A stretch of 64,000 nt of DNA from Ureibacillus thermophilus (lineage in GTDB: Bacteria > Bacillota > Bacilli > Bacillales_A > Planococcaceae), in assembly GCF_004331915.1 (NCBI RefSeq), contig NZ_CP036528.1, forward strand, positions 2,772,273-2,836,272, given 5' to 3'. The notes under the pieces were generated by a model, which was not told the DNA's origin, did not search any database, and saw nothing but the letters and a program-made list of their open reading frames with translations. The number at the start of each line of letters is the position of its first letter. The stretch's first letter is position 1. A program made the position numbers and the translations under genes. Shown here one piece after another: positions 1-64,000 of the stretch.

Positions 1-178
1 TAACGAATTTGAATCTTCTTTTTGAATTTATTGATTCTATCAAAATAACAAAAAATACAAAGGAAATAGCCAGCATTATGATTTCATTAAATTCAACATA
101 CCCTGAATTATCAATCAATAATGCAAAGACTATAATAAAATTTATAACTGCCAGTATAATCAAATTTTTCTTTTTCAT
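1..178 (-). CDS. small two-helix membrane protein, cut by window edge
   Basis: The minus strand reads ATG at 178 preceded by a GGGAGAGGGG ribosome site about eight bases upstream, and stays open to the left edge (59 codons visible). The protein begins MKKKN, then has a hydrophobic helix (about residues 6-22), a short polar loop and a second hydrophobic helix (about 34-50), ending in a basic stretch. This is a plausible small inner-membrane protein of unknown function. The plus-strand frame over the same bases lacks a ribosome site and is rejected. The C-terminus lies outside the window. Confidence 0.55.
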   Translation of the reverse strand, partial: MKKKNLIILAVINFIIVFALLIDNSGYVEFNEIIMLAISFVFFVILIESINSKRRFKFV

Positions 179-329
179 CCTTTTTTCCCCTCTCCCAATA
201 TAGTAGTTTCAATTTTAACAAAAAAAATAATTTTTAAAAAATAAAATTAGATTTTTTCAAACAATTTAAAATTTTTTACAAAATTAAGAATTTTTGGATA
301 TTATTCTTTACATATAACCTAATCATTGG

Positions 330-345
330 TATATATCGATATATA
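330..345. promoter_or_regulatory. 16-bp perfect AT palindrome upstream of secreted protein gene
   Basis: The bases TATATATCGATATATA form a perfect palindrome about 35 bases before the start of the secreted protein gene. It could be an operator or simply AT-rich promoter DNA. No protein binding is implied by the sequence alone. Confidence 0.25.
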
Positions 346-378
346 TGGAATTGTTTCAAAGGAATAGGGGGTATTTTG

Positions 379-1578
379 GTGAAGAAAAAAACATTTTTTA
401 CTGTAGCAGTGACTGTCATCATGTTATTCAGTTTAGCTACAAATCATGCTTTTGCATGGAGTTACAGTAATTATAATTACGGATCTTATGTTCCAAAGTC
501 GGGAACTGGTACAGCAACTACGTATTACGACTCAAGAAATTTCTTACAAACGAGAATTGATTTCAAGTTTGATAGTTATAATGTCAGCTCCATAATCAGT
601 TACAACAAAGGCAATGGCACTGGCGGAAGCTGTCCAGGATATAATGCATATGTGACTTTGGATCAAACTGCTATTCCTGATGGTTCATCCTTAAAAATTT
701 CCGCATGGGAGGTGCTTACTAATCTGCCAAATCCCAAAGTGGACATTGAAGATAATAATCTCTGGGGAGCTGATGATGAATCAGAAGTGGTTGCACTAGG
801 GACTGTCGTTGCTGATAAAGCTTATTATATGACAACTAAATGGCTTGATAATCGTGGAGGTAAATCAACAGATAGCGGCAGAATTCAAGCTCAATTTGCC
901 ATGAGCAAAAAAGGTATTTTGGACTATAACAACTGCACTCAATCTTCAACAGTACAGCACACATTCACTTATGGTGATAACCAAGGTAAAGTTGCTTCTA
1001 TTCAACCTCAAATAACAAAAAGTCTAAAAGCAGTAGCTAGTACAACTGTGCCGGTATCTAATACAACAAGTACTACAAATTCTCAATCTGACTCTCAAGT
1101 CATTACTGAATATAAAGCTATTGAACCAACAGAAGATGGGATTACAAAATATAAATCAAAACAAAAAGAGATAACTAAGAAATTAAAATCTAATAAAAAA
1201 ATTAATGACATTGCAGTCACAGTTACTTTTGCTGAACCATTAAGTTTTGATGAAGTTAAAACAATTACTGAAAAATACAATGTTAATATTGAAGAATTGG
1301 AAGCAAGATCAATAGACAGTAATGGCGACAGAATCACTCATGCTATTAAAGGATTGAACAAGTCATTATCTCAAGATGGAAGTAATTTCATAGGATATAC
1401 TAGTTTACAGGGATATGTTTCATCAGAAAATATTTTTGGTTTAGAATCAGAGGAAAAAATTTTCTTAGTTGATGCCAGTGGAGACAATAATGTAACAGAA
1501 TTAGAGAAAGACAATTTCGCAGTTCCTCTTACATGGTATTTAGAAGATTTGAATCCTGAAAAACATTTAAAGAAATAA
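379..1578 (+). CDS. secreted protein of unknown function
   Basis: The encoded 399-residue protein starts with a clear Sec signal peptide: three lysines, a hydrophobic core, and a likely signal peptidase site after HAFA near residue 26. The GTG at 379 is preferred because AGGGGG lies eight bases before it; a TTG one codon upstream is too close. The mature part is rich in Tyr, Ser, Thr and Asn up to about residue 215, followed by a Thr/Ser-rich linker, then a Lys/Glu-rich C-terminal region. Two cysteines lie in the mature N-terminal part (SCPG and NCTQ). I do not recognise the family and see no enzyme motif. It appears monocistronic. Confidence 0.7.
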   Translation: MKKKTFFTVAVTVIMLFSLATNHAFAWSYSNYNYGSYVPKSGTGTATTYYDSRNFLQTRIDFKFDSYNVSSIISYNKGNGTGGSCPGYNAYVTLDQTAIPDGSSLKISAWEVLTNLPNPKVDIEDNNLWGADDESEVVALGTVVADKAYYMTTKWLDNRGGKSTDSGRIQAQFAMSKKGILDYNNCTQSSTVQHTFTYGDNQGKVASIQPQITKSLKAVASTTVPVSNTTSTTNSQSDSQVITEYKAIEPTEDGITKYKSKQKEITKKLKSNKKINDIAVTVTFAEPLSFDEVKTITEKYNVNIEELEARSIDSNGDRITHAIKGLNKSLSQDGSNFIGYTSLQGYVSSENIFGLESEEKIFLVDASGDNNVTELEKDNFAVPLTWYLEDLNPEKHLKK

Positions 1579-1659
1579 AACCTTTAATTTAAAATAAGAT
1601 TGGTTTCGACAGTTTCATTCTGTTATTTTATTTATTAAATGTGCAAAAGGACCGGATTC

Positions 1660-1770
1660 TTGAAGGCTAATTTGCGTTTCACTCGATTTTCCGTCCGAGG
1701 AAAATCGAAGGTGGAAAATGAAATGGGGATTGCCTTAATGGCCGTGAATTTACGGAAATACACGGCCAAC
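1660..1770. repeat. intergenic region with two perfect inverted repeats
   Basis: Between the secreted protein and the reductase lie two stems. TCGATTTTCC pairs with GGAAAATCGA at 1683-1708, and GGCCGTG pairs with CACGGCC at 1740-1767. A weak open frame covers this region but has no ribosome site. It looks like a non-coding interspersed repeat. Confidence 0.4.
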
Positions 1771-1805
1771 AAAAATCAACTGACCAAAAATAATGGAGAG
1801 AAATG

Positions 1806-1845
1806 GAAAAAGGAGAATTTGAGTTGGCTCAAATTCTCCTTTTTC
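1806..1845. terminator. bidirectional intrinsic terminator
   Basis: An 18-bp perfect stem (GAAAAAGGAGAATTTGAG and its complement) with a four-base TTGG loop lies between the convergent secreted protein and aldo/keto reductase genes. A and T tracts at the two ends of the stem supply a U-run in both directions. Confidence 0.8.
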
Positions 1846-1880
1846 CTATCTTGAAGCTAGTTTTGTCCCAGCCTCTCTTT

Positions 1881-2708
1881 TTAGAAATCAAAATGGAAAT
1901 TGTCCGGATTTTGGCCGAAGCGTTCATTTTTATTCAAAGCTTTGATTGCCAGCATATCTTCATTGGACAGCTCAAAATCAAAAATATTCATATTTTCTGC
2001 AATACGGCTTGGCGTTACGGATTTTGGAATGGTGATTGTATCATTTTGATAATGCCAGCGCAATACGATTTGGGCCGGTGTTTTTCCATATTTATTGGCA
2101 AGCTTTACAAGGGTTTCATCATTTAAAATGCGGCCTTTGCCAATTGGTGCCCATGCCGTTACGGCAATATTGTGCTCTTTGCAGAACGTTTTCAATTCGT
2201 CCTGCTGTAAATACGGATGGCATTCCACTTGATTTACCATTGGCTGCACATTTGCTTTAGCAAAGATTTTTTCCAAATGGTGCTGATGATGGTTGGAAAC
2301 CCCTGGTACGCGGATTAATTTTTCTTCATAAAGCCGCTCAATAGCACGGAACGTATCCACAAATTTCCCTTCCTCTGGCCAGTGAGTTAAATACAAATCC
2401 ACATATTCTAGCCCTAACTTTTTCAGAGAAGTTTCAAAGGCGCGGAGGGTTTCATCATAGCCTTGGTCCGAATTCCAAACTTTTGTTGTGACAAAAATTT
2501 CTTCTCTCGGAATGCCGTTTGCTCGAATGGCTTCTCCCACTTCTCTTTCATTGTTATAAAGCGCCGCGGTATCAATCGCCCGATAGCCCAACTTCAACGC
2601 TGTTGCCATTGCATTCAATGCTTCTTCCCGGTCTTCCATTTTATAAACGCCCAATCCTAAATACGGCATCTCTACGCCATTAGCCAATGTTTTTGTCGGT
2701 ATTGCCAC
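1881..2708 (-). CDS. aldo/keto reductase (YvgN/YtbE-like)
   Basis: This 275-residue protein has the complete single-domain (TIM barrel) aldo/keto reductase layout. It carries the N-terminal LGLGVYKM segment, the DTAALYNNE stretch with the catalytic aspartate and tyrosine near residues 45-50, the catalytic lysine in TTKVWNSD, the substrate histidine in LTHWPEEG, and the NADPH-binding IPKSVTPSRI motif near the C-terminus. The length matches the Bacillus YvgN/YtbE group, which reduces glyoxal, methylglyoxal and other aldehydes with NADPH. The start is GTG with AAAGGGAGTG upstream. It is monocistronic. The exact substrate cannot be read from sequence. Confidence 0.92.
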   Translation of the reverse strand: MAIPTKTLANGVEMPYLGLGVYKMEDREEALNAMATALKLGYRAIDTAALYNNEREVGEAIRANGIPREEIFVTTKVWNSDQGYDETLRAFETSLKKLGLEYVDLYLTHWPEEGKFVDTFRAIERLYEEKLIRVPGVSNHHQHHLEKIFAKANVQPMVNQVECHPYLQQDELKTFCKEHNIAVTAWAPIGKGRILNDETLVKLANKYGKTPAQIVLRWHYQNDTITIPKSVTPSRIAENMNIFDFELSNEDMLAIKALNKNERFGQNPDNFHFDF

Positions 2709-2947
2709 AAAATCACTCCCTTTACAATCATCAACTCTATTATAAACAGAAAAATTTCAATAAAAAATCATATTGATTCAATCCATTTTATAAGCATTAA
2801 ATTTTATAGAATAAATTAATAATAATATGGCAAAAAATTCTCTTTTAAGTTAAAATATTCTTTAATAAGCAGTAATTTTAAGTTATAAAATTACCTTTCT
2901 CGAAATATATAATTGGAGAGGGTTCTAACAAAGGGGGAGTATGTTTT

Positions 2948-4558
2948 ATGATGGACACACCTTTATTATTGACAAGCTTCTTAAAGCGTGCTGAGCGCTA
3001 CTTTCCAAACAAAATGGTCATTTCTCGCACAGCACCGGATACGATTCACCGCATTCCTTACAAAGAATATGTAAAGCGCACGAGGAAACTTGCCAGCGCT
3101 CTCACAAAGCTTGGGATGAAACGCGGAACAAAAGTTGGTTCTTTTGCTTGGAATCATCACCGGCATTTAGAAGCATATTTTGCAGTGCCTTGTGCAGGGG
3201 CTATCTTGCATATGATCAACATCCGCCTGTCGCCTGAGCATATTATTTATGTTATTAACCACGCAGAAGATGAAATTTTATTAATCGACGGCGACTTATT
3301 CCCATTATTCGAAAAAGCCATTCCGTACTTAAAAACCGTTAAACATATCGTTGTCATGCAAGATGATAAATCTGTTCCTGAATCCTCTTTCCCAAATATC
3401 CACTCCTATGAACAATTAATTGAGGAAGCCGATGAGTTTGAATTTCCAGAAAATTTAGACGAAAATTCTCCTGCCGGCATTTGCTATACAAGCGCTACAA
3501 CAGGAATGCCAAAAGGAGTTGTTTATACTCATCGTGCATTAGTGCTTCATAGTCTGGCTCTCGGTTTAGCAGACAGCATGGGTATTTGTGAAAGAGATGT
3601 GATTATGCCAGTTGTTCCAATGTTCCATGTAAATGCCTGGGGAATGCCATTTGCAGCAGTAAATTATGGTACAACCCAAGTGCTCCCAGGTCCACACTTC
3701 ACACCTAGCTTATTGCTTGATTTAATTGAGCAAGAAAAAGTAACGTTGACGGCAGGAGTTCCAACAATTTGGCTTGGCGTTCTTCAAGAGCAGGAGAAAA
3801 ACCCTCGGGACCTTTCTTCTTTAAGAGGCATTGTTTCAGGCGGTTCTGCTTCACCAAAAGGGCTTATTCAGGCCTTCGAGGATAAATACAATGTTCCGTT
3901 TATTGTCGGCTACGGCATGACAGAAACAACACCGCTCGTTTCCCTTTCACACTATACATCTGCTATGGACGATTGGACAAGGGAGCAAAAATTAGACATC
4001 CGCGCTACACAAGGACTCACTGTTTCACTCCTTGATACAGAAGTTGTCAATGATGAAGGGGTTGTTCCTTGGGACGGCAAAACAATGGGCGAACTGCGCA
4101 TTCGAGGGCCATGGATTGCCCACGAATATTATAAAGATGAACGCACAAAAGAAGCATTCCGCGACGGATGGCTCTATACAGGAGACATTGCCGTTGTGAC
4201 GCCAGAAGGTTATATTAAAATTACAGACCGTACGAAAGATTTAATCAAGAGCGGTGGCGAATGGATTTCTTCCGTTGATTTGGAAAATGCTTTGATGACG
4301 CATGAAGCGGTGCTGGAAGCAGCGGTTATCGCGATTCCGCATGAAAAATGGCAGGAACGCCCTCTTGCCTGCGTTGTATTGAAGGAAGGAAAACAAGCGA
4401 CGAAAGAAGAATTGCTGGATTATCTAAAAGGCCAATTTGCAAAATGGTGGATTCCGGATGATGTCGTCTTCTTAAAAGAAATTCCAAAAACTTCTGTCGG
4501 CAAATTCCTAAAAGCCAAACTGCGCGAGGAATTAAAAGATTATCAAGTACAGGCTTAA
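2948..4558 (+). CDS. fatty acyl-CoA synthetase (AMP-forming)
   Basis: This 536-residue adenylate-forming enzyme activates a fatty acid as acyl-AMP and then forms the CoA thioester. The ATP-binding P-loop YTSATTGMPKG (about residue 180) has Ala in place of the usual Gly. GYGMTET lies near 321, YTGD near 410, the hinge DRTKDLIKSGGEW near 425-437, and the catalytic lysine in TSVGKFLK near 518. Length and motifs fit the medium/long-chain AlkK-like group; chain length is unknown. AAGGGGGAG lies eight bases before the ATG. Two hairpins follow the gene. Confidence 0.9.
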   Translation: MMDTPLLLTSFLKRAERYFPNKMVISRTAPDTIHRIPYKEYVKRTRKLASALTKLGMKRGTKVGSFAWNHHRHLEAYFAVPCAGAILHMINIRLSPEHIIYVINHAEDEILLIDGDLFPLFEKAIPYLKTVKHIVVMQDDKSVPESSFPNIHSYEQLIEEADEFEFPENLDENSPAGICYTSATTGMPKGVVYTHRALVLHSLALGLADSMGICERDVIMPVVPMFHVNAWGMPFAAVNYGTTQVLPGPHFTPSLLLDLIEQEKVTLTAGVPTIWLGVLQEQEKNPRDLSSLRGIVSGGSASPKGLIQAFEDKYNVPFIVGYGMTETTPLVSLSHYTSAMDDWTREQKLDIRATQGLTVSLLDTEVVNDEGVVPWDGKTMGELRIRGPWIAHEYYKDERTKEAFRDGWLYTGDIAVVTPEGYIKITDRTKDLIKSGGEWISSVDLENALMTHEAVLEAAVIAIPHEKWQERPLACVVLKEGKQATKEELLDYLKGQFAKWWIPDDVVFLKEIPKTSVGKFLKAKLREELKDYQVQA

Positions 4559-4566
4559 TGCTTAGG

Positions 4567-4601
4567 GGCTGTCCAGAAAGTTGAACACTTTCTGAACAGC
4601 C
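4567..4601 (+). terminator. hairpin after acyl-CoA synthetase
   Basis: GGCTGTCCAGAAAGT pairs with ACTTTCTGAACAGCC around a five-base loop just after the stop codon. The U-run is poor, so it may act mainly in 3'-end stabilisation. A similar GGCTGTTTAG hairpin occurs at 9414. Confidence 0.5.
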
Positions 4602-4707
4602 TAACTTCTTATAGTAATATTCTCTTAAAAACTTTCCCTGCGGCGGTTACAAAACGCGCCTCCTCGTCGCAATTTATCTGCGGCGAAGCACTAGCTAAAG
4701 CCGCAAT

Positions 4708-4746
4708 GGGGGCGTCTTGAAATGACTTTTCAGACCCCCCTTTAAC
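4708..4746 (+). terminator. GC-rich hairpin terminator
   Basis: GGGGG-GTCTTGAAA pairs with TTTTCAGACCCCC, followed on the plus strand by TTTAACTTTTTC. It ends right at the stop codon of the convergent small gene and probably serves plus-strand transcripts. Confidence 0.5.
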
Positions 4747-4924
4747 TTTTTCTCTTAAATTTTTCTTCCTCTACATCATCCGATTGAATCGGATCTGGAA
4801 TGCGGTTATCTTCTTCAAGCTGCTCCCCATCTCTTAAACGTTCCATTTGTTTTCCGAGCCAAATGCAATCTTCCATATTATTTGTCATAAACCCGCTTGT
4901 CGGCATGCTATTTTTATTTTCCAT
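4742..4924 (-). CDS. small acidic hypothetical protein
   Basis: This is a 60-residue hydrophilic protein with an ATG start and a strong AAGGAGGG ribosome site. It has no membrane segment. An acidic second half (EQLEEDN, QSDDVEEE) ends in a basic FKRKS tail. The good translation signal and position, divergent from the 29-residue membrane peptide gene, support a real gene. No family is recognised. Confidence 0.6.
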   Translation of the reverse strand: MENKNSMPTSGFMTNNMEDCIWLGKQMERLRDGEQLEEDNRIPDPIQSDDVEEEKFKRKS

Positions 4925-5050
4925 TAATATCCCTCCTTGTTGATGATCATAGTTATTGTGAACAAAAGCTTTAAAAAAATGATATAGTAAAGTAAATTTA
5001 ATTAAGCTATACTAAATGAGAGAGAATTTATACTTAGGAGGTATACTTCC

Positions 5051-5140
5051 ATGGGTACTGTTTTAATTCTTATTGTGTGTTTAGCATTCATTACAGCAAT
5101 TTTAACTGCAGGTCGTGAAGGAGATTATAAAGAAGAATAA
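5051..5140 (+). CDS. 29-residue single-span membrane peptide
   Basis: An ATG with TAGGAGG upstream opens a 30-codon frame. The peptide has one hydrophobic helix (about residues 3-20) followed by a charged tail (GREGDYKEE). A strong intrinsic terminator follows directly, so this is a self-contained transcription unit. Size and layout resemble small auxiliary subunits or regulators of membrane complexes, but I do not recognise it and its function is unknown. Confidence 0.6.
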   Translation: MGTVLILIVCLAFITAILTAGREGDYKEE

Positions 5141-5147
5141 TCTCGAT

Positions 5148-5188
5148 AAAAAGGCAATCCTATTTGTTAGGGTTGCCTTTTTATTTTC
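5148..5188 (+). terminator. intrinsic terminator of the 29-residue peptide gene
   Basis: AAAAGGCAATCCT pairs with AGGGTTGCCTTTT around a seven-base loop, followed by TTATTTTCTT. Confidence 0.85.
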
Positions 5189-5267
5189 TTGACTTTTTTC
5201 GATTATCAAAATAAACTTAGTTACATAAAGTAAGTTGATGTACAGAATAAACTAAAGGGGTCTTGAA

Positions 5268-6152
5268 ATGGCTACACATTTTCATCAAAAACCGAACACT
5301 TATGTTTCCCATGTTCAAATAAAAGTATCCAATTTGGATCGTTCTATAGAGTACTATCAAAATGTCATTGGATTTAAAGTATTGGAGCGTACAGAACAAA
5401 CTGCTGCATTGACGGCAGATGGAGAAACGAGCATTTTATCCATTGAAGAAGTGAAGGATGCGCTTCCTTTGCAAAAAGGGCAAACCGGCCTTTATCACTT
5501 TGCCATATTGGTTCCTACGCGGAAAGATTTAGCCAATTTCGTTCAGCACATTTCCGAGTTGAATGTTCCGATTGGCACCGGCGACCACCATGTTAGTGAA
5601 GCGATTTATTTATATGATCCGGATGGAAATGGCATTGAAGTGTATGCGGATCGGCCTGAAGAACAATGGATTTGGAATGGAAATATGGTTTATATGACGA
5701 CGGAACCCGTGAATTTCCGCTCCCTTTTGGCAATTGCAGATGGCACTTGGAAGGGGCTCCCTGAAGGAACAGTGATGGGCCATATTCATTTATCGGTTTC
5801 TGATTTGCACAAAACGGAAGAATTTTATACGAAGGCTTTAGGATATGAAGTGGTGACAAGATACGGAAGCCGTGCATTGTTCATCTCCACTGGCAAATAT
5901 CATCACCACATTGGGTTAAATACATGGGAAAGCTTAGGCGGTTCCCCTGCCCCTGAGAACAGTGTGGGGTTAAAATCCTTTACATTGGTGCTTGAGAACA
6001 AAGAAAAAGCAGAAATCATCAAAAAGAATTTGCGAGAGATGGGATATGTAGTCGAATATTTTGAAAGTGCCCCCAAATTGGGAGGACGTCAAGATTTCTC
6101 AACCATTGACCCTTCCGGCATTCGCATAATCTTTACATTAGAAGGGGAATAA
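5268..6152 (+). CDS. catE: catechol 2,3-dioxygenase-like VOC protein
   Basis: This 294-residue protein has two tandem vicinal-oxygen-chelate modules (about 10-140 and 160-290). The likely metal ligands are His in YVSHVQI, His in MGHIHLS and Glu late in the second module. The length and the segment YDPDGNGIEVYADRP match Bacillus CatE, which cleaves the ring of catechol next to the diol using Fe(II). A role in glyoxalase-type chemistry or antibiotic resistance is less likely. ATG with AAAGGGG upstream. Monocistronic, with a very strong shared terminator downstream. Confidence 0.8.
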   Translation: MATHFHQKPNTYVSHVQIKVSNLDRSIEYYQNVIGFKVLERTEQTAALTADGETSILSIEEVKDALPLQKGQTGLYHFAILVPTRKDLANFVQHISELNVPIGTGDHHVSEAIYLYDPDGNGIEVYADRPEEQWIWNGNMVYMTTEPVNFRSLLAIADGTWKGLPEGTVMGHIHLSVSDLHKTEEFYTKALGYEVVTRYGSRALFISTGKYHHHIGLNTWESLGGSPAPENSVGLKSFTLVLENKEKAEIIKKNLREMGYVVEYFESAPKLGGRQDFSTIDPSGIRIIFTLEGE

Positions 6153-6166
6153 GGTTCCTATACGAT

Positions 6167-6225
6167 GGGCCATTTTTATCTGAAATGGAAAGGGTGGCCC
6201 GCGGAAAGCGTCCCCGGAACGGAAA
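6167..6225. repeat. interspersed intergenic repeat with GGGCCA/TGGCCC stem
   Basis: GGGCCA at 6167 and TGGCCC at 6195 are complementary. The following GCGGAAAGCGTCCCC and AACGGAAATCAA segment resembles a non-coding repeat I associate with Bacillaceae intergenic regions. The family assignment is from memory only. Confidence 0.35.
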
Positions 6226-6240
6226 TCAATTTTGATAACA

Positions 6241-6300
6241 AATCTAAAAAACATCATTTTCTCCAAGGAGAAAATGATGTTTTTTAGATTTTCCTTTTTA
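6241..6300. terminator. 25-bp perfect-stem bidirectional terminator
   Basis: Bases 6241-6265 and 6268-6292 are perfect complements around a two-base loop, followed by CCTTTTTATTT. It separates convergent catE and trmL. Confidence 0.85.
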
Positions 6301-6774
6301 TTTCATACCAGGGAAATTTTGTTGGCGCAGTGCTTCATAAATAATGATAGCTGCTGTATTGGATAAATTGAGAGAACGCACTTTATCCGTTTGAGGTATT
6401 CGAAGCACCCGGTCAATGTTTGCATAAGCAAAATCTTTTGGCAACCCGGTCGTTTCCTTTCCGAACATGAAATAAATATCTTTCTCTTTGTCACTGAAAT
6501 CAAAGTCGGAATATGGCCGATCACTATACGTTTCAATCAAATAAAGTTCGCCATCTTTCATATATTCAAGAAAATCTTCCAACGAATCGTGATAAACGAC
6601 ATTGACATGGTGCCAGTAATCCAACCCTGCACGTTTCAACATTTTATCATCGGTTGAGAAACCTAAAGGGCGGATTAAATGCAACGTTGTGTTGGTCGCT
6701 GCACAAGTGCGTGCAATATTTCCGGTATTTGCTGGAATTTCTGGTTGATATAAAACAATATGTAATGGCAACAC
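6298..6774 (-). CDS. trmL: tRNA (cytidine(34)-2'-O)-methyltransferase TrmL
   Basis: This 158-residue SPOUT methyltransferase 2'-O-methylates the wobble base (C34/U34) of tRNA-Leu using S-adenosylmethionine. The whole family pattern is visible: HIVLYQPEIPANTGNIART at the N-terminus, RPLGF near residue 36, the trefoil-knot motif FGKETTGLP near 105, and RIPQTDKVRSLNLS near 127, which forms the cofactor pocket. The length is typical (YibK/CspR class). The start is a GTG behind AGAAGGAAG. It lies 33 bases after queG on the same strand, so the two tRNA wobble-base modification genes probably form an operon. Confidence 0.95.
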   Translation of the reverse strand: MLPLHIVLYQPEIPANTGNIARTCAATNTTLHLIRPLGFSTDDKMLKRAGLDYWHHVNVVYHDSLEDFLEYMKDGELYLIETYSDRPYSDFDFSDKEKDIYFMFGKETTGLPKDFAYANIDRVLRIPQTDKVRSLNLSNTAAIIIYEALRQQNFPGMK

Positions 6775-6807
6775 TAGACACTTCCTTCTATAATAACTTG
6801 ACCAGTG

Positions 6808-7941
6808 CTAGGCCTTTCCCAATAGCTCTAGCCCTTTTTTAATTTCAATAATTACATCTTCATCCTTTTCATAATGAAGAGCTTCAAGCAATGCTTCTTT
6901 TGCTTTTTCTCCCCCAATGACGCCAAGAGCCCATGCACTTGTTCCACGTATGACTGGTCGTTCGTCTTCTTTCAATAACTCAATTAAATCCGGCACTGCC
7001 GATTGCTCCTTAAAATGGGCAAGGGCAAGAATCGCATTGCGCTGAATAGGCTTTTTCCCTCGCCAAGAGCCGGCCATCGTGCCAAATTTCTTTTTGAATT
7101 CTTTATTGGAAAGTTTTAATAGCGGCGTAAGTAAAGGCTTTGCCAGTTCTGGATCTGGCATAAATTCATCATGAATCCAATTGGCCTTTCCTTTATTTTT
7201 TGGACAAACCGTTTGGCACGTGTCGCATCCGTAAATCCGGTTTCCAATTTTCCCCCGAAATTCATCCGGCAAAAAATCTTTCGTCTGAGTCAAGAAGGCT
7301 ATGCAGCGCTTAGCATTTAATCGACCTGCATCAACTAATGCCCCGGTCGGACAAGCATCAAGGCACAATCGGCAGTCCCCGCATTCATTTTCAATGGGCT
7401 CATCGGGAGGAAAAGGGATATTCGTAATCATTTCCCCTAGGTAGACGTATGAACCGAACTCTGGCGTAATAATTGAGCAGTTTTTTCCGCTCCAACCAAT
7501 GCCTGCCCGTTCCGCCACTGCCCTATCCACCAGTTCCCCTGTATCGACCATGGATTTCACTGAAAGATTGGACACCCTTTCCCTCAGCCAGTTTTCGATT
7601 AAATCAAGCCTTTCTCTTACCGCTACATGATAATCCAGCCCCCAAGAAGCTCTGGCAAAAATCCCTCTCCGTTCTCCCCTTTTACCAGTAGGGGGGTTTT
7701 TCATTTTGGAAGGATAGGCCAAGGCAATGGCAATAATGCTTTCTCCTTCCGGAAGCAGTTGTTTCGGCTCCGTCCGCTTCTCGATATCTTCCTCTTCAAA
7801 ACCGGATTGATAGTTTAGTTCTTGCTGTCTTTTCAACCGATTTTTCATTTCGATAAAGGGAGAGGCGGTAGTAAATCTAATTTTATCCACTCCAATGGAC
7901 TTGGCATATTCAATTAAATCTTGCTTTAACTGTTCGAGCAT
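6808..7941 (-). CDS. queG: epoxyqueuosine reductase QueG
   Basis: This 377-residue cobalamin-dependent enzyme performs the last step of queuosine synthesis, reducing epoxyqueuosine to queuosine in tRNA. Two 4Fe-4S clusters are marked by CGDCRLCLDACPTGAL (about residue 188) and CDTCQTVCPKNKG (about 240). The conserved DTGELVDRAVAE and GWSGKN segments near residue 145 form the cobalamin/substrate pocket. The C-terminal 90 residues are HEAT-like repeats (DLIELL, GTSAWALG), as in the long Bacillus form. ATG with GAAGGGAGGGG upstream. First gene of a queG-trmL operon. Confidence 0.96.
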   Translation of the reverse strand: MLEQLKQDLIEYAKSIGVDKIRFTTASPFIEMKNRLKRQQELNYQSGFEEEDIEKRTEPKQLLPEGESIIAIALAYPSKMKNPPTGKRGERRGIFARASWGLDYHVAVRERLDLIENWLRERVSNLSVKSMVDTGELVDRAVAERAGIGWSGKNCSIITPEFGSYVYLGEMITNIPFPPDEPIENECGDCRLCLDACPTGALVDAGRLNAKRCIAFLTQTKDFLPDEFRGKIGNRIYGCDTCQTVCPKNKGKANWIHDEFMPDPELAKPLLTPLLKLSNKEFKKKFGTMAGSWRGKKPIQRNAILALAHFKEQSAVPDLIELLKEDERPVIRGTSAWALGVIGGEKAKEALLEALHYEKDEDVIIEIKKGLELLGKA

Positions 7942-8020
7942 CGTTTCCCCTCCCTTCTTGTCGAACTCCTATCTATATTATGGTACAATATAATTACAAA
8001 TTATTGGCAGGTGATTATGA

Positions 8021-8710
8021 TTGAATTTTTCTGTAAAAGATGAACTATTTACATTCATTCCAAATCTTAAATTCGGCATTATTCATTATACCAAAATTGT
8101 TGTATCACCATCGCCTCAAATGATCAAAGGACGTTTCCAATTATTTCAGGAAAATTTATATTTTGAACTGCAGGAAACGCCTGTCACTGAACGGCCTGGC
8201 ATTAAAGAGTGGCGAAGTATTTGGAAAGCTTTTGGTGCGGATCCGAACCGTTATCGCCATTCTGCAGAGAGTTTAATGCGCCGAGTAGCAAAGCAAAACT
8301 ATTTATCGCCTGTTCATTTAGCCGTGGATTTAAATAATTTCTTTTCATTGCAATATGAAATCCCCATCGGCATATATGATGTAAAACACCTTCAAGGGGA
8401 TGTGGAAATTGCTTTAGGAACGGAAGACACGGGATATGAAGGGTTAAATGGCCGGTATAACAAATTAAAAAATATTTTATATAGTAAAGATGACCATGGC
8501 GCTTTTGGAAGCCCGTTTGTGGATTCGGTCCGCACTAGCGTGACGGAAGAAACGACGGAAGCATTGCAAATTTTTTATCTATGCCCTTCTATGGAGGAAA
8601 AAGAATGCCGTGAACTGCTTAATGCTTGCGGCAAAATGTTTACCCAAGTGGCAGGCGGGGACTATACCATTGCCGTATTAACCAAGGAACATCCAAACAT
8701 TACGATTTGA
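8021..8710 (+). CDS. B3/B4 tRNA-binding domain protein
   Basis: This 229-residue stand-alone protein resembles the B3/B4 editing domain of phenylalanyl-tRNA synthetase beta. It shows RPGIKEWRSIWKAFGADPNRYR (about residues 64-85), the LSPVHLAVDLNNFFSLQYEIPIG segment and a GRYNKLKN motif. Proteins of this type are presumed to act in tRNA quality control, but the physiological role is not established. Start is TTG at 8021 with GCAGGTGAT seven bases upstream; a nearby ATG in another frame stops after eight codons. It lies 9 bases before the next gene, so the two are co-transcribed. Confidence 0.85.
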   Translation: MNFSVKDELFTFIPNLKFGIIHYTKIVVSPSPQMIKGRFQLFQENLYFELQETPVTERPGIKEWRSIWKAFGADPNRYRHSAESLMRRVAKQNYLSPVHLAVDLNNFFSLQYEIPIGIYDVKHLQGDVEIALGTEDTGYEGLNGRYNKLKNILYSKDDHGAFGSPFVDSVRTSVTEETTEALQIFYLCPSMEEKECRELLNACGKMFTQVAGGDYTIAVLTKEHPNITI

Positions 8711-8719
8711 GGTGAAACA

Positions 8720-9235
8720 ATGAAGACGATTCCATTAGCAGAGGGCATTAAATTAAAAACCATTTTAACGAAAAAAATTCAAGAATTGGTGTATGAGATG
8801 CACAACAACGCCCATGTGATTGTAGAAAAAGGAGAAACCCCAAAACAATCCGGCAGAGCTTTATCGGAAATTGAAGCGGAACTCGCAGAAATACGGAAAG
8901 ATGTGCGGACATTGGATAGACTCATCTATCGGGCAAACATTGACCATGCGATTGAGTTCAAAGGGGAAAAAATGCCAATTGTAGAGGCCATTGAATTGGC
9001 GAAACAACTGAGAGCAGAATCAAGTTTGTATAAAGATTTAGGGAATACAGAGAAAGAAAAAATTTATACAACGACTGGCGAAGGAACGGTGCTTTATCAA
9101 ATTGCAACATATGAACCTCGAGAATACCGGGAACGGGCCATCCAGCTTGAAAAAGAAGCTCATCGCCTTTCAAATTTAATCAACGCGAAAAACTATGAAA
9201 TTCATATTGAATTTGATGATTCTAAATATTTCTAA
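8720..9235 (+). CDS. DIP1984-family coiled-coil protein
   Basis: This 171-residue, highly charged, helical protein has long amphipathic stretches (about 45-80 and 145-165) and a central LIYRANIDH segment. This fits what I recall of the uncharacterised DIP1984 family, whose function is unknown. GAGGTGA ribosome site at the end of the preceding gene. The assignment to this family rests on pattern memory and should be checked by profile search. Confidence 0.55.
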   Translation: MKTIPLAEGIKLKTILTKKIQELVYEMHNNAHVIVEKGETPKQSGRALSEIEAELAEIRKDVRTLDRLIYRANIDHAIEFKGEKMPIVEAIELAKQLRAESSLYKDLGNTEKEKIYTTTGEGTVLYQIATYEPREYRERAIQLEKEAHRLSNLINAKNYEIHIEFDDSKYF

Positions 9236-9237
9236 TG

Positions 9238-9266
9238 CCTCGGGGCGGTGAGAGTCCTCCCCGGGG
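9238..9266. other. GC-rich hairpin after DIP1984 gene
   Basis: CCTCGGGG pairs with CCCCGGGG (one G-U) around a 13-base loop directly after the stop codon. There is no U-run, so it is not a classical terminator. Confidence 0.5.
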
Positions 9267-9268
9267 TG

Positions 9269-9405
9269 TAACGGCTGCAATGGTGTTTGAATCGATAGTT
9301 GGTAAACCGATTACCGTTGACCTGTCACTTGATCACTTTTAACCAATGACCAACTAACGCAAAGGAAGTCAAACAAGATACCTAGTTTTTTTGGTGCAGC
9401 CGTTA
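9269..9405. other. structured intergenic element with nested inverted repeats
   Basis: TAACGGCTGCA at 9269 is complementary to TGCAGCCGTTA at 9395. Inside it TAGTTGGT at about 9297 is complementary to ACCAACTA at about 9350. The 137-base unit has no coding frame of note. It may be a small non-coding RNA or a miniature mobile element; I recognise neither. Confidence 0.4.
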
Positions 9406-9413
9406 TAACAATA

Positions 9414-9455
9414 GGCTGTTTAGGAAGATTTTTCTTTCTAAACAGCCTTTTTCTT
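9414..9455 (+). terminator. intrinsic terminator
   Basis: GGCTGTTTAGGAAGA pairs with TCTTTCTAAACAGCC (one G-U) around TTTT, followed by TTTTTCTTT. Confidence 0.85.
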
Positions 9456-9469
9456 TGGGCAAGGCTTTT

Positions 9470-9590
9470 TCGATTGGCGATTTCTTCTAAAGCTCTATTT
9501 TTTTCGTTTGGCGATTATCTTATCCTAGGTGGCGATTAACTTTTACGCTTTGGCGATTATTTTGCTAAAGCCGGCGATTATCCAGCCTTC
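9470..9590. repeat. degenerate TTGGCGATTAT repeat patch
   Basis: Five copies of a TGGCGATTA(T) core lie about 12-40 bases apart (near 9474, 9509, 9531, 9559 and 9573), separated by unrelated bases. The reverse complement of this core matches the ATAATAGCCA repeats at 27.1-27.5 kb. Confidence 0.6.
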
Positions 9591-9799
9591 TACTTTTTCG
9601 ATTTGTTATTGGAAAAAACAAACACTAACGGAGGAAAGAATAAAATAAATCCATACCATCCAAATGAAAAGAAAATCGGAATTAGTAAAAAGGAAATCCC
9701 TGAAATAATGGTCAATATAGATCTTTTCTTCAAACCGTAAATACCTATAATAAATCCGAGTGCGATACAAATTAAAGACAGTATTTTTAGCCAATCCAT
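9590..9799 (-). CDS. small membrane protein, unknown function
   Basis: This is a 69-residue protein with two or three hydrophobic helices separated by a KKRS loop and ending in NNKSKK. ATG at 9799 is chosen because AGAGGTG lies six bases upstream; a GTG nine bases earlier has no ribosome site. It follows the S66 peptidase gene on the same strand by 18 bases and may be co-transcribed with it. Confidence 0.55.
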   Translation of the reverse strand: MDWLKILSLICIALGFIIGIYGLKKRSILTIISGISFLLIPIFFSFGWYGFILFFPPLVFVFSNNKSKK

Positions 9800-9817
9800 G
9801 TAACTCACCTCTAACGC

Positions 9818-10699
9818 TTATTCCACTCCTGGCAAGAGCCGCAGCAATTTCTCATCCGCATCCAAAATCACTTCAACCCCTAGTGGAATACCGATGTTTG
9901 GCTTCGAATGCCCAATGTTGAATCCCGCTACTGCTGGCTTTTTATATGGGGATAAATATTCCTTGAATAAAGCTAATATGTCTTCCTTACCAACACTTCC
10001 AATTGCAAAGCCGCTTGCTTCTTTTAACTTTCCTGCAAGCCTCAACTGATTCAGCAAACGATCGATTTCTTCAATCTGCAAATCTGCTTCTTCCAAAAGC
10101 AAAATTTTGCCAAGCGTATTAATTTCAAATTTTGTGCCAAGGGTATCCACAATTCTTCGCAAGTTCCCGCCGATAATTTCTCCCCGAACCGCGCCAGGAA
10201 TAATGCTCACAAGCGGAGAAAGGCTTTCATCATAAAAAATTTCGTAAGGTGCAAATAATTGGTAAAGCATTTTTTTCGATTGTTCATCTACAATTTTTGA
10301 AAGAGCAGGTCCGTGGAAGGTTGCCACATTGGAAAACTGATGAAAGGCAATATGTAAAAACGTGATATCTGAACATCCCCAAAAAATTTTAGGATGTTCA
10401 GCAAGCAATGGATAGTCAATTTGATCAGCTATTCTTGCAGCACCATATCCGTCTGTCACGCAAAAAATCGCCTTTACTTCCGGATCGATAATCATTTGAT
10501 GCAAATCCTGCACCCGCTCTTCATCTGTTCCTGCCAAGTACTTTCCAGAAAGTCCGATGGTTTGTCCTAATTTGTATTGTAATCCCATTTCACTAAAGAT
10601 CGATAAGGGATTTTGCAAACTTTCTACATCCATCGGATTGCTAAGGGCAATCACTCCAACTGTATCTCCTTTGTTTAAATGCTTCGGTCGTATAATCAT
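9818..10699 (-). CDS. S66-family LD-carboxypeptidase
   Basis: This 293-residue serine peptidase belongs to the LdcA/MccF family, whose members trim peptidoglycan tetrapeptides (L,D-carboxypeptidase) or cleave acyl-nucleotide antibiotics such as microcin C. The nucleophile is Ser110 in FWGCSDITFLH. The TDGYGAARI oxyanion segment is near residue 82, the conserved LLLEEAD glutamate near 205, and the C-terminal GFNIGHS holds the catalytic histidine. No signal peptide, so it acts in the cytoplasm in cell-wall recycling. ATG with GCAGGAGG upstream. Peptidoglycan recycling (YkfA-like) is favoured over antibiotic immunity, without proof. Confidence 0.9.
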   Translation of the reverse strand: MIIRPKHLNKGDTVGVIALSNPMDVESLQNPLSIFSEMGLQYKLGQTIGLSGKYLAGTDEERVQDLHQMIIDPEVKAIFCVTDGYGAARIADQIDYPLLAEHPKIFWGCSDITFLHIAFHQFSNVATFHGPALSKIVDEQSKKMLYQLFAPYEIFYDESLSPLVSIIPGAVRGEIIGGNLRRIVDTLGTKFEINTLGKILLLEEADLQIEEIDRLLNQLRLAGKLKEASGFAIGSVGKEDILALFKEYLSPYKKPAVAGFNIGHSKPNIGIPLGVEVILDADEKLLRLLPGVE

Positions 10700-10882
10700 G
10701 GATTTCCTCCTGCGTTCTTTTTACTAAAGTTATATTAACAAAATTGCCTCAGAAAAAACCATTACATAAATCCGATTTCTTTGGACTAAAACAAATAATT
10801 AACAATTTTTTCCTTTAAATTCGTCATTAATTATTATACAATCTTTGTAACTATTCATTCCAACCTCCAAAGGATGAGTAAC

Positions 10883-11956
10883 ATGGTCAAGTTAAAATTA
10901 GAGCATCTGCACAAAGCCTATCACCAATTCGATGCTATTAAGGATGTCAATTTTGAGATTCAAGATCAGGAATTTATTGTGATTGTTGGTCCTTCCGGCT
11001 GCGGTAAATCGACTCTATTGCGACTTATTGCAGGGTTGGAGGAGCCTTCCCACGGACAAATTATCATGGATGGGCAATGCATCAATCATCTTTCACCAAA
11101 GGAACGCAATGTTTCCTTTGTCTTTCAAAATTTTGCCCTTTATCCCCATATGAATGTTTACCACAATTTGGCCTTCGGATTAAAAAGCCGGAAAACCCCA
11201 AAAGAGGAAATTGAATCTCGCATCCAAAATATTGCTAAACTTTTGCATATTGAAGATTTATTAAAACGAAAGCCTAATGAACTTTCAGGAGGGCAGCTGC
11301 AGCGCATAGCCATTGGACGGGCCATTATCCGGGATGCCAACCTTTTGTTAATGGATGAACCCCTTTCCAACTTAGATGCTCAACTACGCATAAAAATGCG
11401 AAAAGAGCTCATTCAACTCCATCAACACCTAAAAACAACAACCCTTTATGTAACCCATGACCAAGCTGAAGCTATGACGATGGCTACTCGCCTTGTCGTC
11501 ATGAATCAAGGAACTATCCAACAAATCGGAACACCGCAGGAAATATACAATCGGCCAAAAAATGTATTTGTGGCAGGGTTCATCGGCTCACCAAGCATGA
11601 ACTTTTTCAACGGCATCATAAATAACGGAAAAATTCAAATCGACTCCCTTTCAATTCCTCTATTAGAAAGTCAATTGACTCTTTTAGAAGATTACAATCA
11701 GCAAGAAATCATCATCGGAATTCGGCCGGAAGATTTTTCATTCAATCCAAAAAGAGGCATCAGTTTCCAAGCAAAAGCAGAAATCGTTGAATCTTTAGGT
11801 GCTGAAGTTCTTGTCCACTTCAAATTAGGAGAGCAGCCCTTCACCGCCCGATTGAAACCAACAGCGAATGTTCAAGCTGGACAACCTCACACCTTATCAA
11901 TAGATTTAGAGAAAATACATTTTTTTGAAAGCCAAACAAAAAATCGGATTTTTTAA
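10883..11956 (+). CDS. ABC transporter ATPase, sugar (MsmX/UgpC) type, in mod operon
   Basis: This 357-residue ATPase has Walker A GPSGCGKST (about residue 36), signature LSGGQLQRIAIGRAI (about 134), Walker B LLLMDEPLSNLD, and the switch histidine in VTHDQAEA. The C-terminal domain after residue 240 is the TOBE/OB fold of MalK/UgpC-type ATPases (IIGIRPEDF), rather than the ModC Mop domain. It sits directly before modA and modB, so it probably powers molybdate import in place of ModC. ATG at 10883 is favoured over 10874 because AAAGGATG lies properly spaced before it. It could also be a shared ATPase for sugar importers. Confidence 0.85.
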   Translation: MVKLKLEHLHKAYHQFDAIKDVNFEIQDQEFIVIVGPSGCGKSTLLRLIAGLEEPSHGQIIMDGQCINHLSPKERNVSFVFQNFALYPHMNVYHNLAFGLKSRKTPKEEIESRIQNIAKLLHIEDLLKRKPNELSGGQLQRIAIGRAIIRDANLLLMDEPLSNLDAQLRIKMRKELIQLHQHLKTTTLYVTHDQAEAMTMATRLVVMNQGTIQQIGTPQEIYNRPKNVFVAGFIGSPSMNFFNGIINNGKIQIDSLSIPLLESQLTLLEDYNQQEIIIGIRPEDFSFNPKRGISFQAKAEIVESLGAEVLVHFKLGEQPFTARLKPTANVQAGQPHTLSIDLEKIHFFESQTKNRIF

Positions 11957-11974
11957 AGACTGGGGTAATTGTTG

Positions 11975-12742
11975 ATGAAAAAATTGTGCATGTTCACGAC
12001 AATTTTGTTATGTTCTTTCATTCTTGCAGCATGTTCGAACTCCGACCAGGAAAGTAAAGAGGTTAAACTTACGGTATCCGCAGCAGCTAGTTTAAAGGAT
12101 GCTTTAGATGAAATAAAACAGCACTACGAAAAGGAACATCCGGATGTTTCCTTAACCTTCAATTACGGCTCTTCTGGTTCTCTTAAGCAGCAAATCCTTC
12201 AAGGGGCGCCTGTCGATTTATTCTTCTCTGCGGCAATAGAGCCCTATAACGAACTTGTTGAAAAAGGCATTATAGAAGAAGGTACCAACCTGCTTGGAAA
12301 TGAACTTGCATTAATTGTTCCCAAAAACAATTCTTCCATTAAACGTTTTGAAGACCTTGCAGCTGAAGAAATCCATAAAATGTCCATTGGAACGCCTGAA
12401 ACTGTCCCAGCCGGCCTATACGCAAAAGAAACCCTTGAACGGATGAATTTATGGGAAGCTGTGGAATCCAAATTGGTGTATGCAAAAGATGTCCGACAAG
12501 TGTTGTCCTATGTGGAGACGGGCAATGTGGATGCAGGCATTGTTTATAAAACGGATGCATTAGTTTCCGATAAAGTCAAAATTGCAGCAACAGCAGATGA
12601 AAGCATCCATGCGCCAATAATGTATCCTGTTGGGGTCATCAAGGAATCACAAAATTATGATGCAGCCAAATCCTTTTATCAATATTTGCAAAGCGAAAAT
12701 GCAATAAAGGTGTTTGAAGCCTATGGATTTACTGTTAAATAA
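11975..12742 (+). CDS. modA: molybdate ABC transporter substrate-binding lipoprotein ModA
   Basis: The 255-residue lipoprotein has a signal peptide ending in the lipobox LAAC (Cys20). The mature protein shows the ModA signature VSAAASLKDALDEI near residue 36, FNYGSSGSLKQQI near 63 and GAPVDLFFSA near 78, which together hold the oxyanion. The DAGIVYKTDA segment closes the pocket. It captures molybdate (possibly tungstate) outside the membrane. ATG at 11975 lies eight bases after GGGGT. Its 3' end overlaps modB by 20 bases, indicating translational coupling. Supply of molybdate fits the Moco synthesis genes that follow. Confidence 0.95.
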   Translation: MKKLCMFTTILLCSFILAACSNSDQESKEVKLTVSAAASLKDALDEIKQHYEKEHPDVSLTFNYGSSGSLKQQILQGAPVDLFFSAAIEPYNELVEKGIIEEGTNLLGNELALIVPKNNSSIKRFEDLAAEEIHKMSIGTPETVPAGLYAKETLERMNLWEAVESKLVYAKDVRQVLSYVETGNVDAGIVYKTDALVSDKVKIAATADESIHAPIMYPVGVIKESQNYDAAKSFYQYLQSENAIKVFEAYGFTVK

Positions 12743-13400
12743 AGAATTTTGGACTCCGGTTTGGCTATCTATTAAAACGGCTGCCATTGCAGGAATGATT
12801 GTAATCGTCTTTGGAACGATTGCCGGAAGGTTGCTCTCGCGGAAAAATTTTAGAGGGAAAGTTCTGCTAGAAACGTTTCTTCTGCTTCCGATGGTGCTTC
12901 CTCCAACCGTTGTCGGCTTTTTCCTTATTGTGATTTTTGGGAAAAACAGCCCAGTGGGACAATTTTTAGAGTGGTTATTTCAGCAGCCCGTCATTTTCAC
13001 TTGGTATGCAGCGGTAATTGCAGCGGTGGTCGTCGCTTTCCCTTTAATGTATCAATCCGCAAAAGCAGGATTTGAAGCCATCGACAAAGATATTGAAGAT
13101 GCCGCAAGAATTGACGGGGCAAGCGAATGGAGAATTTTCTTGTATATTTCTATCCCCCTTGCTTCAAAATCGCTCATCTCCGGAAGCATATTAAGCTTTG
13201 CCCGGGCGTTGGGGGAATTTGGGGCAACGTTGATGTTTGCTGGAAATATTCCGGGAGAAACGCAAACTATCCCAACCGCCATTTATATTGCCATCGAATC
13301 AGGCAATATGGCTTGGGCTTGGATGTGGTGCATATCCATCTTCCTGCTTTCCTTCGCACTACTTTTAGTGGTTCAATTGAAAAATAAAAGGAGGCTCTAA
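12723..13400 (+). CDS. modB: molybdate ABC transporter permease ModB
   Basis: This 225-residue permease has about five membrane helices. LLLPMVLPPTVVGF is a ModB hallmark, and the cytoplasmic EAA loop EDAARIDGASEWRIF contacts the ATPase. GEFGATLMFAGNIPG lies near the last loop. ATG at 12723 with AAAGGTG ten bases upstream is favoured over the TTG at 12714. It ends in a terminator shared with the convergent moaD operon. Confidence 0.95.
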   Translation: MDLLLNKEFWTPVWLSIKTAAIAGMIVIVFGTIAGRLLSRKNFRGKVLLETFLLLPMVLPPTVVGFFLIVIFGKNSPVGQFLEWLFQQPVIFTWYAAVIAAVVVAFPLMYQSAKAGFEAIDKDIEDAARIDGASEWRIFLYISIPLASKSLISGSILSFARALGEFGATLMFAGNIPGETQTIPTAIYIAIESGNMAWAWMWCISIFLLSFALLLVVQLKNKRRL

Positions 13401-13424
13401 AATTTAAGAGGCCTCCTTTTTATT
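13386..13424. terminator. intrinsic terminator between modB and moaD
   Basis: AAAAGGAGGCTCT pairs with AGAGGCCTCCTTTT (one bulged G), followed by TTATTT. It overlaps the modB stop codon. Confidence 0.75.
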
Positions 13425-13434
13425 TGCTTCAAGT

Positions 13435-13668
13435 TCACCCTCCGCTAATCGGCGGAATGAAGGCAAGGGTATCGCCATCTTTTACGAATGCATCATCTGT
13501 GACAAATTCTTCATTCACTGCAGCCATCATTTGCTCCAAAGAAAGTTGAGGATATTCCTTCTCCATCCATTTCTTCACATCTTGTACTGTGCAGCCCTCT
13601 AACTCTACCATGACCTTTGATTGTCCAACGGCTTCTTGCAAGTGGGCAAATAACAATACCTTAATCAT
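13435..13668 (-). CDS. moaD: molybdopterin synthase small subunit MoaD
   Basis: This 77-residue ubiquitin-like sulfur carrier ends in the diagnostic Gly-Gly tail (PPISGG). The tail is adenylated by MoeB, thiocarboxylated, and donates sulfur to cyclic pyranopterin monophosphate inside the MoaE complex. Last gene of the minus-strand moeB-moeA-mobB-moaE-moaD operon, 13 bases after moaE, with AGGTGAAC before the ATG. Confidence 0.95.
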   Translation of the reverse strand: MIKVLLFAHLQEAVGQSKVMVELEGCTVQDVKKWMEKEYPQLSLEQMMAAVNEEFVTDDAFVKDGDTLAFIPPISGG

Positions 13669-13681
13669 CCTTGTTCACCTC

Positions 13682-14140
13682 TCAGAATCGTGGTTTTCCT
13701 TCCGCATATGGCACATTTTCCAATTGATCGCCAATCCATTCGCTGCCGTCTTCCCAATGCTCTTTTTTCCAGATTGGCACAATTTGTTTAAGTCGCTCAA
13801 TGGCATATTCATTCGCTTCATATGCTGCTTTCCTGTGGGGGGAAGATACGGCAATGACTACAGCAATTTCTGTAATTTCCAACTGGCCCACTCGATGGGT
13901 AATGGCGATTTTCGCTTCCGGCCAGCGTTCCTTAATTTCTTTTGCAATCTGTTCAAACATTTTTACCGCCATTTCCGGATATGCTTGATATTCCAAAAAT
14001 AACGTCTTTTTCCCATTGGTCATTTCACGCACAGTTCCGACAAATAAGGTGATTGCGCCGGCATTGCGGTTTACCACTTTCTTTCTGACCTCTTCAACAT
14101 CAATGGGATGTTCAACAATTTCAAACAATGACGTTCCCAT
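13682..14140 (-). CDS. moaE: molybdopterin synthase catalytic subunit MoaE
   Basis: This 152-residue protein forms the large subunit of molybdopterin synthase and inserts two sulfurs into cPMP. Family motifs seen are GAITLFVGTVRE (about 29), ITHRVGQLEITEIAVVIAVSSPHRKAAYEA (about 80-110) and the active-site lysine in PIWKKEHWEDGSEW. ATG with GGAGGGGAAATC upstream. It overlaps the end of mobB by 20 bases. Confidence 0.96.
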   Translation of the reverse strand: MGTSLFEIVEHPIDVEEVRKKVVNRNAGAITLFVGTVREMTNGKKTLFLEYQAYPEMAVKMFEQIAKEIKERWPEAKIAITHRVGQLEITEIAVVIAVSSPHRKAAYEANEYAIERLKQIVPIWKKEHWEDGSEWIGDQLENVPYAEGKPRF

Positions 14141-14657
14141 GATTTCCCCTCCATTCTTCCATCAAAAATTTTATGTACCGTTCCTCTTCGTCAATGGAGA
14201 AAACAGGATAATCCATCTTTTTCTCTATTACACAAGTTGGCCAGTGGATGACGCATAAAATATTGGACAACTTTTCAAGCAGCTCCATCTCCTCTGGACT
14301 TCGCAAAAGAATCACTTTCCTGAATCGTTCCTGTTTATAGCCTTCTATCAAAATGAGATCGAGATTAAACAAATCATACATCATTAATATTTCATCCAAT
14401 GTCCAGCTCTCCTGATGAATGCTTAAACGCAATGTACCGTGCCCTTCCACTGCTGCAACACAGGCTCCTGCTTGTTCATGGCGAACGTTGTCTTTAGAGA
14501 ATTCCTCTGGGATGCCTCCATGCCCGTGGTGTTTAATTGCACCAACGCGCAAACCTTGAGCAGCTGCTTGGGAAATAAGATTTTCCATCAACGTAGTTTT
14601 TCCGCTGCCAGAATACCCTACAATTTGTAAGATTTTACGATATCGTCCCAAGGCCAC
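14121..14657 (-). CDS. mobB: molybdopterin-guanine dinucleotide biosynthesis protein MobB
   Basis: This 178-residue P-loop GTP-binding protein supports MobA in attaching GMP to molybdopterin. Walker A GYSGSGKTTLM lies near residue 14, the metal/phosphate-binding KHHGHG near 41 and LILIEGYK near 100. Start is GTG at 14657 within the 3' end of moeA (40-base overlap), behind AAGGAAGTGA. Confidence 0.93.
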   Translation of the reverse strand: MALGRYRKILQIVGYSGSGKTTLMENLISQAAAQGLRVGAIKHHGHGGIPEEFSKDNVRHEQAGACVAAVEGHGTLRLSIHQESWTLDEILMMYDLFNLDLILIEGYKQERFRKVILLRSPEEMELLEKLSNILCVIHWPTCVIEKKMDYPVFSIDEEERYIKFLMEEWRGNHGNVIV

Positions 14658-15910
14658 TCACTTCCTTCTTGGTCATCAAGCAACAATACATCCACCTGCA
14701 TTCCCTTTTCATATCCCCTGGAACCCCTTGGGAGTACAATGAAAGCATTGGCTTTTGCTAAAGAAGAAACAGCACTTGATTTATCAAACCCGGAAGGAAT
14801 GGCTTTTAATGTCCCATTTTCATGAAAAGCTGTTCCTCTCACAAAACGGGTAAAAGGATTTGGTTTTGGAAAGTCCGCCCCTAAGATGGCCTGGGCTCTT
14901 TTTAGGTGCGGGCGTTTAGAGCCAAATGCTTTCCGAAGAATTGGACGAACGAACAGTTCAAATCCAACGTAGCAGGCGGATGGATTTCCGGAAAGCCCAA
15001 ACAATAGCTTCTCATCCTTCACAGCCACCGTTGTCACGCTTCCCGGCCGCATCGCCACTTTATTAAACAATACTTTTGCGCCGATTGCTTCATAAATCGC
15101 AGGCACATTGTCAAAATCGCCGACAGATACGCCGCCAGTAGTGATTAATAAATCCACTTCTTGCATCGCTTTCAAAACAGCATCAATGCATTCTTCAAGG
15201 TCATCTTTCAACTTGCCTAAATACATTGCCGTACCCCCTGCCCGCTCCACTTGAGCCATCATCATATAAGCATTGCTGTTGCGGATTTTTCCCGGCTGCA
15301 AAGCTTCCCCCGGCTCCACCAGTTCGCTGCCTGTTGCAATCACGCCAACAACCGGTTTTCGGAAAACAGGCACATCCGACACCCCAAAGGTTGCAAGCAA
15401 CGCAATCACTCCAGGGTTAATGAACTCTCCTTTTTCGATGAGTGCCTCTCCCTTTCGAACTTCCTCGCCGCGATAAGAAATATTCGTTCCTGCTTCAAAA
15501 GGACGTTTAATGGACATAAAACTTTGGCCATTTTCTTCAAATTCCTGGGTCAACTCTAGCATCACCACAGCATCGCATCCTTTAGGAATCGGAGCGCCCG
15601 TCATAATTCTTACCGCTTCTTGCTTGCCCACCGTTCCCTCAAAGACATATCCTGCACCAATTTCCCCCACGACTTTAAAAATTACGGGATTGTCCCTGCT
15701 TGCACCCTTACTATCGATAGAACGGATTGCAAAACCGTCATAAGGAGAGCGGTCAAAGGCTGGAACATCTATATCTGCCGCAATATCTTCCGCTAAAAAA
15801 CGGCCATGCGCTTTCGTTAAAGGCACAACTTCTTTCTTCGCTTCAAAGGCAAATTCCATTACCCTACGAACCGCTTCCCCTACTGGTATGGGATTTCTTT
15901 TTTCCAACAA
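14618..15910 (-). CDS. moeA: molybdopterin molybdenumtransferase MoeA
   Basis: This 430-residue enzyme inserts molybdate into adenylylated molybdopterin. Seen in order: the DVPAFDRSPYDGFAI segment near residue 52, IMTGAPIPKGCDAVV near 102, the MPT-binding TTGGVSVGDFDNVPA near 258 and LFGLSGNPSACYVGFE near 305. The C-terminal domain ends near FIVLPRGSRGYEKG. Full length. TTG start at 15910 or one codon later, behind AAGAAGGTG. Next gene after moeB in the operon, 15 bases downstream. Confidence 0.95.
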   Translation of the reverse strand: MLEKRNPIPVGEAVRRVMEFAFEAKKEVVPLTKAHGRFLAEDIAADIDVPAFDRSPYDGFAIRSIDSKGASRDNPVIFKVVGEIGAGYVFEGTVGKQEAVRIMTGAPIPKGCDAVVMLELTQEFEENGQSFMSIKRPFEAGTNISYRGEEVRKGEALIEKGEFINPGVIALLATFGVSDVPVFRKPVVGVIATGSELVEPGEALQPGKIRNSNAYMMMAQVERAGGTAMYLGKLKDDLEECIDAVLKAMQEVDLLITTGGVSVGDFDNVPAIYEAIGAKVLFNKVAMRPGSVTTVAVKDEKLLFGLSGNPSACYVGFELFVRPILRKAFGSKRPHLKRAQAILGADFPKPNPFTRFVRGTAFHENGTLKAIPSGFDKSSAVSSLAKANAFIVLPRGSRGYEKGMQVDVLLLDDQEGSEWPWDDIVKSYKL

Positions 15911-15925
15911 CTTAACACACCTTCT

Positions 15926-16945
15926 TTATCCTAATAATCGATAATAAATGCTTTTCGCTTTTTCAATTTCTTGAATGCCATGAATCATGACGCGTCCATC
16001 TTTGAAAATCACCACTCGAACATTTTCCATTAGACATGAAATTAAAAATGGATTTCTTTGGATTCTCCCGTAATTTTGCAGGCGATGGGCAAGTTCGTCC
16101 AAAGAATAAGAGAGGGGTTTTGCCGGACGAATTTGCACCGCATCCCGACCGCACAATACTTCCAATTTCGTTTGAGATTCATAAGATAAAAACGGAAACG
16201 TCGGATGCATCCCGCATGAAGGACAATCCTCATTCTGCATTTTTTCCACATTGATTTCATAATGCTGATTTTTCCATACATCAAAGAGTAAATACGTCTT
16301 TCTCAGCGCCTCTTCATCACCCACTAAAATTTTCAACACTTCTGCCACTTGATAGGCTGCGGTAATTTGAACCGCTGGGCTAATGATGCCAATCGTGTCG
16401 CAAGTGAGCCCTGTATTCGTAATGACCTTTTGCAAACAGCGAAGGCAAGGGGTTTTTCCGGGAAAGATGGTGTAAGTGGCACCGTAGCTTCCCACACAGG
16501 AACCATAAATCCAAGGAATGTAATATTTTTGGGAAAGGTCATTGATTAAATAGCGGACATCAAAATTATCCGTTGCATCCAAAATTACATCCACATCTTT
16601 TAAGAGTTCCGCAAATGGTTCGGAGAAAGCGTCAAGTACATACCCTTTTACTTCAATGCTTGAGTTGATTGCTTGAAGCCGGTTTTTTGCTGCAATCGCT
16701 TTAGGCAGTTTCTCCTCTGCATCCTGCTCCGTGTACAATTGCTGCCTTTGCAAATTGCTCCACTCCACATAATCCCGGTCCACCAAGGTAAGTTTCCCGA
16801 CGCCGGCTCTTGCTAAGGCTTCTGCCGATGCGCTGCCCAATGCACCAATGCCTACAATCAGGACGTGTTTTTGCTTCAGCATCTCCTGTCCTTTTTCTCC
16901 AATGGGGCGAAATAATTGTTGTCTTGAATATCGATCACTCATCAT
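15926..16945 (-). CDS. moeB: MoeB/ThiF-type adenylyltransferase
   Basis: This 339-residue E1-like enzyme adenylates the C-terminal glycine of MoaD. RYSRQQLFRPIG opens the fold, IVGIGALGSASAEALARAG (about 28-46) binds ATP, DRDYVEWSNLQRQ follows, DATDNFDVRYLIND marks the catalytic loop and CLRC plus CPSCG supply the four zinc cysteines. The C-terminal 70 residues are not a full rhodanese domain, so another sulfurtransferase must supply sulfur. ATG at 16945 is chosen because AAAGGAAAG sits seven bases upstream. First gene of the moeB-moaD operon, divergent from moaB. Confidence 0.9.
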   Translation of the reverse strand: MMSDRYSRQQLFRPIGEKGQEMLKQKHVLIVGIGALGSASAEALARAGVGKLTLVDRDYVEWSNLQRQQLYTEQDAEEKLPKAIAAKNRLQAINSSIEVKGYVLDAFSEPFAELLKDVDVILDATDNFDVRYLINDLSQKYYIPWIYGSCVGSYGATYTIFPGKTPCLRCLQKVITNTGLTCDTIGIISPAVQITAAYQVAEVLKILVGDEEALRKTYLLFDVWKNQHYEINVEKMQNEDCPSCGMHPTFPFLSYESQTKLEVLCGRDAVQIRPAKPLSYSLDELAHRLQNYGRIQRNPFLISCLMENVRVVIFKDGRVMIHGIQEIEKAKSIYYRLLG

Positions 16946-17035
16946 GACCCATCTTTCCTTTACAAAAATTTGCTTCAACTATTATGATAAACTATAATTT
17001 CCTAAAAATAGAAATGTACCAAAGGAGGGCTACTA

Positions 17036-17527
17036 TTGCACCTTACAAAACAAATTCCTATCCATGCCGCTATCTTAACGGTAAGCGACACACGTACAAA
17101 AGACGATGACCTCAGCGGACAAAAAATCAAATCATTGCTTGAAGGGGCTTCTTTTCACGTTGCAGATTACCAAATCGTCAAAGATGAGCCTTCAGAAATC
17201 GCAAGCCACATTCAAAACTGGTGCGAACATGAAAGCATCAATGCCATTATCGTGACAGGGGGCACCGGCTTTACACCAAGGGACCAAACTTACGAAACGA
17301 TTGTTCCACTTTTGGAGAAAGAAATGACTGGCTTCGGGGAATTGTTCCGCTACTTAAGCTATGAAGAAATCGGAGCAAAAGCGATGTTTAGCCGTGCCAC
17401 AGCGGGATGCAGAAATCAAACAGCCATCTATTTATTGCCAGGCTCCCAAAATGCCGTAACGCTTGCCATGACCAAACTTATTCTCCCAACGGTGCAACAT
17501 TTTGTGAGCGAGCTGAACCGCCAATGA
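17036..17527 (+). CDS. moaB: molybdenum cofactor protein MoaB
   Basis: This 163-residue MPT-binding protein is expected to adenylate molybdopterin before metal insertion by MoeA. It shows AAILTVSDTRTKDDD, IVTGGTGFTPRDQTYE (about 78-93) and GFGELFRYLSYEEIG, all typical of MoaB/MogA. Start is TTG at 17036 with AAAGGAGGG six bases upstream. Its TGA overlaps the ATG of mobA (ATGA). Confidence 0.95.
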   Translation: MHLTKQIPIHAAILTVSDTRTKDDDLSGQKIKSLLEGASFHVADYQIVKDEPSEIASHIQNWCEHESINAIIVTGGTGFTPRDQTYETIVPLLEKEMTGFGELFRYLSYEEIGAKAMFSRATAGCRNQTAIYLLPGSQNAVTLAMTKLILPTVQHFVSELNRQ

Positions 17528-18108
17528 ACATGGCAGGGGTTGTCTTAGCAGGAGGTCAATCATCGAGATTCGGCCGCCCAAAAATGTTTGAAATCTTTGA
17601 AGAAGAACCTTTGTATAAAAAAAGTTTAAAAGCTTTGCAAGGAAATTCTTTGCATCCTATCATCATCGCAACCAATGCCGAACTACAGCCAAATTTTGCG
17701 GAAGAAAATGTGGTGTTCCATATTGAAACAACACTGCATCAAGGGCCTTTAGTTGCACTCCAAAACGTCATGCAACATTTTCCTGATGTTGATTGGTTTG
17801 TTGTGCTGGCAAGCGATATGCCTTTTATAGACGCAGATTTTATCCGCAAAATGCTAAACCAAATCGATGACCGGTATGAAGCCATCGTCCCAAAGCAAAA
17901 TTCAAAAATCCAGCCCCTTGCTGCCATTTATCGGCGTAGAACTTTGCCGATACTTGATTCTGTCATTCAACAACATAAAAGAAGCATGAAAGACTTTTTA
18001 AAGGAGCTGAAGGTTTGCTATGTTAAATTTGATGAGGAATGCCAAACCTTTGCCAATATTAATACCCAACAAGATTTGCTGGAAATTCTAAAAAAGGAGA
18101 AAAAATGA
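17524..18108 (+). CDS. mobA: molybdenum cofactor guanylyltransferase MobA
   Basis: This 194-residue nucleotidyltransferase links GMP to molybdopterin to form the guanine dinucleotide cofactor used by FdhF. LAGGQSSRFGRPK near the N-terminus binds GTP, VVLASDMPFID holds the metal aspartate and KIQPLAAIYRR is the typical later motif. The ATG at 17524 overlaps the moaB stop; a second ATG two codons on is also possible. Its own stop overlaps the start of moaC. Confidence 0.93.
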   Translation: MNMAGVVLAGGQSSRFGRPKMFEIFEEEPLYKKSLKALQGNSLHPIIIATNAELQPNFAEENVVFHIETTLHQGPLVALQNVMQHFPDVDWFVVLASDMPFIDADFIRKMLNQIDDRYEAIVPKQNSKIQPLAAIYRRRTLPILDSVIQQHKRSMKDFLKELKVCYVKFDEECQTFANINTQQDLLEILKKEKK

Positions 18109-18593
18109 TGCGTAATTTTTCCCATTGGAATGAAGAAGGTCGTCCGAAAATGGTCGATATTTCCGAAAAAGATACAACAAAGCGTACAGCCATCGCACGC
18201 GGCATAATTACCTTATCCGATGAATTGTACGAAGCCATACAAAAGGGAGGAATCAAAAAAGGCGACCCATTGCAAGTGGCGCAAATTGCCGGAATTATGG
18301 GGGCGAAAAAAACGCCGGACCTTATTCCAATGTGCCACCCAATCATGTTGCAAGGCGTTGATTTTGAATTTGAATATACGAAATCGAAAAGCGGCTACGA
18401 ATTGCATATCCAAGCAACGGTAAAATGCACCGGAAAAACCGGCGTTGAAATGGAGGCATTAACGGCTGTAAGTGTGGCGGCCCTCACTTTTTATGATATG
18501 TGCAAAGCTGTTGATAAAAGGATGGTCATTAAAGATATTTATCTTGTCCAAAAAACAGGAGGAAAAAGCGGAACGTTCGTGCATCATGTATAG
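18105..18593 (+). CDS. moaC: cyclic pyranopterin monophosphate synthase MoaC
   Basis: This 162-residue enzyme converts the MoaA product, 3',8-cyclo-GTP, to cPMP. Conserved segments are MVDISEKDTTKRTAIA (near 12-27), KKTPDLIPMCHPI, GVDFEFEY, and TGVEMEALTAVSVAALTFYDMCKA, followed by the catalytic KxxGGKSG ending. AAAAAGGAGA precedes an ATGATG; either ATG may be used. Convergent with moaA, 23 bases apart. Confidence 0.97.
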   Translation: MMRNFSHWNEEGRPKMVDISEKDTTKRTAIARGIITLSDELYEAIQKGGIKKGDPLQVAQIAGIMGAKKTPDLIPMCHPIMLQGVDFEFEYTKSKSGYELHIQATVKCTGKTGVEMEALTAVSVAALTFYDMCKAVDKRMVIKDIYLVQKTGGKSGTFVHHV

Positions 18594-18616
18594 ATCGGCG
18601 AATGCCGCTTTTTCTT

Positions 18617-19630
18617 TTATCCTCCGATATGGGACATTTCCACTTTCGGCTTGTTCTTTGTATATTGATTGCGTTCTTCGGAATAGCGGTCTTTCCGGTT
18701 TTCCCACACGTTAATTACACAATGCTGGATGGTTTCATCATCCGCGCCATTCCTTAACAAACTCCGCAAATCCGTGCCGCTTGAAGCAAATAAACAAGTA
18801 TACATTTTTCCTTCAGCCGACAGCCTAGCCCGGGTACAAGTTGCGCAAAAAGGCTCTGTAACCGATGAAATAACCCCGATTTCCCCATCTCCATCTAGAT
18901 ACTGATAACGTTTTGCCACTTCCCCTCGGTAATTGGGCTTAATGGGTTTTAAAGGAAACACATCGTTCAATTGTTCAAGAATCTCTTGTTTTGTGACAAC
19001 TTCATCCAATTTCCATCCATTGGTGTTGCCCACATCCATATATTCAATAAAACGGAGAATTTGCTTTCTCTCTTTGAAAAATTTTGCCATGGCGACAATA
19101 TCTTCCTCATTGGCTCCCCTTTTTACCACCATATTGACTTTCACTTTTAAGCCTGCTTCATGGGCTTTTTCAATGCCTTCTAAAACAGCCTTCACACTGC
19201 CCCGATGGCCGTTTATTTCCGAAAAACGGCCTTCATCCAGCGAATCTAGGCTGACTGAAACTCTTTTCAGCCCCGCCTTTGCCAAATCCTCCGCATGCTT
19301 TTTCAACAAGCTGCCGTTCGTTGTAAGGGCCAAATCCTCCACTCCACTAATAGCGGCAATACGTTCTATCAATTCCGATAAACGGGGGCGCAACAAAGGC
19401 TCTCCCCCTGTAAACCGAATTTTTTTCACACCCAGCGACACAAAAATCTTGACGAGCCGTTCGATTTCATCAAAAGTAAGCAGCTGCTCCGATTTCAAAA
19501 AAGGATAATCCGGGCCGAAAATTTCGGCAGGCATGCAATATTGGCAGCGGAAATTGCATCGGTCTGTCACCGATATTCGCAAATCACGCAAAGGTCTTTT
19601 CAATTGGTCTTGTAGCATTGTAATAGTCAA
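18617..19630 (-). CDS. moaA: GTP 3',8-cyclase MoaA
   Basis: This 337-residue radical SAM enzyme performs the first step of Moco synthesis. The SAM cluster cysteines lie in [10 protein letters not shown] (C25, C29, C32) and the second 4Fe-4S cluster cysteines in [11 protein letters not shown] and [16 protein letters not shown] and the C-terminal Gly-Gly required for activity (MSHIGG) are present. The TTG at 19630 overlaps the fdhD stop and has AGAAGG just upstream; the ATG four codons later is an alternative. Third gene of the DUF2294-fdhD-moaA operon. Confidence 0.96.
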
Positions 19631-20427
19631 TCGCCTTCTTTCGTTAGCCGGATTCTTTCTGGATGGGTGTAAATATTCATCGACTCATTGCGGATGAATC
19701 CGACCGTTGTGATGCCCAGCTGTTCTGCTAAATTAAGGGCCAATTCTGTAGGAGCAGATTTCGATAAAACCATTGCACAGCCGATTTTAGACACTTTCAT
19801 TAAAATCTCCGAGGAAATGCGCCCGCTGAAAACAATGATTTTATCTTTTACCGGGATGTTATTTCGCAAACAATAGCCATATATTTTATCAAGGGCATTG
19901 TGCCTCCCAATATCCATGCGGCTGATGACAATGCCTTTTACATCGCAAAGTGCGGCATTGTGGACGCCGCCCGTCTGTTTAAAAACTTGCGCAGAATCTT
20001 GCATTTCCTTCATCAATCGAAAACAATCTTCCGGAGCGATGCTAAGTTTCACATCTTCCAAATTTTTAGAAGCCAATGCATCGCTTGCAAAGACAAATCC
20101 TTGCCGGCTCATCCCGCAGCAAGAAGTCAAATACCGTTTATTTTGCAGTTGTTGGACAAAAGGGTTCACTTTCCTTGCTTTAATATGCACAAAGCCCTCT
20201 TCTTCCTGATGCCAAATATCCTCAATATCTTTGTAATGAAGAATGCGCTCTGAAACGAGATAGCCAATGACCATATCTTCCACATATTCCGGCGTGCAAA
20301 CCATTGTCACGATTTCCTGTTGGTTGACCTTTACAGTGAGTGCATATTCCGAAACAATTAAATCCGTGACTTGCTGTTTTTCGCCGTTTTCAATTCGGAT
20401 AATTTCCCGAGTAACCGTAGTTTTCAT
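19627..20427 (-). CDS. fdhD: formate dehydrogenase accessory sulfurtransferase FdhD
   Basis: This 266-residue protein passes sulfur from a cysteine desulfurase to the bis-MGD cofactor of formate dehydrogenase. The reactive cysteines lie in [12 protein letters not shown] near residue 107. [25 protein letters not shown] and [17 protein letters not shown] are FdhD signatures. Its pairing with fdhF across the divergent promoter region supports the role. TTG of moaA overlaps its stop. Confidence 0.95.
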
Positions 20428-20439
20428 CGATTTTCTCCT

Positions 20440-20787
20440 TTATTCCGAAATTGGATCTTCAAAAATAAAGACCGAAACAGCACAGTCTTCCTCGATTTTG
20501 ATGTCGGTAAACAAATGGAGCAGTTTAGAGCCCATCAATTCTTCCATTTCTTTCGGCGTTGATTTGGCATATAAATCTTTAATCATCGTTGTGCGGGCGG
20601 TATGCACCATTTTGGCTCCTTCTGGCGTTGTGGCAATAAATCGTTCTGTTGGGGTTAGATTGCCGTATAAAAGCGATACAACGATATTATCAATAAACAC
20701 CGTATGAATGCGGTCCGGCCCTTTTCCAAATAAATTTTTGCGCAGTTTTCTGATGATATTATTAAATTCATGTATCTTTTTAGACAA
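20440..20787 (-). CDS. DUF2294 protein
   Basis: This 115-residue cytoplasmic protein matches the DUF2294 pattern (IRKLRKNLFGKGPD, TPTERFIATTPEG, VHTARTTMIKDLY). The biochemical role is not known to me. In Bacillales such proteins tend to neighbour fdh genes, and here it leads the operon that makes FdhD and MoaA, so a formate dehydrogenase-related role is inferred. Confidence 0.8.
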   Translation of the reverse strand: MSKKIHEFNNIIRKLRKNLFGKGPDRIHTVFIDNIVVSLLYGNLTPTERFIATTPEGAKMVHTARTTMIKDLYAKSTPKEMEELMGSKLLHLFTDIKIEEDCAVSVFIFEDPISE

Positions 20788-20897
20788 GTTGAACCCTCCA
20801 ACATTTAGAAACTCGTTTATAATTTGATTATAATAATAACAAATTCTGAAAAATAAAAGAGAAAATATTTTCGAAAATTAAGAAATTACTTTTCTAT

Positions 20898-20926
20898 TGT
20901 TGAATTGAACGTTCCGCGTTATGATA
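20898..20926 (+). promoter_or_regulatory. possible sigma-A promoter for fdhF
   Basis: TTGTTG and TATGAT are separated by 17 bases. This would give a leader of about 240 bases before the fdhF start, with the terminator-like hairpin inside it. Confidence 0.3.
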
Positions 20927-21064
20927 TAAAAAAGGATAATGTGGATGAATTGGATATATTTTGATTTTTATGTATATGTCAAAACCTATGCATGAAAATC
21001 ATAATATATTTTCCAAATGATAATGTTTGAGATTGGGTTTTTAGTAAGAGTTTGCTAAAAATTT

Positions 21065-21121
21065 AATCCACCATGACTAAGCAGCATGAACATTCATGCC
21101 GTTTCATGGTGGATTTTTTAT
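21065..21121 (+). terminator. fdhF: terminator-like hairpin in the fdhF leader
   Basis: AATCCACCATGA at 21065 pairs with TCATGGTGGATT at 21104, enclosing an inner stem GCATGAA/TTCATGC, and is followed by TTTTTATTTTTT. No plus-strand gene lies upstream, since the neighbour is divergent, so it would act as an attenuator within the fdhF 5' leader. It does not match the Moco riboswitch as I know it. Confidence 0.6.
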
Positions 21122-21175
21122 TTTTTCAGGTGTCAAAACTAGAAATCTTTCGCTCACGATAAGGGGGTTCTCAAT

Positions 21176-24100
21176 TTGGAGAAAATCAATATTAATGGCA
21201 CTCTTTATGATATTCCTGAAGGGGCAACGATTTTGGATATTTTGAATCAACACAGCATCCCTCACCCGCAAATTTGCCGTGCGCCGATTGTTGATCCAAT
21301 TCAAACTTGCGATACATGCATTGTGGAGGTGGATGGAAAGCTTGTTAGATCCTGTTCCACCAAAGCCTTAGATGGCATGAATGTGAAGCTGGATTCAGAT
21401 AGGGCGCGAGCTGCTCGAAAAGAAGCGATGGACCGCATTCTTGAAAATCACTTATTGTACTGCACCGTTTGCGACAATAACAATGGCGACTGTATTCTCC
21501 ACAACACAGCGATGATGATGGGCATCAAATCGCAAAAATATCCATATCGTCCAAAAGTGGATCCTGATGAAGTCGATATGTCCCATCCTTTCTACCGTTA
21601 TGACCCAAACCAATGCATTGCCTGTGGCCGCTGTGTGGAGGTTTGCCAAAACTTACAGGTAAATGAAACAATCTCCATCAACTGGGAAGCAGAAAGACCT
21701 TTAGTAATTTGGGATGATGGCGTAAAAATCAATGAATCTTCCTGCGTCAGCTGCGGACAATGTGTGACTGTTTGCCCAACCAATGCGTTGATGGAAAAAT
21801 CCATGCTTGGGGAAGCTGGATTTCTAACAGGGCTGAAAAAAGAAATTTTAAATCCAATGATTGATTTAGTGAAAGAAGTGGAACCGGATTACAGCACGAT
21901 TTTCGCCATTTCCGAGATGGAAGCGTCCTTGCGCAAAAAACGCATCAAGAAAACGAAAACGGTTTGCACTTTCTGCGGCGTCGGCTGTTCCTTTGAAGTA
22001 TGGACAAAAGGGCGAAAAATTTTGAAAGTGCAGCCTTCTGAAGGTCCAGTCAACGGCATTTCCACTTGCATCAAAGGAAAATTCGGCTGGGATTTCGTCA
22101 ACTCTAAAGAACGGCTTACAAAACCTTTAGTCCGGAAAAATGGTGAATTTGTGGAAGTGTCATGGGATGAAGCATTAGACTTTGTGGCAGAAAACCTTCT
22201 CCGCATTCACAAAACTTATGGTCCGGGTTCAATCGGCTTTATCTCTTCTTCCAAAACGACAAACGAAGAAAATTACTTAGTGCAAAAAATGGCTCGGCAA
22301 ATTTTCCAAACAAACGATGTGGATAACTGCTCCCGCTATTGCCAATCGCCGGCAACTGACGGACTGATCCGCACGGTAGGTTTCGGCGGTGACTCTGGAA
22401 CCATCAAAGACATCGAAAAAGCAGGGCTTGTCATCATCGTTGGCGCTAATCCTGCAGAATGCCATCCGGTTTTAGCAACGCGAGTTAAACGCGCCCATAA
22501 ATTGCACGGTCAAAAATTGATTGTGGCTGATCTTCGCAAAAATGAAATGGCAGAACGAGCAGATATTTTCCTCCGCCCGAAACAAGGAACAGACCAAGTT
22601 TGGATTATGGCCGTCACAAAATACATCATTGACCAAGGTTGGCATGATGAAGCCTTTATCCAAGAAAATGTCCTAAACTTTGAGGAATATAAACAACTCC
22701 TTGAAAAATATACCCTTGACTATGCGGAAGAAGTGACAGGCATTCCGAAAGAAACGTTGATGCAAGTGGCGGAAATGATTCGCGATGCAGACGGCACATG
22801 CGTACTTTGGGGAATGGGGGTTACCCAAAATACAGGCGGTTCCCATACTTCTGCGGCTATTTCCAATCTTCTATTAGCAACAGGAAACTATCGACGTCCT
22901 GGAGCAGGTGCTTTCCCTCTCCGCGGCCACAATAATGTGCAAGGGGCTTGCGATATGGGCTCATTGCCAAATATGCTGCCAGGCTATCAAAGGGTAACGG
23001 ATGAAAAAGCCCGGGAAAAATTTGAAAACGCTTATGGTACCAAAATTCCTTCTACACCTGGTCGCACAAATCCGGAAATGCTTGATGCCATTATGGAAGG
23101 CAAAATGAAAGCAATGTATTTAGTCGGGGAAGAAATGACTTTAGTGGACTGCAATGCCAATCATGTAGATGAAGTCCTTTCTAAATTGGAGTTCTTTGTC
23201 GTACAAGATGTGTTCTTCTCTCGTACTGCCCAATATGCGGATGTCATTTTGCCGGCTTCTCCTTCGTTAGAAAAAGAAGGAACTTTTACGAATACAGAAC
23301 GCCGCGTGCAGCGGTTGTATCAAGTATTGCCGCCTCTTGGGGAATCAAAACCAGATTGGCAAATTCTTCAATTAGTGGCGCAGCGTTTAGGCTATGATTG
23401 GAACTACAGCCATCCTAGTGAAATCTTTGATGAAATGGCAAGCCTCACCCCCATCTTCTCCCAAGCCAACTATGATGTGTTGGCAGGCTGGGGAAGCTTC
23501 TGCTGGGGCAGCCTCGATGGTAAAGATACGCCTTTACTCTATTTGGACGGCTTTAACTTCCCGGACAAAAAAGCCCGTTTTGCTTTAGACGACTGGGTAG
23601 AACCAGTGGAATATGAAGGACAATTCGATTGCATCATCAATAATGGACGGATGCTCGAACATTTCCACGAAGGCAATTTGACGAACAAATCCACAGGCAT
23701 TCAATCGAAAGTGCCGGAAATCTTCGTGGAAGTATCGCCAGAGCTGGCAAAAGAGCGAGGCATTGAAGATGGCATGTTCGTGCGCCTTGTATCTCCATAT
23801 GGGGCATGTAAAGTTAAAGCCCTTGTGACAGACCGGGTGAAAGGAAACGAACTCTTCCTGCCAATGAACTCTGTAAGCAAAGATTCGGCCATCAACTTCT
23901 TAACGGGTCCGGCAGCGGATGTGAACACAAAAACCCCTGCCTACAAGCAAACAAAAGTGCGGCTAGAGGTATTGAAAGATAAAGGAAAACGCCCGCTTCC
24001 AAAAACAAATCCAAGAACGAAAAAACGAAATCCGCAAAATGGTGTCGAAGTGGAACGAAAATGGAAGCGCCCTGATTACGTGCCGATCACGACTAATTAG
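21176..24100 (+). CDS. fdhF: formate dehydrogenase alpha subunit with N-terminal ferredoxin domains
   Basis: This 974-residue molybdoenzyme oxidises formate to CO2. The N-terminal 240 residues hold a 2Fe-2S domain (CRAPIVDPIQTCDTC), a HLLYCTVCDNNNGDC cluster motif and two 4Fe-4S motifs (CIACGRCVEVC, CVSCGQCVTVC). The Mo-domain follows with CTFCGVGC (about residue 263), the metal ligand Cys388 in SRYCQSP where selenocysteine occurs in some homologues, and a C-terminal cofactor domain (NNGRMLEHFHEGN). It matches the Bacillus YrhE/YjgC type, probably NAD-linked or quinone-linked. TTG start with AAGGGGG upstream. Followed by its DUF1641 partner; expression may depend on the leader hairpin. Confidence 0.95.
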   Translation: MEKININGTLYDIPEGATILDILNQHSIPHPQICRAPIVDPIQTCDTCIVEVDGKLVRSCSTKALDGMNVKLDSDRARAARKEAMDRILENHLLYCTVCDNNNGDCILHNTAMMMGIKSQKYPYRPKVDPDEVDMSHPFYRYDPNQCIACGRCVEVCQNLQVNETISINWEAERPLVIWDDGVKINESSCVSCGQCVTVCPTNALMEKSMLGEAGFLTGLKKEILNPMIDLVKEVEPDYSTIFAISEMEASLRKKRIKKTKTVCTFCGVGCSFEVWTKGRKILKVQPSEGPVNGISTCIKGKFGWDFVNSKERLTKPLVRKNGEFVEVSWDEALDFVAENLLRIHKTYGPGSIGFISSSKTTNEENYLVQKMARQIFQTNDVDNCSRYCQSPATDGLIRTVGFGGDSGTIKDIEKAGLVIIVGANPAECHPVLATRVKRAHKLHGQKLIVADLRKNEMAERADIFLRPKQGTDQVWIMAVTKYIIDQGWHDEAFIQENVLNFEEYKQLLEKYTLDYAEEVTGIPKETLMQVAEMIRDADGTCVLWGMGVTQNTGGSHTSAAISNLLLATGNYRRPGAGAFPLRGHNNVQGACDMGSLPNMLPGYQRVTDEKAREKFENAYGTKIPSTPGRTNPEMLDAIMEGKMKAMYLVGEEMTLVDCNANHVDEVLSKLEFFVVQDVFFSRTAQYADVILPASPSLEKEGTFTNTERRVQRLYQVLPPLGESKPDWQILQLVAQRLGYDWNYSHPSEIFDEMASLTPIFSQANYDVLAGWGSFCWGSLDGKDTPLLYLDGFNFPDKKARFALDDWVEPVEYEGQFDCIINNGRMLEHFHEGNLTNKSTGIQSKVPEIFVEVSPELAKERGIEDGMFVRLVSPYGACKVKALVTDRVKGNELFLPMNSVSKDSAINFLTGPAADVNTKTPAYKQTKVRLEVLKDKGKRPLPKTNPRTKKRNPQNGVEVERKWKRPDYVPITTN

Positions 24101-24197
24101 GAGAAGCAGTAATAGAGCAGCTCTGCACAATCGGAAATTGCATTGGGCAGAGCAGTTCTGTCCAATCACAAACAAGCAATGCAAAAGGAGGGAAAAC

Positions 24198-24677
24198 ATG
24201 GCCTCACCAATTCGGACAATTCGAAAGCAGCCAGTAACAAAAGAAGAAATCGTAGAACAAAATTTGGAGAACTTGAAAGAGCTTGTTTCGGAAAATAAGG
24301 AAACTATTCATCAACTCTTTTCGATTTTAAATGAACTTCAGGAAATGGGTGCACTAGAAGCAGCGGAAAAACTCCTTGAAGCTCGGGAAGATGTGGCGGA
24401 AATCGCCCTTGGCCAACTGACTAGAAAACCAGCGACAAATCTCATGAATCATTTGATGAATGCAGCTGGTGCATTATCTACCATCGACCCGGAAGCAACG
24501 AAAACATTAGCGAATAGTTTCACCAATGGCTTAGATGAAGCGAAAAATGCATTGAACAATGATGAAAAACTCGGCGTATTCGATGTATTAAAAATGCTCA
24601 ACGACCCGGACGTCAACCGCGGCCTCCACTTCGCCCTTCACTTTTTGAAAGGCTTTGGGAAAAGTTTGAAGGAATAA
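24198..24677 (+). CDS. DUF1641 protein, FdhF partner
   Basis: This 159-residue helical protein is the partner commonly found beside Bacillus FdhF (YrhD/YjgD). It shows NLENLKELVSENKETI and the DUF1641 signature ending in LNDPDVNRGLHFALHFLKGFGK. In this family the protein is thought to support the formate dehydrogenase complex. ATG at 24198 with AAAGGAGGG upstream; the frame is open further upstream but the start signal is here. An imperfect stem (GAGCAGCTCTGC, GCAGAGCAG) lies in the 97-base gap after fdhF. Confidence 0.88.
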   Translation: MASPIRTIRKQPVTKEEIVEQNLENLKELVSENKETIHQLFSILNELQEMGALEAAEKLLEAREDVAEIALGQLTRKPATNLMNHLMNAAGALSTIDPEATKTLANSFTNGLDEAKNALNNDEKLGVFDVLKMLNDPDVNRGLHFALHFLKGFGKSLKE

Positions 24678-24708
24678 ATGAATCCCCCGCTTTCGTTTTG
24701 GAAAGTCG

Positions 24709-25129
24709 GGGCGATTGCTCTATGTGGGAATGACCCGTGCCCGGGACTATAACCCGCGATTTTTCAAAAGCAACTTGGCTCAATGAACAAATGGCAACAG
24801 ATGGCCTTCCGATCCTTTCGGCAATCCGGGTTGGCGAAGAGGATGGAGAAATCATTGTCAACGGACAGTCCTTAATCAAAAGGCTTCAGGAGTCATCGAT
24901 TGTTTAATTGAACTGCCGGACGGATGGGTCATCATCGACCATAAAACATTCCCGGGCCGCGAAGAACTTTTGGCAGCGCGTACCTAAGATCTATGCCCAC
25001 GCTTTGACCGAAGCTTCCGGCAAACCGGTGCTGGAAGGCTGGATCCATATGCCGATTGTCGGCAACATGGTGCAATATACAAAAGAGGATTTAGTGATCA
25101 AAGATTGGAATAAGCTCTCGTTGGGGTGA
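24709..25129 (+). pseudogene. remnant of a UvrD-type helicase-nuclease
   Basis: The plus strand carries the 3' end of an AddA-like helicase-nuclease in broken frames. RLLYVGMTRARD at about 24712 is helicase motif VI. About 170 bases later SGVIDCLIELPDGWVIIDHKT is the metal-binding core of a PD-(D/E)XK nuclease, and a C-terminal piece (QRVPKIYAHALTEASG) runs to the stop at 25129. At least two frameshifts separate these parts and nothing of motifs I-V remains upstream. It is a 5'-truncated, dead gene left between the fdh operon and pabB. Confidence 0.75.
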
Positions 25130-25145
25130 AACTTGACAGAAAATA

Positions 25146-25194
25146 GGAGAGCTGTGCTGAAAAGTCTTTTGAATCGACTTTCCGGCACAGCTCC
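25146..25194 (-). terminator. intrinsic terminator downstream of pabB
   Basis: GGAGAGCTGTGC pairs with GCACAGCTCC, with an inner AAAGTC/GACTTT stem. On the minus strand it is followed by TATTTTCTG. Confidence 0.75.
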
Positions 25195-25201
25195 ATTTGC
25201 A

Positions 25202-26941
25202 TTACACCAATTCCACTTTGATCCATTTTCTTACGCTATTGATGAACCATATTTTCGAACACTTTTTCAAATCGTCCAACGTTAAAACTTTTTCCTCAAT
25301 TTGCCCCGCTTTCAACAAATGCTCACGGAAAGTGCCTGCAAGAAGCCCGCTTGTGACAGGCGGCGTCCACAGCTTCCCATCGATTTCCAACACGACATTC
25401 CCGTTGATGAACTCTGTCAATTCCCCTCTTTCATTCCAAAGAAGAACATCAAAAATTCCTTCTGATGACGGCTTGAACTGCTCATACATATCCCGGTTCG
25501 TCGTTTTGTGATATAAAAACAAATGTTCCGAATGGATGGGACTTTTCGCAAGGGCCGCTTTTTTCGGAGACTGCATTTTCACAATCGGCTGCCCCTCAAT
25601 AGTACAGGCACCGTCTTGCTCCAAAAGCAATCGCACTTTCCATTGGCCCAAAGGATTCATGTTGGCAAATTCCTTCAGCTTCGTTTCCACTTCATCGATG
25701 TTGACAGCATACTGAAAATAGGTTGCCGATTTTTTCAAACGGTTGAGATGCTTGTCTAACAGAAAATACTCTCCATCATCCAACAGCAAACTTTCCAGCA
25801 ACTGAAACGCTTTTTCTTCCCTATTAAGAAAAGCGCATTTCGCAAGAACTTCATGAAATTCGTCTTCAGCGGTGGAGTCCCAAGTGATGCCCCCTCCGAC
25901 ACCATACATGGCTTTCCCTGTCTTATGGTCAATCATTACCGTCCGAATCGGCACGTTAAAAATGGCCTCCTGATCGGGCGTGATGTATCCAATGGCTCCG
26001 CAATACACTTCCCGAGGCGATTTTTCCAGTTTTGAGATGATTTCCATTGTGCTGGCTTTTGGAGCTCCTGTAATGGAACCGCATGGAAAGATGGCTCTTA
26101 GAACATCCACCAGTTCTGTGCCTTTTTTGAGCTTTGCAGTTACGGTGGATGTCATTTGATGAACAGTCGGATACTGTTCTACTTCAAATAATTTGGTCAC
26201 TTTCACCGTACCCGTTTCAGCAACGGCTCCCAAATCATTCCGCAATAAATCAACAATCATTACATTTTCTGCGCGGTTTTTTTCGGAATGATACAGCCAC
26301 TTTGCCTTTTCTTGATCTTCTTCAAAGGTTTTTCCCCTTTTAACTGTCCCCTTCATTGGGCGAGTTGTAATGTGGTTCCCTTCAATATGGAAAAACAATT
26401 CAGGAGAAGCTGATAGGATACTATGTTCGCCTGTATGAATGTAAGCGCAATAATTTGCCGCTTGAGCTTTTTTCATTTTATTGAATAATGCAAATGAATC
26501 ACCTTCAAATTGTGCATGTAAACGAATTGTATAATTCGTTTGATAGGTAATTCCCTTCGCAATGGAATTTTTAATAAATTGGATGGCTTCTCGATATTCC
26601 GATTCATTCGTATCAGGTTCCCACTCCGTCAATGAATGGAAACCTTGGCTTGCCATCACTTGATATGTAGGTTCTTTATAAAGGCCGAACCACAACAAAG
26701 GCATCTGATAATCCGCCTTTGTTTTTAATGAAGAGTCGAAAGCCGGGGCGCTCTCATAAGATAAAAACCCCGCCGCATAATACCCTTTCTTTACCCATTC
26801 TTGCACTTCTTGAAGACAAGTTAACACTTCATGCATTTGGCTGGCAGAAATGATTTTTTCCGGATGAAGAAAAGCAATAGGCTCAATCATCCCATTCGAT
26901 TTTGCAAATTCGAAATAGAGAAATGGCGTTAGTTCGTTCAT
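25202..26941 (-). CDS. pabB: aminodeoxychorismate synthase PabB fused to PabC-like lyase
   Basis: This 579-residue fusion joins aminodeoxychorismate synthase component I (about 1-350) to a class IV aminotransferase-like domain (about 375-579). The first half has the chorismate-binding motifs TTRPMKGTVKRG, VDLLRNDLG, FPCGSITGAPK and GVGGGITWDST. The second half (FLLDKHLNRLKKSA, GELTEFINGNVV) resembles 4-amino-4-deoxychorismate lyase PabC. Together with a glutamine amidotransferase (PabA, not seen here) it makes p-aminobenzoate for folate. ATG with AAAGGAAATG upstream. It stands alone rather than in a folate operon. Confidence 0.93.
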   Translation of the reverse strand: MNELTPFLYFEFAKSNGMIEPIAFLHPEKIISASQMHEVLTCLQEVQEWVKKGYYAAGFLSYESAPAFDSSLKTKADYQMPLLWFGLYKEPTYQVMASQGFHSLTEWEPDTNESEYREAIQFIKNSIAKGITYQTNYTIRLHAQFEGDSFALFNKMKKAQAANYCAYIHTGEHSILSASPELFFHIEGNHITTRPMKGTVKRGKTFEEDQEKAKWLYHSEKNRAENVMIVDLLRNDLGAVAETGTVKVTKLFEVEQYPTVHQMTSTVTAKLKKGTELVDVLRAIFPCGSITGAPKASTMEIISKLEKSPREVYCGAIGYITPDQEAIFNVPIRTVMIDHKTGKAMYGVGGGITWDSTAEDEFHEVLAKCAFLNREEKAFQLLESLLLDDGEYFLLDKHLNRLKKSATYFQYAVNIDEVETKLKEFANMNPLGQWKVRLLLEQDGACTIEGQPIVKMQSPKKAALAKSPIHSEHLFLYHKTTNRDMYEQFKPSSEGIFDVLLWNERGELTEFINGNVVLEIDGKLWTPPVTSGLLAGTFREHLLKAGQIEEKVLTLDDLKKCSKIWFINSVRKWIKVELV

Positions 26942-27087
26942 GAATCATTTCCTTTTCTGTTTAGAAATTTCTATACATAGTATAGTAAAATTGTGTGTTA
27001 TTGCAAATTTTTATTTTTTATCAACCATGAATCCAACAGCTTTAAGAAGAGAAAAGATGTGGCTGATTCATGCATAAATCCAGCAGG

Positions 27088-27456
27088 ATATTAGCCAAAG
27101 ATGGCACAATAATAGTCATTCTGCTTCAAATTTGTAAACATAATAGCCAGAGGAGGAAAAAAGGGAATATTGAGAGGCGATAATAGTCAAATAGAGGAAG
27201 ATATTAGTCATTTCTCCAAAGATAATAGTCAATCTTAAGAAGATAATAGCCATTGTGGAAAAATAGGGAATGAGAGGCGATAATAGTCAAATAGAGGAAG
27301 ATATTAGTCATTTCTCCAAAGATAATAGTCAATCTTAAGAAGATAATAGCCATTGTGGAAAAATAGGGAATGCTGAGAGGCGATAATAGTCAAAGTTGAT
27401 TCGATAATAGCCAAAATGCCAAGGATAATAGTCAAACTTGGCAAAATAATTGCCAA
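27088..27456. repeat. ATAATAGTCA/ATAATAGCCA degenerate repeat array
   Basis: About fifteen copies of an (A/G)ATA(A/T)TAG(T/C)CA core occur at irregular spacing of roughly 20-35 bases. The first is near 27089 and the last, with one change, near 27445. Spacer sequences differ, so this is not a CRISPR array. The reverse complement matches the TTGGCGATTATC core at 9.5 kb. The longest open frame here is only a translation of the repeat. Confidence 0.75.
27171..27370. repeat. perfect 100-bp tandem duplication
   Basis: Bases 27171-27270 and 27271-27370 are identical over 100 positions, each containing four repeat cores. A third copy starts at 27374 and diverges after about 21 bases. Confidence 0.9.
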
Positions 27457-27464
27457 AGCATTAG

Positions 27465-27511
27465 AAAAGAGCGAATGAGAAAGCCAATCATCATTCTCAT
27501 TCGCTCTTTTG
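27465..27511. terminator. terminator of the Wadjet operon
   Basis: GAGCGAATGAGAA at 27469 pairs with TTCTCATTCGCTC at 27494, flanked by AAAA and TTTT. It lies 17 bases beyond the jetC stop. Confidence 0.8.
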
Positions 27512-27527
27512 AATAAACCCACGTTTT

Positions 27528-30500
27528 CTAGAACAAAGACATTTGTTCCTTTTCTGTCAGTCTTTCCAACGCTTCTGGTTCATGGTCGCGGAAGTATGCG
27601 TGGTGGAGCCATTTTTCTGTTGTGACGATTTGTTTATTGGCTTGTTTGGCTTCACGGAGTTTGCAGCTATAAATTACAGGGAAATAATCCCGCAAAAACT
27701 TCCCTTCCGCATGGGCGGTCAATGCGATGATTTGAAATCCCAATTGTTCCGCAACAAAGAAAACCGGACTGAGCACATGATCGCTCGATGCTTTGCCGAA
27801 TGGATTGTCCAAAATCACCACCCGGCTGTGCTTCATGTTTGTTTTTTGATGCTGTTTCTTTTCAGCGACGTATTTTAACAAGCCCAAAAACAACGTCATA
27901 TTTTTGCTCCATTTTTCTCCGCCTGACCATACATTGCTCTGCTCCCAAGAATAGGACCTTGTCGACACTGTATTTTCGTTTGTCACTTTGCGGCAACTTA
28001 CTTTCATGCCTTCATTTTTCATCACCACTTGCAGAAGCTGTTTGGTTTGCAGCCACATTTCAATGTCATTCCGAACTTTCGTTTCATCCTGAAGGCCATT
28101 TTCTTTTACATAACGATCCGCCTCCAGTTGAAGCATAATCCACTCAATGTAATCGCGAATCCGCTGCTTACCTTCTTCTGCGTCCCATTGAGGGATCGTA
28201 AAAGTATAAATCGTTTTCCATTGATCCTCTTCTTTTACTTTTGTATGTTTTGGAATTTGTTTCAACTCTTCTACCACTGTTTTTAAATGGTTATGGATTT
28301 GGTTGATATATGCCTGCAATTCCTCATCTTTTTGCCGTATATGTTCATTGGCATAATTCGTCGACCGCTCGATTCGGATCATCATATTCTTTTTAAAATC
28401 CAATAACTCTTCATAACCCGTCTTATAATCCACACCTTCAATCGCCATTTTTTGCAATTTATTATCAGAAACCGTTGAACAAAACTGCTTATAAGCTTGT
28501 TTTTGGGCATCCACCGCTTCCTTTTCCTTCTCCACTTGTCCACTATGTTGCTCCAATTCTTGGATAATGGCTTTCACCATTTTCTTCCGATTATAGATAA
28601 AATCCATTTTTTCATTTTCACTTAAAGGGATTGTCACGACTTGTGGTGCGTTAAAATGATGTTTTTCAATGAATTTGATCAGCTCGCGTTCCGCTTCATC
28701 AATCTTGTTTTGCTCCCGTGACACTTGTTCCATCTGTTCATCCAAATAATTCTTCTCTTTTTGAAGCGCCTTCTTTTCTTCAGCAAGCTCTTCTTCCGCT
28801 TGGTTTAATGGAACGGAGAATGTGTAAATATCATGATCCGGAAAATTTTCACGGAAAAGCTGTTTCAAATGATTTCTTTTTCCTTTTTGCTCTTCCTTTG
28901 CAGAAAGCTTTTCTGTAACCTGTTTTTCCAACTTGTTTAATGCCTGTTTCAACTCTTTTATTTTGATAATCTTATTTTGCAATAAATGTTCTCCATCTGA
29001 TGGAAATTCCCAATGTTCATGCACATTTTCACATTCATTGCGGATCTGATCCATCTCTTCCTGCAGTTTAGTCAAATTGTGTTTGGCATTGGCCAGCTTT
29101 TCATTCAATTCTCCTATACTTTTTGACGCTTGATGGATTTTCAAATTCAGCGTCTGGATTTTGTCGCGGAGATTTTTCCGGCTTTCCCCGGTAAAAATTG
29201 GGGTCAATGATTGCACTTCTTTATACTCTTCATCATTTTTAAGAGAATCTAATTTCCATTTTAAATTTTGTTTGCGTTCCTCCAGTGCAGCCTTTTGTTC
29301 GTTATAATCCAATAATTGTGCGGCTAAATATGCTTTTTTGGCTTTTATATTGGCCAATACGTCTTTCAACTCTTTTTCAACTTCCTTGGCCTCTTTTACT
29401 TCACGGCAATAATGGAAATATTGATTCCCTTCCTGGATTTTCCGTTCAAGCCCTTGCATTTCTTCTTGGCAAAGTTCCATTTGTTCCCCGATGGTTGTGA
29501 TTTGATGCTTCAGATTCTTTCGCTGCTGCTCCGCATTTTCAATTTCTCTTTCGATTTGTTCGATTTTTAACATCGTTTCCGACCATCTTTTTTGAAAATC
29601 GGTCAGCCGTTCATATGGATAGTCTTTCAAAAATTGTTGGAAGGCTTGTAGGGCATATTCCCATTCTTTTTGTTCCGTTTCTTTCAGTTCTCTTTCCTTC
29701 GTCGCTTTTTCCGCATCCACACGGACTTTTTCTTTCCATTGCCCAAAGGTCTCTTCCATCATCCCTTTTTCCCAATGAGCAGGAATAATCCAGGATGGCT
29801 CCGGTTGGACGGCATCTTTCTTTATCTTCACCGCTTCTTCGGTCGTCAGTATTTGAATCGGGTATCGAAGTTCATCGGCAAGGTCTTCCACTTTCTTTTG
29901 CAATTCTTCCTTCGATTTATTGGTTGTAATCAAAGTGACAGCCCATAACGGATAGAAGACTTTTTCTTCATAATCCGCTTCATTCAGCATCTGCAAATAT
30001 TCAATACCCATTACACAATAGTCCAATTGATTTTTCCATGATTTTATCCGTTCTTCAATCAACGGATCGCTGAAAAATGTTTTCTGTTCCCCATAATCAT
30101 CGACTAAACGCAATGCCACCCGCTCTTTGTATAATAAAACCTCTTTTTCCTTTTTCAATTTTTCGATGGTTTCATAAAGCCGGTTATAAATGGAGTGTTC
30201 ATTTTCATAGACCGATTCCAGAATGGCCCATTGCGGTCTTAATCTTCCCAAAATTCGAATCAATTTTCTTTGTTCATTTTCAATTTGGCTTTTCTCGTTT
30301 TTCAATTGTTCTTTTGCAACATGCAAACCGTTCTTCTCATTTTTTAATTTTTCGATGGTTTCATCCAGCTCAATCGATTGCTTCTCTTTTTCCTTCTTCT
30401 CTCCGTGCAGCCGTATCAGTTCTTCATCCAAAAATTGATGGCGGTTTTGCCATTCGGCCATTTTCTCTTCCACTTGTTCGTGCTGTGGATTGGAAAGCAA

Positions 30501-31946
30501 CAATTGTTTCAACCTTTCGATATCCGCTTCCCTCATTTGGATGGTTTTCTGAACACCGGCGATTTCCCTTTGCTTATCCAAATCATGTTTTTCGATGGAT
30601 CGCTTTTCTTCCTGCAAAGTATCGATTTTCCTTACAATCGGATTGAGTTCGAATTGGATTTGTTCCATATTCTTTTTCATGTCATCCATCTGTTCAATAA
30701 AATGTCCGAGCAGCGCCTGCTTCGTTTCTTCCAATTGGTTTTGCAAATCCGAGAGCTCTTCTATTTCTTCCAGCTTCTTCATTTCGCTTTCAACAAACGC
30801 AATTTCCTTTTGATAATGATTCAAAAGTTGCTTGCATTTTGCAAATTTCAATGAATAATAGGCAAGGCTAAGTTGCTCCAGTTCTTCCTTTTTTGTGCCA
30901 TATTCAACATTTGCCAGATCATAATCTTTCTGCAGTTGTTCGTATTTTTCTTCCTCAACGGCAATCTGATAAGACGCCACTTTCACTTCATGTTCTTTTT
31001 TCTTTTGAATCCAAAGATTGAATTGCTCTTCATTCTTTTCCATTTCTTTTGCAACATCGATTTTTTGAATTTGAATCTCTTCCCAGATTCCCTTTGCCTT
31101 CTGCTTCGACTTGTCATAGGCAAGCTGGGAGGAATGCAGTTTTTCAAACGTTTGCACGTATTTTTCCAGTTGATGTTGGATTCGCTTGTTCTCTTCAATG
31201 GTTTCTTTCAGTTTTTTATAAAGTTTCAAATTATCCAGCTGTTTTTCAAAGATATCGGCAAAAAGGGTTGGATGATGACCCGCAATCGATTGTTCAACGG
31301 TCGGTATCAATAAGCGGTCAAATAACTGGGTGGTGTTTTTGCAGGCTTCGAAAAAGGCCTCGACGCCCCCTTCCGAGCTGTTGATCGTCACAATACTTTC
31401 CCATTCATCGGCAATAATATGGTATTGTTCTTCAATAAACTTCCGATATTCTTTGATTGTCGAAAACGTTCTTGCCGATAAAGGATATCGTTCCTTCATG
31501 CCATTGTAATAATCAAGCATTTCCCCCTTGTCGGCAGGTCTAGTGCCGCCTTGTCCTTCCCGAACAAAAGGAATGCCTTCGATTCCGTTCTGATCCCCTT
31601 CATCATATTCATAAACATAGCGGTAAGAATCCAATCCTTTATCCGTCATAAAAAGGGTCACCGCCGTCACAACATATCGCCGTGGACGTTCGTTGAGTAT
31701 CCATTCGATCGCAATATGGGCCGGGGCATTTTCCAACACCAAAGTGTTTTTAATTTTTCGATCCGCCAAATCGGTATGGGGAATCATCCCTTGCAATACC
31801 GTTTGGATAAAAACGGTCTTCCCTCCGCCGTTTTCAAGAAGAATCACCCCATTATATCCGTTGAATAAAAAGAGTTCATCATTATAACACTTGTTGCCTT
31901 CTTCATAGACAATATTGGTCAATCTGATTTTATTGATGGCCGGCAT
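27528..31946 (-). CDS. jetC: Wadjet SMC-like ATPase JetC
   Basis: This 1472-residue SMC/MukB-like protein is the motor of the Wadjet anti-plasmid complex, which extrudes DNA loops on circular DNA. Walker A is LLENGGGKT near residue 39. A very long coiled coil (about 270-1270) is broken near the middle by a hinge-like stretch. The ABC signature WSGGEKWSKN lies near 1348 and Walker B VVILDNPFGKASS near 1385. ATG at 31946 with AAGGAGGGACAAC upstream; it overlaps jetB by 17 bases. Last gene of the jetD-jetA-jetB-jetC operon. Confidence 0.9.
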   Translation of the reverse strand: MPAINKIRLTNIVYEEGNKCYNDELFLFNGYNGVILLENGGGKTVFIQTVLQGMIPHTDLADRKIKNTLVLENAPAHIAIEWILNERPRRYVVTAVTLFMTDKGLDSYRYVYEYDEGDQNGIEGIPFVREGQGGTRPADKGEMLDYYNGMKERYPLSARTFSTIKEYRKFIEEQYHIIADEWESIVTINSSEGGVEAFFEACKNTTQLFDRLLIPTVEQSIAGHHPTLFADIFEKQLDNLKLYKKLKETIEENKRIQHQLEKYVQTFEKLHSSQLAYDKSKQKAKGIWEEIQIQKIDVAKEMEKNEEQFNLWIQKKKEHEVKVASYQIAVEEEKYEQLQKDYDLANVEYGTKKEELEQLSLAYYSLKFAKCKQLLNHYQKEIAFVESEMKKLEEIEELSDLQNQLEETKQALLGHFIEQMDDMKKNMEQIQFELNPIVRKIDTLQEEKRSIEKHDLDKQREIAGVQKTIQMREADIERLKQLLLSNPQHEQVEEKMAEWQNRHQFLDEELIRLHGEKKEKEKQSIELDETIEKLKNEKNGLHVAKEQLKNEKSQIENEQRKLIRILGRLRPQWAILESVYENEHSIYNRLYETIEKLKKEKEVLLYKERVALRLVDDYGEQKTFFSDPLIEERIKSWKNQLDYCVMGIEYLQMLNEADYEEKVFYPLWAVTLITTNKSKEELQKKVEDLADELRYPIQILTTEEAVKIKKDAVQPEPSWIIPAHWEKGMMEETFGQWKEKVRVDAEKATKERELKETEQKEWEYALQAFQQFLKDYPYERLTDFQKRWSETMLKIEQIEREIENAEQQRKNLKHQITTIGEQMELCQEEMQGLERKIQEGNQYFHYCREVKEAKEVEKELKDVLANIKAKKAYLAAQLLDYNEQKAALEERKQNLKWKLDSLKNDEEYKEVQSLTPIFTGESRKNLRDKIQTLNLKIHQASKSIGELNEKLANAKHNLTKLQEEMDQIRNECENVHEHWEFPSDGEHLLQNKIIKIKELKQALNKLEKQVTEKLSAKEEQKGKRNHLKQLFRENFPDHDIYTFSVPLNQAEEELAEEKKALQKEKNYLDEQMEQVSREQNKIDEAERELIKFIEKHHFNAPQVVTIPLSENEKMDFIYNRKKMVKAIIQELEQHSGQVEKEKEAVDAQKQAYKQFCSTVSDNKLQKMAIEGVDYKTGYEELLDFKKNMMIRIERSTNYANEHIRQKDEELQAYINQIHNHLKTVVEELKQIPKHTKVKEEDQWKTIYTFTIPQWDAEEGKQRIRDYIEWIMLQLEADRYVKENGLQDETKVRNDIEMWLQTKQLLQVVMKNEGMKVSCRKVTNENTVSTRSYSWEQSNVWSGGEKWSKNMTLFLGLLKYVAEKKQHQKTNMKHSRVVILDNPFGKASSDHVLSPVFFVAEQLGFQIIALTAHAEGKFLRDYFPVIYSCKLREAKQANKQIVTTEKWLHHAYFRDHEPEALERLTEKEQMSLF

Positions 31947-32673
31947 GTTGTCCCTCCTTATCAAAACCGTAAAGAAACTCAAAAATCCCTTTGTTATATT
32001 CCACTGCCATGAAAAATCGCTGGATGATGGTCATCGCTTTTTCCGTCAAGGTGATTTCATTATTCCCGATTTCCCGGATCAACTGTTGGTCGCTCAAAAA
32101 CTTTGCAACCATATGCAGGAAGCTCATTCGGCTAATCGTATTTCCTGATTGCCGCTTAGCGGTTTCCTTAATATCATCCATATCATCCCATTTTTCGATG
32201 ATGGCGCTCCAATTGTAAGAAAACTCTTTTTCTGATGTTTTTAATTGTTCCTCATCATGGGATTTTAAATGATCAATCCGCTCCTGAATCAGCCGGATCC
32301 ATTCATCCATGCCGATAAATTGCCTTGTGGGATGCGGACTTTGATAGGAATCATAAAAACTGCCGAAAAGAACAAGTATGCAAAAATAAAGAAGATACAT
32401 ATCCGCATTCGTCGCACCGGAACGCAAATATTTCCGTTTAATCCACTCATTGCTTACATGGAATGGAGACAGCTTCGGTTCAGGAACGAGAAACAGTTCT
32501 TCACTCGTTTTGATTATTGCGCAATGCACTTCCTGGCTGAACAATTCAAGAAGGGCGCGCACATCTTCATCGGCATTATAGATTTGAACGGCCTCTTTGC
32601 CCAAAACCCCGTCCCTTGCCAGCTTCGTATATAGTCGAAAGGCTTGCAACACCGTTTGTTCAGAATAGTTCAT
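31930..32673 (-). CDS. jetB: Wadjet MukE-like subunit JetB
   Basis: This 247-residue protein lies between the kleisin-like JetA and the SMC-like JetC, the position of the MukE-like KITE subunit JetB. It is mostly helical with a winged-helix-like C-terminal part (NEITLTEKAMTIIQRFFMAVEYN). The segment YLLYFCILVLFGSFYDSYQ near residue 105-125 is amphipathic rather than a membrane span. ATG at 32673 is six bases after GGAGG. It overlaps both neighbours. Assignment relies on context and size more than on motifs. Confidence 0.8.
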   Translation of the reverse strand: MNYSEQTVLQAFRLYTKLARDGVLGKEAVQIYNADEDVRALLELFSQEVHCAIIKTSEELFLVPEPKLSPFHVSNEWIKRKYLRSGATNADMYLLYFCILVLFGSFYDSYQSPHPTRQFIGMDEWIRLIQERIDHLKSHDEEQLKTSEKEFSYNWSAIIEKWDDMDDIKETAKRQSGNTISRMSFLHMVAKFLSDQQLIREIGNNEITLTEKAMTIIQRFFMAVEYNKGIFEFLYGFDKEGQHAGHQ

Positions 32674-34168
32674 CTTCATCCTCCAACTTTATGTTCATTT
32701 CGCTGATGGAATAGCGATCTACTTTTTGAATGATCGCTTTATCTTCCGTAACGATTAATTTGCGTTTTCCCAATAATCGAAAGGCCTCATCAAAAACCGT
32801 TCTGCTTTCTTCATCATCCGTTCCCGCTTGAATAGGCGAACGTTGGTGGAGAACAATCCAAAAATCGTAGAAATACCGCATTTGGAATAGATTCTCCAAT
32901 AGATTTCTTTCGAGATAGGATATGAACTCGGATAACGTATTGCCGCTATTTTCTTCATAAGCCTTCAGAAAATGTTCCATCAGCTCTTTATATTTTTCTG
33001 AAATCCATTGTTTATATGAATTGAAGCTGTTTTCGTCATCCACTTCATAAAAGTGATATTCCACCTTCACTTTCCGGTCTTCTACAATATTCTGCTCTTC
33101 CAAAACAGCAAGCGGCGACCAAAATTCATTTTCTTCCACTTTCAAGAAAGGATGGAGAACGCCTTTCATCGCATCCAACGGCAAAGGGGTGGACACAATG
33201 AGAGACACGATATCTTGGTCGAAGTTAAAGGAATGCATGCCCGTATAATAAAGCGACTCCTGGGCTGTAATCAAAGTCGTGTTTTTCAAATGGAGCGTCT
33301 GATTCAGAAGCTCGGAATGTTCATAGTGCACTTTCTCCAATTCCCTGTTGATCTGCAAAATGTATTGATACGTTTTCTGCTCCTTTTGATGAATATTTTC
33401 GGCAAACAATCGTTCCCTCGTTTCTTTGACAAACTCCCTCAATTCTTTGAATTCTTCATCTTCCCGTTCCAGCCTCTGAAAAATATCATCAAGCAGCTCT
33501 TTATACCGCTCAAACGTTTCTTCGGACACAATGCTTCGCTGGATTTCATGCTTCAATTTGACAATGCGTTCCTGCAACGTCTCGACGGCCACCCGCATTT
33601 CATTGATTTGCCGAAGTGCCCCCTTAAATTCCCCCTTTTCCAGCTGTTTCCGTAAAATCAATTGGTTGATGGAAATTTGAAACTCACTGTAAAACTCCTT
33701 AGTTGCAAAAATCAATTCCAATCCATCTTCATCCAATGTGTAGAATTGGGTATTCGTTCCGGCATCAAAATCGTTCGCCTTCAAAATGGAATATTCAATG
33801 GTCTCCTCCGCCTTTTCCTCCCAATCAAAATAACCGTAGCTGCGTTTTTTTCCGTGGGTCGGGCGGAAATTTTGAATCAAGGATCTGGCCAGTTCTTCAT
33901 AGGTTTCCTCTTTCAGCATATACACTTCTTTCGTGGCTTCTTTTAAAAAGAAAGCCAACTCTTTGACACCTGTCCTTTGATTTCGCATCAACTTCTGTTC
34001 AAAGAAAAAAAGCAAAGTGAGGAGGCCAAGCCCTTTCATATCAATCTTCGTCCCATTTAAATCAACATCCCTTTTCCGATCCAGTTCATTCAATGGTTCA
34101 AACAGGGCGATGCGCCGGATCCGATCTCTATATCCGCTTAATAACGCTTGCATATCCATCTGTTCCAA
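32660..34168 (-). CDS. jetA: Wadjet kleisin-like subunit JetA
   Basis: This protein of about 502 residues has the layout of the MukF-like kleisin JetA. An N-terminal helical/winged-helix part (KGLGLLTLLFFFEQKL) is followed by a long coiled coil (about 180-290, rich in Glu, Lys, Arg) and a C-terminal winged-helix part (ISEMNIKLEDEDELF). It would bridge the JetC heads and bind JetB. TTG at 34168 with GGAGGGGAT upstream fits best; ATG at 34159 is also possible. It overlaps jetD and jetB. Confidence 0.82.
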   Translation of the reverse strand: MEQMDMQALLSGYRDRIRRIALFEPLNELDRKRDVDLNGTKIDMKGLGLLTLLFFFEQKLMRNQRTGVKELAFFLKEATKEVYMLKEETYEELARSLIQNFRPTHGKKRSYGYFDWEEKAEETIEYSILKANDFDAGTNTQFYTLDEDGLELIFATKEFYSEFQISINQLILRKQLEKGEFKGALRQINEMRVAVETLQERIVKLKHEIQRSIVSEETFERYKELLDDIFQRLEREDEEFKELREFVKETRERLFAENIHQKEQKTYQYILQINRELEKVHYEHSELLNQTLHLKNTTLITAQESLYYTGMHSFNFDQDIVSLIVSTPLPLDAMKGVLHPFLKVEENEFWSPLAVLEEQNIVEDRKVKVEYHFYEVDDENSFNSYKQWISEKYKELMEHFLKAYEENSGNTLSEFISYLERNLLENLFQMRYFYDFWIVLHQRSPIQAGTDDEESRTVFDEAFRLLGKRKLIVTEDKAIIQKVDRYSISEMNIKLEDEDELF

Positions 34169-35172
34169 TCGGATCCCCTCCAAATTTCCTGCAATTCTTT
34201 TGATTTTAAGATTTCCTGCGGGTAATACTTCCCTTGCGAAAACATCATCGCCAGTTGTTCTTGCTCCTTTTGCGGAAATTGGCTAATGAATTTTTCTTGA
34301 GCTTCAGTATATTGTCTTTGATATTCTTTTCCGGCGATCGGCTGTTTTTCAAGACAAGCTTTATAGAATGGCAATGCCAAATGGGCTTTGATTTTTTGGT
34401 TCAACGAATGCCAAATGGACACTCCTTCCCGGTCAATGTCGCCGAAATAGAAAAAATGATGCTGGGCGTTGACCGGATATTGATCCCGGAACTGTTCGAT
34501 GCTATGGATGATTTTCTTCCCACTTCCGTAAATCAATGTGGAAAATTCAGTGGATGGCAAAGCCGGAAGCAGACCTTGATAAGTCGTTTTATTTTCAACA
34601 ATGAGGTGAAACTGTGTCTCTTTTGATACCAGATTGGGATGGATGGCAAACATCAACGGGTCGGAAACAGGGATGATGTTAAAAGAATGGAAGAGTCCGA
34701 TACGCTCCAGCAGCTCTTTTCCCCCTTTTTCAGTGAGCCATTTTTCATCCTGGACCAGTTCAAAACTGCGCTCCGGTGCAGGAACGGACTCTTCCGGAAA
34801 ACCAAATGTTTTTATGTATTCATCGATTTTGATGAGATAAGGAAGATCGTGCCGCCAAATGGAAGGATCTTTTTTGTAATATTCATCAAGGTTTATGGAT
34901 GGATGGAACTTGTTGCGATAATGTTGAATCTCTTGATGGAAACCGGTTTGAAGCAGACTTTTATTGATCCGGTACTGAAAGGCGAGCGATGGATTTCTTG
35001 TCGTTCTTCCTTTAGACTTCACCATCTCCAAAATGCCTTCCTGTTCCAGCTTCAAAATAAAGCCGGCATATTCTTCGTATGTATGAAAGAAATTCCCCAT
35101 GATTACTTCCAATGCGGATAATCCTATCATTCTTTTCGGATAGCCATTAAGTGCGCGGTAAATTTCATCCAC
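34138..35172 (-). CDS. jetD: Wadjet Toprim nuclease subunit JetD
   Basis: This 344-residue protein is the plasmid-cleaving subunit. The C-terminal Toprim fold (topoisomerase VI-like) is marked by the glutamate in LIVENKTTYQGL near residue 187 and the acidic pair in YFGDIDREGVSIW near 245, which bind the metal ion. The N-terminal half is winged-helix-like (KRMIGLSALEVIMG, LKLEQEGILEMVKSKGR). GTG start with CGGAGGTAAGGATA upstream. It is the first gene of the operon, so the order D-A-B-C differs from the classic A-B-C-D and suggests type II or III Wadjet. Confidence 0.85.
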   Translation of the reverse strand: MDEIYRALNGYPKRMIGLSALEVIMGNFFHTYEEYAGFILKLEQEGILEMVKSKGRTTRNPSLAFQYRINKSLLQTGFHQEIQHYRNKFHPSINLDEYYKKDPSIWRHDLPYLIKIDEYIKTFGFPEESVPAPERSFELVQDEKWLTEKGGKELLERIGLFHSFNIIPVSDPLMFAIHPNLVSKETQFHLIVENKTTYQGLLPALPSTEFSTLIYGSGKKIIHSIEQFRDQYPVNAQHHFFYFGDIDREGVSIWHSLNQKIKAHLALPFYKACLEKQPIAGKEYQRQYTEAQEKFISQFPQKEQEQLAMMFSQGKYYPQEILKSKELQEIWRGSDWNRWICKRY

Positions 35173-35405
35173 TATCCTTACCTCCGAACATTCTTTTTTC
35201 TTATTTTACTTAAAATGAAGGGAAATTGGAAATACAAGTCTGTGAAGAAAGTTAGGGGAATGTTGCACAGTTCAAGAAATGTTTGGTTTTGGGGAGGGGA
35301 TTTCAATAAAAATCGTTTTACGGGCAATCAATAGATTTGTCAAAACAATAAAAAATGGAAATTTTTGTTGAGAAGTGTTTCCATTTCTTTCCATTAATGT
35401 ATTCT

Positions 35406-36495
35406 TTACTCAACTTTCGCACACAGAATATGAAGACAGTCCTTGATATAACGAGGTTGTAAAAACGATTTACTGAATTTAAAAAAGGTTTCGATGTCCC
35501 AACGCATCCCATAGATTCGAACGATTTCTTCATTAGACAGCGTGGTATCTGTACTCAAAATGGCCAGCCATTCACTTTGGTTGTTTCGATTCCGCACAAA
35601 CACGATTTTCACTGGTAAACCCGTATGAAGGGTTGCGTGAATCGAGCCGAGTGTTTCTTTTTTGCCAATGTCTCGTTTCGCTTTTCGATACAGTTGTTCA
35701 AAGGTTAAACGTTCTCCGTTGAAAAGATACCGTTGTTTCAGCTGTTTGACCATGCCAATGACAAAAAGGCCTTTGGAGTGAATCTTCTCCACCAACGGGG
35801 CATGAGTAAACCATGTATCCATGAGCACATAATCAGCGAAAATTCCTTTATCCAATGCATGTTCTACTAATTTCAACACCATGTTTGGTTTTGCTTCCAA
35901 TGCCTCGAGCCGTCGTTTGTAGCCTGTGGTTCGTTTATCAATGGACGAATGGATTTCGTTCAAGCGATTCTTTTGGTTCGCTGAACTCAAAAGAGCGAAA
36001 TCGATAGGTACAAATGTAAAGCCATCGGACCATCCGAGCGTTAATAGTTGAAAACCATTGACAAACTGACGAGTGGAATGATCGAATACTTTAGCTAGAA
36101 GCTCAACCGATTTACTACGGTTACGAGAATAAATCGAATCGTCTACAATAAACACGGTAACACGGTGCTTCGAAATCGTTTGTTTCACACGACGAATCAC
36201 TTCGGAGCTCAGAGATAGTAAAAAGGTTCTCCAGTTAGTTATACGTAGACGAGTTCAAAAAACGATAAATGGTATCTTTTCCTTGTAAATCGGCAGCCTT
36301 TTTGCTTTGTAAGGCGTGGTACCAGTTTCTGTATTGAAAAACAAGAAGAAATAATAGTTGAAAAATCGATAAACAAGAATAACCACAAGCCTTGATAATT
36401 CCAGCTTTTCTTAAATGATTACCAATTTGTAATTCAGAAAATCCGTCTTTTATTTCTTTTGGTAATTGCGCAAAATACTCTTTTTTCGTTATCAT
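35406..36495 (-). pseudogene. IS4-family transposase, frameshifted and truncated
   Basis: The N-terminal part (36495-36235; YFAQLPKEIKDGF, GKDTIYRFLNSSTYN) and the main part (36200-35406; VDDSIYSRNRSKSVELLAKVF, DTWFTHAPL, RWDIETFFKF) are one IS4-type DDE transposase. The reading frame is broken at about 36230-36236 by an extra four bases: removing one TAAC restores YNWRTFLLSLSSEVIRR. The C-terminus stops soon after the catalytic glutamate and its last codons run into the terminal repeat, so the end of the protein is also missing. It is inactive by itself. Confidence 0.85.
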
Positions 36496-36673
36496 AATGG
36501 TGACATCTTTCTTTCTTTGGTTTTTGGTTTGGTCACCAATAGTTTACCAAAAGAAAGAGGTGTCTTTTTGTTTTTTAGACGAATTTTTTCAGTGTCAAGT
36601 GAATATGAGATACCCAAAGAAACCTATCAAATCAAGGATTATTCATAAATTTTTCACTGCGAAAGTTGAGTAA
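35406..36673. mobile_element. IS4-family insertion sequence, defective
   Basis: A 1268-base element is bounded by perfect 15-base inverted repeats, TTACTCAACTTTCGC at 35406 and its complement at 36659-36673. No clear target duplication is seen. The transposase inside is broken. It lies just upstream of the Wadjet operon. Confidence 0.85.
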
Positions 36674-36725
36674 GTAATTTTACTATGATAATTTTATTTA
36701 TGTAATCTAAAAAAGACTAACAACT

Positions 36726-37070
36726 TTAATCGTTAGCCAATACCGTTTCTTTTCCTTCATTATATATTTCTTCAAGCCTTATTTTAATAGCATTTTTAAT
36801 CATAGGCTTTAAACTTTTGTACTTCTTTCCTGTCAGTGGACAATGGTATCGCTCATCTTCAATTACTTCATCCTTTAGTGTTTCATCCTGTTGGAAGAAT
36901 AGAGAATACAGTTCGTTAATTAATTCATTTTCTTGGTTAGATAGCTCAACTCCTTTATTTTCATATTCCTTTGATATTTCTTTAAAGACATTTTTAAAAT
37001 CTTCCTTAGACATAGTTTTTATCAAGTTTCGCTCCATTGTTTTTGGTGTTCCATTGCTGGGTACCGTCAA
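36726..37070 (-). CDS. hypothetical protein, probably 5'-truncated by IS256
   Basis: This is a 114-residue hydrophilic, charged protein. The first few residues are encoded by the end of the neighbouring IS256-type element (a TTG inside its terminal region), so the original N-terminus is probably lost; an internal ATG (KTMERN) could still start translation. It contains a HCPLTGKKYKSLKPMIKNAI segment that may be a metal or nucleic-acid contact, but no family is recognised. Confidence 0.45.
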   Translation of the reverse strand: MTVPSNGTPKTMERNLIKTMSKEDFKNVFKEISKEYENKGVELSNQENELINELYSLFFQQDETLKDEVIEDERYHCPLTGKKYKSLKPMIKNAIKIRLEEIYNEGKETVLAND

Positions 37071-37146
37071 GAATTTTGTGTAATGTAAGATAGGTAGGGC
37101 ATCTCTGAAATGGATTTAGAATAGAGAGGGGGCTGTTTCTTCCACA

Positions 37147-37172
37147 CAGGAGACTGAATATTCAGTCTCCTG
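37147..37172. terminator. 26-bp perfect palindrome inside IS256 end
   Basis: CAGGAGACTGAAT and its complement ATTCAGTCTCCTG abut without a loop between the transposase stop and the element end. It may block transcription through the element. Confidence 0.5.
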
Positions 37173-37215
37173 TATGGAAAGGGAGAATCCCCCTTATCTC
37201 ATTTATTTACATTAT

Positions 37216-38379
37216 TTAGTTAATTGTAACGTTCTTCAAACATTCGCTCGAGGGCTTCATGCTCTTCGGCAAATCCTCGCGTCCTGCCCATTTCTCATTA
37301 AAATCTTGGATGGTCAAATACACGACTTTTTCAGCTGCTTCTAAACTACTCAAACTGTTCATCGGCTTGAGACGTTTCCGAATCTCCTTAATCGTTCGTT
37401 CAATGGTATTCGTCGTGTAAATCACACTTCGAATACGGCTTGGATCATCCATAAATGTTAGGAGGGCATCCAACTCATTGGCCCAAGATTGAACTTCTCT
37501 CGGATACTTGCTTGACCATTTCGACTCAAACTGTTGAAACATCTGTAATGCCATCTCCTTATTCGGCGCGCGATAAATCAGCTTGAGGTCCTCGGCCACT
37601 TCGAATTGGTCTTTTTTCCGAACACGATTTAAGGTATTACGTACTTTGTGCACGACACAGCGCTGCACATCGGCTTTCGGATAAACGGCCCGAAAAGCTT
37701 CCTCCAGCCCCGGAAGGCCATCGAAGACGCCAAGAAGCACTTCCTTGACGCCTCTTTGGTAGAGCTGCTGGAGAATCTCCCGCCATCCATAGGCGCTTTC
37801 TTGTCCTCCCACGAAGAAATCCAGAATTTCTCGATACCCTTCTTCATTCACTCCTAACACCACATAAATGACTTCTTTCTCTACCGTATCCCGGCGAAGT
37901 TTTACGTATAAACCATCCAAATATAAGACGGAATAACGCTTGTGCAGTGGACGAGCGTGCCATTTCTCGATGTCTTCCTTCACTACATCGGTAATACGGC
38001 TGATCGTTGCAGGAGAATAGGCATTTCCTAGAATTCGTTCGATAAACTTGCCAATTTCCCGTGTACTCATGCCACTTTGGTACATCCTAATGATGGCTTC
38101 CTCGAGCCAGCCGGTGTGGCGTTGATAAGGGGCAAACAACTGTGTTTGAAATTCCCCGTTTCGGTCTCTTGGAACCAAAAGACCTTCAATCCGACCATAT
38201 TGCGTATCTAGATTTCGTTGATAGTAGCCGTTTCTCATATTGGATGTGTCCGCCTGTTCGATTTCGAGGAAATGTTTGATTTCTTCCCGCATAATCAGCT
38301 CTAATTTTTCCTTCACAAACTGACGAATGACACTTTCCAGTTGATTTGCCCAGTCGACATTCGGTATCCTTTTAGACAT
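37216..38379 (-). pseudogene. IS256-family transposase with a C-terminal frameshift
   Basis: This 387-residue mutator-type transposase has the DDE residues in YLDGLYVK (about 167), LLGVFDGLPGLEEA (about 233) and TTNTIERTIKEIRKRLKPM (about 335). After NEKWAGR the frame changes: the bases downstream in another frame read GFAEEHEALERMFEERYN, the expected end of the family. So one or two bases were gained or lost near 37280, replacing the last 17 residues. It may be inactive, or this could be a sequencing error. Confidence 0.75.
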
Positions 38380-38482
38380 AGGTAGGGTACTCCTTTCTCT
38401 AAGATTTTTGGTCCAATCAGAGAATGCCCTACCTTTTTTCTTTTGATCTAGTAAAATGCTTTACACAAAATTTTATACATCA

Positions 38483-38626
38483 TCAGAAAACGATCCGTTT
38501 ATTATGTAGTAAAGGTTTTAAAAAATACAAATCTGAATGATCATCTAATTCATGCAATTGTATACTGTATGTATGATCTTTTAGCCAATTGATTTCAGAA
38601 GAAATATTATTTTTGCGGTGAAACAT
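38483..38626 (-). pseudogene. 5' fragment of a second erythromycin esterase gene
   Basis: ATG at 38626 with AAGGGGAT upstream opens a 47-codon frame reading INWLKDHTYSIQLHE and LKPLLHNKRIVF, the N-terminal pattern of erythromycin esterase family proteins just before the catalytic GE(S/A)xH segment. It stops exactly where the IS256 end begins. The rest of the gene is absent from the window. The intact relative lies at 39493-40650. Confidence 0.75.
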
Positions 38627-38717
38627 GTGTTTATCCCCTTGCTTTCATAATATTCCGTAGCATTACTGCCCCAAAGCCTGTAAAACGGCCAGACAAACAT
38701 TTTAAACATTTTTTCAT
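38581..38717 (-). CDS. possible tiny gene after DUF5367 gene
   Basis: Directly after DUF5367, ATGA overlaps its stop and a GGAGGTGA ribosome site is present. Two frames are possible: 38631-38717 (28 residues, MKKCLKC) and 38581-38709 (42 residues, MFKMFVWPFYRLWG, then NATEYYES). The Trp/Tyr-rich second frame looks more like a protein but overlaps the esterase fragment. Neither is recognised. Confidence 0.3.
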
Positions 38718-39094
38718 TTGTCACCTCCCTCTCGCTTTTTTAACGGAAGACCCGTTATCAAAATTAAACTGTACGCCCATAATAACCAAGATCCAAAATA
38801 CCGATCGGATTGCACAGGTAAATTCGTAAACACATCTGGAAAGATCACTAACACAACCGTATCAATGAACATGCCGGGAAGCGCGATAAACATAGCGGCT
38901 TTTAAACGTTCCTCTTTTGTCAAGTCTTTAAGCTTGTACAGCGGATAGGTTAATAAAGCAATGACCGGAACAACAAGCAGATAGGACAAAAGAAGAAGTA
39001 AAGCGTTTTCTGGATGGAAGAAAAAATGGCCAAAAAACCGGAAAATGAGGGTTGCTCCTAACCAGACAAGAAATCCCCAAATAAGAAAATACAC
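38714..39094 (-). CDS. DUF5367 membrane protein
   Basis: This protein of about 126 residues has four hydrophobic helices. The N-terminus reads YFLIWGFLVWLGATLIFRFFG, matching my recollection of the DUF5367 family, and a central YPLYKLKDLTKEERLKAAMF loop is cytoplasmic. Function unknown. GTG at 39094 is chosen because AAAAGGGGT lies eight bases upstream. It is upstream of the truncated esterase on the same strand and may have been its operon partner. Confidence 0.6.
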   Translation of the reverse strand: MYFLIWGFLVWLGATLIFRFFGHFFFHPENALLLLLSYLLVVPVIALLTYPLYKLKDLTKEERLKAAMFIALPGMFIDTVVLVIFPDVFTNLPVQSDRYFGSWLLWAYSLILITGLPLKKREGGDK

Positions 39095-39163
39095 GATCAA
39101 CACCCCTTTTTCTTAAATAAGGTCATAACCGCATTTCACCAACAATTTTGATCCATCATACCT

Positions 39164-39499
39164 TCACAGACGGTCCTTATTCTTTTCGGCAATAAAATCT
39201 TTAATAAAAAACAACGGGTAAATCATTAAATACAAGTTGGCAGCCCACCAAGTGATGTCAAAATCTTTGCGGAAAACCCAAAATGCAATGGCTTGTAAGC
39301 CAGAACAAAAAGTCAAAACAAGGGAAATCAAAGCATAGTTCATCCACGCTGGATTATTTTTATTATATTGATATATGCTGTAAAGACCCGTTATAGAAAT
39401 AAAAATATCTAACGGAAAAAATGAACCTCTCCCACCTTCATTCTGTTTAGAGGAAGGGAGACTTCTCGGGAAAAATGTTAAATTACTTTTCTCTATTCT
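39164..39499 (-). pseudogene. 3' fragment of a membrane protein gene
   Basis: The minus strand is open for 111 codons without a usable start in the first half. It encodes three hydrophobic segments (FPLDIFISITGLYSIYQ, MNYALISLVLTFCSG, ANLYLMIYPLFFIKDFI) and ends KNKDRL. It begins abruptly beside the intact esterase stop codon, so the 5' part was probably lost. Family unknown. Confidence 0.5.
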
Positions 39500-40650
39500 T
39501 CAACGTCAAAGTAAGCCGGGGAAACATATTTAAAAAATAAAATCCCATCATATTGTTGTGCAGGTACAAAGGAAGTAGGCATTCCCCCGCCTTCATAGGC
39601 CCGCCACTTTTTCTGTGCCCAGTTTCCATTGCACTGAATAAAACTATTTTGATAAGGGGAATGGTCAAGAAGGCTTTCCAAATGTTTTTTATTCGTTTTT
39701 TTTATTGGATATTCCTTACCTGTATAATCCAACATTTTGCCTTCCTTTGCATACAACCCCAATACAAAACTTTTCTCCTTAATCGTTTGGGAGAGGTTTT
39801 CCACAAACGATTTATAGGCAGACAGGCGCTTGGCGGAAGTATTTTTGCTAATATGCATGTTATGTGCCCAAATGATAAATTTTTCATTTGGGTATATTTC
39901 CCGTACTAAAAATTCTAGGTTTTTTGCCATTAATGCATCCCGATACTCAAAAAGTTTCGAGAAACTTTTTTCTAAAGTTACTTTCAAATAATTTACTCTA
40001 TTTTCCATCGTACGGAGGACAATTTTATAAATCTTGCTGTCCGGAAAACAATGCTGTTTGAGTTCCTCAATCAATTCCATGCCCTTACTTTCCATCTCTT
40101 CCCTTATATTTTGGCGCATTGAACGCTTGATTTTCCGTTTATCGGCTGCAATCAAAACCTCGATCGCCCGCTTTTCAAAATCGACAAACTTCTGTTTGGT
40201 CGGACCCGTTAAATAAGACTCGAGGAATTCCGAAAACAAATTCTCCTTTTTTCCTTGATAAACATCCACACCAGTAAAATACAGCGGCCGCTCCTGCTTC
40301 ATTTTTTTCATATAGTCAAATAATCCGAGGACAAATTCATTTTGCCACACACGCCCAATGGTACCCGCCATAAAACGTTTAGAATCAAGTTGATCAGACA
40401 GATAATCGCCAATCATACATGGCCCCAATTCGCTTTCAAAGGCAAGTACATGAAACCCCAATTCTTCATGAAGATATTTAATCAGGCTTACTTTTGCTAG
40501 ACTGTATTCTTTGACGCAATGGCTGCTCTCCCCAAGGAAGACAAAGCGTTTATGTTTCAAAATCGGCTGAAGAAACTCAAAATGATAGCGGCCCATATCC
40601 CCTATATTGATACTTTGATTTTTGACTTCGTTTACAAATAAAGTAGTCAT
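39493..40650 (-). CDS. erythromycin esterase family protein
   Basis: This 385-residue protein belongs to the Ere/succinoglycan-biosynthesis esterase family, whose members hydrolyse macrolide lactones. Residues typical of the active site are seen in FLGESSHCVKEY (Glu and His, near 45) and AFESELG (near 80), with WAHNMHISKN near 275. Many family members are not proven resistance enzymes. ATG with AAGGTGA upstream. The bases before its start resemble the comQ 5' region, so it may now be driven by a com-derived promoter. Confidence 0.8.
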   Translation of the reverse strand: MTTLFVNEVKNQSINIGDMGRYHFEFLQPILKHKRFVFLGESSHCVKEYSLAKVSLIKYLHEELGFHVLAFESELGPCMIGDYLSDQLDSKRFMAGTIGRVWQNEFVLGLFDYMKKMKQERPLYFTGVDVYQGKKENLFSEFLESYLTGPTKQKFVDFEKRAIEVLIAADKRKIKRSMRQNIREEMESKGMELIEELKQHCFPDSKIYKIVLRTMENRVNYLKVTLEKSFSKLFEYRDALMAKNLEFLVREIYPNEKFIIWAHNMHISKNTSAKRLSAYKSFVENLSQTIKEKSFVLGLYAKEGKMLDYTGKEYPIKKTNKKHLESLLDHSPYQNSFIQCNGNWAQKKWRAYEGGGMPTSFVPAQQYDGILFFKYVSPAYFDVEE

Positions 40651-40659
40651 TTGAATTTC

Positions 40660-41040
40660 ACCTTATCTCTTTTTCCATGATTTCACCAACATCCTACACA
40701 AATATTTCCAATAGATAAATTACAACAAAATTCGTGAAATTCCTTCTTCAAACTAATCGAAATTTAAAATAAAAATCTATTTATGATCCCTTGTTCTTTC
40801 ATCGCCAACTTATGTCGGAACACCGCCATTTTTGGCGGAATATCGACACGAAATGGCAGACTTTAGGAAAAGCGGAGCTGAGATCACCCAACAGCAATGG
40901 GCAAATGTTCTTTGCCCGCTTCAAAGTTTTACTTAAATGCAAAAAAAAAAAAAAAAAGAAAATGTCCTCACTGATCAGATGAAGGCGTTGACAACATATT
41001 AAATTATGGAATAGTGACTAATTGCTTCCATCTATCTACC
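40660..41040. other. relic of a second com locus (comQ start joined to comA end)
   Basis: Bases 40663-40770 align with the comQ start and upstream region at 51036-51145, sharing for example TTCCTTCTTCAAA and AAATATTTCCA. Bases 40780-41035 align with the comA downstream region and 3' end at 46890-47065, sharing TTTATGATCCCTTGTTC, CGACACGAAATGGC and GATGAAGGCGTT. The comA-like end is in pieces (KQLVTIP then a stop, then TPSSDQ). The order comQ-start then comA-end is what the junction of two tandem com loci would give. A 17-base A-run lies at 40941-40957. Confidence 0.7.
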
Positions 41041-41113
41041 CTTTGCAAGTTTAGTTGTTAAAGATAAGCATAGTTTGATCTTTTTAAACATTAATGAATA
41101 ATGAAGTTACCAC

Positions 41114-42847
41114 TCATATATCGACTTCTCTACTATGACTTAATGAAAACTTTTTAGACAAGAAAGGTAACGATAAACTCGAAAGGAAACACAAAATAAT
41201 CCCGCTAAAAAATGCTTTTGCCATGGATTTTGCTACATACTCTTTAGATATGTCTTCTATTTGTTTTTTTATGTTAGCAACGTTTTGGTCTATATTGATC
41301 AACTGTTGCTTCACTTGTTCTTTGATTTTCTTTTGCATTTCTGGAGACATTGGTGTTCCCTTTGGAATCTTCGCCAGTGTCTCTTTTTCAATATTTTTCG
41401 CAAGTAATTGCTTACTTTCCTCATCTAGCTCCAACACTTTATCGTTATTTTTTTCCTCAAAAAAAGTATCTCTTTGTTTCATTAAAACTTCCTGAATAGA
41501 ATTTTTTACTTCTTCAGGAATGTTTGATTTTTTTACGATCATTACTCCTTCATCGACTACGTTAGCGGAATAATGATTTAGAAAGCTTAATGTTAAAGAC
41601 ACAAACAAAGCTACTCCAACCGCTCCTCCCATATTCCGAACCATCGCAAAAATACCTGAACTTAAAGAAATTTGAGTTTGAGAAACGGCGGCCGTGCATA
41701 CTGTAACACTGGTAATCATAATAATCCCTAAACCCGTCCCTAAAATAGCAAGAAATGAAATTAAATTTAAAACACTTACATCCGTATCAATATTTATAAG
41801 CAAAATCAAACCAATAACACTTATTATATACCCTATTAACATAGGAATAAGATAGCCAATTTTATCGATTACTCTCCCAATAATTGGTGCTACGATGAGT
41901 ATAACTCCGGAAAGGGGGGTAATTGCAAATGAAGCTTCTAATGTACTGAATTCCTTAACTCTAATGAGAAATATAGGAAGTAAAATTAATGTTCCCATTA
42001 ATAATATACCGCCGAGAAAATTTGAAACTAATCCTGAAACATACAAACGATTCTTAAAAATGGAAAAATCGAGAATAGGGTTTTTTACTTTTGTTTCAAC
42101 AAAAAGAAATAGGGCTCCGCTAACAACACTAATTATAAAATAAAGAAAGATTTTATGAGATGTCCATCCAATTTCTTCCCCTTGCAAAATGGCATACGTA
42201 AGAAAAAACAAACTCAAGCTCATCAACAAAATTCCCAATGGATCGAGTTTAAATTTATGAATGGGCTCATTTTGTACTCGAATAGCAAGATATATGAACG
42301 GAAATGCCAATAACACAATGGGGACATTAATATAAAACACCCATCTCCAGTGAATATACTCTGTAATAAGTCCTCCTAAGCTCGGGCCGATAGCAACCGC
42401 CATAGCACCTACAGCTCCCCAAATTCCCATTGCTAATCCCATTTTTTCTGGAGGAACAGCTGTTCTAACTAGCATCATACTTGTAGGGATGACCATTGCT
42501 CCGCCTATTCCTTGCAAAATTCGAAAAATAATAAGAGAATCTACCGTCGGTGCAATTCCACATAAAAACGAGCTAACCGCAAAAATGATGACTCCCCACA
42601 AAAAAGTGCGAACACGCCCTAACATATCAGCCATTTTACCGAGAGTAACTAATAATACTGCAAGTGTAAGAACAAACCCGTTTATGATCCATGAGGCTTT
42701 ACTTAGGTCAATTTTGTAATCATCAATAATATTAGGAATAGCGATATTTACTACAGTACTATCTAAAAACACAAGAAAAAGCCCAATGCTTACTGCAAAC
42801 ACTTGTTTTAATCCTCTGTGCCGTTGTTCGTTTACAGTTTCAGTCAT
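41114..42847 (-). CDS. DHA2-family (14-TM) MFS drug/lipid exporter
   Basis: This 577-residue major facilitator exporter resembles EmrB/QacA. Motif A appears as GKMADMLGRVRTFLWG near residue 70 and motif C as a glycine-rich AMAVAIGPSLGGLI near 150. Fourteen helices are predictable. Between the last two helices there is an unusual hydrophilic stretch of about 110 residues rich in Lys, Glu and Gln (415-530). Proteins of this group export drugs, dyes or lipids by proton antiport. It follows the truncated acyl-CoA dehydrogenase by 26 bases on the same strand, and so belongs to the cassette below comA. Confidence 0.88.
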   Translation of the reverse strand: MTETVNEQRHRGLKQVFAVSIGLFLVFLDSTVVNIAIPNIIDDYKIDLSKASWIINGFVLTLAVLLVTLGKMADMLGRVRTFLWGVIIFAVSSFLCGIAPTVDSLIIFRILQGIGGAMVIPTSMMLVRTAVPPEKMGLAMGIWGAVGAMAVAIGPSLGGLITEYIHWRWVFYINVPIVLLAFPFIYLAIRVQNEPIHKFKLDPLGILLMSLSLFFLTYAILQGEEIGWTSHKIFLYFIISVVSGALFLFVETKVKNPILDFSIFKNRLYVSGLVSNFLGGILLMGTLILLPIFLIRVKEFSTLEASFAITPLSGVILIVAPIIGRVIDKIGYLIPMLIGYIISVIGLILLINIDTDVSVLNLISFLAILGTGLGIIMITSVTVCTAAVSQTQISLSSGIFAMVRNMGGAVGVALFVSLTLSFLNHYSANVVDEGVMIVKKSNIPEEVKNSIQEVLMKQRDTFFEEKNNDKVLELDEESKQLLAKNIEKETLAKIPKGTPMSPEMQKKIKEQVKQQLINIDQNVANIKKQIEDISKEYVAKSMAKAFFSGIILCFLSSLSLPFLSKKFSLSHSREVDI

Positions 42848-42873
42848 ATATCCTGATCCTCCTATTTTATTGT

Positions 42874-43446
42874 TTAAATGCTAGCCGGAATATCCAATAT
42901 TATTTTCCCAATAAGTTCCTTTAACAACTCTGGAGTTGGTCCTAACACTGTCCCTGCTTTACTGTCCCTTATATATCTTTCGAGAGGAGAGCGGGCGGAA
43001 TAGGCATGACCTCCACAAACCTTCAAACACAAATTCGCCAACTTAAGCACAGCTTCACAAGCAATTATTTTAATTTCTAACAAAGTTATCATATCTAGCT
43101 TTCCTTTCTCCATTTGACAAGCCATATATTCCAAGGATCGTTCTGCCCGGTCGCATTCAATCTTCATTTCCGCAATAATTTGTTGTATACTTTGAAAAGA
43201 TGCTAGATTCTTTTCGTTATGACTATAGAATCGATTTTTTACATACTCTACTGATTCACGATAAATAGCTTTTGCTATACCAACTTGTAAAGCTGAAATC
43301 CCTAACTGTCCCATAGGTAACAATTTTTCGCGAGAAATTTTAAATCCGTCTCCTTCATTACCGATTAAAGCTTTGCTTTCTATTCGACAATCCTTCATTT
43401 CTATAGGGGCGCTATTATTGCCACGTAACCCCATTAATTTCGGCAT
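42874..43446 (-). CDS. acyl-CoA dehydrogenase, C-terminal half only
   Basis: This 190-residue protein aligns with the middle and C-terminal helical domains of acyl-CoA dehydrogenases: GLRGNNSAPIEMKDCRIE, LIGNEGDGFKISREKL, and AVLKLANLCLKVCGGHAYSARSPLERYIRDSKAGTV in two parts. The usual N-terminal helical domain of about 200 residues, needed for FAD and substrate binding, is absent and not found in another frame. AAAGGAGG lies 13 bases before the ATG. It is either a truncated gene or a stand-alone partner subunit. Confidence 0.75.
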   Translation of the reverse strand: MPKLMGLRGNNSAPIEMKDCRIESKALIGNEGDGFKISREKLLPMGQLGISALQVGIAKAIYRESVEYVKNRFYSHNEKNLASFQSIQQIIAEMKIECDRAERSLEYMACQMEKGKLDMITLLEIKIIACEAVLKLANLCLKVCGGHAYSARSPLERYIRDSKAGTVLGPTPELLKELIGKIILDIPASI

Positions 43447-43496
43447 TTCTCCAACATATCCTCCTTTCTAACACTGATCATATTATACAAAAAAAT

Positions 43497-43545
43497 TGTC
43501 AAGTGACATTCATCTCCCACTTATAGAAGTGGGAGACTTCTGTCA
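43497..43545 (-). mobile_element. orphan IS200/IS605-type right end
   Basis: On the minus strand AGAAGTCTCCCACTTCTATA then AGTGGGAGATGAATGTCAC contains the perfect 9-bp stem CTCCCACTT/AAGTGGGAG (43514-43535). This resembles the right-end hairpin and guide-RNA 3' end of TnpB-bearing IS605/IS1341 elements as I remember it. No tnpA or tnpB is present nearby. Confidence 0.45.
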
Positions 43546-43649
43546 AAGTTTACGTTTAATTCGTTAAAAATTTGTAAATGATACAATAAGCTTATTATTC
43601 CGGCATAAAACTTATTCATTTCGACGCTTTTTGCTTTGGCGTATTCTTT

Positions 43650-45827
43650 TTAGTATTCATGAAAAACGTTTGCTCGTTGAAGCTTTTTTAAAAACTTAGG
43701 TGCCCACCAATTTATATCTCCCATGAGCTTCATTAACGATGGAACAAGCAATAATCGAACAACTGTAGCATCAATAAAAATAGCCAGTGCTATTCCTAAC
43801 CCCATTTGTTTGACGGGAACAATACCTGTAAACGCAAATGCTCCTGTTACGATAATCATAATCAGCGCTGCAAATGTAATCACCCTGCTAGTCGAGGATA
43901 AGCCTTCGATTGTAGCTCTATCATTGTCATTCGTCTTCAAGTAGATTTCTTGAATTTTAGACAACAGGAAAACTTCATAATCCATGGATAAACCGAAGAC
44001 AACTCCAAAAACGAAGACCGGAATCATAAGGGCGATAGCGGGAACCGGTTCAAAGCCAAAATGTCCTTCTTGAAAAATCCATACTAAAAGCCCAAATGAA
44101 GCCATTAAACTCATGATATTCATCACAATAGCTTTTAAAGGAATAACAATCGAACGAAATGCTAGAACTAAAATAATAAATGTAGATACAAAAACTATCA
44201 ATAAACTATACTTGAAATTTTCGGAGATTTCATCATGAATTTCTTGGTTAAACTTTGGTAAACCTCCCAATAACACTTCAATCTGACCGTCATTTTTTTC
44301 CCAGCGCTTCACAAACTCTTTTGCTTCTTCCGAATCAAAATCAACATTTAAATGAACAGTAAAAATCGTTTGATTACCTTTCACTAATTTATTAATGAAA
44401 GGAGCTATTTTTTTCTTCGTTTCATCATTGTGCAGAAGCATATAAAGTTGTTGGTAATGTAAATCTCCCATGATTGAAAAGATAGAATCAACACTTGCCA
44501 CGATCTCTTCCTTCTTTAAATCTTGCAACAAATTTTCCAGCTGTCTAAGAGATTCTTTTTCAAGTATATCATTTTCTTTCGTGCGAACGATCATTAGCAC
44601 TTCCGAATGATTTTCACCCAAAAATTCTTTTTCGTAAATTTCGTACGCTATCCTAGTATCATATTCCTTTGGAAGCGCTGTAGCATCAGGGATGCTCAGT
44701 TTCATATTAGAAATAGGGATTGAACAGAAAAGCAAAATTCCAAAGCTAATCAACGACAATATCCCTGCTCGATTCATGACAAACTTAGAAAATCGATGCC
44801 ATACACCCTCTCCGCTTCCTTTAATCTCGAGAACCTGTAATTTGTTAATATTTCTTCCTATTACAGATAAAAGAGCAGGCAGAAATGTCAGCGCTATGAC
44901 TAATGAGAAGATGACAATCACTGCTCCGCTGATGGCCACTGTCTTAAAAATTTCAACATCAATAACTAACATGCTAGCTAACCCTAAAATCACGCATAAA
45001 GCCGAAAATAAGATAGCTCTCCCCGCAGTTTGCGCTGTAACAACAATTGCTTCCTTTACATCCCTAGATTTTAGCTCTTCCCGAAAACGACTGATAAATA
45101 ACAAAGCAAAATCAATTCCTAAAGCCAATCCAATCATCGGAACAATATTCAATGTAAAGATGGATAACTCTTTCTGCTGACCGATGAAATACAAAGTTCC
45201 CATCGAACAACCAACAGCAAGTAAGCCAATCACAATCGGAACAGATGCCGCGACAAAACTCCCAAATGCGATTAATAAAACAATTAAAGCAATCGGGATT
45301 CCAATCATTTCTGCTTTCTTCAAATCTTCTTGACTTGCCTTATTCATATCCTCATTAATCAATGCCGGTCCTGTCAAACGAATATGAATTCCATCCTCAC
45401 TTTTTAACTTCATCTTTAACTCATTGAGTATATCCCCCATATCGTTAAATTCCCGATCAAATCCCAAAACAGCAAATGCTACACTGCCTTTTAACTGCCC
45501 TTCTTGATCATAAGGAGATATAAGACTAACTAATCCCTCTACATTTTGAACACTTTCCAGCTTTTTTAGTATAAACTGCCTAAACGCCTCCTCCTTTACT
45601 TTTTCTTCCTTTTCGAATAAAACAATAACGCTATTATTAGGAAGATTAAATTCCTCTTTCGCTATTTTTTGGACTTTTGCATAAGAACCTTTCATCTCAA
45701 ACCCATCGCCACTGAGCACATCCGGGAGTTTAAATGCATATAAAATAAGTAAAAATGAAGCGATTCCCCATAAAGCTAATATAATCCAGCGATAGACATA
45801 TGTCATCTTACCTAAGCTTTTAAACAT
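43650..45827 (-). CDS. MMPL/RND-family transporter (YdfJ-like)
   Basis: This 725-residue protein has the two-repeat MMPL layout: helix 1, a large extracytoplasmic loop (about 35-165), five or six helices, a second loop (about 355-520) and a further six helices. IGLALGIDFALLFISRFREEL and VFGVVFGLSMDYEVFLLSKIQEIY are the diagnostic helix-4 type motifs with the proton-relay aspartates. The family exports lipids and hydrophobic compounds. ATG at 45827 has a GGATGTGAT ribosome site; an earlier GTG has none. It follows the KAS III gene by 39 bases, suggesting that the synthase product is exported. Confidence 0.92.
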   Translation of the reverse strand: MFKSLGKMTYVYRWIILALWGIASFLLILYAFKLPDVLSGDGFEMKGSYAKVQKIAKEEFNLPNNSVIVLFEKEEKVKEEAFRQFILKKLESVQNVEGLVSLISPYDQEGQLKGSVAFAVLGFDREFNDMGDILNELKMKLKSEDGIHIRLTGPALINEDMNKASQEDLKKAEMIGIPIALIVLLIAFGSFVAASVPIVIGLLAVGCSMGTLYFIGQQKELSIFTLNIVPMIGLALGIDFALLFISRFREELKSRDVKEAIVVTAQTAGRAILFSALCVILGLASMLVIDVEIFKTVAISGAVIVIFSLVIALTFLPALLSVIGRNINKLQVLEIKGSGEGVWHRFSKFVMNRAGILSLISFGILLFCSIPISNMKLSIPDATALPKEYDTRIAYEIYEKEFLGENHSEVLMIVRTKENDILEKESLRQLENLLQDLKKEEIVASVDSIFSIMGDLHYQQLYMLLHNDETKKKIAPFINKLVKGNQTIFTVHLNVDFDSEEAKEFVKRWEKNDGQIEVLLGGLPKFNQEIHDEISENFKYSLLIVFVSTFIILVLAFRSIVIPLKAIVMNIMSLMASFGLLVWIFQEGHFGFEPVPAIALMIPVFVFGVVFGLSMDYEVFLLSKIQEIYLKTNDNDRATIEGLSSTSRVITFAALIMIIVTGAFAFTGIVPVKQMGLGIALAIFIDATVVRLLLVPSLMKLMGDINWWAPKFLKKLQRANVFHEY

Positions 45828-45866
45828 GAATATCATCACATCCAAAAAAATATTCACTGTATTGTT

Positions 45867-46862
45867 TTAATATGTTAAGGCTACACACCCTATAGATAAA
45901 CCGGCGGAAGTTCCGAATAATAACACTAAATCTCCTCTATTAATCTTGTTATCTTCTATATAGTCAAACAATAACATTGGGAGAGAAGCTGCAATACAGT
46001 TCCCATGTGTAGAAATATGAGAGGCAATTTGTTCTGAATGAAATCCAAACTTTCTAAAAATGTCTATTCCATGCTTGCTTGTTTGATGAGGGAATAAATA
46101 TTTAACATCACTTTGACATATACCACTTTCAGAAAAAAAATCTTGAAAAAAATCAGGAAGCAAACGAACTGCATACCTAAACACTTTTCTGCCATCCATC
46201 TGAAACAAATTATCTTCCATTCTCGTATTTGGATCATTAGGGTGTCTTAACGTACCTCCTCCTTTCACACATGTCAAATTTGCCCCTGAACCATAAGTTT
46301 GCATTTTGAAATAATGAAGAACGCTTTTTTCATCTTTTGCAGATTTGGTGACAATCGCAGCAGCAGCCCCATCTCCAAACAGAGCTCTTACCTCATTAGA
46401 AGTTTTTGGCAATGTTGGACTTGGAGCATCTGAACTGATGATTAAGATGCAATTGTAGACTTGATTATGAATAAGATTAGCCGCCACAAATAAAGCTAAT
46501 CCGAAACTATAACACGTCGTATCAACATCAAAACACGGAATCCCTGAATCGCCCAAACCTAATTCTCGCTGAAATAAACTAGCTCCGCACGGAATGGCCT
46601 GTAATGGAGAACCATTCGCACCAATTATACAATCAATCTGCTCCGGATCAATTCCGCTATTTTGGATTGCCTGCTTAGCAGCTTTTACACCTAATGTTAA
46701 CGCATTTTCTCCATTTTCAAAATCAACATAATGTCTAGACTCAATACCTGTTGCCTTAACAATCCAACCGCTCGTAACATTCATTTTTTCTTCTAATTCT
46801 TCACTTTTTACTTTCAGTGAACCAACGGCTTTTCCCATTCCAGCAATTTTTACTTTAAACAT
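45867..46862 (-). CDS. 3-oxoacyl-ACP synthase III-like enzyme
   Basis: This 331-residue thiolase-fold enzyme has the full KAS III triad: Cys117 in DTTCYSFGLAL, His259 in FPHQTSKHG and Asn288 in THGNCIAAS. The LFGDGAAAAIV motif near 161 is typical. It condenses acyl thioesters, but the loops differ from housekeeping FabH, so a specialised lipid, polyene or secondary-metabolite role is likely. ATG at 46862 with GGGAGGGGATAAAA upstream. It lies downstream of comA on the same strand, separated by 138 bases that hold a hairpin, and heads an operon with the MMPL transporter. Confidence 0.88.
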   Translation of the reverse strand: MFKVKIAGMGKAVGSLKVKSEELEEKMNVTSGWIVKATGIESRHYVDFENGENALTLGVKAAKQAIQNSGIDPEQIDCIIGANGSPLQAIPCGASLFQRELGLGDSGIPCFDVDTTCYSFGLALFVAANLIHNQVYNCILIISSDAPSPTLPKTSNEVRALFGDGAAAAIVTKSAKDEKSVLHYFKMQTYGSGANLTCVKGGGTLRHPNDPNTRMEDNLFQMDGRKVFRYAVRLLPDFFQDFFSESGICQSDVKYLFPHQTSKHGIDIFRKFGFHSEQIASHISTHGNCIAASLPMLLFDYIEDNKINRGDLVLLFGTSAGLSIGCVALTY

Positions 46863-46934
46863 TTTTATCCCCTCCCTATACTCAATTATATTTATGATCC
46901 CTTGTTCCTTCACCGCCAACATCGTATCGGAACC

Positions 46935-46972
46935 CCGCCATTTTTTGACGGAGTACCGACACGAAATGGCGG
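46935..46972 (-). terminator. hairpin downstream of comA
   Basis: CCGCCATTT pairs with AAATGGCGG around a 20-base loop. A related hairpin lies in the com relic near 40823-40855. The U-run on the minus strand is weak, so some read-through into the KAS III gene is possible. Confidence 0.5.
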
Positions 46973-47000
46973 AGTCCTGAATAAAAAAGAGAAAACGCCC

Positions 47001-47672
47001 TCACCGATCCGATGAAGGCGTTAACAACATATGAAGCTCTGGAATGAGTCCTAATTGTTTTGCTTTTTCCACGGCTTCTATTCGTGAAGATACGTGTAGC
47101 TTGATGAAGATACGCGATAGGTGTCTTTCTACACTTCGCTGGCTTATATGATGTTTTTTGGCAATGTCTTTATTACATAAACCGTTGGCGACTTCCATTA
47201 ATATTTCTTGCTCAAGCTGGCTCAGCGCAACATGTTCTTCACTTTCTGCAATCTTGGTCTTTACTTCGCAACGATGCAGCTGACGCAGTAAATGCACAGG
47301 AATGACAACTTCATCTCTTAATGCACAGCGAATCGCTGTAATCAATTGCTCGCTTGTCCCCGTTTTACTGACAAAACCTGTAATGCCTGATTCAATCAAA
47401 TAATTAAAAAAAGGAGCAACATCATATCCGGTATATATGACAATTTTCGCATTCGGTTGTTTTTGAAGAATTCGCTTACTTAATTCGGTGCCGCTCATAT
47501 CCGGCATACGCCAATCAAGCAAAAACACATCATATGTACGTTGTTCCATCATCTGTTCCGCTTCTGTGCCAGATGTAACAAGTTCTACTTGAAAATCTTG
47601 TTCGTTCTCCAGCATGTTCTTTGTCCCTTCACCAACAAGGCGATGATCATCGACAATTAAAATATGAATCAT
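47001..47672 (-). CDS. comA: quorum-sensing response regulator ComA
   Basis: This 223-residue NarL/LuxR-type regulator has a receiver domain (HILIVDDHRLVGEG at the start, phospho-acceptor Asp in FLLDWRMPDMSG near 54, lysine in GFVSKTGT near 104) and a C-terminal helix-turn-helix (ANGLCNKDIAKKHHISQRSVERHLSRIF). Phosphorylated by ComP, it activates competence and secondary-metabolite promoters. ATG at 47672 has AAAGGGGAC upstream and lies 22 bases after the comP stop. The operon order comQ-comX-comP-comA is the classical one. Confidence 0.93.
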   Translation of the reverse strand: MIHILIVDDHRLVGEGTKNMLENEQDFQVELVTSGTEAEQMMEQRTYDVFLLDWRMPDMSGTELSKRILQKQPNAKIVIYTGYDVAPFFNYLIESGITGFVSKTGTSEQLITAIRCALRDEVVIPVHLLRQLHRCEVKTKIAESEEHVALSQLEQEILMEVANGLCNKDIAKKHHISQRSVERHLSRIFIKLHVSSRIEAVEKAKQLGLIPELHMLLTPSSDR

Positions 47673-47694
47673 ACAAGTAAGTCCCCTTTCATGT

Positions 47695-49959
47695 TCATAA
47701 CGGGATTGTGACAATGATATGTAGCCCATCTCCAAGTTGTGACGTCATCTCGCATGTTCCACTCAAGCTTTCAACGCGCTCTTTTATGCCAAACAAACCA
47801 AGCTTGCCATCACAATGATTTAATTTTTCCATATCTATACCTATGCCATTGTCAACGTAATGAAGTTGAATTTCCTCATTTCGAGCCTCCAATGTGAGTT
47901 GAATATGCGATGCCTGCGAATGTTTCAGCGCATTGTTTAATAATTCTTGGATAATCCGATAAATAGCAAGCTCCCGTTCTTCCTCCAATTTGGCTGATAA
48001 ATGAACATTCCATTCTACTTTTATATTCGCACGTAATTGGAATCGTTGGATTAACTGTACGATCGCTTCCTTTAATCCGATTTGACTCAAAAATGGCGGT
48101 CTTAATTCATGGCATATCTCCCTTGTTACATCAATCATATCTACGATTTCTTCTTCGATATTGTTTAGCTGCTTTTTCATTTCTTCCATACGCATATTTT
48201 GAAAACGCAAGCTCTCCACTTTCCGTTTTAAAACAATTAAATCTTGAAGAATCGTATCGTGCAGATCAATGGCTAACTTACTTCTTTCCTTTTCTGACCA
48301 TTTGAAGATCAAACGAGTGAGCCAGACAGAATTGTTTCTTTCCTTTACATTGTCTAACTCTTTTATTAAATCTTCTACTTTTGACATATTTTCAATCGTG
48401 ATGCTGGCATAATAAACAATGGTGGATAACCAATCTTTTTGTTCTGCCCGAAATGGAATGGGATGTTTCTTTTTTCCTATTAATAGTAAAGGACTTTGGC
48501 GGAACGAGCCTACAAAGACCGCAAACAAACGCTTATTTTCAATGATTTTTCCAATCGAAAGTGGTTGACCATCCATCTTTTTGATTAACTTCATCCACTC
48601 TTTTTCATCGCAATGAAAAGGTGCTTGCATATTTTTGGCCTCTAATTGTACAAAAGCCAGATTCTCTATATCTAATACTTCTCTCACTTCTTTTTCCATG
48701 CATCGGATCACTTCTTGCATGTTTTTCTGTTTTTTTAATGTTTCGCCGATTCGATATATACTTTCTTGGTAAAAGTCTTTTTGTACATATAACTTAGCTC
48801 TTAATGTTCGATCGAAACATTCTTTTAAATAGAGAGCAAGGATATTTATTATATAAATTAGTAAAAACAACAAAACGAATTCAACAAGTCTCCACGCTTC
48901 ATTGACAAATTTGGCATAAAGCAATGTAATAAGAAAAGCTGGGAGGAATGATAAAAAAGCATAGTACACAAAGCGATTGATGGAAAACTGCAATCGAAAT
49001 AACCGATCTGTACAAATTAAATAAAGAAAGACAGATGGCAACACAAAAAGCGAAGTAACGGTTAATTCAGCTGGTAGTACCCATTTTCCAATGATTAGAA
49101 CCGGGAGACTATAAAATAAAACAAATGGTGCGGCAGATAGCCCAATGGCTAAAAGCAAACCTTTGACCGTATTTTGCTGTTCATCTTTTTTAAGATAAAC
49201 TAATCCTTTTCCTAACAAAGCCAGAATGATGACCATGTTGATAAAAAATGTAGCCAATAGCACTTCCGCTTCACTTATCGAACGAAACGATAAAGATATG
49301 AGTGAGGCAACGAACATCACTAAGTTAAACCCATAAAGGGAAAAGACGATTTTTTTCGCGAACCACACTTTCTTTTCTTTTTCAAAATAATGATGAACGA
49401 AGTGCAAAAAGACGGCAGGCAATATTAAAAATATACCGTTAAACATTTGCCTTCCAAACAGTGCATATTTCGCTGATAAGCTGGCACTTATATAACAAAG
49501 CCCTATCAATAATAAAAAGTAAATAAGCACGGTGGCCAATTTGTCATCCGGCCGCAGACGAAGCAAAAAAATGCTTAAACTAACAGCGAATAGAAAAAAA
49601 CCCATCGGCAAGGCGATATAATACAGCCATTGTTCCGTTCCATGCGATTTATAGTCAACCGTCAATGTTTGGATTTGATTTTCTCTCTGAATCGTTATTG
49701 TTTTCGCTTGTTCAATTGTTTTGTATTTCCGGACAGTAAAATGGGAGAGCGGGGGCTTTCCGTCCACTTTCAGCACTTGATCATTAATATGAATGCCATT
49801 TTTTTTTGCCCAACCAAACTCGTAAATATCGCTTACAACAATATCACCGTTCTTATTTTTCTCTACATCCATGCCGATCAATGGATGCTTCACATTGAAA
49901 ATGGTTAAATATAGTGCCACAATCGCAGCTACGCTTATCACGGTAATCGTTCGTCTCAT
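47695..49959 (-). CDS. comP: membrane histidine kinase ComP
   Basis: This 754-residue sensor kinase has an N-terminal membrane helix, a PDZ-like periplasmic segment (DIYEFGWAKKNGIHINDQV, near 45-63), about eight more helices to residue 380, and a HisKA_3 kinase domain. The phospho-acceptor histidine is in AIDLHDTILQDL near 565; the HATPase N-box is ELLNNALKHSQAS and the G-box DNGIGID. The multi-helix N-terminus is the receptor for the ComX pheromone. ATG lies six bases after the comX stop. Confidence 0.93.
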   Translation of the reverse strand: MRRTITVISVAAIVALYLTIFNVKHPLIGMDVEKNKNGDIVVSDIYEFGWAKKNGIHINDQVLKVDGKPPLSHFTVRKYKTIEQAKTITIQRENQIQTLTVDYKSHGTEQWLYYIALPMGFFLFAVSLSIFLLRLRPDDKLATVLIYFLLLIGLCYISASLSAKYALFGRQMFNGIFLILPAVFLHFVHHYFEKEKKVWFAKKIVFSLYGFNLVMFVASLISLSFRSISEAEVLLATFFINMVIILALLGKGLVYLKKDEQQNTVKGLLLAIGLSAAPFVLFYSLPVLIIGKWVLPAELTVTSLFVLPSVFLYLICTDRLFRLQFSINRFVYYAFLSFLPAFLITLLYAKFVNEAWRLVEFVLLFLLIYIINILALYLKECFDRTLRAKLYVQKDFYQESIYRIGETLKKQKNMQEVIRCMEKEVREVLDIENLAFVQLEAKNMQAPFHCDEKEWMKLIKKMDGQPLSIGKIIENKRLFAVFVGSFRQSPLLLIGKKKHPIPFRAEQKDWLSTIVYYASITIENMSKVEDLIKELDNVKERNNSVWLTRLIFKWSEKERSKLAIDLHDTILQDLIVLKRKVESLRFQNMRMEEMKKQLNNIEEEIVDMIDVTREICHELRPPFLSQIGLKEAIVQLIQRFQLRANIKVEWNVHLSAKLEEERELAIYRIIQELLNNALKHSQASHIQLTLEARNEEIQLHYVDNGIGIDMEKLNHCDGKLGLFGIKERVESLSGTCEMTSQLGDGLHIIVTIPL

Positions 49960-49965
49960 CGCTCT

Positions 49966-50121
49966 CTACTTCCAATATCCAAGGGGGGTAACGGATTGGC
50001 TAAATACCTTTATTATCGCTTGAACTTCGAGTTCATCTAAACCTACTAAGCTTACTGTACCACTTTTTAATTTTTCAATAACCTCTGGATTTTCCATTAA
50101 AAAACGAATCATTTCTTGCAT
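49966..50121 (-). CDS. comX: ComX pheromone precursor
   Basis: This 51-residue precursor begins MQEMIRFLMENPEVIEKLKS and ends TPLGYWK. The tryptophan second from the C-terminus is the residue expected to be isoprenylated by ComQ; the mature pheromone would be the last 6-10 residues. ATG at 50121 has GGAGGGAG upstream. It sits between comQ (17 bases upstream) and comP (6 bases downstream), exactly as in Bacillus. The C-terminal sequence defines a pherotype unlike the 168-type, by memory. Confidence 0.9.
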   Translation of the reverse strand: MQEMIRFLMENPEVIEKLKSGTVSLVGLDELEVQAIIKVFSQSVTPLGYWK

Positions 50122-50138
50122 ATTTACTCCCTCCGAAA

Positions 50139-51053
50139 TTATAAAATTATCATTTTTAGTGCGGATTTGTACCTATCGTTTACATCCAGTTTCTCGATTT
50201 CTTGCAAAGCCTTTTCCTTGTAAATCTGGCTCATCACTTTTGCATAGTAAAACGCTCCTTCCTGTTCCATTTGCTGAATCACTTTTTCCTTTTGGACATA
50301 AAGCTCATTGTAATCAACATGATTGCTAAAATACTGTTTCAGTAAGTTATCCCGTTTACTTGTTAGCATGTACAAAATCGGAAGCGACTTCTTCTTCGCT
50401 TTGATGTCGTTCTTCTCATCCCAACGATACAACGCATCCATATCATTGTCGATTTGTGCAGCAATTCCTATATCATTGGCATACTTTTCAATGATGACAG
50501 TGTTTTTTTCAGCATCTGCTAATGCAGTTCCGACGAAACACGCCATTGCTACTAAAGAACCTGATTTTTTCTTCACCATTTCTATATACTCCGCTTCCGT
50601 CTGTATGTCATATGTGACATCCATATGCTGCCCGTTTACGCTTTGAAGCAATCGAGATGAAATATATAACTGTGCCTTTGCTTTTTTATGATCATCAATA
50701 AGTAAATCCACAATAGCTTTTTGTCCTGCTAACAATAACCCTATGGCTATATGAAGTGAAGTTGTAAGAGGTGCTTTGTTCCACGTGGTTTCCAAGCTGT
50801 CTTGATCAACGAGGTCATCGAGCATATCTCCCGCCAACATCATCAGTTCTACAGACGCTGCGATTCGTTCAGTTTCCTTCATGTTTTCGGAAAATATCTG
50901 ATAATGCACACCAGCTAAGCGGCCGAACAAAAAGTCGCTTTGTTTTGTGTGCTCCTCTATTGATGTCAATACCGACTCTTTTAAAGACGGTACGGAAAAA
51001 GATGCTGTAACGATCTCTTTCATTTGCATCTTCACTGCTTCTTTTTCGATCAT
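50139..51053 (-). CDS. comQ: ComX isoprenyl transferase ComQ
   Basis: This 304-residue polyprenyl-synthase-like enzyme attaches an isoprenoid to the tryptophan of ComX and is needed for pheromone release. The first aspartate motif DDLVDQD lies at 79-85 and the second, IDNDMDAL, near residue 200. ATG at 51053 is favoured because AAGGTG lies about eight bases upstream; the earlier ATG at 51071 has no ribosome site. First gene of the comQXPA operon. Confidence 0.92.
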   Translation of the reverse strand: MIEKEAVKMQMKEIVTASFSVPSLKESVLTSIEEHTKQSDFLFGRLAGVHYQIFSENMKETERIAASVELMMLAGDMLDDLVDQDSLETTWNKAPLTTSLHIAIGLLLAGQKAIVDLLIDDHKKAKAQLYISSRLLQSVNGQHMDVTYDIQTEAEYIEMVKKKSGSLVAMACFVGTALADAEKNTVIIEKYANDIGIAAQIDNDMDALYRWDEKNDIKAKKKSLPILYMLTSKRDNLLKQYFSNHVDYNELYVQKEKVIQQMEQEGAFYYAKVMSQIYKEKALQEIEKLDVNDRYKSALKMIIL

Positions 51054-51180
51054 TTCAGCAACACCTTGCATAAAATAAATATTTCCAAATAGGTAAATTT
51101 CAACAAGATTTATAAAATTCCTTCTTCAAATCAGTGTAATTTTCAAAACAATAACCCCTTTGCTTTGACAAAGAGGGATT
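51054..51180 (-). promoter_or_regulatory. comQ upstream region with hairpin
   Basis: This AT-rich region is repeated in degenerate form at 40663-40770. CCCTTTG and CAAAGAGGG at about 51155-51177 form a stem whose second arm contains the AGAGGG that could serve a divergent micro-ORF. Confidence 0.4.
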
Positions 51181-51184
51181 CACT

Positions 51185-51244
51185 ATGTATTATCTGATGA
51201 ACATGTTTTATCCAACTAACATATTTTGGGATTGGTGGAAGTAG
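51185..51244 (+). CDS. Trp-rich 19-residue micro-ORF divergent from comQ
   Basis: ATG at 51185 with AGAGGG seven bases upstream reads MYYLMNMFYPTNIFWDWWK then TAG. The Trp-rich end recalls the aromatic C-terminus of ComX-type pheromones. It may be a chance frame or part of an old insertion sequence end. Confidence 0.3.
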   Translation: MYYLMNMFYPTNIFWDWWK

Positions 51245-51359
51245 CAGAAAATGGCGAAGAGTGAGTTTTTTTACAACACGGTTTCTAAAGAATATTTATG
51301 TTTGAGAGGTTGATTTCAAAAGGCATCCTCATTTTATAAGAAGCCACCATGTGCTCATG

Positions 51360-51787
51360 AAATTTTTAGCTTCACATCGGAGCGGGCATGGCATCGCTTT
51401 GTGGTCGAAAACCTATTACAGAAAAGGCATTCCCTGAGCGTTCTCGATACCATCGTTGTTGTCGCTCGCTACGTTGGATGATTAAATGGATTCGACATCA
51501 ATTCGCAAACTTGGACAATCTCACGCGTATACCATTGTAGACAGTTTACCGATCTGTGCCATTATACACGTACTTCACGTATAAAACGGTTTCGAGATGT
51601 GGCGGATATCAGATATCGTGCTTTCAAGAAGATGTTCTTCTATGGATTTAAGATGCACATCCAAATTGCCAAACGAACGTTGGTGTTATGTCAAGAAAAT
51701 AGACACAAAAAAATAGAGATTTTTTCTACCGCGCTTCGCTTGCTGGCCTTGTCAGGGAATGAAGGTGTTATCCTCTTTCATTTCTGA
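51360..51787 (+). pseudogene. IS982-type transposase remnant
   Basis: Pieces of an IS982-like transposase occur in three frames: AFPERSRYHRCCRSLRWMIKW near 51430, HAYTIVDSLPICA near 51515, and RYRAFKKMFFYGFKMHIQIAK near 51610-51680. At least two frameshifts break it. The remainder of the element is decayed. Confidence 0.65.
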
Positions 51788-51789
51788 CA

Positions 51790-52220
51790 AGGAAATAGAT
51801 AATTAATACGCCTTTTCATACATCACTGGAGATGGATATCGATTGTCGGAATGGATTCGTTTGTAGTTGTAAAAACACTCAATGTACTCAAATACACTTA
51901 CTTTGGCTTTTTTAGGATGGAGTTTTCCTATTCTAGGTTACGAATTCGCTTTTGTACTTCTCGCAATGCTTGCTCTTTCAACCGGAGGTTTCCACTTCTA
52001 ACAAAACTGTGAACAGAATCTTATACCCATCTATGCAATGTTTTTGGCGATAAATCGATCTACCGTGCTGTTGCAGCGATAGTGTTGCCTTCTTCTACAA
52101 CTAACTTAACGGCATGAAGTTTAAATTCTTTATCAAAACGTTTTCCCACGTTGGACACTCCCTTAATGTAATTAGTTTTATTATAACCTTTCTAGGTCGT
52201 GTCCACTTTTTAGACTAACA
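51790..52220 (-). pseudogene. IS3-family element remnant
   Basis: On the minus strand the OrfA start MGKRFDKEFKLHAVKLVVEEG (in pieces, with in-frame stops) lies at about 52150 and a coiled-coil piece (KEQALREVQKRIRNLE) follows. The frame then jumps to the OrfB end (VFEYIECFYNYKRIHS, then YPSPVMYEKA). The middle of OrfB is deleted. AGTCTAAAAAGTGGACACGA at about 52196-52215 looks like the terminal repeat. Confidence 0.7.
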
Positions 52221-52386
52221 TCAAATTTTCATAATGTGTTAAAATACTTTCATAAGGGGATTTGATTTGGGATGATTATACCAACATGCCATCAGTGGCA
52301 AGTACTAAGTTAAACCTCTCTTTTTTTAATTTTATTTCATTGATAGTAATCTTTTTATTAACAAATCTTGAGAGTTTTAAATTATT

Positions 52387-52845
52387 TTATTTAGATGTAG
52401 AAAACGGAATTTTATGAATCCAACGATAAAGTATATCTAAGATAAACTTTCCTAAAGGTATTGTAATAGGTAGAAGTAGTGTACCCAGCAAAAGCATAAA
52501 AGGCACAACCTCTTCGACATTCACTGTTTCTAAGCTACCTAATACTAAAATATATCCGATCAATAATCCAACAGAATTTGCAATTATACTAATAATGAAT
52601 ACTGAAATAGCCGAAACTTTCCATCTATGTCTGTTAGATAATGTAGATTTTTTTGAAAAATAGAAACCAACGTATCCAAAGGTAGGGATGATAGCAATTA
52701 AATAAGCTATATAAGTCCATCGACTACCAAATACATTGTAAAGACCGCCATATAAACCACTCAATCCATTAATACAAATGAAAGGAACTACAAAAGCTGT
52801 AATCACTCCAACTATAATACCTTTAATTATACTGATAAATATCAA
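52387..52845 (-). CDS. four-helix membrane protein, unknown
   Basis: This 152-residue protein has four hydrophobic helices (about 5-27, 44-64, 78-100, 112-135) separated by short charged loops (FSKKSTLSNRHRWK). TTG start with GGGAGGAAG seven bases upstream. No family recognised. It lies between IS remnants and the sce7726 gene, on AT-rich DNA. Confidence 0.6.
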   Translation of the reverse strand: MIFISIIKGIIVGVITAFVVPFICINGLSGLYGGLYNVFGSRWTYIAYLIAIIPTFGYVGFYFSKKSTLSNRHRWKVSAISVFIISIIANSVGLLIGYILVLGSLETVNVEEVVPFMLLLGTLLLPITIPLGKFILDILYRWIHKIPFSTSK

Positions 52846-53004
52846 TTTTTATCTTCCTCCCGTAATTGAAAAATAGAACTTTAAAAAATGTACACTAGTG
52901 TTGCATTAATTTAATTTTAATATTAAAAAGACTCACAATCTTCACTTATTTTATTTTGTAGAAATATTATCTTTTCAAGTAATTCTTTTCCACAAACTCT
53001 TTCT

Positions 53005-53439
53005 GTGGAAAAACATAACCTTTCGCTTTTACCAAGAGTAGAAAGTAAATTATTTAATAAAGTAAAAGAATTCTTTGATAATAATGGTGTAAAGTTAGTT
53101 TACTCAGATTATGCAATTAATCACTGGAGTTTCCTAGAGTATATCCCTGGTATGCCAATTTCTTTTAATATTCGATACTCAATTGATGATGCATACGTTA
53201 TATACAAAGGAGATGCTATAAAAAAAGGGGGATTAAATATAAATAAAGTAGCAGAAGCAAGTAGTCTTCTTGTTAATTCCGCATACTTTCTGGGAAAAGA
53301 TTACTCGTGGGGAGATGCTGAAATTTATAAGAGAGCAGTTGGAGAGATTAAAAAACCTGGTAACACAACAACTTGGCGTGCGATCGGAACAAATCATCAT
53401 ATAACCTTTATGGTAAATCACCTCTCCAACCAGTTCTAG
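53005..53439 (+). pseudogene. C-terminal part of a beta/sce7725-family protein
   Basis: The 144-residue frame ends with SWGDAEIYKRAVGEIKKPGN and TTWRAIGTNHHITFMV, which I recognise as the C-terminal signature of the beta/sce7725 family, usually over 300 residues. The start GTG has no ribosome site, and the frame is open upstream to 52927 without a start, so the first half appears lost. It overlaps sce7726 tail to tail by 32 bases. Confidence 0.55.
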
Positions 53440-53980
53440 TTTTTAATGTTTCCCTTGTAAATTCTTTAATTTTATTTAAAGGAATATTAGATATCACCAA
53501 CTCTTTTAATCCAAATTTATCTTTATTAGAGTAGCCACGAATCTTATTTTCCTTTAAATATTTAATTATTTCGTTTCTCCATAAAAGATCTAAAAGATTT
53601 GTGGCTTCTATTTGCTTATTAAATTTACTAGCCCTAATTCTTTTAATGGACACATTTCCGTACCTATTCATATATGCCATGATAATTCCCCAATACTCCG
53701 GTACTTTTTCTTCAATAACATCTATAAACTTTTCTCCAATGACTATTGTACATTTGTCAAAAGTTTTTTCATAATGTTTTATTTGATTTTCTAAACGCTC
53801 AAGTGTATCAAAATCACTTTTTATTTCATAACCATGTAATAATCCATTGGCTATCACTACATCTGCTCGAGCTAAGCCATCACAGATGGACAATTCTTCA
53901 ATAATTCTGTAATGTTTATTTTTATTTTTCTTTTCTAATGTTTCGACCAGTTTTCGTCTAATTTCATTATCCGTCAACAT
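53408..53980 (-). CDS. sce7726 family protein
   Basis: This 190-residue protein has the sce7726 layout: ELSICDGLARADVVIANG near residue 28, HGYEIKSDFDTLERLENQIKHYEKTFD near 49, and CTIVIGEK. The acidic D...E.K pattern is that of a restriction-like PD-(D/E)XK nuclease. The family usually pairs with sce7725/beta proteins and is often seen near phage or defence genes. No clear ribosome site is seen before the ATG at 53980. Its overlapping convergent neighbour is a truncated beta-type protein. Confidence 0.8.
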   Translation of the reverse strand: MLTDNEIRRKLVETLEKKNKNKHYRIIEELSICDGLARADVVIANGLLHGYEIKSDFDTLERLENQIKHYEKTFDKCTIVIGEKFIDVIEEKVPEYWGIIMAYMNRYGNVSIKRIRASKFNKQIEATNLLDLLWRNEIIKYLKENKIRGYSNKDKFGLKELVISNIPLNKIKEFTRETLKTRTGWRGDLP

Positions 53981-54149
53981 ATACTTTCACTCCAAAAAAT
54001 ACTCATTTATAATAAAATATATTTCAACAACTAATATGTCATTCCTTTTTATGCTCAAGAAAAATTATGTGATTCTAAGAACAATTTCGCAATGATAATT
54101 TATTATTGAACAATTATGATTTTTTACAGCTACTTGTAGATAAATAATG

Positions 54150-54177
54150 CCCCGTAAGAAATTCATCTTACAGAGCA
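54150..54177 (-). terminator. terminator of the BREX operon
   Basis: GCTCTGTAAGA and TCTTACGGGGC pair (with G-U) on the minus strand around six bases, followed by ATTATTTATCT. It lies 30 bases after the brxL stop. The rest of 53981-54206 shows no gene. Confidence 0.6.
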
Positions 54178-54206
54178 CTTCAAATAGCCTGGTTGAACCT
54201 ATTGCT

Positions 54207-56255
54207 TCAGTTCACCCCCAACGCTTTAAACACAGCATCAATCGGATCCGCATAAAAAATGGGTTGCACTTTAACTAATAAATCCGATGGAACCGTTTGA
54301 AAATCTACAGCCGATAATGCAGGAATTAAAACCTTTTTCGCTCCAGCATCCACACAAACTTGCAAAACATTGGCTAACTCCTCAACTTTAGAAATTGTTC
54401 CTCCAACAGTCATATTCCCAATGACAACCGTTGACTCTAGAACCGGTTTATCCAATGCTCCGGAGCACAGACCAATTAATTCCGCTACAGCCAATTCTCC
54501 CGTTAAACCAATTCCTTGCAAATCGCTTATGTGCATCAAGTAATCTTTTGTTTTGGTACTAATAGAATTACTTATACTCTTACAATTTGCGGCAAAATAA
54601 CGAAATGCCGTATCTAAGCTTTCTTTTGCACCACGATGAGAACCGACACCAGATTTTTCAAACTTTCCTGTTCCACTAACCACTTGATTTTCAAGTTTGT
54701 AAACGCCAATCATTCCTGAATCACTTTGACCAACAACATACACATGACCTGGTTTACCAATTCCTTCTGGGATTAATTTTCCGCCCCCTTGTTCAGGAAC
54801 GGAAACATATTCCTCTAGTAAAGTTTCCTTATCAATATAAGAAAACATTATATCATAAAATTCCATGCCACCGATTTTTTTCAATTGTTCTTTTACACGA
54901 CGACGACCTTCCAATGCATATTTTAAAATTTCTTCAATATCTTCCTTCACATATTCTCCATTTGGATAAATTAACTTCACTAATCCAGATACAGTTTTCC
55001 GAACCGCAATCGTATCTCGCTGATTTAAATTGTTTCCTAATTTAAAATATCGGTCAATTGCATCAGAGAAGGAACGTTTTCTCATCTCTCTAAAAAATTC
55101 CGCTACATAATCGACAATAAAACCATATTTGTCTGTAAAGAATTCTGGACGCATTTTTGGAATCTCCCAGCCAGGTAAATAATAATGCATACGATCAAAA
55201 AATGCGGTATCATTTGCCATTTCATCAGGAAACGGTGCAAATAAATGAGATGTTTTCAACAATACGTCCACACTTTGATTGATGTTGCCGACAAACACCA
55301 TGGAAGCGGAAGCATTCTTTTCCTCCTTCCCCCTTGCAAAAGACCCAGATGCCATATAATCTTTCATGATTTGAATGCCATCTTTGTCTTTAAATTTAAT
55401 GCCTGCCACTTCATCAAAAGCCACACAATCCCATAATCCAACAAGACCAATTTTTCGAGTAGACATATTGTAGAAAAGGTTCGCTACTGTTGTTTGTCCA
55501 CCAGAAACTAGAATCGAATTCGGCGAAATTTCTTTATAAACATGGGATTTTCCTGTTCCCCTTGGACCCAATTCACACATATTATAGTTATTTTCCACAA
55601 GCGGTACTAAACGCAATAATAGATGCCATTTCACCCGTTCTTCTAATTGAGTTGGTTCCATACCAACAGATCGAATAAGAACATCAATCCATTCATCTTT
55701 CGTAAAATGTTTTCGTCCTTCAAAAATTTCATTGATGTCCATATTAGGCAGCTGAATCGGCTTTAAATTACTAACGCTGAATGGATTAATGTTGCGCACT
55801 TCTTCATCGTAAAAATAATCAATCTTCACCATGCTCCAAATGCCGCCCACTAGAAGCTTGTCATATTCCTTTACAAAATTAGAAGGAATCGGCACTCCTT
55901 TTAAACCTAGATTGGAAAATTCCGCTTCATATACATCCAATTTGGGATTTAATTTTACGGTTACTTTATCAATAATTGAATATTGACCTAACTCACGAAT
56001 TTTAGATTTAATCTTTTCTGCTTCATCCGGACGCACAAAATTATCTGCAAGAATCTTTTTCACTCGTTCAATTCCCTCACGGATACTTTCTTCATCATCA
56101 GTTGCGCAATACATTCCCAATAAGTATTCAAGAACATAAACAGGTACATTGGCGCCTTCCTTAATTAGTTTGGTTAAATCCTTGCGAACAACACGGCCTG
56201 CAAAATATTGATTCAATTTTTTATCTAAATCGAGAACTGCTGCCTCTTCGCTCAT
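54207..56255 (-). CDS. brxL: BREX protein BrxL (Lon-like ATPase)
   Basis: This 682-residue protein has an AAA+ domain (Walker A LGPRGTGKSHVYKE near residue 229, Walker B-like VAFDEVAGI near 279) and a C-terminal Lon-protease-like domain (DLQGIGLTGELAVAELIGLCSGAL; KVLIPALSAVDF). BrxL forms ring-shaped DNA-bound oligomers and is required for phage restriction in type 1 BREX. ATG with AGGGGG upstream, 18 bases after pglZ. Last gene of the operon. Confidence 0.95.
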   Translation of the reverse strand: MSEEAAVLDLDKKLNQYFAGRVVRKDLTKLIKEGANVPVYVLEYLLGMYCATDDEESIREGIERVKKILADNFVRPDEAEKIKSKIRELGQYSIIDKVTVKLNPKLDVYEAEFSNLGLKGVPIPSNFVKEYDKLLVGGIWSMVKIDYFYDEEVRNINPFSVSNLKPIQLPNMDINEIFEGRKHFTKDEWIDVLIRSVGMEPTQLEERVKWHLLLRLVPLVENNYNMCELGPRGTGKSHVYKEISPNSILVSGGQTTVANLFYNMSTRKIGLVGLWDCVAFDEVAGIKFKDKDGIQIMKDYMASGSFARGKEEKNASASMVFVGNINQSVDVLLKTSHLFAPFPDEMANDTAFFDRMHYYLPGWEIPKMRPEFFTDKYGFIVDYVAEFFREMRKRSFSDAIDRYFKLGNNLNQRDTIAVRKTVSGLVKLIYPNGEYVKEDIEEILKYALEGRRRVKEQLKKIGGMEFYDIMFSYIDKETLLEEYVSVPEQGGGKLIPEGIGKPGHVYVVGQSDSGMIGVYKLENQVVSGTGKFEKSGVGSHRGAKESLDTAFRYFAANCKSISNSISTKTKDYLMHISDLQGIGLTGELAVAELIGLCSGALDKPVLESTVVIGNMTVGGTISKVEELANVLQVCVDAGAKKVLIPALSAVDFQTVPSDLLVKVQPIFYADPIDAVFKALGVN

Positions 56256-56273
56256 AATTCCGCCCCCTAACGC

Positions 56274-58829
56274 CTAAAAATCAAAATCGCTTACAATGCC
56301 TAAATTTATTGAAAATGGAATTTTTTCCGTCATAATTCCTGTTTCCATATCTTTAATAATCAGATAGTACGTTTTATTGCGGTCATAAGGAAGACTTTTT
56401 AATGCAAATTGTAACTTAAACGTGCGTTCTGCTGGATCATCTGATGTTCGATCTCCAATTACTCTTTCTTCATTTGATAAAATATTTCCTTCCTCATCTG
56501 CCATGTATATGATAACTGTACGAGGATTCATTTTTTCTTCCACTTTCTCTGTCTGGAAGAAACTCAAATGGAAAATGCTATTAGTAATTCTTCTCATCGT
56601 ACTTGTCAATCTTATATCCACTTTTGAAATGGATTTAACGCCCTTTTGACCTGCCCGTTTATTTTTGAAAATGAGCAGCGGAACAACAATTTCTTGTAAG
56701 CTTGCCCCACCATGGACAAAATTGATACCTGATCCTTGATTTCGATTGCGAATTGTTCCATTCGGCACATACACAAAAAATTGCAACTCATTGCGAATAA
56801 CGGAAGATAAATCAATGCAAGTTTGTCCAGATACCTCTTTTTTCTCTTTGGATAAAATATAGCGACTTTTGGCTTCAATCATTTCCATTGGCTCTTTTAT
56901 GATTTTATCGCTTTCTTGTAAAGGCTCACGTTGATATAAAAAACCATGGTCTGCCGTAATATAAATATTTGTACCACTTAAATCATCACGAATTATTTTT
57001 ACTAAATCATACAATTGATTGACCGCTTTTTCTGCCGCATCAAAGGTATAAATTTCGGTTGTTGCTTTGTCACCTACCGCATCAATGGTGTCATGGTAAA
57101 TATAAATGAGTTTCTTACCTTTAAAGGTTTCACGTCTACCTGCTTTATTCATATTCAATATATCTTGATAATAAATAGCGATACTATCTTCTGTTACCCC
57201 TTCAAGAATAGATTTTCGATGTTCAAGTCCGGATGAAACCTGTCCATTCACAAGCACTTGTCCAGATTCATTTATATCAATCGTTTTATGAGGGAGAAGG
57301 GCTGCCATGCCAAGCTTAGTAACAGACGGAATGACCCCAAGCATTGACTGAATTTCGCATATTCCAATCGTTTCCGCATTCAAACGCTCTGCAAGTTCGA
57401 CACCGATTTCATAACGTAAGGCATCTGAAATAATAACAAATACCCGCTCTCCTTTATAAATATGAGGAGCAATAATGGAAGAATAAAATTTTTGCTGATT
57501 CAATACACCAGGTAATGACCATTGTTCCGTCATTTCCGATTTCACGGCTTGGGTCCAATGAGCACTCAATTCACCCATATACCAATGAGTATAAAGATAT
57601 TCCACTTGTTCTTTCAATTTTTTCAAAAGTTCATTATTCTCCTGATCATAGGCAACGTAAAACTTGCGATAATATGTATCCATTACATGATACTTTGTTT
57701 GATATGCGTTAAACATATCAATTGCCTGACCAGTAGGAATACCAAGGGAATATTCTTTATAAAACTCATGCATTTTTACTGTATAATAAAGTGCTTCATA
57801 AACCGCAGCAAACCGTTCATAAAAATGTTTTGCCCTTCTTAATTTAATGAGCTTAATATATTCTTCAAAATCTTCAAGCTTTTCCAATAGGCTATTAGCA
57901 ATATACATAATAATGGTTTTATCAATATAAGGAAAAATCTCAGCCTGTTTAAATTCATCAATCGGAATGGATAGTAAAATTTGAGGAAGTTGAATTTCTC
58001 TTTCCACCAACTCAATATAATCATTAAATACAACGTAATCGGCTTTGTGATGCATCCAATGATCAATGAATACTAGGGCATTTGTTCGGTTTCGAACAGC
58101 AATATAATCTTTAATATCCGCTAAATATTCCTCTTTGACAGAATGACTGAAAGCTGTTACTGCCAAATGAATAAATAATGTTTTTAAACTTTTTGTTTCC
58201 CGTTCATAACCATAATATTCTGCTGCATATTTCCAAAAAGCATCAATATCAAAAAACTTCTCCATTTGTGTTAAATACTTGTTGTTTTCATCTTCCAACG
58301 TATCCATTAAAACTGTTTTCAACACCTCTTCAAAGTCAGGTGTTTTCAAATTGCAAAAAACACTCATGATGGCAATTTCGATCATTTCTTCATTGTAAGA
58401 ATCCATTTGGAAAGCTTGAAACTTTCGATAGCGTTCTTTATTGTTAAAGAACTTTTCATATTTTTTGATGACAGGACGCAAAGAAGAATCCATTCGAAGA
58501 TCATTTAAAATTAAAGAAATGCGATCAGCATAGAAAGTCTTCGAATATAAAACGGTATCTGCCAACCAATTATGTTCTATTTCCAAGTCTAAGTTGGTAT
58601 AGATTAAATAATTTGAAGTTGGGTCTTCTTCCTCTAATAAATACTTCATATAAAATTGATTATTTTCTGTCAAGGTTTCAATTTTTACATCCTCTAAAGT
58701 AAATTGTTGAATGTCTTCAATAAACTCTTGATCCCGGTCTACCCAAAAGACAATTTTTCGGAGTTCTCCATCTTCGAGGGGTTCATTAAAAATATCTTGT
58801 AATGCAGATGTAATTTGGGTTAAATTCAT
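56274..58829 (-). CDS. pglZ: BREX alkaline phosphatase-like protein PglZ
   Basis: This 851-residue protein has a helical N-terminal half and an alkaline-phosphatase-fold core (FVIISDALRYEIGVELAERL near 455-475; YITADHGFLYQRE near 635 with metal-binding Asp and His). In BREX it is essential for defence and for host DNA methylation by PglX. ATG at 58829 with AGGTGAT upstream. It follows the toxin gene after a terminator-like hairpin, so it may have a separate promoter or depend on read-through. Confidence 0.95.
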   Translation of the reverse strand: MNLTQITSALQDIFNEPLEDGELRKIVFWVDRDQEFIEDIQQFTLEDVKIETLTENNQFYMKYLLEEEDPTSNYLIYTNLDLEIEHNWLADTVLYSKTFYADRISLILNDLRMDSSLRPVIKKYEKFFNNKERYRKFQAFQMDSYNEEMIEIAIMSVFCNLKTPDFEEVLKTVLMDTLEDENNKYLTQMEKFFDIDAFWKYAAEYYGYERETKSLKTLFIHLAVTAFSHSVKEEYLADIKDYIAVRNRTNALVFIDHWMHHKADYVVFNDYIELVEREIQLPQILLSIPIDEFKQAEIFPYIDKTIIMYIANSLLEKLEDFEEYIKLIKLRRAKHFYERFAAVYEALYYTVKMHEFYKEYSLGIPTGQAIDMFNAYQTKYHVMDTYYRKFYVAYDQENNELLKKLKEQVEYLYTHWYMGELSAHWTQAVKSEMTEQWSLPGVLNQQKFYSSIIAPHIYKGERVFVIISDALRYEIGVELAERLNAETIGICEIQSMLGVIPSVTKLGMAALLPHKTIDINESGQVLVNGQVSSGLEHRKSILEGVTEDSIAIYYQDILNMNKAGRRETFKGKKLIYIYHDTIDAVGDKATTEIYTFDAAEKAVNQLYDLVKIIRDDLSGTNIYITADHGFLYQREPLQESDKIIKEPMEMIEAKSRYILSKEKKEVSGQTCIDLSSVIRNELQFFVYVPNGTIRNRNQGSGINFVHGGASLQEIVVPLLIFKNKRAGQKGVKSISKVDIRLTSTMRRITNSIFHLSFFQTEKVEEKMNPRTVIIYMADEEGNILSNEERVIGDRTSDDPAERTFKLQFALKSLPYDRNKTYYLIIKDMETGIMTEKIPFSINLGIVSDFDF

Positions 58830-58896
58830 TGCAATCACCTACCTAATTATCAATATTACCTTATAATCCAGCGTTCCAACAATGACGCTGAGAAAA

Positions 58897-58935
58897 AAGA
58901 AGAAAGCAAATCCAAAGCGGACTTGCTTTAAACAT
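58897..58935 (-). terminator. terminator between toxin gene and pglZ
   Basis: AAAGCAAGTCC and GGATTTGCTTT pair on the minus strand, followed by CTTCTTTTTTCTC, right after the toxin stop codon. Confidence 0.7.
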
Positions 58936-58939
58936 ATAA

Positions 58940-59218
58940 CTATTTATAAATATCTCCACGACTATCAACATTAAAAACAAAAATCACAATTTCATGCTCC
59001 ATGATAGTATAAAGAATCCGATATTTTCCTACACGCAATCGATAAGAATTCGTATAGCCTGCCAATTTTTTTATATCCTGCTTCGTAAAGTCAAAAGGGG
59101 ATTCAGATAATTGTAATAAGGATTTTTTTATTCTTTCTTGCGTCACTCTATCTAATTTTTTAATATTTTTTGCTGCCAATTTTGAAAAGCGGAGTTCATA
59201 CTTCACGCTTTCCATCAT
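58940..59218 (-). CDS. RelE/ParE-family toxin
   Basis: This 92-residue protein has the RelE-fold pattern: YELRFSKLAAKNIKKLD at the start, IKKLAGYTNSYRLRVGKYRILYTI in the core and a basic YRxRxGxYR strand that in RelE toxins contacts ribosome-bound mRNA. Start overlaps the antitoxin gene by 23 bases; ATG at 59218 or 59215 is likely. It is embedded between pglX and pglZ. Confidence 0.88.
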   Translation of the reverse strand: MMESVKYELRFSKLAAKNIKKLDRVTQERIKKSLLQLSESPFDFTKQDIKKLAGYTNSYRLRVGKYRILYTIMEHEIVIFVFNVDSRGDIYK

Positions 59219-59429
59219 CCTCAAAGACTTGGTCAAAGGTTAGGAATTCACCTTTTTGATATTCTTCATAGCTTCTTTCAATCTCTTTCTTTGTCTCTTT
59301 ATCAAGAACAACTTCTTCGATGGAATCTTCGTTTAACTTATCAAGAAAATCTTTTATGATTTTGTATTTATCAGCAGGCATTTGATCGATTTGCTTAAAT
59401 AAATCCCATTTCGTAATTTCCATCATCAT
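59196..59429 (-). CDS. RelB-like antitoxin
   Basis: This acidic protein of 75-77 residues has a helical N-terminus (TKWDLFKQIDQMPADKYKIIKDFLDKL) and a Glu-rich toxin-binding tail (KEIERSYEEYQKGEF). Three consecutive ATGs follow AAGGGGAA; the second or third has the best spacing. Its end overlaps the toxin gene, a typical antitoxin-first toxin-antitoxin pair. It begins only 7-14 bases after pglX stops, so it is in the BREX transcript. Confidence 0.85.
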   Translation of the reverse strand: MMMEITKWDLFKQIDQMPADKYKIIKDFLDKLNEDSIEEVVLDKETKKEIERSYEEYQKGEFLTFDQVFEDDGKREV

Positions 59430-59436
59430 TTCCCCT

Positions 59437-62400
59437 TTACTTAATTGGTACTACCAACCCTTTAAACTTTTCATAATTCATTTTTACACCATCATCAAGG
59501 TAAATTTCAATTTGCATATCGGCCATGTGGTGAAGTAATTCATCATAAGCTTTTAATTCATCAATTTTTTTCTCAAGGGCTTTTAGTTCTTTCTTGGCTT
59601 TTGTAATTTCTTTAGCTGAGAAATCTCCTTCAATAATTTCTAGTAACTGAAGTTTTTCTGCTTCCATACGTGTTTGGACTTCATGTAAATAATCCGTACG
59701 GATGCGGGAAAGGGTTGTTTTATCATAACGATGCATATAAATGAGGCAATTAAAGGCTTTTTCCTTACCTGGTGTAAATAACCAATAAATCGGCCGTTTC
59801 TTATATGTTTGAACATGATCTTTGAAGAAGTCATTTAAGAAATAACGTCGCAATGTTTCTTTTGCGGTTTCATTTGGTTTTCGTCCAATGGCATCAGCAA
59901 TGAAATCCAAATTCTCTTCCAAGGTGTCTTCACTAAACGTTATTTTTACAAAATCCACAAACTTCGAGACAATATCATCTTCAAAATAAGGATCTGAAAG
60001 GATTGGCAGAATATTGTCTTCATCTGCAGGGAACGTTTTATAACGAGTTGAATCAAACTCTCCACCAGCGTAAATCAAACCTTCTTCATCAAGGGAATAA
60101 CGACCGAACATACAGCCGACAGCGTAAGAGATGAAGCTCTTAATATCCCGTTCCAAATCAGCTTTTCGAATCGTTATATCTTCATCCGCTATATCTGGAG
60201 TCAATTCATCTTGTAAACCATAAATTTCAATAAAGATTCGGTTTAGTTCTTCTTCGTTTTGTTTTAACTGATTGAATTGTTTTTCAGCAAATTGTGTCCA
60301 TTGTTCAAAAGACGACTTGATTGTATTTGAAGGGAATTTCAATAATGGGTGTTTTGAAAAATCCCAAGATGTTTCAAAAGAATCCCATTCCAATTTCGAA
60401 ATAGAAACATTTTCTTTTACTAGTTCAATAATTCGTTCTTCCTTTTCTTTCTCCATTGATATTTTTATCGGTAATCTTCCAATAGTACCTGGTTGATAAT
60501 TTAATGTCGGATTGATCAATGGTAAGAAATTTTGAACAATTTTCGTTGCAAGAAAACCTTGAATTTTATATAAATCCTCCATGTTATTTGTAAACAGTGA
60601 TGAACCTGAATTATCAAATAAAAATCCATTTAAAAAAAGGCGAGAACTAAAATCACCAGAACTTAATGCTGACCAAGTAATTCCTGGTTTAAAAATATAA
60701 TCCAGATTATAATTATGTGATCTCACTTTCCCGTTTTCATCAGCATAGTTTCTTATTTTTTCCCCATCATTCTCCCAGTCCACAACATAATCATTATTAC
60801 CATACCATTTTCTAAATTCTCCACCTTTATTATATGGAAACCAACGTCGTTTACTTGAAATTGCTTCTTCTCGTTTATTAGAAGAAAATTTTATATTATC
60901 AAAACTTACTTCATACCAAAATCTTAAGAATAATTCATTATTTGCAGTTGCCATCCCTAATCGTGGTTCAGCAACTTCTGAAATTGAAGGGTTCTCTGAA
61001 AAAATATTCAATACTTCATTAGAAACCCAATATGCAATTGGACTTCCTGGAATTTTACTAAAATTTTCTACTGAAACAATACCATTTCTGTTTTCTTTAA
61101 TTGGAAATATACTTGGCTTTTCTTCCGATTGCACATCTTTATAAGTTACTTCAGTGTAGATTCCTTTATAATTATTAATATGAATGTTTCTAAAAACAGT
61201 GGCAGAAGTACCAAATGCTATCCCCATTACCATATTATCCATATGTAATAAGGTACTTATAGTTTTCTCTTTTATTATTTTATTTCTCATTTTTTCAAAG
61301 CTAGATAAAAACATCCATGATTGCATTGTTACCATGCTATTAAAACTTGTTTCCTTAGATAACTCGAACCCTCTTTCCATAAATGCAGCAAAAAGATCAC
61401 TTTTTGAATCAGAATAGTGTTTATCCATAAAATCCTTTAATTTTTTATTCATACCGTTGCGGCCCATATATGGTGGATTCGTACATACAACATCATATTT
61501 TTTGCTTAATAAAGCTGACTGTTTTAATAAAACTGGTAATTTTTCTTTAATTATATCTTTATTAATAATTTCTAATAGATCATTTTCTTCTATTAAATAT
61601 TGTTCAAGATACTTTTCAATTTGATGGATATTTTTAATTTCAATACTAAGTAAAGAACCATATTCTTTTGCATCATAAAAAGTTTCCTGAATTAATTTTA
61701 AGGATTCATTTACTTCAAGATTATCTTTTGATATATCTTTAATAATCTCATCTGTTAACCATTTGCTTTCTTGAATAGCGACAATTTTAGGGGTAATTTT
61801 TTGTCTAAAAATTCTTCTCGTTTTTTCTCTTGCTTTCATCATTAGGGCAAAGGATGCTAATTGTACAGCACGCTCATCTACATCTATTCCAAACAAATTT
61901 TTTTCTAAAATCAATTGTGGAATTTCGCTTTCCATATATCCTTTTTCAAGGTACATATCATAAAATACATCAAAAGCATAGACAAGAATATGTCCACTAC
62001 CACAACATGGATCAAGAAATGTAATTTCTTCTGGATTAACATTTTTATATCGAATTTCTTCAAGTTGCTTTTTGACTTCTTCTACTTGCTCGGCTTCATC
62101 TAAATAATATTTCCATTTTGTTTTTAATTGACTATCTGGATAACTTTCCATCCAAATACGTCCCAAAGAATTTTCTATCATATATCGAACAATCCAGTTT
62201 GGAGTAAAAAGTTGAGTTGCAGCTGGAAGTTTATCTTTTGTAATTTTGATATTTTTCTTTAGATTAGCAAATATCTCATCTTTTTCTTCAGAAATATAAT
62301 ATTGATACAACCAGCCAATTATCTCAATATTTTTCCAATCATCTTCTGAAATTTCGTTTGTATCTGTTAGTTTTCGAAGGAAAGTATCTTTACCAAGTAA

Positions 62401-62943
62401 TCCTTCCGGGAAAAGAATCTCCTTATAGTCCTCAACCGTTTCAAACATAAACGGCATGTAACGGTTTAAATCATTACAATGTACTTTGATTAAGTACTTG
62501 AACAATTCATCTGTTTTATTGTTCATTTTTAATGCGTACACGTATTCTTTGTCCAAATCTAAATCTAAATTTAAAGCTTCTTTCATCATATCTGGTTCAG
62601 CACTGTCCGGATCTAAAGAAGATAGAACTCGTACTTTTGTTGGAAGATAGTCATTCACTTCCATAAAGCGTAAGGCGATAAATCGGTTAAACCATGTATA
62701 TGCCGTTTCTTCCATTACCCTCTTAAATCCAATTTCTTTGGTACGGGCAATCAATTTATTTCTTTGACGTCTTTCAATGTCAGAAAGCTGTCTGCCGTCA
62801 ATAAAGACGGCATCGGAGCTTTCCACATCAGCTTTTTTAATCGCTTCTTCTGTAATTCCTATTTTTCTTGCCTGCAGTTCTACACGTTCTATCAGTTCTT
62901 TTCGTGCTTCTGTTGCAAATTTCTTTAATGCACTTTTATTCAT
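59437..62943 (-). CDS. pglX: BREX-1 adenine-specific DNA methyltransferase PglX
   Basis: This 1168-residue protein methylates the BREX motif on host DNA and also takes part in phage restriction. FLDPCCGSGHILVYAFDVF near 325 binds SAM and the catalytic NPPY lies in VVCTNPPYMGRNG near 490. The N-terminal MNKSALKKFATEARKELI is characteristic. The C-terminal 550 residues form specificity and helical parts. ATG at 62943 with AAGGGTG upstream, 12 bases after brxC. Full length with no breaks seen. Confidence 0.96.
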   Translation of the reverse strand: MNKSALKKFATEARKELIERVELQARKIGITEEAIKKADVESSDAVFIDGRQLSDIERRQRNKLIARTKEIGFKRVMEETAYTWFNRFIALRFMEVNDYLPTKVRVLSSLDPDSAEPDMMKEALNLDLDLDKEYVYALKMNNKTDELFKYLIKVHCNDLNRYMPFMFETVEDYKEILFPEGLLGKDTFLRKLTDTNEISEDDWKNIEIIGWLYQYYISEEKDEIFANLKKNIKITKDKLPAATQLFTPNWIVRYMIENSLGRIWMESYPDSQLKTKWKYYLDEAEQVEEVKKQLEEIRYKNVNPEEITFLDPCCGSGHILVYAFDVFYDMYLEKGYMESEIPQLILEKNLFGIDVDERAVQLASFALMMKAREKTRRIFRQKITPKIVAIQESKWLTDEIIKDISKDNLEVNESLKLIQETFYDAKEYGSLLSIEIKNIHQIEKYLEQYLIEENDLLEIINKDIIKEKLPVLLKQSALLSKKYDVVCTNPPYMGRNGMNKKLKDFMDKHYSDSKSDLFAAFMERGFELSKETSFNSMVTMQSWMFLSSFEKMRNKIIKEKTISTLLHMDNMVMGIAFGTSATVFRNIHINNYKGIYTEVTYKDVQSEEKPSIFPIKENRNGIVSVENFSKIPGSPIAYWVSNEVLNIFSENPSISEVAEPRLGMATANNELFLRFWYEVSFDNIKFSSNKREEAISSKRRWFPYNKGGEFRKWYGNNDYVVDWENDGEKIRNYADENGKVRSHNYNLDYIFKPGITWSALSSGDFSSRLFLNGFLFDNSGSSLFTNNMEDLYKIQGFLATKIVQNFLPLINPTLNYQPGTIGRLPIKISMEKEKEERIIELVKENVSISKLEWDSFETSWDFSKHPLLKFPSNTIKSSFEQWTQFAEKQFNQLKQNEEELNRIFIEIYGLQDELTPDIADEDITIRKADLERDIKSFISYAVGCMFGRYSLDEEGLIYAGGEFDSTRYKTFPADEDNILPILSDPYFEDDIVSKFVDFVKITFSEDTLEENLDFIADAIGRKPNETAKETLRRYFLNDFFKDHVQTYKKRPIYWLFTPGKEKAFNCLIYMHRYDKTTLSRIRTDYLHEVQTRMEAEKLQLLEIIEGDFSAKEITKAKKELKALEKKIDELKAYDELLHHMADMQIEIYLDDGVKMNYEKFKGLVVPIK

Positions 62944-62954
62944 GCTCTTCACCC

Positions 62955-64000
62955 TTAATCGACTAACTCAATGTGTTTATTTTCTTTAATGATTTGTTTT
63001 AATTTATTGGATAGGGTATGGATATACTTATCAACATCTTCTTCATTTCTCAATGTTTTTATAGATACTAGTTGTGAAATTTTTACTTGTTGTTTTTTCG
63101 GAGCTTGTTCAATCGCAGCAATTGGTGGTTCTACAACAGTTCCTCCATTATCCGTTTGTTTCCGCTCCCATTCCAATCTTTCTCTTTCAATATGAATAAG
63201 CATTTTTTCTTTAAAAGCAGCACTTTGGGTTATTGTTGCATCTACTTTGAAAATGTCTGTGTAATTCTCAAGGTTTGTATTTAATTCATTATAATAGTCT
63301 TCCACCCGTTGTTTTGTACTGTTTGAAACCCCATATTGATTTGCAAGTAGCGACAGTTCCTCATTATCTTCCTGAAGCTTCTTACGGGCATTTTCCTTTT
63401 TTTCTTGTAAAACAAATCCTATTTGTTGTTCCAAAATATGAATTAATTCAGGGATGTCTTTAATTTGTTTATACGGAATCGGATTTTGAAGAATCTCACG
63501 TAATTTGTTCATCGCTTCTTCTACTTCTTGTCCAATGAGATACGCTTTATTGTCTTCAAATTTGCTGAGCGCTTTTAGTCCCTGGTCAAAAATCTCTTTT
63601 TGATTTGTACTGAAGAAGCTTTTTATGTAAATCATATCTTCTTCCCAATCCGCTAAATCATCTTCAAACTCTTTTAGTTTTGTAAAGAAAGAAACATTAT
63701 CTAATTGGTTTGTAAATTGGCCGAAGTATTCTAATCCTTTATTTAATAAGCTTAAACCAGGATATTTTCTTCCTTCATAGCGGGCTTTATACGCATTGAT
63801 TTCATTAATTTGCTTTTCGATGAGTTGACGAATGTCTTTAATTAATCCGTCTTCATCATCTGCTAAATCAGTCTTATTGAAAACTTCTTTACAAACTCTT
63901 TTCGCCGTGCGAAGAAGGGCTTCGTCTACTTTTACCCTCTTTGTGATAATGGCTTTATCTGCTTCATTGATTTTTCCAAAGACGGTCATTAATTCATTTG
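62955..64000 (-). CDS. brxC: BREX ATPase BrxC, C-terminal part (cut by window edge)
   Basis: The frame is open from the right edge to a stop at 62955; about 348 C-terminal residues are visible. They are largely helical and coiled (VCKEVFNKTDLADD, LNKGLEYFGQFTNQLDNVSFF, QEKKENARKKLQEDNEEL), matching the C-terminus of the large BrxC ATPase. The P-loop part lies outside. Position just before pglX fits type 1 BREX order. Confidence 0.85.
   Translation of the reverse strand, partial: NELMTVFGKINEADKAIITKRVKVDEALLRTAKRVCKEVFNKTDLADDEDGLIKDIRQLIEKQINEINAYKARYEGRKYPGLSLLNKGLEYFGQFTNQLDNVSFFTKLKEFEDDLADWEEDMIYIKSFFSTNQKEIFDQGLKALSKFEDNKAYLIGQEVEEAMNKLREILQNPIPYKQIKDIPELIHILEQQIGFVLQEKKENARKKLQEDNEELSLLANQYGVSNSTKQRVEDYYNELNTNLENYTDIFKVDATITQSAAFKEKMLIHIERERLEWERKQTDNGGTVVEPPIAAIEQAPKKQQVKISQLVSIKTLRNEEDVDKYIHTLSNKLKQIIKENKHIELVD

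Follow-up and report, generated by a model that had tools for sequence, protein, structure and literature searches.

Does the short com-like segment beside the esterase-like gene of this locus mark the place of a second quorum-sensing locus, and if so, where did that locus come from and how are the genes between it and the intact copy related to it? The window, i.e. the whole stretch of 64,000 nucleotides analyzed, belongs to the genome of Ureibacillus thermophilus (one contig of 3,017,325 bases). The open reading frames and Pfam matches on its minus strand place comQ, comX, comP and comA, in this order, in the span 51071-47001. comQ (50139-51071) is intact and encodes a polyprenyl transferase (Pfam polyprenyl_synt, E 1e-16). 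comX (49966-50121) encodes a 51-residue pheromone precursor (Pfam ComX, E 4e-18), whose predicted C-terminal end in the translated frame is GYWK, with a tryptophan close to the terminus. comP (47695-49959) encodes a histidine kinase of 754 residues (Pfam HisKA_3 and HATPase_c) and comA (47001-47672) a response regulator of 223 residues (Pfam Response_reg and GerE). The four genes adjoin one another on one strand in the canonical order of a comQXPA locus; the comQXPA of Bacillus subtilis has the same four genes in the same order and strand. On the 3' side of comA, the minus strand continues with a KAS III-like gene, an MMPL gene, the C-terminal fragment of an acyl-CoA dehydrogenase gene, an MFS exporter gene, the com-like segment and the esterase-like gene. 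On the other side of the locus, a tblastx search against com loci found no com-like remnants in 51150-52400 at E <= 1e-4.

The com-like segment at 40651-41027

Four direct repeats connect the segment with the intact locus. An 81 nt repeat with 79% identity (40947-41027 and 46980-47060) covers the 3' end of comA and its terminator. Two repeats fall in the 3' flank of comA, one of 32 nt with 88% identity (40829-40860 and 46942-46973) and one of 37 nt with 89% identity (40773-40809 and 46884-46920), and a fourth of 65 nt with 77% identity (40705-40769 and 51083-51147) matches the region upstream of comQ. The four pairs are collinear. The arrangement, from the comA end through the flank to the comQ start, is the one that the original prediction had given for the junction of two tandem com loci; it had named two collinear blocks above 70% identity as support, and the blocks at 77-89% identity bear it out. 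Gapped alignment (94 identities, 23 mismatches and 9 gaps) extended the comQ block into the first comQ codons and up to the esterase start near 40650. Local alignment scored 48 for the comA end, 58 for the flank and 58 for the comQ block, far beyond the maxima of 15, 18 and 22 reached in 1000 dinucleotide shuffles of each. When the whole genome was searched, the strong DNA matches of the segment beyond itself were three sites in the com locus (E values 1e-19, 2e-14 and 6e-14; the next among the 41 matches listed had 0.03), and the comQ leader matched only the segment.

The segment is therefore described by its three parts, all on the minus strand. The first (40947-41027) comprises the last 20 or so codons of comA, closed by an in-frame TAA in the frame judged by eye on the alignment, and the terminator. 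The second (40769-40863) is a module, here called P, that also occurs in the flank of the intact comA. The third (40651-40770), recognized from the repeats and the alignment, is a comQ leader with its first 15 or so codons, running into the ribosome-binding site of the esterase-like gene. Relative to the intact locus, about 80 extra nt separate the comA terminator from the flank. A comA end is thus followed by a comQ start on one strand, with similarity above chance, which is the pattern of a tandem com relic. Because the segment holds comA and comQ pieces and not P alone, it argues for a second com locus at this place; by its sequence, 40651-41027 is a real relic of such a locus.

The module P

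The flank had been read as the 3' flank of a comA. It does belong to the collinear series, but its best-conserved block, 40769-40863, is P, and P is found at many places. The possibility that had been held to speak against the relic, the same sequence at unrelated loci in other genomes, is realized for this block, and some of the genomes concerned are without comA. P alone is no proof of a com relic, because it recurs after comA and elsewhere.

The distribution of P was surveyed with a sequence-only model (R1) built from 19 copies, the relic copy of the window among them, and run at E <= 1e-6 on 11 genomes and then on 41 genomes of a related family. P was present in 22 of the 41 family genomes, with 46 matches; these, one copy from U. 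terrenus and the two copies of the window make up a set of 49. The U. thermophilus genome has two real copies, the intact one in front of the KAS III gene (46879-46975, minus strand; 80 bits) and the relic one (66 bits). Another match in the list, of 20 bits, lies over the intact copy but on the opposite strand, and with only two real copies the idea that P is a repeat dispersed over this genome was rejected.

Fifteen of the 49 copies lie directly 3' of a full-length comA and six directly 3' of a comA fragment, while 28 have no comA piece detectable by tblastn within 200 nt; this classing covered 47 copies (14 full-length, 5 fragment, 28 none), to which the window adds one full-length and one fragment case. 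One of the 28, in the genome G092, follows a comX and a comP stub. P is present in each of the 12 family genomes that have comA, compared with 10 of the 29 without it (Fisher p = 9e-5, with the genomes treated as independent despite their kinship). In the 12 genomes with comA most P copies are inside com islands, whereas the ten others, in which the absence of comA was defined at E <= 1e-40, have P without comA. These ten are the chief indication that another regulator may bind P or that P may linger unused. Short comA pieces escape tblastn; the relic's own comA piece was recognized only at the DNA level. Many of 33 selected P copies, inspected by eye, have a short comA-terminator tail upstream.

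P is a recurring, promoter-like module that resembles the ComA promoters of B. subtilis. The latter carry inverted TTGCGG hexamers 4 nt apart, with extra half-sites downstream, nearer the promoter (PMC4797271). The intact P has an inverted-repeat box, a downstream half-site, an 18-nt spacer and a TATAAT at about 46885-46890. P shares with these promoters the downstream half-site and, in those modules where a ComA-type site can be recognized, inverted hexamers with a 4-nt spacer; the hexamer itself reads TGGCGG in P and TTGCGG in B. subtilis. The downstream half-site stands at a fixed distance from the -10: the half-site/-10 pattern fits 40 of the 49 copies and misfits 9 (a raw count, with no shuffled baseline), and in the 40 the spacing is exactly 18 nt in 38 and 19 nt in 2. 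Both window copies have 3 mismatches in 12 to the B. subtilis ComA consensus TTGCGG-N4-CCGCAA. Of 22 modules that were aligned, 14 have a ComA-type site within 3 mismatches, that of L034a at a different position, and 8 have none. Because of the mismatches and of these 8 modules, recognition of P by ComA stays at the level of prediction. ComA binding and promoter activity of P are likewise predictions.

The relic P has a weakened -10, TAGATT in place of TATAAT, at about 40774-40779. If it were used, transcripts of the esterase-like gene would begin with a leader of about 117 nt, counting from a start position deduced from the -10. The relic P may in this way keep the esterase-like gene under the same control as the intact P, but the remnant may also be inert. 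Of the conserved columns, 6 of 50 are changed in the relic P and, for the dead comA end, 9 of 47, so that preservation of the relic P by selection was not significantly better than that of the dead end (p = 0.40).

Cargo genes and com copies in relatives

The first gene after the intact P is the KAS III-like gene (45867-46862; Pfam ACP_syn_III), followed by the gene for an MMPL-family transporter (43650-45857; Pfam MMPL, E 7e-83), the acyl-CoA dehydrogenase fragment, which retains the C-terminal domain only (42874-43446; Pfam Acyl-CoA_dh_1), and the gene for a DHA2/EmrB-type MFS exporter (41114-42847; Pfam MFS_1, and TIGR00711 above its cut-off). After the relic come the erythromycin-esterase-like gene (39493-40650; Pfam Erythro_esteras, E 3e-26), a recurrent cargo gene for a DUF5367 membrane protein (38714-39103; Pfam DUF5367) and an open reading frame that is the N-terminal stub of a second esterase-like gene, truncated beside an insertion sequence (38484-38626). 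All seven are on the minus strand. The family names of the cargo tell only what its relatives are called; the NCBIfam erythromycin-esterase models, for instance, match the esterase-like gene weakly and far below their cut-offs (best 36 of 750 bits).

It had been proposed that the cassette of MFS exporter, acyl-CoA dehydrogenase, MMPL and KAS III genes replaced one copy of a duplicated quorum locus or was captured by recombination. In A. tengchongensis, KAS III (92% amino acid identity) and MMPL (86%) lie directly 3' of comA, and the same pair, with a KAS III that appears frame-broken, directly follows comA in U. terrenus. The replacement is not borne out by these two relatives, a foreign insert was rejected on the same ground, and KAS III-MMPL look like resident cargo. 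Neither the truncated acyl-CoA dehydrogenase gene nor the MFS gene matched U. terrenus at the DNA level, and both may have been added later. Five genomes of the same genus have KAS III relatives at about 40% identity; KAS III is the sole match to window genes in all five of these 4-kb loci, and the neighbors, seen in three of the five, are other genes. Other cargo recurs with P as well. In G088, which has no full comA, P lies upstream of a KAS III piece (residues 1-186), and in G091 it lies directly upstream of a DUF5367 gene, a 97% relative of that in the window. G092 and G. zalihae have a second esterase-like gene of 407 amino acids (Pfam Erythro_esteras) after DUF5367. The match of the window stub to these relatives was judged by eye. 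A plasmid search with the esterase returned 12 records, every one below 60% identity.

The junction of relic and esterase has close counterparts. The U. terrenus esterase gene shows 99.7% DNA identity over window positions 39506-40664, and just upstream of it, where the window has the relic, contig G020:C28 carries a decayed comQ (residues 77-120 by tblastn, then a weaker match). The ends of contigs C28 and C26, the latter with the rest of the com locus, have 127 identical comQ bases in common, which we infer to be an assembly fork between two comQ copies of U. terrenus; the stretch upstream of the comQ fork was not found in this genome, and contig C21 has another comQ-like piece near the end of an insertion sequence. 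In G092 the order is comQ (residues 9-90), esterase, comQ (261-297), comX, comP stub and P, followed by genes for a carrier protein, a phosphopantetheinyl transferase, ketosynthases and an MMPL protein and then by a full comQXPA, about 8.4 kb beyond the decayed unit. The comQ-esterase junctions of U. terrenus and G092 are 85% identical over 429 nt. The window relic would thus be a shorter remnant of a similar arrangement, with the comA end and P still attached upstream.

Tandem copies were found in Anoxybacillus amylolyticus. Its plasmid pDSM15939_1 (NZ_CP015439.1) carries comQXPA twice on the same strand, with 98.8% and 99.1% DNA identity over two long aligned com stretches. In one copy an IS66 element interrupts comP. 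A thiocillin-type cluster comes after one of the copies and an skf cluster after the other, and past the skf cluster lies a comA remnant (residues 141-223) with P. Two cases, the window and pDSM15939_1, thus show cargo enclosed between a com locus and a remnant of comA. Second or tandem com copies occur in this plasmid and in G092 and, by inference across a contig break, in U. terrenus. The proposal of a second com locus at the site is upheld by the larger decayed comQ next to the esterase in U. terrenus and G092 and by the tandem copies of A. amylolyticus.

Origin of the second copy and the cassette-array model

The segment 40651-41027 is probably what is left of another comQXPA, formerly the tandem partner of the intact copy in an array of comQXPA, P and cargo. 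Two sub-cases of this explanation differ in the source of the second copy. That the second com unit came with the esterase genes from a Geobacillus-like lineage and then decayed is quite possible, if short of probable. The comQ-esterase junctions of U. terrenus and G092 are alike, as described above, and the relic comQ start is closest to G092, with a score of 74.3 vs 55.7 for its own neighbor. Against this, the P spacer is of the Ureibacillus type, and the comparison covers only about 120 nt of comQ, in which the discriminating sites (15 matching G092, 7 the own comQ, 2 neither) give a difference that is not significant (p = 0.13).

The other sub-case, duplication of the window's comQXPA in place with later loss of one copy, is rather unlikely. 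In its favor is the 18-nt spacer of the relic P, which differs by a single change from that of the own intact P and among the 49 copies is otherwise shared only by U. terrenus and G091. The comQ scores and sites just given lean the other way, however, and KAS III-MMPL, which follows comA in relatives, need not have replaced a com copy. The relic comA end favors neither side, as three copies, the own one included, tie for the top score. Duplication of the quorum locus, as first proposed, thus holds as regards a second com copy, while its descent from the intact neighbor is unproven. Very unlikely is the remaining alternative, in which the repeats are a common terminator-promoter element that propagated independently and no second com locus ever stood here. 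It would suit the scatter of P over many sites, where often nothing more than a short comA-terminator tail precedes it, and the 10 genomes that have P but lack comA. Against it, the relic includes about 20 comA codons ending in the stop as well as the leader and initial codons of comQ, larger comQ pieces lie by the same esterase gene in relatives, and U. terrenus and G092 come close to a longer com remnant at exactly the same junction.

The tandem com remnant is best placed in the following model, which builds on what is observed: the homologies, the gene order, the copies found in related genomes and the regular layout of P. In thermophilic bacilli each module would begin with comQXPA and continue with P and an operon of cargo genes for competition or secondary metabolites. 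Such modules would stand in tandem, exchange cargo and decay. The intact unit of the window would be comQXPA-P-KAS III-MMPL, followed by the acyl-CoA dehydrogenase fragment and the MFS gene; the neighboring unit would have been reduced to comA end, P and comQ start, fused directly to the esterase-like gene, the counterpart of which in relatives lies within a decayed comQ or immediately behind one. Once cells are dense, ComX would activate ComP and ComA, and ComA would bind P and switch on the KAS III-MMPL operon. Exchange would proceed by homologous recombination between the repeated comA-end/P sequences. Tentatively, these loci may thus be quorum-sensing cassette arrays, in which comA-end/P serves both as quorum switch and as recombination point. 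The window would contain two units of such an array, one of them intact and the other decayed.

Polymorphic-toxin and integron cassette arrays likewise have exchangeable cargo beside a repeated sequence, and orphan remnants. The proposed com arrays differ from them in that the repeat is a promoter and the end of a regulator gene. A census of comQXPA names Geobacillus and Anoxybacillus among the species with comQXPA-like loci (PMC4008528); its main text does not use the words tandem, duplicat- or downstream, whereas tandem copies with cargo and remnants are described here. The neighborhood of com and bacteriocin genes as such is already in print, since PMC12715929 reports ComX genes near class II lanthipeptide clusters in 22 genomes. 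No report of a tandem comQXPA-cargo array was found among the best-ranked open-licence papers.

The value of the relic is that it points to comQXPA-P-cargo arrays in thermophilic bacilli. If the cassette-array reading is true, a competition operon that lands at comA-end/P would immediately be quorum-controlled, and one quorum system could keep acquiring different weapons without new regulation. The weapons in view are thiocillin-type and skf-type clusters, an Ntox8 toxin, lipid-type synthases and esterase-like genes. P would then also be a sequence tag for candidate ComX-controlled competition genes in uncharacterized genomes.

Module P in genomes without comA

In the related family of 41 genomes surveyed for the promoter-like module that lies 3' of comA and elsewhere (P), the module was found without a comA at a threshold of E <= 1e-40 in G067, G068, G070, G072, G073, G076, G077, G081, G088 and G091. 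Fragments of comA remain in two of these P-bearing genomes, G067 and G088, and G081 has a comA-like piece (53%).

The relic and reduced genes of the window

In the relic, about 80 additional nt (40864-40946) separate P from the comA terminator. This stretch contains a long A/T tract and, as judged by eye, a small GC hairpin.

The acyl-CoA dehydrogenase at 42874-43446 is reduced to its C-terminal domain; neither this fragment nor the MFS gene has a DNA match in U. terrenus. A second esterase-like gene, adjoining an insertion sequence, is reduced to a stub (38484-38626). Its 407-aa relatives lie 3' of DUF5367 in G. zalihae and in G092, the relative with a decayed comQ by an esterase gene.

Com loci elsewhere

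U. terrenus has an additional, more diverged comQ-like fragment close to an insertion-sequence end (locus L105, G020:C21, 252-558). The Anoxybacillus amylolyticus plasmid pDSM15939_1 (NZ_CP015439.1, 1221-36367; loci L139 and L031) carries a tandem pair of comQXPA loci that share one ComX accession. Downstream of these loci lie a thiocillin-type cluster and an skf cluster. The same region also holds a comA remnant with P.
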